Virus record (IMG/VR): IMGVR_UViG_3300032132_000045
Coordinates: 1-22,418 of that record
Length of the DNA: 22,418 nucleotides
Source: a virus
Direction: 5' to 3' (one strand)
In this document: piece after piece, positions 1 through 22,418 of the stretch
Numbering within the stretch: position 1 is the first letter of the stretch
Layout of the letters: every line of letters starts with the position of its first letter
Made by a program: the position numbers and the translations under genes
The notes under the pieces: generated by a model
Told to the model about the DNA's origin: nothing
Databases searched by the model: none
Seen by the model: only the letters and a program-made list of their open reading frames with translations

Positions 1-215
1 AACCACCAAGGTGATTCATACCCGGCACAGCCCAATAGACTGAGGTTTGTACCACGATAAACCTTGTTAGTCGATGCTGACCGAGGTGCATTGAACTTGC
101 CACCCTTCCAAGGCTTCTGCCAAGGGACTATTCCATCTTTCAGAAAGCCCAGAATCCTGTCATTGATTCTCTTGCATATTTGATTGTATTTTGCTTTATT
201 CACTTCTAACTCCAT
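1..215 (-). CDS. ArdC-like antirestriction protein, N-terminal part (cut by window edge)
   Basis: I read a leftward frame from an ATG at 215-213 that stays open to the window edge (71 codons). The peptide carries IVPWQKPWKGG, then APRSAS, then VYRGTN and GYESPWW. This ordered set matches the N-terminal single-stranded-DNA-binding domain of the ArdC family (formerly DUF1738). ArdC proteins coat ssDNA and shield incoming DNA from type I and II restriction; the family usually has a C-terminal zincin-like metallopeptidase domain, which would lie outside this window. The chosen start places the PW motif near residue 34, as is usual. The frame stays open upstream, so an ATG at 281 is possible but gives a less typical N-terminus. 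No strong ribosome binding site is visible. The gene diverges from the structural operon, so it is probably an early gene. Domain identity is by recognition. Confidence 0.85.
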   Translation of the reverse strand, partial: MELEVNKAKYNQICKRINDRILGFLKDGIVPWQKPWKGGKFNAPRSASTNKVYRGTNLSLLGCAGYESPWW

Positions 216-604
216 GTTTGATTGATATCGGCTAATTCCGACACCACAATATACAAAGATTACAACTGTTTCCAATAACATATTTACATATAATGATATA
301 TAAATAGGCTTCACGACAAGGAATTTAACAATATTTGCAGGGTTTGTACCAATTGCCAGAACATTTACTTATATATAGAGAAGAGATTCCAATCCGTATC
401 AGCGACCAAGGGGGAGAGGGGAGGATAAGTGTATATCCCTATGCATCGCCCACCATCTAAGGATGCACAGCGAATACAGGGTCATGGGGGGTCATTTGTA
501 TAACAATTTAGGTAATATGTTATGGTGTTTCTCGTCGAGAGAAGGTTGGATACCCTATTATATGGTCACTCTCAGTCATCATGGCATGGATTCAGGATGG
601 CTCA

Positions 605-665
605 CAGTCGGTGACACCTGTGCATAAATAAATAAATGTCTCGTCGGTGACCACCCAGTCGGTGG
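605..665. repeat. GGTG/CACC dyad cluster, possible operators
   Basis: GTCGGTGA occurs at 607-614 and again at 643-650, 36 bases apart, and GTCGGTGG follows at 658-665. Each lies in a dyad: GGTG-A-CACC at 610-618 nested inside CACAG...CTGTG (603-622 region), GGTG-AC-CACC at 646-655, and CCACC-CAGTC-GGTGG at 651-665. Repeated dyads upstream of a promoter are the usual form of repressor or activator sites. Binding is not shown; the winged-helix protein at 1146-1367 is one candidate ligand. Confidence 0.45.
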
Positions 666-725
666 GGTCGGGGGTCTCGTCATCTATATAGTCCCCATTG
701 TTATATTTCAGGTAAAATAAACAGG

Positions 726-755
726 TTGACAAAGATTACAGATAATGTGTAAGAT
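726..755 (+). promoter_or_regulatory. Sigma70-type promoter candidate for the rightward operon
   Basis: A perfect TTGACA at 726-731 is followed after 18 bases by TAAGAT at 750-755 (4 of 6 consensus). A second reading is TAAACA at 718-723, 17 bases, then GATAAT at 741-746 (5 of 6). Either would start transcription within about ten bases of the ATG at 761, so the first gene would have almost no leader. Confidence 0.5.
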
Positions 756-760
756 AGAGC

Positions 761-919
761 ATGATAAAGTTCGCTATCGGTTTCGTTTTAGGTTTTGTCT
801 TCGCATTTTTAGTATGTGGAGCAGCCTTAATGGCAAAGGATGAGCGAGATTTAAAGAGAAGGCGACTCCGTAATGAGACGGGAGCTTTTTGGCATAATAA
901 AAAAGAGAGGTACAAGTGA
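761..919 (+). CDS. Small single-span membrane protein (52 aa)
   Basis: ATG at 761 is the only possible start, because an in-frame TAG lies two codons upstream. The protein begins with a hydrophobic segment at residues 4-24 (FAIGFVLGFVFAF then LVCGAAL) and continues with a strongly basic, charged tail (KDERDLKRRRLR at 26-37). This is the pattern of a short N-terminally anchored inner-membrane protein with a cytoplasmic tail. The stop TGA overlaps the GTG start of the next gene, and its last codons carry that gene's ribosome binding site. It has no strong ribosome binding site of its own and may be read from a nearly leaderless transcript. I do not recognise the family. Confidence 0.6.
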   Translation: MIKFAIGFVLGFVFAFLVCGAALMAKDERDLKRRRLRNETGAFWHNKKERYK

Positions 920-1143
920 CATTAAATATTAAAGAGATAGTTGAGATAGGTAAGGAAGATGGTTTTTGCGAGCATATTAACACGGAGTATCAGCCGGAGG
1001 AAAAGGACACAAATGTTGTAGAGGGTTTAGTGTGTACAGATTGTGGTAAGGATTTAGAGCCACCGGAGCCAGATTGGGATTTAGAGTTACACAACAGTCC
1101 CTTGGGAGCAGGTTTTGCTCATAAGGACATAAAAGAAGGTTAG
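916..1143 (+). CDS. Hypothetical CxxC protein, possible small zinc-binding protein (75 aa)
   Basis: GTG start at 916 overlaps the preceding stop by four bases (GTGA), five bases after AGAGAGG. The protein is acidic and has a CEH at residues 18-20 and a CTDCG at 40-44, separated by a short acidic stretch. A C/H pair plus CxxC spaced this way could hold one zinc ion as a minimal zinc ribbon, although no longer match to a named family is visible. Residues after 46 are Pro/Glu/Asp-rich. It sits among small early-type genes ahead of the DNA-binding protein; function unknown. Confidence 0.65.
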   Translation: MTLNIKEIVEIGKEDGFCEHINTEYQPEEKDTNVVEGLVCTDCGKDLEPPEPDWDLELHNSPLGAGFAHKDIKEG

Positions 1144-1145
1144 TA

Positions 1146-1367
1146 ATGGTAAAATTATTAAAGACGAGTGAGTTATGTGAATTTCTTGGTGTATCCCGTC
1201 AGTGTATATATAAGTGGCGTAATCAGGAGAATCCGATACCGACAGCTATTAATAATACGAATGGTGGCGGTAAGTTAATCAGGTATAAATTAGAAGATGT
1301 AATGGTATGGTTAAACAGTAATGGAAAAGAAGAGAGAGCCAAAGTTTTACGCCAAGAAGAGGACTAA
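1146..1367 (+). CDS. Excisionase/MerR-type winged-helix DNA-binding protein (73 aa)
   Basis: The N-terminus reads LLKTSELCEFLGVSRQCIYKW, a helix-turn-helix of the HTH_17/excisionase class, followed by a GGGKLIRYKLEDVMVWL wing and helix (about residues 41-57). Family members bind specific DNA sites as recombination directionality factors, regulators or small-terminase N-terminal domains; the lambda small terminase Nu1 uses this same fold with a comparable GGGK wing. Start ATG at 1146 follows AGAAGG at a good distance. No other small terminase is visible before terL at 2184, so packaging-site recognition is an attractive but unproved role. At 73 residues it lacks the oligomerisation region of a normal small terminase. 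Confidence 0.85.
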   Translation: MVKLLKTSELCEFLGVSRQCIYKWRNQENPIPTAINNTNGGGKLIRYKLEDVMVWLNSNGKEERAKVLRQEED

Positions 1368-1491
1368 GTCTGGTCGTTATATTACGATAGCGGAAGCAGC
1401 TACCAGACAGGAGTTGATTGAGCGTATTAAGTCAGATAGTAACACATACAGAGAAAGAGAGAGGTACAAAGATGGCAAAGAGATACTTTGA
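1321..1491 (+). CDS. Small basic hypothetical protein (56 aa), overlapping both neighbours
   Basis: ATG at 1321 opens a 56-codon frame that overlaps the end of the winged-helix gene by 47 bases and the start of the next gene by 20. The protein is lysine/arginine-rich (MEKKREPKFYAKKRTKSGRY) with a predicted helix ITIAEAATRQELIERI in the middle. Its last codons (RERYKDGK) contain the AGAGAGG ribosome binding site for the gene at 1472. It fills what would otherwise be a 104-base gap in a tightly packed operon, which supports it. The long overlap and the lack of a clear ribosome binding site count against it. No family recognised. Confidence 0.5.
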   Translation: MEKKREPKFYAKKRTKSGRYITIAEAATRQELIERIKSDSNTYRERERYKDGKEIL

Positions 1492-2194
1492 CACAGATAT
1501 ATGGAAGAAGAAGTGGTTTCGTAGTTTATCCCCGAAGTATAAGAGTTCATGGTGGTATTTGATTAGTCAGTGTGACCATGCTGGATTTTTTGACCCAGAT
1601 ATAGACATAATGAGTATATTTGTAGGTGAAGAATTGGATGAGACGGAGTTAATGGAAACATTTTCAAGCAGGATTGAATATTTGGATAATGGTAAATGGT
1701 TTATACCGAAGTTTATACAATTTCAGTATAAAGTGTCGCATCCTGATGAATTGAATTTAAGTAATAGAGTGCATAAGTCCGTCTATGAACGCATAGAAAA
1801 GTATAGTTATTTGTTTAGACCCATCGATGACCCTACCAAGGGTCATGTAAGGGTCATGCAAGGGGCATCCAAAAAAATGGAAGGGTCTAAAGACAAAGAT
1901 AAAGATAAAGTCTTTAATACTAAGATTAAACAAATAAAAAGAAAGGTGTTTAAAATTCCAACTGAAAATGAAGTAGTTAAATATTGCAAGGAAAGAAGTA
2001 ATTCGGTTAATGCTAAAAAGTTTATAGCTTTTTATGAATCTAAGGGTTGGATGGTAGGCAAGAACAAGATGAAGGATTGGGAAGCTGCTGTTCGTTCTTG
2101 GGAGCAGGCAGAGCAGAACAACAATAGTTCCATAAAGGGTTCGAGCAGGGCATTCGTACAGGAATCGGATAAGCAGAGGGAACGTGATTTCTAA
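1472..2194 (+). CDS. Phage replication initiator / replisome-organiser-like protein (240 aa)
   Basis: The N-terminal half (about 1-115) begins YFDTDIWKKKWFRSLSP and contains YLISQCDHAGFF, the style of winged-helix replisome organisers in phages and prophages. A hydrophilic KDKDKDK linker follows at 140-146. The C-terminal module (163-215) has IPTENEVVKYCKER and KGWMVGKNKMKDWEAAVRSW, a signature I recognise from phage replication proteins that act as origin binders or helicase-loader partners. I place the start at the ATG at 1472 (MAKRYF), seven bases after AGAGAGG. A longer frame from 1418 would add 18 residues with no ribosome binding site. It ends 11 bases inside terL. A replication gene directly joined to the packaging genes is unusual but occurs in compact phages. 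Confidence 0.75.
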   Translation: MAKRYFDTDIWKKKWFRSLSPKYKSSWWYLISQCDHAGFFDPDIDIMSIFVGEELDETELMETFSSRIEYLDNGKWFIPKFIQFQYKVSHPDELNLSNRVHKSVYERIEKYSYLFRPIDDPTKGHVRVMQGASKKMEGSKDKDKDKVFNTKIKQIKRKVFKIPTENEVVKYCKERSNSVNAKKFIAFYESKGWMVGKNKMKDWEAAVRSWEQAEQNNNSSIKGSSRAFVQESDKQRERDF

Positions 2195-3743
2195 ATACAA
2201 ATTCAGACCACACAGGGGTAAGCAGACGGAGTTTTTAAAATCTACTTCGAACTGGATATTCTACGGTGGAGCGAGGGGTGGTGGTAAATCACTGATGCTG
2301 GCATGGAAGGCAGCGTTAGTGCCGAGGGCATACCATTATGAGCGTTTAAGGCGCAGGATAGAGCCAGAACAGGTAGAAGTTTTAAAAGCCGAAGGTAAAT
2401 CTGTTAAAACGGTTGTAGATGCTGTATCGATTGATTTTGCTGATTACATTGGAATTTTGATGAGGAGGACATTTCCCCAGTTGGAAAGGAACTTGAAGCC
2501 GGAATGTGATAAGTTGTATAAGCTGTACGGGGCAAACTGGCAGGAAAGGAACAAGTGCTATGTGTTTCCCAGTGGGGCAAAGATTTATCTGGTTCATTGC
2601 CAAGACCGAAGGGCGTTGGATAACTACATTGGCGGTAACTATAATTTCATTGGGGTTGATGAAGCGAATCAATTTCCAGAAGACTGGATAGAAGAGCTGT
2701 CAACGTCGGCTCGTACCGACAATCAGCTACTGCAGCCGCAGATATGCTTAACATCCAATCCCGGCAATATTGGTCATATATGGTTAAAACGCAAGTTTAT
2801 TGACCGCTGCCCACCTGTTGTTGCTGGAAAACCGAGATATAACGAACAGTTCGATGTTTATTATCAAAATCAAAAAACGGGTAAACCGTTTATCGACGAA
2901 GAAGGGATTAGTTATCACTTTATACCAGCGACAGTATTTGATAATCCGACTCTTCTGGATAATGACCCGAATTACGTCAGAAAATTGAAAAACCTGAATC
3001 CTGTATTGAGAGCCATGTGGCTGGAAGGACGGTGGGATGTTTTCGCTGGAACTTATTTCGATAACTGGAATCCCATGCATCATGTGATACCGAAAGCATA
3101 TTTTCAATATGGTGTTCATTTCAAGAAGAATACCCACACCCTATACAGATTTTACGATTATGGCACAAAGGCTCCATTTGTCTGCTTGTTTGCTGCAGTT
3201 GACCGTGACGACAATATGATAATATTTGACGAAATAACCGAGACTGGGCTATCCGCATCCAAGCAGGTAAAGAAGGTCAATGAATACACTTGGGAAACTT
3301 ATAAATTAAAACCAAATGATTTTGATGATGATATTGCTGACCCTGCATATTGGACGAAACATTCCGAAAAAGAAGGTATGTTATACTCACCAGCGGACTT
3401 TTATGGCGACGATGGAATCTTTTTATCTAAGGGCAATAATGACCGTAAATCTGGAGCTAAAATCGTCTATGAAGGGCTGGAAGCACCAGACGAAGGGGTT
3501 CCCCGTATTCGGTTTACAGAAAATTGTTTACAATGTATTGAAACATTTCCTAACTTACCATCGGCAGAAAATGACCCCGAAGACATTGATACCAAAGCGG
3601 ATGACCATCATTACGATGCTCTGCGCTATGGTGCATTAAAAGTTCTGCCAAGCCTTGCTATATATGAAAAAAGAAAAAAAGGGTGGCGTTATCGAATAGG
3701 AAAGTCTGATTCTGATGGCAGCACTAACTGGAAAACAGCATAA
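2184..3743 (+). CDS. terL: Terminase large subunit (ATPase and nuclease)
   Basis: The DNA-packaging motor that threads DNA into the prohead and cuts it. Walker A is GGARGGGKS at residues 28-36, Walker B is YNFIGVDEA at 153-161 (catalytic Glu160), and the coupling motif is CLTSNPG at 188-194. The RNase H-like nuclease domain shows YRFYDYG at 321-327 (Asp325), ADPAYW with Asp386, and DDHHYDALRYG at 473-483 (Asp478). At 519 aa it has normal length and an intact set of motifs. Start is a GTG at 2184 just after AGAGGG, overlapping the previous gene by 11 bases. About 50 charged residues sit between Walker A and LMRRTFPQLERN. The stop shares one base with the portal start. Confidence 0.97.
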   Translation: MISKYKFRPHRGKQTEFLKSTSNWIFYGGARGGGKSLMLAWKAALVPRAYHYERLRRRIEPEQVEVLKAEGKSVKTVVDAVSIDFADYIGILMRRTFPQLERNLKPECDKLYKLYGANWQERNKCYVFPSGAKIYLVHCQDRRALDNYIGGNYNFIGVDEANQFPEDWIEELSTSARTDNQLLQPQICLTSNPGNIGHIWLKRKFIDRCPPVVAGKPRYNEQFDVYYQNQKTGKPFIDEEGISYHFIPATVFDNPTLLDNDPNYVRKLKNLNPVLRAMWLEGRWDVFAGTYFDNWNPMHHVIPKAYFQYGVHFKKNTHTLYRFYDYGTKAPFVCLFAAVDRDDNMIIFDEITETGLSASKQVKKVNEYTWETYKLKPNDFDDDIADPAYWTKHSEKEGMLYSPADFYGDDGIFLSKGNNDRKSGAKIVYEGLEAPDEGVPRIRFTENCLQCIETFPNLPSAENDPEDIDTKADDHHYDALRYGALKVLPSLAIYEKRKKGWRYRIGKSDSDGSTNWKTA

Positions 3744-5677
3744 TGGCTAAAGACTCATACAACAACGACTCACCATCTGGCTCGCAATACGCAGCAGGGG
3801 TACTATCCAAACAAGCCGATAAGGTTTTAAAGTGTTGGAAATACAGCAGAGATTCATTCGAAGTAGCAAGAAAAGACTCTGAAAGGGCTGTCAGGTACGT
3901 CAATGGAGATTCTTACACTTCTGACGAAAGAACTAACGCTTCTAAGTATAAAAAACCATTACTTAAATACAATATAATCACACCGATAATCAGCACACTC
4001 GTCGGTAATGAACAATTAAACCGCAAAACAGCAAAATTTAAACCGACAACAATTGAGTCTGTACAAGTAACAGATATTCTGCAAGGCAGATGGAATGCAA
4101 TTATCGACGAACAAGACCTTGAAGATAAACTGCAAATCGCATTTATTGATGCATTATCCACAAAGCTGGGAGGTTGGATTCAGAGGAGCTGGGAAGTGAA
4201 TGAAGAAGGCTATCTGGATTTTAAATACGATGTATTGAATAATTTTCGTGTCTATGTAGACCCGGAAACACGGGCAAATGATTATGATTTAACACATTGC
4301 CGCTGGCTGGTTAAGGAAGGCTGGGAGTCTTTAGACGTTATTAGCGAACAATACAGCATTGACCCATACGACATGAAAGTTGAAAGGTCAAAGGCATGGT
4401 ATCAGTCACTATCTGAAACTGTTCGTAGAATGACAGATAAGACCTATTCTTCGAATCTTGAGAATTATGACAAAATAAATGACCGCTACAGAGTCCTTGA
4501 GATGCAGGAGCGTGTCGTGATTAAAATGGTAAATGTTTTCGATGGTAACGATTACATGGTAATACCACGAAAAGAGTTTAAAAAACTTGAAAAGGATAAC
4601 CCAAGCCTAATGGTTGTCAGGGAATTTAATAAAGACCAGATTCATACAACGACCATTATCCCCTATTTCAAAAATTTAATTGTCAAAGACGAAGACATGG
4701 AACAGCCAACGTCGAATTTTGACTGCTTCCCCGTCTGGAGTTACAACTACAATGTTCAGATAAATGAACAAACATCACTGGTTGACCATCTGCTTGATAT
4801 TCAGGACGATGTGAATAAAGCTAAATCCCAAGTCAGGGACTATGTAACGCAGATACTGTCGGGTGGAGTTTTTATTGATAAGCGTGAAAAAGAAACAATT
4901 AAGGCTTTGAAGGAGAAAGGGAACCAGCCAAACATGGTTTATGAGTTGAACAACCCTTCCATTGTACCTCAAAGACTTTCTCCTTCATCTTTGCCGCCAG
5001 ACATTATGCTGAATGCGGAAAACAGTGTGGCATTCGCACAACGGGTATCTCTGGTATCTGAAGCCATGAAAGGCGAAACAGCCCGTAGTGGAGAGTCTGG
5101 AGTTCTGTTCGAACAGAAAGTTCAGAGAGCTGCTGCTGCAATTAACCCGTACTTTAAAAATTTAAGTCGCTTAAGAAAGGTTTTGGCAAAAGATTTTGTG
5201 GATAATTTTAATTACGTTTATTCTGAGATGGATAGAGTTATCCGAGTGAAAGAAGAAGGCAAGTTCAACGAAACAATTATGAATCTAAGCGTAGGGGCGC
5301 AGGTATTTAACGATGTGAGAAACCCGTCGCTGTATGTCGAATTAGATGAAGGCGAAAGCAACATCACCCAGAAAGAAGATAATTTTAACCGTATGGTTGC
5401 AATGGCAAATCTGATTGGTTCAATCAATCCGCAACTCGTTGATATTAGAACACTTGTAGAAAATGCCCCAATTGTGGGTTCAGATAAATTTGTCGAATAC
5501 ATCGACCAGACCATGCAGATGCAGTCAGAAGCTGCACAACGTCAGTCAGAACTGGATACAACTAAACAGACTCTCGACAATATGAAAACAGAACGTGGTA
5601 TGGTGACAGATGAAGAAAAATTAAGATTGGATGCTCAGAAAATTGGACAGGACAAAGCAAGGCAGGGTGCTGAATAG
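3743..5677 (+). CDS. Portal protein, P22-like
   Basis: The portal forms the dodecameric ring at one vertex of the head through which DNA passes and onto which the connectors dock. The 644-residue length, position directly after terL, N-terminal KYKKPLLKYNIITPIISTL and central LLDIQDDVNKAKSQVRDY, followed by ESGVLFEQKVQRA, fit the P22-type portal families. The last 55 residues (from about 590) are a polar Gln/Glu/Lys-rich helix typical of the portal crown or barrel. Start ATG at 3743 forms TAATG with the terminase stop. Its stop TAG shares a base with the GTG of the next gene, so the DUF2589-like gene is coupled to it. Confidence 0.93.
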   Translation: MAKDSYNNDSPSGSQYAAGVLSKQADKVLKCWKYSRDSFEVARKDSERAVRYVNGDSYTSDERTNASKYKKPLLKYNIITPIISTLVGNEQLNRKTAKFKPTTIESVQVTDILQGRWNAIIDEQDLEDKLQIAFIDALSTKLGGWIQRSWEVNEEGYLDFKYDVLNNFRVYVDPETRANDYDLTHCRWLVKEGWESLDVISEQYSIDPYDMKVERSKAWYQSLSETVRRMTDKTYSSNLENYDKINDRYRVLEMQERVVIKMVNVFDGNDYMVIPRKEFKKLEKDNPSLMVVREFNKDQIHTTTIIPYFKNLIVKDEDMEQPTSNFDCFPVWSYNYNVQINEQTSLVDHLLDIQDDVNKAKSQVRDYVTQILSGGVFIDKREKETIKALKEKGNQPNMVYELNNPSIVPQRLSPSSLPPDIMLNAENSVAFAQRVSLVSEAMKGETARSGESGVLFEQKVQRAAAAINPYFKNLSRLRKVLAKDFVDNFNYVYSEMDRVIRVKEEGKFNETIMNLSVGAQVFNDVRNPSLYVELDEGESNITQKEDNFNRMVAMANLIGSINPQLVDIRTLVENAPIVGSDKFVEYIDQTMQMQSEAAQRQSELDTTKQTLDNMKTERGMVTDEEKLRLDAQKIGQDKARQGAE

Positions 5678-6129
5678 TGGCTGGTCAAAGTCTTGACCAG
5701 ACATTCAAGGCAATATATTCTGCGATAGTCGATGCCCAAAACACAATCGAACAACATTATTTAGGAGAAATAACTCAGGATTATTTTGATGACAAAGGTT
5801 TTCCTAAGATGGTTACTATCATGTTGCCAAACTCGAAAGGAAGATTAGAACAGACAGATATACCAGCTATTACACTGGTTCCCCATAACGGGATGGCGAT
5901 TAACAAAGTATCTATCAAAATGAAAGTAGCTTTAGGCTCAAATGGTGATACAAAACAATCTAAAGCTGTCACACAGGACAAACCAAATAAAATTAAGAAA
6001 TTTTTCACTGATTTATCGAATAGAAATGGTACAAGAATGGCTGAAATAGAAGTGGTTTTTAATGGTAAAGAACCACCAGAAGGATTAGCACGGATAAAAG
6101 ATTCTTTAATAAAAATAATACCAAACTAA
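5677..6129 (+). CDS. DUF2589-like protein, short paralogue (150 aa)
   Basis: This gene starts at a GTG overlapping the portal stop (TAGTG). Three blocks line up with its neighbour at 6155: an N-terminal helix IYSAIVDAQNTIEQHY (13-28), a beta segment IPAITLVPHNGMAINKVSI (62-80), and a C-terminal EPPEGLARIKDSLIKII (132-148). The neighbour has the counterparts MPMITLVNTPNFAMDTMAV and LPPAEGMARFTQILASVI. It lacks the neighbour's Ser/Gly-rich insertion. I recognise the pattern of a DUF2589 partner gene, which in bacteria sits next to a full-length DUF2589 gene; the family's function is unknown to me. No signal peptide or membrane segment. It is most likely a soluble partner subunit of the next protein. 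Confidence 0.65.
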   Translation: MAGQSLDQTFKAIYSAIVDAQNTIEQHYLGEITQDYFDDKGFPKMVTIMLPNSKGRLEQTDIPAITLVPHNGMAINKVSIKMKVALGSNGDTKQSKAVTQDKPNKIKKFFTDLSNRNGTRMAEIEVVFNGKEPPEGLARIKDSLIKIIPN

Positions 6130-6154
6130 AAAGCAAAAGAAGAGGAAAAGTAAA

Positions 6155-6802
6155 ATGGCAGACCAAGACACATCAGTACAGGCTTTTGTTGGACTACCAA
6201 TAGAAGATTTAATTTGCAACCCAATTATCGGAGCTGCTAAGGCTCAAAAAGAATTAGCTAAGGTTACCTTAGACTTCGTCGAAGAACTGGCTTTCTTGCC
6301 ACCAAAAGACGATGCTAAACCCGGTGACCCAAGAGAAGCAAATATTGTTAATGTCGCATTAGACAGATTGACCAACTCAAGTACGACTGGAGCCGTTGCT
6401 CACGTTAACCAGCAAATCCAGATGCCAATGATTACTCTCGTTAACACTCCTAATTTTGCAATGGATACAATGGCGGTTGATTTTACAATGGAAGTAAAAC
6501 AGCATCAGCAAGACACATCCAAAAGCCATAGCGACACAACAACCACAAAAGGTGCTGAAGTTAAAGCATCTGGAAGTTGGGGCTGGGGCAGTGCATCAGT
6601 AAAAGCGAATTACAGCACAACTGGTAATGTAAGTGCAGACAAAGAACAGACTCGTTCTTCTGACTTTTCTGCAAAATATCATGTGAATGCTACTGCGAAA
6701 CAATTGCCACCAGCAGAAGGAATGGCTCGTTTTACTCAAATACTCGCATCCGTTATTGAACCGATTAACACATCAAGTGCTGCTGGCGAAGCATCACTGT
6801 AA
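6155..6802 (+). CDS. DUF2589 domain protein (215 aa)
   Basis: Features in order: N-terminal IGAAKAQKELAKVTLDFVEEL (25-45), PMITLVNTPNFAMDTMAVDF (91-110), a Ser/Thr/Gln-rich stretch, then SGSWGWGSASVKANYS (139-154), and a last beta/helix block YHVNATAKQLPPAEGMAR (175-192). This order, including the glycine/tryptophan turn before a SASVK strand, is that of the DUF2589 family as I know it from bacterial genomes. Start ATG at 6155 follows AGAGGAAAAG. No signal peptide, transmembrane helix or catalytic motif is visible, which favours a structural or assembly role. Its position between portal and scaffold makes a minor head, ejected or assembly protein possible, but a cargo gene carried within the late operon cannot be excluded. 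Confidence 0.8.
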   Translation: MADQDTSVQAFVGLPIEDLICNPIIGAAKAQKELAKVTLDFVEELAFLPPKDDAKPGDPREANIVNVALDRLTNSSTTGAVAHVNQQIQMPMITLVNTPNFAMDTMAVDFTMEVKQHQQDTSKSHSDTTTTKGAEVKASGSWGWGSASVKANYSTTGNVSADKEQTRSSDFSAKYHVNATAKQLPPAEGMARFTQILASVIEPINTSSAAGEASL

Positions 6803-6821
6803 TAATTAGCAAGGGGCAGAT

Positions 6822-7217
6822 ATGGCTACACTAAATGAAAAAGATAAAAAAGCGGCTTATATAAAAGCAAAGAAGAAAAAGAAAAGGCTTTCAGGCAAAA
6901 TTCCTAAACCAATAAGGAAGTACAGAAAAGTAAAAAAGAAGGTCAAAAAAGCAATATCTGGTGCATATAAAAAGGTCAAAAAGGGTGTTAAAGCGGTTGG
7001 TAAAGAATTAATCTCGCCTGATGATACGCCTAAAAAATTATGGGGTGAGTCCCGACCTAAAGAAAAAGTACCTGAAGGCAGGCTTATGAAAGAGCAGAAA
7101 GGTATGGATGATGTTCCTTTGTCACGGAGGTTGCGGAAAATGGAAGAAGAAAGCGCAAAAAATAAACCATATAATTTTTATACTAATCCAACGGGTTATC
7201 ACAAAAAGAAGAAATAA
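6822..7217 (+). CDS. Very basic lysine-rich protein, possible DNA-binding or ejected virion protein (131 aa)
   Basis: The first 65 residues are dominated by lysine: AKKKKKRLSGKIPKP, then YRKVKKKVKKAISGAYKKVKKGVKAVGKE. The valine/lysine/glycine pattern could form an amphipathic helix. The rest is charged with Pro/Gly and ends in GYHKKKK. Proteins of this type near the portal and scaffold genes are often internal head proteins that neutralise DNA or are ejected with it; here that is inference from composition and position only. ATG at 6822 is preceded by AAGGGGCAG, a good ribosome binding site. No family recognised. Confidence 0.8.
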   Translation: MATLNEKDKKAAYIKAKKKKKRLSGKIPKPIRKYRKVKKKVKKAISGAYKKVKKGVKAVGKELISPDDTPKKLWGESRPKEKVPEGRLMKEQKGMDDVPLSRRLRKMEEESAKNKPYNFYTNPTGYHKKKK

Positions 7218-7226
7218 TATTGAGAA

Positions 7227-7550
7227 GTGAGTGAAAAAGTACAAACTGCTCGGAGCTATAAGGGGACTGTCGTTGATGATAATGCTGTGGTTAGTATTAA
7301 TCTCAAATGGTTGGGGCAGCTACTTGTTCTGGTCGGGATGCTTGTTTACGGTTATTGGCGTATCGAGTCTCGATTGGGTAATCTTGAAGAAGCGATGGTC
7401 ACGGCTGACGTTAAAATTGGGGATTTACTTGGCAAACACATCGTGGAAGAGACTCTACAGAGAGAGCAGTTAGAAGAGAAAGTAAATTTTTATGAAAAAG
7501 AATTTAACATTAACCCGCTGAGTTGGGGTAAAAGGAAAAAGAACAAATAA
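7227..7550 (+). CDS. Single-span membrane protein with coiled coil (107 aa)
   Basis: A polar N-terminus of about 25 residues precedes a hydrophobic segment WLGQLLVLVGMLVYGYW (28-44). A heptad-like charged helix follows (LGNLEEAMVTADVKI and ETLQREQLEEKVNFYEKEF), then a basic end WGKRKKNK. I chose GTG at 7227, six bases after a GAGAA. A GTG four bases later in another frame gives a shorter hydrophobic product that I treat as a shadow. Size and layout resemble small phage membrane proteins of the holin/spanin or ejection type, but it lies away from the lysis cassette, between head genes. Function unknown. Confidence 0.75.
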   Translation: MSEKVQTARSYKGTVVDDNAVVSINLKWLGQLLVLVGMLVYGYWRIESRLGNLEEAMVTADVKIGDLLGKHIVEETLQREQLEEKVNFYEKEFNINPLSWGKRKKNK

Positions 7551-7723
7551 TGCCTTTCAATGATATTATAGATATACCTATTATCAGACTTGAAAAAGTT
7601 GTTGAAAATGATTATGATGATAAAATTACATACACAAGGCAAGATGCCTTGAGAAATGTATACAGAGCAAAGAGAAGTAATATAATCAATAAAGGAAAGA
7701 CAAATGGCAGAAAACCAAAATAG
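7550..7723 (+). CDS. Small hypothetical protein (57 aa) ahead of the scaffold gene
   Basis: ATG at 7550 forms TAATG with the preceding stop, and the frame runs to a TAG at 7721-7723, overlapping the scaffold gene by 20 bases. The protein starts with an acidic/hydrophobic half (MPFNDIIDIPIIRLEKVVEN) and ends basic (NVYRAKRSNIINKGKTNGRK). The part after codon 45 also contains the ribosome binding site of the next gene. It fills an otherwise empty 150-base gap in a densely coded region and is coupled by TAATG, which is why I keep it. No family recognised. Confidence 0.6.
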   Translation: MPFNDIIDIPIIRLEKVVENDYDDKITYTRQDALRNVYRAKRSNIINKGKTNGRKPK

Positions 7724-8675
7724 CGAAGTGCAGGTAGACCCTGCTCTTACACAAGAGCTTCAGCAACTTGAAGATAAATTTGAACCGAAGACAAATGAAC
7801 AGGAAGCAACCGAGCCTTCTGTAAAACTTATTGAAAAAGACGGTGAGCTGTATATCAACAGCGAATCAGATGATGTTGTGAATGATGCAGACCCTGAAAA
7901 GGGAGAATCGAGTCAAGAATTAACACAATCGGATGAATACACCACCGATGGGAATAAACCATCACCGTTCCATGACAAATCGAAGGATGACCTTGTTGAT
8001 ATGGTAGTCAATGCACAAAAGATGATTGGCGACCAGTCCAGCGAAATTGGTGAACTTCGAAAGTTAACAGCTAAAGACGAAGATTTGTCTGAAGCTGAAC
8101 TTTTGGAACGACTCTCTGCTAACGATGTTCAGGAAGCCCTTTCTACGGAAAAGGCTAAATTGGATGAAGTTGACCCTTATGATGCAGATGCTGTTTCCGA
8201 ACAGCGTTCACTTATAAGAGAAATGGAAAACGACCTGATTAATAAACGGACGCAGGAACATCTCGAATCACGGCTGAATGGTCGTGATAATGAAGCGTTT
8301 GTTTCTACAATGAAACAACGGTTTAATACAGACGGGATTGAGGTATCTGATGATGAGTTTACTGCTGTCAGCGAGAGAGCGAAGGGATACACTGAAAATG
8401 GGCTGTTAACCGAGAGAGCCTACCACAAAGCCATGATTGATGAATTTGGGGTAGAGAAGGTAGCAAAGAACTACCAGATGTCAGGAGAGCGTAAAGCCAG
8501 ACAAGACATTCAAAATGCTTCAGCCAAGCAAGTTGAAAAGGTCGATGTTCGTGGTACAGGCAAAAACGCTAAACTTATTCGTGTCGCTGACATGAATAGG
8601 AAAGAACTCCGAAGCACTCTCGACAATCTTTCAGTGGATGAACTTCAGAAACTCTATGGACAGCTTAATAGTTAA
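7704..8675 (+). CDS. Probable capsid scaffolding protein (323 aa)
   Basis: It lies directly before the major capsid gene. It is acidic and hydrophilic throughout with no cysteine, and is rich in predicted helix: an N-terminal ALTQELQQLEDKFEP, a long low-complexity acidic region to about residue 90, helices around MVVNAQKMIGDQSSEIGELRKL, and a short basic C-terminal segment (VRGTGKNAKLIRVADMNRKELRSTLDNL). An acidic body with a small basic C-terminal capsid-binding segment is the classic P22-type scaffold design. The scaffold nucleates head assembly and leaves before or during packaging. ATG at 7704 follows AAAGGAAAG. No protease motif seen. Confidence 0.8.
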   Translation: MAENQNSEVQVDPALTQELQQLEDKFEPKTNEQEATEPSVKLIEKDGELYINSESDDVVNDADPEKGESSQELTQSDEYTTDGNKPSPFHDKSKDDLVDMVVNAQKMIGDQSSEIGELRKLTAKDEDLSEAELLERLSANDVQEALSTEKAKLDEVDPYDADAVSEQRSLIREMENDLINKRTQEHLESRLNGRDNEAFVSTMKQRFNTDGIEVSDDEFTAVSERAKGYTENGLLTERAYHKAMIDEFGVEKVAKNYQMSGERKARQDIQNASAKQVEKVDVRGTGKNAKLIRVADMNRKELRSTLDNLSVDELQKLYGQLNS

Positions 8676-8698
8676 TTAAAAACACAGGAGATTAACAA

Positions 8699-9982
8699 AT
8701 GGAATCTACACAAAGTTGGATTGCAAATGTTGAAATTCTAAACTCTCTGCTCCGCAAAGAAAGTTGGTTTAATACTTTCTGGGCTAAGTTCTCTGGAAAT
8801 GTGGACATCTCACAGGACGATAACGGCAACCCCGTTTATTCTCCTTCTGGGAATCCCATTGAAGTTCTGAACGACTATGTCGCTCAGGGTCGGGACAATA
8901 TGCTCATTCCTTTCCTTTCTGAATTGTCTGGTTCACCAGTATATGGTGACACGACACTGAAAGGTACAGGTGAAGACCAAGCTATGAAGTGGCTGCGTGC
9001 GTACTGTAATCAGTCTCGTAAAGCGGTTATGAAAAAGTCTGGTTCTATGAGCGAACAACGCCAGAAAGTCTTTAAACTGATGGACGAAGCGAGACCACAA
9101 CTTGCACGATGGTTTACTAAATGGGAAAATCAAGCGGTATTTCAATCCTTCTACGAAGGTGTATCGCCTAACCTTTCCACTGGTACTACATCCGATGGAC
9201 TTGGTCTCCCTTTAAGATATCACCCGAACTGGTACATTAACGACGGTGCTGTTCTGACCGCTGTTGGTACAGCAAAGACACTCAAAACCAATGCACAGCT
9301 TGATGCTGCTATTGGTACGACTGCCGCTGGCTTACCTACTTGTGATACTGGTATGACCGCTGCAATTTTAAGGGCTTTACGCACTAAGTGTATGGCACTA
9401 AAAATTCCGCAAATGGAAACCGCTGATGGTCACAGGTTCTGGTGTATGGTAGTTCATCCTGCACAACTTGCTGGATTACAGGCAGATAGCGACTATAAAA
9501 ATGCCCAACGCTACGGTTTTATGGGTTCTGGTGGTGCTAAAATGCCAGAACTTCATGGAATGGCTGGGTATTATTCTGGTTTTGCTATTTATGAAGATAT
9601 CGTTGGAATCCGTGAATGGGACGAAGCTGGTTACTTTTTTGGAGCCACTACATCCACACGATTCGACGCTTCTGAAGTTTCACTTCATGCTGATGCTACT
9701 GGTGTACGGGTATACAATGCAGTTGTATTCGGTAAGAATGCAATGGGCAAAGCTGTTGCTAATGACCTTCACTTCACTTCTGAAGTGGATGACCATGCGA
9801 ACACCATCGAACTCGGTGGTGCGGTAATCAACGGCTATAACCGTGCAGACTTTTTTGCTGAAGATGATGGTGGTGAAGCAAGTGGCGATGCGTTCTATAA
9901 GAACCAATCTGCTGCTCATGTTGCCGCTGAGTTGTCTTGTGTTAATCAAAGTTCGTTGATTTTTTCAACGACCGATGAGTAA
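8699..9982 (+). CDS. Major capsid protein, N4-gp56 family
   Basis: HK97-fold shell subunit (427 aa). The stretch GRDNMLIPFLSELSGSPVYGD (64-84), then QSRKAVMKKSGSMSEQRQ (105-122) and ARPQLARWFTKWENQAVFQS (131-150), follows the order I know from the N4-gp56-type capsid families (Phage_capsid_3/DUF4043). A further core feature is WCMVVHPAQLAGLQAD. It sits immediately after the scaffold gene with a strong ribosome binding site (CAGGAG, eight bases before ATG). Its codon usage looks enriched in GGT/GCT/GAC relative to its neighbours, as expected for a highly expressed gene; that is an impression, not a count. Length is normal. Confidence 0.9.
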   Translation: MESTQSWIANVEILNSLLRKESWFNTFWAKFSGNVDISQDDNGNPVYSPSGNPIEVLNDYVAQGRDNMLIPFLSELSGSPVYGDTTLKGTGEDQAMKWLRAYCNQSRKAVMKKSGSMSEQRQKVFKLMDEARPQLARWFTKWENQAVFQSFYEGVSPNLSTGTTSDGLGLPLRYHPNWYINDGAVLTAVGTAKTLKTNAQLDAAIGTTAAGLPTCDTGMTAAILRALRTKCMALKIPQMETADGHRFWCMVVHPAQLAGLQADSDYKNAQRYGFMGSGGAKMPELHGMAGYYSGFAIYEDIVGIREWDEAGYFFGATTSTRFDASEVSLHADATGVRVYNAVVFGKNAMGKAVANDLHFTSEVDDHANTIELGGAVINGYNRADFFAEDDGGEASGDAFYKNQSAAHVAAELSCVNQSSLIFSTTDE

Positions 9983-9995
9983 CAGGAGATAGATA

Positions 9996-10520
9996 ATGGC
10001 TAAAAGTTCACATATGTTCAAAAATACATACGGTGATGAGACTATTTATATCACTTCAACTGGTAATTACGATTACAGTCAGGAAATTTGGCGTGGTGGA
10101 GATAAGACTATTTTGGTAAATGTTGCAATGGCTGATGGTAATTACATACGTCTTCCTGAAGCAACGACCTCTAATGGGGGTATGCATATCAAAATCGTTC
10201 TTGGAATCGCTGTACTTGATGACCTATATGTTGGTTTTGTAACAAGTATATTGCAAGGTGCAGCAACAGCTATTGGTGATACCGATGAGGCAGCCGGTGC
10301 GACAGATTCTGCAACAGCAATAGCTGATGCTGGTGATAGCTTTCTTAGGGTTCATTTTAATTTAGATACTGTAGCAAGTGCCGGTGGCACAGGTGGTACA
10401 GTTCTGGATTTTTGGTATCCGGGGGTAGCAAACAAGATAATGTATAGAGGAAATCTGGTTAGTGAAATAGATGACCCTACATTAGCAAGTCACTTTTCAA
10501 CTACTGCAGTTAATGCGTAA
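9996..10520 (+). CDS. Probable head accessory or decoration protein (174 aa)
   Basis: Follows the capsid gene after 13 bases with ACAGGAGATAG ahead of ATG at 9996, so it is co-transcribed with it. The protein looks like beta-sheet: alternating strands such as GNYIRLPEA and DSFLRVHFNLDT, with a low-complexity Ala/Thr/Asp stretch between about residues 88 and 112 that may be a loop. It ends in VLDFWYPGVANKIMYRGNLV. Position and fold type fit a decoration, cement or head-fibre protein. No catalytic motif, signal peptide or membrane segment. I do not recognise a named family. Confidence 0.65.
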   Translation: MAKSSHMFKNTYGDETIYITSTGNYDYSQEIWRGGDKTILVNVAMADGNYIRLPEATTSNGGMHIKIVLGIAVLDDLYVGFVTSILQGAATAIGDTDEAAGATDSATAIADAGDSFLRVHFNLDTVASAGGTGGTVLDFWYPGVANKIMYRGNLVSEIDDPTLASHFSTTAVNA

Positions 10521-10565
10521 TAGTTAACAATCAAAAATTAGGGAGGTAATAGCCCTATATAAAGA

Positions 10566-10595
10566 TTGACTTAAACATCGCTGTTTAAGTATGTT
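10566..10595 (+). promoter_or_regulatory. Promoter candidate overlapped by a palindrome
   Basis: TTGACT (10566-10571) and TATGTT (10590-10595) are 18 bases apart. Between them the dyad ACTTAAACA-TCGC-TGTTTAAGT fills 10569-10590, so it touches both elements. As DNA it looks like an operator lying in a promoter; as RNA it would be a 9-bp stem with a TCGC loop. The -10 match is only 4 of 6. Confidence 0.3.
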
Positions 10596-10596
10596 A

Positions 10597-10618
10597 AGGG
10601 GGGCTTTTTAGCCCCCCT
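10597..10618 (+). terminator. Strong GC hairpin, terminator-like but lacking a following T tract
   Basis: AGGGGGGCT and AGCCCCCCT form a 9-bp stem around a TTTT loop. The run of T is in the loop, and the bases after the stem are AATCATTTAAC, so it does not meet the usual rule for an intrinsic terminator on either strand. It may act as a partial terminator or as an RNA-stabilising end for capsid transcripts. Confidence 0.45.
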
Positions 10619-10683
10619 AATCATTTAACAGGGTATTCACGGTCTCGCCCGACCTTTAAGCCCGACTTCAAAGGAGTGAATAA

Positions 10684-11022
10684 ATGGCTGACATGAACAA
10701 ATCCCCCAAACTACATAAATATTCCGTCCAAGAAAACCTTTCTCCAGCATTTATGGTGGAGTATGAGGTTAGTAATTCTGTTGTATCAAATGGCGGTGCT
10801 TTCACAACAAGCTCATATGGTGTACCAAGAGGTGTTATTGTAGGTGCAGAAGTAGGTGGAAGTGGTACGTTAACTATTACATTTGGTGACGATTCTACAC
10901 ATACGCTAACAAATGCAGCGGCAAAAGCAATATTTTTAAAAGGTGTTATTCTTCCATTAGCGATTAAATCTTGGGTTTTCAGTGGTTCTGAAACTGCCTT
11001 TGCTTTAATGGCGTTGTATTAA
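10684..11022 (+). CDS. Small beta-rich hypothetical virion protein (112 aa)
   Basis: ATG at 10684 is preceded by AAAGGAGTGAATAA; this strong site lies within the leader hairpin. After a polar N-terminus the protein has alternating hydrophobic strands: VPRGVIVGAEVGGSGTLTITFGD (48-70), then AIFLKGVILPLAIKSWVFSG. It has no cysteine, signal peptide or membrane helix. Its location between the head genes and the fibre gene suggests a small head-decoration or fibre-attachment protein. No family recognised. Confidence 0.65.
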   Translation: MADMNKSPKLHKYSVQENLSPAFMVEYEVSNSVVSNGGAFTTSSYGVPRGVIVGAEVGGSGTLTITFGDDSTHTLTNAAAKAIFLKGVILPLAIKSWVFSGSETAFALMALY

Positions 11023-11032
11023 GGAGTAAGTT

Positions 11033-14000
11033 ATGAAATTCGTAAGTGCGGCACATTTAACTGGTGGTGGTACAATATCTGGCGACCTGACCATTTCAGG
11101 TGATTTAACTGTAGAAGGTGGTGGAGGATTTTCATATTCAGAAGTATTAACTGGCGATATGAAGATTACCAATGCTGGGACTACATCTGGTCTTGAAATA
11201 GAACAGGATGGTGCGGGAACTGCTTTAAAAATAAATCAAGATGCAAATGCTAACGCTATTGATATAGATACAGAAGCAACAGGTAATGGTTATGCGATAA
11301 AAATAAATGATGCCAAACAAACAGCAGCCAGTGTTGTTGCAGCATACAATGCGGATGGTCTGACGACTGGTAGTGTAATGTACTTGCATTCTAACTCATC
11401 CAGTGATGCCGCTCGTAGCATCCTTCAAGTAGCTAACTCCAATGTTGCTGCTACTGCCGCCACTGTTTTATATATAAACCAAGACAGTTCAGCAAAATCA
11501 ATATTTGTAGACCACGATATCGTAGCTGCAACTGTAGTCGCATCAGACACAACAGTAATGCACCTTGATTTTGATAGAGCTACTCAAGATAGTGGTACTG
11601 CTGCTCATAATGATATTGGAATTGATTTAGATGTTAGTTCTTCAAGTAAAGGAACTTCAACTGCCATAGGTATGGACATTGATGTTGTTGGTGCAGGCAC
11701 TGGAACACAGACAGTTACTGGTCTTACTGTTAATGTAAGCGGAGGCAATGAGAATGTTGCTGGTGTTTTTGCTAATGCCACATCAGCCCCGTGTTTAATT
11801 GTCGGCAGTTCAGATATAGATGGTAGTACTGATGGCTGGGGTGGTATGCTATTTGGTAGAGCAAATACGACAGCGACATATAATAAGGCTGGTATTTTCT
11901 TTCAAAGAGATGGTAGTGATGGTCATCTTCGAGGAGATTTGATATTTGCAGTAGATGGTGCGGCTGACACTGGAAACGCAACTATTACTGATGCTGTTAT
12001 GAAACTCGATGCCAACTCCCGAATCTCGCTATCGAATAATGATAGTAGTGGAGCAGTTGGGACAACATTATTTGGGTATTTAGCTGGTGCAAATATAGTA
12101 GCTGATGCTGTAAATAATACATTTATTGGGCATATTGCAGGAGGTGCAGGTACAATAACAGATGCCGCTGATTATAATACAGCAGTCGGGGCTTTTGCAT
12201 TAACTGATTTGACGAGTGGCATAGGTAATACTGCTGTTGGTACGTGGTCTTTAACTGAAAATAAATCTACAAATTATAATACTGCTATTGGTTCGCAGTC
12301 TGGACAAAACACTGAAGGAGCAGATAATACTTATGTCGGTTATAGGGCTGGTTTTGGAGCGTCTGGAGCAGAAGCAAGTAATGTAGGAGTAGGTTCAAGT
12401 GCTTTGTTGGCTATTACTAATGGTACTAATAATATTGCGATAGGCTCAGGTTCTTCAATAGGATTAAAAGGTGGAGATGAGAATGTATCAATTGGGGCAA
12501 ATTCATTAGCTTCGATTGTTGATACTGATAATAACGTAGCTGTTGGAAATCATTCATTAAGAAGTCTTGCAGGTTCTGCTGATAATGTAAGTATTGGGAC
12601 ACAATCTTCAAGATATATGTATGGTGGAAGTAATGTAGCAGTTGGTAAAGATGCTCTTAAAGGAGCGACATTTACTGATGCTACACAAGGTTCTGATATA
12701 ACAAGTGGAACAAATATAACTATGGATGGTGCTAATGCTAATATCCTTGCTGGTATGGGAGTTAGTGGAACTGGTCTTCCTGATGGTGCTTATGTCGCAT
12801 CAGTTGCTTCAGCAGCGGCAAATCCGCAAGTATTTGTAGTATCATCAAGGACTGGTACTGTTACTGGTGGTTCTACTCTTACATTTTATAGTCGAACAGA
12901 AGGCACAGTAGCGATTGGAACAGATGCTCTCACAGCCATCACAACTGGTGCAAGAAATTTGGCGGTGGGATATAGAACATTGATGACTCAAACAACGGGT
13001 GAAGATAATATTGCTATTGGTTATGATGCGATGCGGCTTGCAAATAATGGCAGTCAGGCAGGCAATATTGCCATAGGAAGTTATGCACTTGATGCTCTTA
13101 CTACGGGAGGTTTGCATAGTTGTATTGCAATAGGTCTTAATGCTATGGGTGTTTGTGATAGTGGTACTCCAGATGGCACAGTTGCCATTGGAGCATCTGC
13201 TCTTGCCGCAAATACAGATGGCTTAGGCAATACTGCTGTTGGGTATCAGACTTTGTTAGCCAATGATGAAGGAGACTATAATACTGCTGTTGGGTATCAG
13301 GCTCTTATAACCGCAGATGATAATGCCGCTAATACGGCTGTAGGGTATAATGCCTTAAAAGTTGCTCATCATGGAACTGCCAATTATGGATGGAATACGG
13401 CTGTAGGTAAATCTGCTGGAAGTATAGTGAGTACGGGGTACAGAAATGTTTTGATAGGTCAAAATGTATGTTCTACTGGCACAAACGATTTAACAACTGG
13501 TAATAACAATACGGTAATAGGTACAACTGCTGAAGTCAGTGCTCTTGATGCCAGTAATCAAACAGTAATCGGTAAAGGTGCTCAAGGACAAGCAAACAAC
13601 TCAGTAACACTTGGTAATGCTGATGTAACTGCTGTGTATATGGCATCGGATAGTGGGGCTAAAGTTCACGCTGGTGGATTAGGTATAGGAACAACTACTG
13701 TGCCTCATGGAGGAGTAGGTGCTGGAATAGTGGCGATAGAAGGCACGAATGCAAGTGTTGCCGCTGGGCCTCATCTTAATTTTACGACAGCTTCAGACGA
13801 TTATCCTTTGATGGTACTCCAGCCTTGGACACATGATGATGTATCTGTTGTTTTTGATGCTTATTATGATGGAGCTTGGAAATCGTCAGACGCTGGTTCA
13901 AATTTTATGCTTCAAAAAGGCAGTGATGTTCTTAAAATGATGTACGATGATGGAATAGCCGCTGGTACTGCACTTACTTGGAATATAGGATTTTCAATGG

Positions 14001-14341
14001 CTACAACTGGAGTAATGAGTGGTGATTTTAATGATACTTCTGATGTTGCATTAAAGAAAAATATTAAAACATTAACTTCTGGGATTACTGAAATAAATGC
14101 TCTCCGCCCAGTATCATTTGATTGGATTGAAGAATCAAGAGGTAGCAATTCTGGTTTTATAGCACAAGAAATTGAAGAAATACTTCCTAATGATGTTAGC
14201 GGTAAAGACTATATAGAGCCAGAAGAAGGGGAGACACCTAAAAATATGGGCAAAGCAATCAATGTTACTGGAATTGTAGCTCATTTAGTAAAGGCAGTAC
14301 AGGAATTAACAGCAAAAGTGGAAGCATTAGAAGCAAAATAA
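11033..14341 (+). CDS. Tail fibre/spike with YadA-head-like repeats and C-terminal S74 chaperone (1102 aa)
   Basis: The N-terminus is a run of beta repeats (ISGDLTISGDLTVEG). A Ser/Ala/Asp-rich beta domain follows to about residue 330. Residues 350-860 hold many repeats of the NTAVGYQAL / NIAIGSGS type, the left-handed parallel beta-roll pattern of YadA-head-like trimers. The last 104 residues are an intramolecular chaperone of the peptidase S74 family: SDVALKKNI with Ser1003 and Lys1008 at the five-residue spacing of the known Ser-Lys dyad, then LRPVSFDW, GFIAQEIEEILP and a C-terminal coiled coil. In this family the chaperone trims itself off after the trimer folds, here predicted next to Ser1003. 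Likely role: host-binding fibre. Strong ribosome binding site AAGGAG before ATG at 11033. Direct repeats at DNA level make it recombination-prone. Confidence 0.9.
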   Translation: MKFVSAAHLTGGGTISGDLTISGDLTVEGGGGFSYSEVLTGDMKITNAGTTSGLEIEQDGAGTALKINQDANANAIDIDTEATGNGYAIKINDAKQTAASVVAAYNADGLTTGSVMYLHSNSSSDAARSILQVANSNVAATAATVLYINQDSSAKSIFVDHDIVAATVVASDTTVMHLDFDRATQDSGTAAHNDIGIDLDVSSSSKGTSTAIGMDIDVVGAGTGTQTVTGLTVNVSGGNENVAGVFANATSAPCLIVGSSDIDGSTDGWGGMLFGRANTTATYNKAGIFFQRDGSDGHLRGDLIFAVDGAADTGNATITDAVMKLDANSRISLSNNDSSGAVGTTLFGYLAGANIVADAVNNTFIGHIAGGAGTITDAADYNTAVGAFALTDLTSGIGNTAVGTWSLTENKSTNYNTAIGSQSGQNTEGADNTYVGYRAGFGASGAEASNVGVGSSALLAITNGTNNIAIGSGSSIGLKGGDENVSIGANSLASIVDTDNNVAVGNHSLRSLAGSADNVSIGTQSSRYMYGGSNVAVGKDALKGATFTDATQGSDITSGTNITMDGANANILAGMGVSGTGLPDGAYVASVASAAANPQVFVVSSRTGTVTGGSTLTFYSRTEGTVAIGTDALTAITTGARNLAVGYRTLMTQTTGEDNIAIGYDAMRLANNGSQAGNIAIGSYALDALTTGGLHSCIAIGLNAMGVCDSGTPDGTVAIGASALAANTDGLGNTAVGYQTLLANDEGDYNTAVGYQALITADDNAANTAVGYNALKVAHHGTANYGWNTAVGKSAGSIVSTGYRNVLIGQNVCSTGTNDLTTGNNNTVIGTTAEVSALDASNQTVIGKGAQGQANNSVTLGNADVTAVYMASDSGAKVHAGGLGIGTTTVPHGGVGAGIVAIEGTNASVAAGPHLNFTTASDDYPLMVLQPWTHDDVSVVFDAYYDGAWKSSDAGSNFMLQKGSDVLKMMYDDGIAAGTALTWNIGFSMATTGVMSGDFNDTSDVALKKNIKTLTSGITEINALRPVSFDWIEESRGSNSGFIAQEIEEILPNDVSGKDYIEPEEGETPKNMGKAINVTGIVAHLVKAVQELTAKVEALEAK
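13229..13300 (+). repeat. 21-base perfect direct repeat in the S74 fibre gene
   Basis: The 21-base stretch at 13229-13249, which begins AATACTGCTG, recurs without change at 13280-13300, 51 bases downstream. Both copies encode NTAVGYQ of the beta-roll repeats, and AATACGGCTG variants follow. Identical DNA in neighbouring repeats marks a recent duplication or conversion and a place where repeat number could change. Confidence 0.8.
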
Positions 14342-14367
14342 TTAACTAACAAACAAGGAGTCAAACA

Positions 14368-14601
14368 ATGGCTAAAGATAAAAAAGAAAAGCCAGTCTTG
14401 AATCTTGATGATAAAGAGTACATTATCGAAGATATGACTGATGAACAGAAAATGATGGTAAATCACATTAACGATTTACAAAACAAACAGAATACGAATC
14501 AGTTCATGGCTGACCAGTTATCCGTTGGTAAAGAAGCGTTCATTAATATGCTACGTACTTCATTAACTGCTGAACCTGAAGAAGCAGAAGCAGAAGCATG
14601 A
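14368..14601 (+). CDS. Small acidic fibre-associated protein, DUF6447-like (77 aa)
   Basis: The segment VLNLDDKEYIIEDMTDEQKMMVNHINDLQ (10-38) has the pattern of short phage proteins often found just behind fibre genes: a lysine-rich start, a (N/D)xDGKEY-like strand, an acidic EDLSDE-type turn, then a long helix. The tail is EPEEAEAEA. I associate it with DUF6447, but the match is loose. ATG at 14368 follows AAGGAGTC, and its stop overlaps the next start (ATGA). Possibly a fibre-assembly partner; that role is inference from position. Confidence 0.7.
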   Translation: MAKDKKEKPVLNLDDKEYIIEDMTDEQKMMVNHINDLQNKQNTNQFMADQLSVGKEAFINMLRTSLTAEPEEAEAEA

Positions 14602-14876
14602 AAATAAGCAAGTATTTCTCATGGGTTAATTCTAAGTTAAATGTCTGGAGTTTCTGGCATCTCTTAGGTGGACTATTCTTAACAAAGGTATTCTACTGGT
14701 TTGGATTTGCAGGCTTACAGAATATTGGATTAGTGTTTGCTATGGCAATCTTATGGGAAATCATTGAATATTATGTGGAAAATTGGAAGCCTTATGGCTC
14801 TGTGAGAGCATGGGCTGAAGATTCATTCCTTGATATATTCATTGCTACTGCTTGTGCATGGTGGGTGATGTTATGA
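14598..14876 (+). CDS. Polytopic membrane protein (92 aa), possible holin
   Basis: Three hydrophobic spans are visible: FWHLLGGLFLTKVFYWFGF (19-37), IGLVFAMAILWEIIEYYV (43-60) and FLDIFIATACAWWVML (77-92). Acidic residues inside or beside the spans (Glu54, Glu57, Asp75, Asp79) and a conserved-looking EIIEYY resemble integral proteins of the VanZ/DUF2238 kind, but the length is half of those. It starts the run of membrane proteins that leads to the lysozyme-like gene, so a holin role is possible. Start overlaps the previous stop (ATGA). Confidence 0.75.
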   Translation: MKISKYFSWVNSKLNVWSFWHLLGGLFLTKVFYWFGFAGLQNIGLVFAMAILWEIIEYYVENWKPYGSVRAWAEDSFLDIFIATACAWWVML

Positions 14877-15316
14877 TAGTAAGAAGGTGTAGTCAGGGTC
14901 ATCGAGTTAGGATTCATAGAAATACAACTCCCGGTGCTACTCGCACAAAAACATATGCAGATGGGTCTACTGAGACTCTGACGTACCCTTCGTCTTATAC
15001 ATACTTTGTTGATGTAGATGGTGACATAAAGAAGAGAAGCAACAGCTTCAAGGTAATTGAAGAGTTTTTTGTCGCTGAATGTGCTAAGAAACATGGTGAT
15101 GGACATGGAAGATTGATAGTAGGTAAACATAATCTTGTTAATGGTGTTGCCACGACTCAAGCAGAGTATCCAACTATGTCATTGACTAAAGCAAAAATTA
15201 AAGATTTTTACGATAAACGTGGGATTTCTTATAGCAGCAGTGAAAATAAATCTGAATTGTTATCAAGAATTGTCATAAACATTGAAGCAAGTAACACAAA
15301 ACATATAAGAAAATGA
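14873..15316 (+). CDS. Hypothetical protein with C-terminal HeH/LEM (SAP-like) module (147 aa)
   Basis: The chosen start is ATG 14873, overlapping the previous stop (ATGA). In-frame ATG 14858 and TTG 14852 upstream would add up to seven residues. Residues 1-95 form a beta-rich part beginning MIVRRCSQGHRVRIHRNTT and including YTYFVDVDGDIKKR; it does not match a family I know. The end (about 106-135) reads LTKAKIKDFYDKRGISY followed by NKSELLSRIV, the two-helix pattern of HeH/LEM or SAP modules, which bind nucleic acid or protein partners. The gene at 16470 ends with a related module. Function unknown. Confidence 0.7.
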   Translation: MIVRRCSQGHRVRIHRNTTPGATRTKTYADGSTETLTYPSSYTYFVDVDGDIKKRSNSFKVIEEFFVAECAKKHGDGHGRLIVGKHNLVNGVATTQAEYPTMSLTKAKIKDFYDKRGISYSSSENKSELLSRIVINIEASNTKHIRK

Positions 15317-15319
15317 ATT

Positions 15320-15637
15320 ATGGAATTTATAGAATTATACGCAGAATATGGTGCGGTAGGAGTTGTAATAATTTTATTTGCTATCACATTTATAAAACAA
15401 AGTAAAGTGACTGAGACACAGGCACAAGCATTAAATTCATTGCAAATAGAAAATGAAGGTCAATCTAAAAATATTGAAAACATTGAGTCTATTCTACTTA
15501 AATTTTTAGACCGTTGGAACAGGTCTGACGATGTAAGAGACAGAAGACATGAAGACTTAGTAAAGGAAGTTAACGACATGAGTGATGTTTTAATGGAAGT
15601 TAAAGGTTCTGTCAGCAGAATCAATGGAATAAGATAA
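15320..15637 (+). CDS. N-terminally anchored membrane protein with long helix (105 aa), possible holin or spanin component
   Basis: A single hydrophobic span YGAVGVVIILFAITFI (10-25) is followed by a polar helical region: TQAQALNSLQIENEGQSKNIENIESILLKFLDRW, then HEDLVKEVNDMSDVLMEVKG. One short outer segment, one span and a coiled coil is the layout of type II signal-anchor inner-membrane spanins and of some phage holin-like proteins. No lipobox is present. It lies three bases after the previous stop with a poor ribosome binding site, so translation is probably coupled. Neighbours are membrane proteins and a lysozyme-like enzyme. Confidence 0.75.
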   Translation: MEFIELYAEYGAVGVVIILFAITFIKQSKVTETQAQALNSLQIENEGQSKNIENIESILLKFLDRWNRSDDVRDRRHEDLVKEVNDMSDVLMEVKGSVSRINGIR

Positions 15638-15783
15638 TGGACAGTTTAAAAGTCACAGGGATAAGTACAAGTTTGGGATTAGTTTACTGGACAGATATTA
15701 TATCAGGAGTATTAATGTGTGTAATGTTTACAGCACAGATTTATTATTTGTATTTAAAAACGAAAAAGATAAAGGAACAATAA
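15637..15783 (+). CDS. Small membrane protein (48 aa), holin-like
   Basis: ATG at 15637 forms TAATG with the preceding stop, and the frame ends at TAA 15781-15783. The peptide has one long hydrophobic stretch LGLVYWTDIISGVLMCVMF (13-31) running into AQIYYLYL, then a basic end KTKKIKEQ. The Asp in the middle may split it into two short spans. Size, single or hairpin membrane insertion, basic C-terminus and position just before the lysis enzyme suggest a holin or antiholin. Family not recognised. Confidence 0.65.
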   Translation: MDSLKVTGISTSLGLVYWTDIISGVLMCVMFTAQIYYLYLKTKKIKEQ

Positions 15784-15787
15784 TAAT

Positions 15788-15985
15788 ATGGATAAACTAA
15801 TGAAAATATTTGGAAAACTTCTTCCAAAATTGGCAAAGAAACTTGTCATGAGTAAAAAAGATGTAATTCTTGCAAACATGAATAAGAAATTGAACTTACC
15901 CTTGCTTGATGAACAAGATGAATTGGAGTTGTTAGAAGGTGTTTGGTCTTGCCTTGAAGAAGCTCTTGACGAAGCAGAAAAGTAA
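15788..15985 (+). CDS. Small helical hypothetical protein (65 aa)
   Basis: The first 22 residues (MDKLMKIFGKLLPKLAKKLV) make a strongly basic amphipathic helix of the kind that lies on membranes or inserts in them. The remaining part is acidic and leucine-rich (EQDELELLEGVWSCLEEALDEAEK). Charge is thus segregated along the protein. An AAAGGA site is 11-12 bases upstream of ATG. It sits between the holin-like gene and the lysozyme-like gene, so a role in lysis control is possible; the sequence does not prove it. Confidence 0.65.
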   Translation: MDKLMKIFGKLLPKLAKKLVMSKKDVILANMNKKLNLPLLDEQDELELLEGVWSCLEEALDEAEK

Positions 15986-15990
15986 ATACA

Positions 15991-16473
15991 ATGAACCAGC
16001 GGCAAATATATAAATTAATAGATGATGTTCTTTGGAAGATGGGAATGCATTCGGATGAGGCTGTCGAATTAGTCTTTTTGACTGGTCTTGTTGAGTCTGG
16101 TTATAAGTATATCTCACAAATAGGTTCTGGAATAGCGAGAAGTTTTTGGCAAGTAGAGAGTTTCACAGCGAAAGATTGTGTAGATAATTACCTTTCTTTT
16201 CGTGAAAGTTCCTTAAAAAAGTGTTGCAGCGCAATGCAGAGGAAACCACAAACAATTCTCGATATGAGTCAAGATGAATTGCAAGAATTGCTTTGGCATG
16301 ATATGGCAGCAGGAGTGGTTTTTTGTCGATTAAAATACAGAAGAGACCCGAACCCGATACCAACAGACATAAATGAAATTGCACAATATTGGAAAAATGT
16401 ATATAATACAAAATCTGGAGCTGGGACAGTAAAGCATTTTTTATCAATGATAGAGAAGAGGAAAGACAAATGA
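15991..16473 (+). CDS. Putative lysozyme/transglycosylase-like endolysin (160 aa)
   Basis: The ordered features are LTGLVESGYKYISQIGSG (30-47), ARSFWQVESFTAKDC (49-63), a central helix pair, then RLKYRRDPNPIPTD (113-126) and YWKNVYNTKSGAGT (133-146). I know this pattern from an uncharacterised but widespread phage protein family whose members have an early Glu in a TxxxES box and a PxGxFQMEP-like loop, consistent with a lysozyme-like muramidase or transglycosylase fold. Glu35 is the likely acid. The Gly-Leu/Phe-Gln loop is changed here to SFWQVE. Position after the membrane-protein run fits an endolysin. There is no signal peptide, so a holin would be needed. Alternative: a virion-associated hydrolase. 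Confidence 0.6.
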   Translation: MNQRQIYKLIDDVLWKMGMHSDEAVELVFLTGLVESGYKYISQIGSGIARSFWQVESFTAKDCVDNYLSFRESSLKKCCSAMQRKPQTILDMSQDELQELLWHDMAAGVVFCRLKYRRDPNPIPTDINEIAQYWKNVYNTKSGAGTVKHFLSMIEKRKDK

Positions 16474-16805
16474 AAATAGGGATATTGGACAGAGAAACCG
16501 TACCAAATGCACCAACATCTAAGTTTCTGACTAAAGATGAGATACAGAAGTTTGATTCAGAATGGATATGGAATCGTCAAAGTTTTATTTTTAAATACAA
16601 CATACCTTTGATGGTTGAAAGAAATGCGGCAGAAGTTCTTGTTGATAAATATGAATCGGTGCATTTTTATGATAAAAAAGATGATTACAATAAAATCAAA
16701 TATAATGATTTAAAGAAGCTCGCAAAATCTAAGGGACTCCCTTATAAAGAGACTTTTATTAAAAAAGAATTATTAATAGAAAAAATCATAGAGTTAGATG
16801 GCTGA
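16470..16805 (+). CDS. SAP-module protein (111 aa) ahead of the connectors
   Basis: ATG overlaps the previous stop (ATGA) and follows AGAGGAAAG, a strong site. Residues 37-70 (SFIFKYNIPLMVERNAAEVLVDKYESVHFYDK) form a compact segment of a type I have seen in phage structural clusters. The C-terminus KYNDLKKLAKSKGLPY plus KKELLIEKIIEL is a SAP/Rho-N-like helix-extended-helix module, related in pattern to the end of the protein at 14873. It overlaps the first connector-like gene by eight bases, which ties it to head completion. A role as a small head-tail accessory protein is inferred. Confidence 0.7.
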   Translation: MKIGILDRETVPNAPTSKFLTKDEIQKFDSEWIWNRQSFIFKYNIPLMVERNAAEVLVDKYESVHFYDKKDDYNKIKYNDLKKLAKSKGLPYKETFIKKELLIEKIIELDG

Positions 16806-17412
16806 TAGAACGATAACATACTTTGATGTCGTGCAGGAGATACTTAAAAGAGTAAATGATGCAGATGGCGATGTTTACCTCGATAGAGCAAAAACATTGG
16901 TATATGAAGGCATTTCGTCATTAGCAATTAGTGAAGGTGTGACTAAAGATGATATTGTAGGAATCTTGAAATCGGAAACAGTTGATGTCTCAGAAATTCC
17001 ATCACCTAAATATAAGTTGCAAATTAAAGGTGCAGACAAAAATATAGAGTATAATCCAGCTAAGATTATAAGTATTGTTGACGACATTACTGACCCACAA
17101 ACACAAAATCGTTATATTGAAATATCGTTATCAGAATTAAATCGTTTAAATGACGCAGATTATCAACCATTTAATGACGAAATATTTTATTATCAGCGAG
17201 GAGATTTTATATATTTTCATCCACAAGAGGGAATGATTACACAAAAATTTGTTATCACTTATATTGCAGAGCCAGATAGTTATGCCTATGTTGATTCTAC
17301 CAGTGATTTTTTTTCTGCATCTTTTCTTGATAGGTTATATTCATCCAATTTTATATATAAAGTAGTTGATTATGGTGTAGGCAGGATAAGGGAACAGCAA
17401 AGCGGAGAATAA
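16798..17412 (+). CDS. Connector/adaptor-like protein 1 (204 aa)
   Basis: An N-terminal helical part (TITYFDVVQEILKRVND, then RAKTLVYEGISSLAISEG) leads into a beta core holding EIFYYQRGDFIYFHPQ (128-143) and KFVITYIAEPDSY, with a C-terminal helix SNFIYKVVDYGVGRI (183-197). The helical start, the F-x-x-x-x-x-I-x-F-x-P strand and the closing helix are the arrangement of head-to-tail adaptors of the T7 gp11/P22 gp4 kind. The gene at 17413 carries the same landmarks, so the two are paralogues. It would form a ring below the portal. Confidence 0.65.
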   Translation: MADRTITYFDVVQEILKRVNDADGDVYLDRAKTLVYEGISSLAISEGVTKDDIVGILKSETVDVSEIPSPKYKLQIKGADKNIEYNPAKIISIVDDITDPQTQNRYIEISLSELNRLNDADYQPFNDEIFYYQRGDFIYFHPQEGMITQKFVITYIAEPDSYAYVDSTSDFFSASFLDRLYSSNFIYKVVDYGVGRIREQQSGE

Positions 17413-18036
17413 ATGATTTACAAAGACATACAAAGAGAAATCGGCAAAAGGCTTGGAGACCCAGACCTTAAAAGATTTCGTGGTCTTATAAGCCAGTGTT
17501 TTGTAGATAGTATGTGTTCGGTTCTCGCCAAGGAAGAAGGTTACAATATGGTTGAGATACCAGATTTAATACAAGAGATAGAACACACATTAGCCCTTGA
17601 AAATTCTCAATATACAGTATCGTTGCCGTCACTTGCTGCATCGGGTAGTGTTATAAGATTTTTAGATGTTTTTCAAAAACCAGACGAAAATTTTACATCT
17701 GCCTTAACGCTGAAAGAAGTACCGAAAGAAGAGTATAAGCGTATGGCTCTTGAAGTGGCATTCAGACCAACATCTGAAGAAGTATTCTATTTCAGGCGTG
17801 GCAATAATATCTATTTTGTTTCTGGTCAAATAGCGGATGATGAGGTAGGGATTAGTGTTGTATTTCAATTCATTGAAAACCCAAATCCAGATGATTGGGA
17901 TAGCAATACAGATTTAATTACTGATTTGAATTATTCGAGGAATTTTATTTACAGAATAATATCTGAAACGGTGGTTAACATATCCAATTTACCAGCATAT
18001 GCTGGTCAGCCAGCTCAAGAAGGGGCTTATAGCTAA
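17413..18036 (+). CDS. Connector/adaptor-like protein 2 (207 aa)
   Basis: Starts at the base after the previous stop (TAAATG) with GCGGAG as ribosome binding site. N-terminal helices are IYKDIQREIGKRLGD and ISQCFVDSMCSVLAKEEG. The landmark strand is EVFYFRRGNNIYFVSGQ (123-139), then SVVFQFIENPNPDDW and helix RNFIYRIISETVVNI (176-190). Spacing between these landmarks matches the previous gene closely (about 38 residues each). Inferred role: second ring of head-completion or tail-adaptor protein, or a heteromeric partner of protein 1. The stop shares a base with the next start (TAATG). Confidence 0.65.
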   Translation: MIYKDIQREIGKRLGDPDLKRFRGLISQCFVDSMCSVLAKEEGYNMVEIPDLIQEIEHTLALENSQYTVSLPSLAASGSVIRFLDVFQKPDENFTSALTLKEVPKEEYKRMALEVAFRPTSEEVFYFRRGNNIYFVSGQIADDEVGISVVFQFIENPNPDDWDSNTDLITDLNYSRNFIYRIISETVVNISNLPAYAGQPAQEGAYS

Positions 18037-18848
18037 TGCCACAATTATTTCTCGAAAACCCGAAACAAGTAACAACTCCAGCCGTAAACGACCCAGTCCA
18101 TCTTGCGAATATTGAAGAAGGTAAAGCGACTCAGATAGTTCCATTATTATTTTATGATGTATATCAGGATATTGCTTTAGAACTGCCTGAGCAGCCGAAT
18201 ATCTCAATTGTCAAGGCAGAAGTAAACAAAGTAATCAGAAGAGTTAACGATGAAATCGGATTATGGAGACAGTTAATCACAGTCTCTCCATCGACCTTTA
18301 ATACTTCAATTGATTTGATGTCAACGACTGTAATTCAATCAGAAACAACTGATGAGATAGAAGATTATGGCAGATTTAATCATGGTTGGGACTATTTTTC
18401 TACTGATAATAGATTACGCCTTGATGACACAGTTATAGAAGTGGAAGAAGTATATCTTGATAATGAAGAATGGGAACAGGTTACATACGCTAAAGTTAAA
18501 GATAGTAATAATTCAACAGAAAAATACTGGGCGCAAATTGGTCGATTTATTTTTTTCCCAAAAGACTTATCTACATCATCAGAAATCATTAGATTACGAG
18601 TAAAAAAATCGTATTCTTTCATTGAAAACGTGGTAGGAAAAGATGCCATAATAGATTTGCCAGAAAGTTATAGGCAGTTATTAATATCTGGGGTTTTATA
18701 TTCATTGACGGCAAGACCGAAATACAAAGACCCAGATATATTTGGAGTGAATAAAGAGGTTTTCGATATGGAATTAAGTTCATTAAAGAGGCAATATGCA
18801 AACTTAGAAGCAACATATATGTCAAGAGACATGACATACAAATATTAG
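18036..18848 (+). CDS. Connector/adaptor-like protein 3 (270 aa)
   Basis: Longest of the three. A roughly 50-residue N-terminal extension precedes the helix IVKAEVNKVIRRVNDEIGLWRQ. The core has beta segments, then EKYWAQIGRFIFFPK (162-176), RLRVKKSYSF, and DLPESYRQLLISGVLYSL (207-224), followed by a C-terminal helical tail (FDMELSSLKRQYANLEATY). The DLPESYRxLLxxGxLY element is the strongest link to tail-adaptor families of podoviruses, in which the sequence before the helix reads roughly DLPxxxxxxLxxGxxY. Most probably the true tail adaptor; proteins 1 and 2 are more diverged relatives. Confidence 0.7.
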   Translation: MPQLFLENPKQVTTPAVNDPVHLANIEEGKATQIVPLLFYDVYQDIALELPEQPNISIVKAEVNKVIRRVNDEIGLWRQLITVSPSTFNTSIDLMSTTVIQSETTDEIEDYGRFNHGWDYFSTDNRLRLDDTVIEVEEVYLDNEEWEQVTYAKVKDSNNSTEKYWAQIGRFIFFPKDLSTSSEIIRLRVKKSYSFIENVVGKDAIIDLPESYRQLLISGVLYSLTARPKYKDPDIFGVNKEVFDMELSSLKRQYANLEATYMSRDMTYKY

Positions 18849-18860
18849 TAGGGGTTCAAT

Positions 18861-21494
18861 ATGACTGATTTTCTAAAGGGTAACACGCCATCGGCAATCT
18901 ACCAGCAATTATTGGGTGTAGGGGGAGCAGCAGACCATGCTGGGTTAACGGCATCGTTAAAATCTGTATTCACAGATGATGGGGCTGGAAGTAGCAACGC
19001 TTCGTCAGTAAAAATATCTACAACTGCGTTAAGGGTTGAATCATCAAATCAGTTACGATTCCGTGATGATGCTATATATATATATAGTTCTGGGGATACG
19101 ATTTTAAATCTTGTTGCTGATGGAGAGATTGATTTAGCCACTGCGACTGTTGATGTTAACGCTACCACATCCTGTACTATTGACAATACCAATACTTCAA
19201 ATGGTGTTCAAATTGGTGCTGGTGTCAGTGGGATGCCTATTACACTTGGTCATTCAACTTCAGAAACCACAGTAGCGGATAATTTAACCGTCACGGGTAC
19301 GACTGCTCATACGGGAGTTGTAACGGTGGCAACTGGTGTCAAACTGCAATTCGTTGATGGAAATGAATATTTATCTGGTGACAGTTCTAATTTAACTCTT
19401 GGTGCTTCGTCTGACATTAATTTAACGGCAACTACGGATATTAATATCCCTGCTAATGTAGGTCTTACTTTTGGCGATGATGGTGAGAAGATTGAAGGTA
19501 ATGGTACTAAATTAGATATTATGAGTAGTGGTGCATTGGAACTTACTGGTGCAGCCGCATCAACATGGAAAACAACCGCTGGATTAATTAATATAGATTC
19601 AGAAGCATCAACCGTTGAAATAGATGGTCATAGTGGTGTCAATATCGTAGGAAATGCCGCAGAAGTTGATATTACGACATCGGGTGCAGTAGACATTAAT
19701 TCTGCTGGATTCACATTAGATGGAACAACCTTGTCTATAGATGGCACAGATGATTCTAATGTGACTGTTACTGGTTCAGGAAAAGATTTAACTCTATCAG
19801 CCGTAGGTGGTGGAACTCAGCAATTGATAATGTCTTCTGCTGGAACCGCTGCTGATGCATTAACAATTACTGCTTCTGCTGGTGGTATTGACATATCTGC
19901 AAGTGGAGCAGCAGCAGGTGAAGATATTGATATTGTAGCAACGGGTTCTTCTGTAAAGATTACATCAACCGAGAATGTTGCTGATGCGATTGTATTAAGT
20001 GCTACTCAGGGGGGTATAGATATTTCAGCTATGGCATCTGCAGGTGAAGATATTGATATTACAGCCACGGGTTCATCTGTTAATTTAACATCAACAGAAA
20101 ATGCTGCAAACGCCATTTACTTGAGGGCAAATGGTGGCACAAGTGAAACAATTAAGATTTATTCAGACCAAGGGACTGGAGCTACTTCTGTGTACTTATT
20201 ATCTGATGTTGGTGGTATTACAATAGATGGAGATACAGACCACGGTGTAAGAATAAATACGAATGTAAGTGCAGCTCCAGTTGTAATTGGTCATAGCACA
20301 TCTGAGGTAACGGTAGGCGATAATTTAACGGTAACTGGTGATTTATCAGTTAGTGGTTCAATAAGTTATGCCGCATTAGCTGTATCGGCTGGTACAATAT
20401 CAAGAATAACATTAAGCAATACTGATGAAGAAAATGGTGCTGGAGGTCGTGATACTGAATTATTATTTAAAGGTGAACTTGGAGCTGGAACAGTACATGA
20501 GTTAGCGGCTATTACCGTATCTCATCAAGGCAGTTCTGCTGATATGCATGGTCAGATGCATTTTAGGCTTAATGACTCATCTTCAGGTGCTTCTCTGGCT
20601 GCTATTGATGGGGCAGATGATGTATTAACTCTTACCTATGATAAAACAGCGACATTTGGTGGCGCAATTGCGGCTGGTACAAATGCGATTACTTGTGGAC
20701 AATTAAATGCAGACAACTTAACACTTGATGGTAATGTACTGAGTTCGACAGATACCAATGGTGATATTACTTTAACCGCCAATGGTACTGGTGGGATAAT
20801 GATGTTGAATACCAACGCTCCCGGTCTTTATTCTACTTCTATCGGGAATGCTGCTGATGCTGATGGAGATTATGCATTTGCCGCAGGTAGGAGTGCAAGG
20901 GCAAGTGGTACTGATTCGGTATCTATTGGAGACTCCAATACGGCTTCTTCTACTAATAGTATAGCCATCGGAAACACCAATACAGCTTCGGGGCAGGATA
21001 CTATAGCTATTGGAAATTTATGTGTGGCATCAGAGTCTTATGGAATAGCAATGGGACTTGGAGCGAAGGCAGACCGAAAACGTGAATTAAGTTTTGCCGC
21101 AGGATATGCATCTGCCGCAGGAGACACAAGAGTATCAAGGTTCCATGATTATGACCGCCATGCAATATCAAGTTCGTGGCAAAATATAGATGGTTTGCAG
21201 GGTGGTATTACACTTCCTTCAGACGGGGTGGCTATGGGTACAACACTAATTGTTGGTTCCTCTACGGGTGCAGCCTTGACAATTGGTTTTAAAATTGATT
21301 GGTTGGCAGAAAACGATGGTGGCACATATACGATTGTTCAACAAAGTTTAACATCTTTGGATAGTGAAGATACATCTATAAATGCTCAGATGGCTATAAG
21401 TACCAATAGGATTGTAGCTCAAGTTACAGATGCTGCCATAACAACCACGATGCAATGGTCAGTAAGCACTACATTAGTTCAACATAACTGGTAA
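18861..21494 (+). CDS. Second fibre-like protein, repeat-rich, no S74 domain (877 aa)
   Basis: It starts with a short unique region (FLKGNTPSAIYQQLLGVGG) that may be the virion-anchoring segment. It continues with beta repeats (DNLTVTG occurs twice), a tandem 43-residue repeat beginning GGIDIS (19881-20009, and again from 20010), and YadA-head-like repeats near the end (DSVSIGDSN, NSIAIGNTN, DTIAIGNLC). The final 130 residues start at about RELSFAAGYASAAGDTRVS and form a separate beta-rich tip ending in a tryptophan. No Ser-Lys dyad or other S74 feature is seen, so this fibre probably folds without self-cleavage. Ribosome binding site TAGGGG before ATG. Likely a trimeric host-contact or side-fibre protein between connector and nozzle genes. 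Confidence 0.85.
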   Translation: MTDFLKGNTPSAIYQQLLGVGGAADHAGLTASLKSVFTDDGAGSSNASSVKISTTALRVESSNQLRFRDDAIYIYSSGDTILNLVADGEIDLATATVDVNATTSCTIDNTNTSNGVQIGAGVSGMPITLGHSTSETTVADNLTVTGTTAHTGVVTVATGVKLQFVDGNEYLSGDSSNLTLGASSDINLTATTDINIPANVGLTFGDDGEKIEGNGTKLDIMSSGALELTGAAASTWKTTAGLINIDSEASTVEIDGHSGVNIVGNAAEVDITTSGAVDINSAGFTLDGTTLSIDGTDDSNVTVTGSGKDLTLSAVGGGTQQLIMSSAGTAADALTITASAGGIDISASGAAAGEDIDIVATGSSVKITSTENVADAIVLSATQGGIDISAMASAGEDIDITATGSSVNLTSTENAANAIYLRANGGTSETIKIYSDQGTGATSVYLLSDVGGITIDGDTDHGVRINTNVSAAPVVIGHSTSEVTVGDNLTVTGDLSVSGSISYAALAVSAGTISRITLSNTDEENGAGGRDTELLFKGELGAGTVHELAAITVSHQGSSADMHGQMHFRLNDSSSGASLAAIDGADDVLTLTYDKTATFGGAIAAGTNAITCGQLNADNLTLDGNVLSSTDTNGDITLTANGTGGIMMLNTNAPGLYSTSIGNAADADGDYAFAAGRSARASGTDSVSIGDSNTASSTNSIAIGNTNTASGQDTIAIGNLCVASESYGIAMGLGAKADRKRELSFAAGYASAAGDTRVSRFHDYDRHAISSSWQNIDGLQGGITLPSDGVAMGTTLIVGSSTGAALTIGFKIDWLAENDGGTYTIVQQSLTSLDSEDTSINAQMAISTNRIVAQVTDAAITTTMQWSVSTTLVQHNW
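19881..20130 (+). repeat. Tandem 129-base coding repeat in the second fibre gene
   Basis: Two adjacent units start with GGTGGTATTGAC at 19881 and GGGGGTATAGAT at 20010, exactly 129 bases apart. At protein level both read GGIDIS, then GEDIDI, ATGSSV, TSTEN and NAI or DAI in order. The second unit is one codon shorter. A partial third unit precedes the first (AGTAADALTITASA). The units differ at many third positions, so the duplication is not recent. Confidence 0.8.
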
Positions 21495-21507
21495 CAGGAG
21501 TAGGTAA

Positions 21508-22418
21508 ATGGCTAAAAGGGCATTACCTCTCCTTACGGGTGGGCTTAACGACGTAGCCCGTTCTGACCTGATAGACAATAGTCAACTTCAGGAATGCCTG
21601 AATTACGAGATTTCTGGCGATGGTTTACTGAAAAGAAGGACAGAGCAAGAGACGTTTGATGATGATTTAAACGATAAACTTTCTGAGTTATTCATCATTG
21701 TCAAAGTTATTTCAGAACCGTATTATTTTGTAACCGATATTGACCTTACCAACTCCGACGGATATACATTAAACTCTGATTATATTATACTTGCGTTTGG
21801 TTATAACCACACAATAGAAAGTGGTGAGATAACGAATGAAACATATGAGATGCATACATTGTATAAGGTTGGTGATACATGGACTAATGCAGCTCAATAT
21901 GCTGTAGGTGGTGTAGAAACAAATTTAAATACCTTATTGACCGATGCTGGCATTGCATATACTGCTGAGTCTGATGTCCAATTTGTTGTGTCAGATGACA
22001 GGATTATTATTACTGACAATGTTAATAACGCCCATTTTGTAACGATAGATATAGATGGTTTATTCAGAGCTGGGAAATTAGGTATGCCAGCTCCTAAAAA
22101 TAAGGCAAGGGTAGAGCATATCACTGAGTGGGATTCTTCTTTATTTGAAGAAACATCCACAGACGCAAGGTTATCACAGATTGGTTTATTCCAATGCACA
22201 TATACTGCCGTCACAAAAGCTGGTGATGAGAGTAATCCATCTCCCCTATCTGATACACTGGATATGCAATTTTTTAAGATTGATGCTAATGGTGCAGATG
22301 AAAGGTGGATTGATAAAGTATCTATTACTGGTTTATCAGTACCAGACATCCCTGAAAATGATTTAGAAGATTTAAAATATTTCAAAGTTTATATGCGTGT
22401 TATGCGTTATTCTGAAGG
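21508..22418 (+). CDS. Tail nozzle/tail-tubular-B-like protein, N-terminal part (cut by window edge)
   Basis: ATG at 21508 follows CAGGAG by seven bases, and the frame is open for 303 codons to the window edge. The beginning, LPLLTGGLNDVARSDLIDNSQLQECLNYEI then GDGLLKRR, has the G-G-L-N-x-v ... Q-L-x-x-x-x-N-x-x-x-x-x-G-x-L-x-x-R pattern of T7 gp12/P22 gp10-type tail nozzle proteins. YTAVTKAGDESNPSPLS later on is a fibronectin-like loop also seen in nozzle inserts. In podoviruses the nozzle forms a hexamer below the adaptor ring, which fits the upstream connector genes. The C-terminal part is missing, so the total length is unknown. Confidence 0.8.
   Translation, partial: MAKRALPLLTGGLNDVARSDLIDNSQLQECLNYEISGDGLLKRRTEQETFDDDLNDKLSELFIIVKVISEPYYFVTDIDLTNSDGYTLNSDYIILAFGYNHTIESGEITNETYEMHTLYKVGDTWTNAAQYAVGGVETNLNTLLTDAGIAYTAESDVQFVVSDDRIIITDNVNNAHFVTIDIDGLFRAGKLGMPAPKNKARVEHITEWDSSLFEETSTDARLSQIGLFQCTYTAVTKAGDESNPSPLSDTLDMQFFKIDANGADERWIDKVSITGLSVPDIPENDLEDLKYFKVYMRVMRYSE

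Follow-up and report, generated by a model that had tools for sequence, protein, structure and literature searches.

The 22,418-base virus record IMGVR_UViG_3300032132_000045 (hereafter the window, meaning the whole stretch analyzed) belongs to an uncultured, marine, podovirus-like group, and its intergenic region (216-760), which has an ArdC-type gene running leftward on one side and a rightward operon on the other, carries three G/C-rich repeats of the GTCGGTG type. The question raised by this locus is what these repeats do between two divergent sets of genes; an earlier note had taken them for binding sites of a phage regulator, or for a packaging or replication initiation site. Comparison with related loci indicates that the repeats overlie an older conserved cis-element, named block B (Table 1), which is probably the packaging start, the switch of the genes on its right, or both.

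Rightward from this region, the window encodes small open reading frames (ORFs), a 73-aa HTH_17 protein (1146), a 56-aa ORF, an initiator-like protein (1472), the terminase large subunit (TerL, 2184) and a P22-type portal protein (3743; PF16510, E 2.6e-58). The identity of the window TerL to named-phage records was at most 31% among the best 25 of 1414 matches, the first of them being Pelagibacter phage HTVC115P (29.6%). TerL relatives with 61-99% identity were collected on 88 contigs by two viral scans and one genome scan, one of the three contributing the best 80 of 83 contigs. The relative G001 is 46,059 bases long and its two gene arms diverge at the same region; family matches were obtained for 7 of the 10 proteins scanned in its leftward arm (ArdC, peptide deformylase, DNA methyltransferase, RecE-like, RecT-like, RusA and DnaC-like loader). 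A change of sign in the GC skew between the divergent arms was observed in the four long records profiled. Another TerL relative (79%), the 6.6-kb contig L097, was binned as Candidatus Marinimicrobia UBA7303, and this one binned relative gives a weak hint of Candidatus Marinimicrobia as the host. In L002 (2039-2809), about 47 bases of the ArdC gene start are duplicated around an insertion of about 680 bases. No tRNA or tmRNA was found in the window; BLASTN of positions 1-2500 against named phages matched only a stretch of the initiator gene, and positions 480-760 had no BLAST match at E up to 1 among 50,697 phage records.

Table 1. Features in and around the divergent region of the window.
Feature	Positions	Strand	Basis
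ArdC-type anti-restriction gene, N-terminus; first gene of the leftward arm, truncated by the window edge	3..215	-	PF08401 E 8e-12; phrog_7245
Candidate leftward promoter, TTGGAA-N16-TATATT	248..275	-	9/12 consensus match alone; weak
Two GGGTCAT repeats, same heptamer as the initiator-gene iterons	479..495	+	five such left of B in L027
Dyad A, TATAACA-N12-TGTTATG (NNAACA-N12-TGTTNN)	499..524	.	only such dyad found in the window
TTCTCGTCGAGAGAA, partly conserved beside dyad A	529..543	.	alignment
GTCGGTGA, copy 1; lineage-specific	607..614	+	motif count, locus comparison
GTCGGTGA, copy 2; lineage-specific	643..650	+	motif count, locus comparison
Block B, a composite element kept among relatives, with the rightward promoter at its end	645..756	+	nhmmer profile, window (a seed) E 4.8e-26
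C-box, CCACCC-(N)-GGG	651..666	+	73-78 bases before TTGACA in 22 loci
GTCGGTGG, copy 3; within the conserved CCACCC...GGG box	658..665	+	motif count, locus comparison
Second box, TTGTTATATTTCAGG	698..712	+	one copy per record in 11/11 scanned records
Sigma-70-like promoter of the rightward operon, TTGACA-N18-TAAGAT	726..755	+	TTGACA in 29/35 loci
73-aa winged-helix protein (HTH_17; Nu1-/excisionase-like), candidate ligand	1146..1367	+	family, profile and fold matches
Conserved 56-aa ORF without a known family; overlaps the HTH gene, but in a different frame	1321..1491	+	match in 27/35 loci
Initiator-like protein (ATG at 1472; 240 aa)	1472..2194	+	annotated as a replication initiation protein in 2/17 matching records
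Probable replication origin: 11-bp iterons within the initiator gene and, after them, A-rich AAAGACAAAGATAAAG	1827..1868	+	iteron scan
Terminase large subunit (TerL)	2184..3743	+	family matches

The motifs described in the earlier note were found where it had placed them, as were the TCTCGTC copies at 530, 639 and 675, and their position between the leftward antirestriction gene (PF08401) and the rightward operon was correct. With both strands counted, the 22,418 bases contain three copies of GTCGGTG, all within 607-664, versus 0.77 copies expected, and at least three copies were reached in 2 of 100 shuffles; the count of TCTCGTC was unremarkable (at least three in 16 of 100 shuffles). When a cluster was defined as a 7-mer with at least four G/C present in three copies within 60 bases of one strand, two such 7-mers were detected in the window, GTCGGTG (607-658) and AAGGGTC (1838-1881, inside the initiator gene), compared with 0 of 200 first-order Markov simulations. 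The clustering of GTCGGTG is not expected by chance. The dyads are short (GGTG-A-CACC, GGTG-AC-CACC and CCACC-CAGTC-GGTGG), and the 36-base spacing is common to GTCGGTGAC (607/643) and TCTCGTC (639/675); a 36-bp unit was perhaps duplicated, giving the spacing of the repeats.

By the refuting criterion of the earlier note, conservation in relatives, the GTCGGTG repeats fail. GTCGGTG, counted from 60 bases before to 40 bases after the start of block B, was absent from 29 of the 35 distinct B-bearing loci, all of which, the window itself apart, were reached through TerL; three copies were present in the window, L015 and L107, and two in L099, L008 and L027. In L006 the copy at 607 is gone and its neighbours are retained. 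Because of these absences and this loss, the repeats and their 36-base spacing appear to be recent, and they look like a lineage-specific addition to an older site. The cluster probably has no function of its own; it would be a chance product or a duplication remnant that a few near relatives carry in the spacer, which is compatible with any reading of block B. The third copy, however, is part of the conserved C-box and to that extent not neutral. The earlier note was nevertheless right about the place: a CCACCC box belonging to a conserved, promoter-linked element contains copy 3 together with the CACC half of copy 2.

Block B consists, in this order, of the CCACCC...GGG box (C-box), a TATATA tract, a second box, TTGACA and a -10-like hexamer. 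The 88 relative contigs and the window were searched with a profile of 24 seed sequences, and at E<0.01 it matched 46 contigs including the window (66 locus ids, 20 contigs having two each) that represent 37 distinct sequences; all of the matched copies were on the TerL strand, upstream of TerL. Leaving out L132 and L116, which are cut by the contig end, gave the set of 35 loci. The profile reached loci with a TerL 64-65% identical and, more weakly, 61%; its matches outside the seeds included L125 (1e-16), L124 (1e-14), L140 (9e-9), L146 (2e-8), L139 (3e-5) and L141 (1e-4). The weakest matches, L147 and L148 (E 0.006-0.009), are both without the HTH gene and may be false. Between the weak hit and TerL of L148, a 222-aa ORF with no family match (860-1525) and a reading frame that reads as integrase-like (1356-2072) were observed. 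Block B was found on 45 of the 88 relative contigs. Ten of the 88 start within TerL and were excluded from the listing; the other 33 without B have less than 1200 bases before TerL (16 contigs), 1200-3000 (15) or more than 3000 (L053 and L142), and, because the distance from B to TerL varies widely, they are not clear absences.

Within block B, the distance from the C-box to TTGACA was determined in 22 loci (20 located by CACCC and two by CCCCCC) that had been chosen for C-rich DNA upstream of TTGACA, and the interval from the start of CCACCC to GGG was exactly 12 bases in 20 of 35 loci. The second box is TTGTTATATTTYAGG in the clade of the window and near CTTACACnAnACGG in others, among them most of the distant relatives; when viral contigs were searched with second-box patterns, all of the matches fell on contigs already reached via TerL. 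Both boxes were counted in 35 of 35 loci, with loose patterns applied at profile-anchored places, so these counts are not independent tests. A hairpin at the C-box was considered and rejected, as its stability was no higher than composition predicts (mean z -0.68, n = 35 loci), and the C-box was accordingly read as a sequence box. The promoter of block B has the TTGACA and TAnnnT hexamers of sigma-70 promoters at a fitting spacing (N18, where 16-18 is typical), and the pattern TTGACA-N16-19-TAnnWT fitted it in 7 of 11 records and fitted six other places across all 11. The C-box and the second box persist in the 6 of 35 loci where TTGACA was not found, such as L141 and L146; the latter carries TTGTAA-N17-TAAATT, a degenerate promoter that seems to have been kept.

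To the left of block B, at a distance that varies among the relatives, lies dyad A. Free-gap scans placed it at N12 in 11 of 22 and 6 of 12 loci (16 distinct in total). With the gap and AAC/GTT fixed, the scan covered 430 bases in loci with at least 150 bases upstream, and 28 of 34 loci, related ones among them not being independent, had at least five of the six arm pairs (three of which are set by the pattern, so that 5/6 stands for two of three free pairs); three more loci had four pairs, and none was found in L037 (where the dyad is further off), L027 and L148. In the shuffle control, 0-14 of 300 were as good. A stricter scan, limited as for the second box to the first 20,000 bases of G010 and G011, detected the dyad in 9 of 11 records; the exceptions were G002 and G008, and a single hit at another place arose in G002 and in G011. 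The outer arm bases change between clades, mostly staying complementary (AT/AT, GC/GC, AC/GT and GT/AC), and mismatches were found in L133, L134, L013, L031 and L140. Block A is partly inverted in L007, L009, L010, L012 and L028; such inversion, together with the variable distance, would suit the site of a dimeric protein. In L146 (122-171), dyad A sits in the middle of an extended perfect inverted repeat whose arms are 20 bases long. In L037 (351-630), four GGGGCTTA repeats spaced 21 bases apart lie to its left, and an 11-bp tandem array (GTAAGGACATA, TATGGTAATAG) lies between it and block B.

The winged-helix (wHTH) protein, which the earlier note had named as the obvious ligand, remains the best candidate: its gene follows B on the right in 35 of 37 distinct loci, with ORF lengths of 57-98 aa among family members. 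Its family likeness points both to terminase small subunits (TerS) and to excisionases. When the wHTH profile was compared with the PDB, the best matches were DNA-binding domains of TerS, namely 7lw0 (6e-4), 1j9i (lambda, 1.1e-3) and 6hn7 (2.5e-3), followed by RppC (2.7e-3). The structure of the window protein was predicted with a mean pLDDT of 81.2, the wHTH alone being confidently modelled and residues 63-73 falling below 50. The closest folds to this model were 6hn7_B (Z 8.4), 7lw0 (Z 8.3, rmsd 1.6 over 56), 7lwr (7.9) and 7lxs (7.0); excisionases ranked below TerS (Z 6.3 and 6.1), and with Z 5.3 the structure of lambda gpNu1 itself was outranked by excisionases and by MerR proteins. Z values below 8 can reflect a common fold arrangement, and the margin of TerS over excisionases is small in the model. 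Foldseek with the same model returned nothing at E<=0.001, with RacA and the RdfS excisionase among the top-ranked entries. The excisionase/regulator family phrog_66 matched 22 of 22 members and the TerS family phrog_57 matched 18 of 22, the window protein scoring better with the former, and Phage_Nu1 matched just 5 of 22. Only sub-threshold NCBIfam hits (MADS1, excisionase and others) were obtained for the protein, and phmmer with the single sequence gave one weak, unrelated hit.

The genes between this region and TerL were also compared. TTGACA lies 1153 bases before TerL in L055-L057, and the rightward ORFs of at least 40 aa in that interval encode the wHTH protein, the 56-aa product and the initiator; L056 has, in addition, an overlapping frame of 45 aa. 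The distant locus L146 has the order dyad A, block B, a 138-aa wHTH ORF and TerL; by analogy, this ORF is in the classical place of TerS, and its product had no TerS family match.

The reading that we favor over a plain promoter-operator, if only tentatively, is that block B is a terminase-recognition (cos/pac-like) site fused with the operon promoter. The wHTH protein encoded downstream would bind B, and perhaps also A, and the bound protein would bring in TerL, so that packaging would start at B; as a sigma-70-type promoter is built into B, the same binding would also tune the operon. The GTCGGTG repeats would have been added to this site in one lineage, perhaps by the 36-bp duplication. We infer the binding, the bringing in of TerL and the packaging start from features that were observed directly, i.e., conservation, fixed spacing, gene order, and likeness in sequence and fold to terminase small subunits. 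A packaging-type site is favored because the conservation is deep and the second box single, because a cos-like layout adjoins a terminase-small-subunit-like neighbor, and because the boxes persist in loci with no TTGACA found, such as L141 and L146.

In lambda-like phages, TerS is described as binding R sites at a critical distance from the symmetric cosN, just upstream of the TerS gene (PMC9026076). The window element resembles lambda cos (cosN-cosB) with gpNu1, and the cos of N15 and PICI with a single R3, in lying upstream of a winged-helix gene and TerL and in having a partly symmetric G/C-rich box with a recognition-like box about 47 bases away, center to center; as in lambda-type cos, the spacing of the two boxes is fixed, with the symmetry of the C-box being partial and the spacing loci preselected as C-rich. 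The downstream protein has, in the predicted model, a terminase-small-subunit-like DNA-binding fold; TerS came out best by profile and fold, and excisionase families did as well or better in the family searches. By contrast with lambda cos, the window element has a built-in promoter and the extra, movable dyad A. Moreover, an initiator gene stands between the wHTH gene and TerL, and the window protein, at 73 aa, lacks the TerL-binding C-terminal domain of lambda TerS, for which the same source gives 181 aa including oligomerisation and TerL-binding parts (PMC9026076). With the headful pac sites of P22 and SPP1 the window shares a P22-type portal and a site near the terminase genes; P22 pac, according to PMC9611059, lies within the TerS gene, whereas the window element is intergenic and promoter-linked.

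The metagenome contigs gave no sign of cut, cohesive ends at B. Each of the 11 contigs with the A-side motif also carries TerL, and only two contigs (L132 and L116) start inside B, too few for a clear excess. The end repeat of G001 (110 bp) lies about 5 kb from B, which points to a circular or permuted assembly. Packaging is also disfavored by a protein that is too short to be a whole TerS and that matches excisionases/regulators as well as it matches TerS. For these reasons (no sign of cut ends, the short protein and the equal excisionase match), the element was not classed as cos or pac.

Nearly as likely as the packaging site is a pure promoter-operator, and both may hold. Here the wHTH protein would be an excisionase/MerR-like regulator that binds the second box and dyad A and acts as a switch for the rightward operon, perhaps in opposition to its leftward counterpart. 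This possibility is consistent with the frequency of TTGACA among the loci, the -10-like hexamer and the rigid distance to the upstream boxes, with the concentration of the promoter pattern at B, with the match of phrog_66 to every wHTH member and with the seemingly retained promoter of L146. The element also stands between divergent arms, where the GC skew flips, and it shares with phage divergent control regions a sigma-70 promoter, dyad operator-like sites and a wHTH gene in the operon. It differs from such a region in that the upstream boxes outlast a recognizable TTGACA in some relatives and in that the second box is a single copy in 11 of 11 records, whereas regulators often have several targets; the conservation is also, in our judgment, deeper than is usual for operators.

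In a combined switch, which we regard as unlikely, a domain-only Nu1-like protein would read the composite site, and this one binding event would both set the terminase operon promoter and mark the packaging start, while dyad A would act as a second site that moves and co-evolves; the part for binding TerL that this protein lacks would perhaps be supplied by the overlapping 56-aa ORF.

Replication initiation at the repeats, as the earlier note had also suggested, is less likely in the window, because iterons of the initiator type are located within the initiator gene; of the note's proposals, packaging or regulation is favored. The gene was labelled an initiator on the strength of the 2 of 17 annotated records; its profile had no PDB match better than E 0.058, and its structure was poorly predicted (mean pLDDT 66.7). 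No lambda-type array was found at 605-665, the nearest iterons being the two copies at 479-495 and the array being that at 1827-1868. Arrays inside an ORF that starts like the initiator were also found in L015, L054-L057, L133, L137 and L139, the sequence varying and the 11-bp spacing being kept (AGGGTC x7 in L015, AGGGGC x5 in L133, AGGGTA x4 in L137 and GACCCT x3 in L054). Their coordinates were 1827-1910 in the window, 3323-3405 in L015, 3686-3735 in L133 and 1803-1841 in L137. The lambda origin likewise has iterons and an A-rich tract within the initiator gene O (PMC7466680); the window array differs in its 11-bp iterons of changing sequence and in its distance from the repeats. The origin is thus probably within the initiator gene, with some initiator sites near dyad A. 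It is quite improbable that the region is an origin, or a second one, with the initiator binding GGGTCAT beside dyad A and block B serving for unwinding or as the start. That reading would account for the GGGTCAT copies at 479 and 489, identical to the iterons of the initiator gene, for the five intergenic and five genic copies of L027, for the array of L141 (600-700), which with A-rich AAAGATAAAG lies close to B on its right, outside rightward ORFs of at least 60 aa, and for the skew switch near the region. Against it are the in-gene position of the main array and A-rich tract, the lag-11 scan, which gave no array near B in most loci, and the fact that GC skew also tracks gene direction.

A conserved non-coding RNA or structured leader transcribed across the region would fit the short inverted repeats and the long conservation, but it is very improbable given that Rfam gave 0 matches at the gathering threshold over the whole window, that the C-box folds no better than its composition, that the arms of dyad A are short and A/T-rich around a loop of 12 bases and that the partial inversion of block A fits a protein site better.

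In a literature search that was not aimed at the exact element, no described packaging site, promoter or origin was found for this phage group. The analysis sets the conserved element apart from the eye-catching, lineage-specific repeats that led to it, and provides a precise, testable cis-element and a candidate ligand for an uncultured marine phage group with TerL relatives on 88 contigs. If the packaging reading is true, this group would have a minimal Nu1-like domain linked to a promoter-embedded packaging signal.
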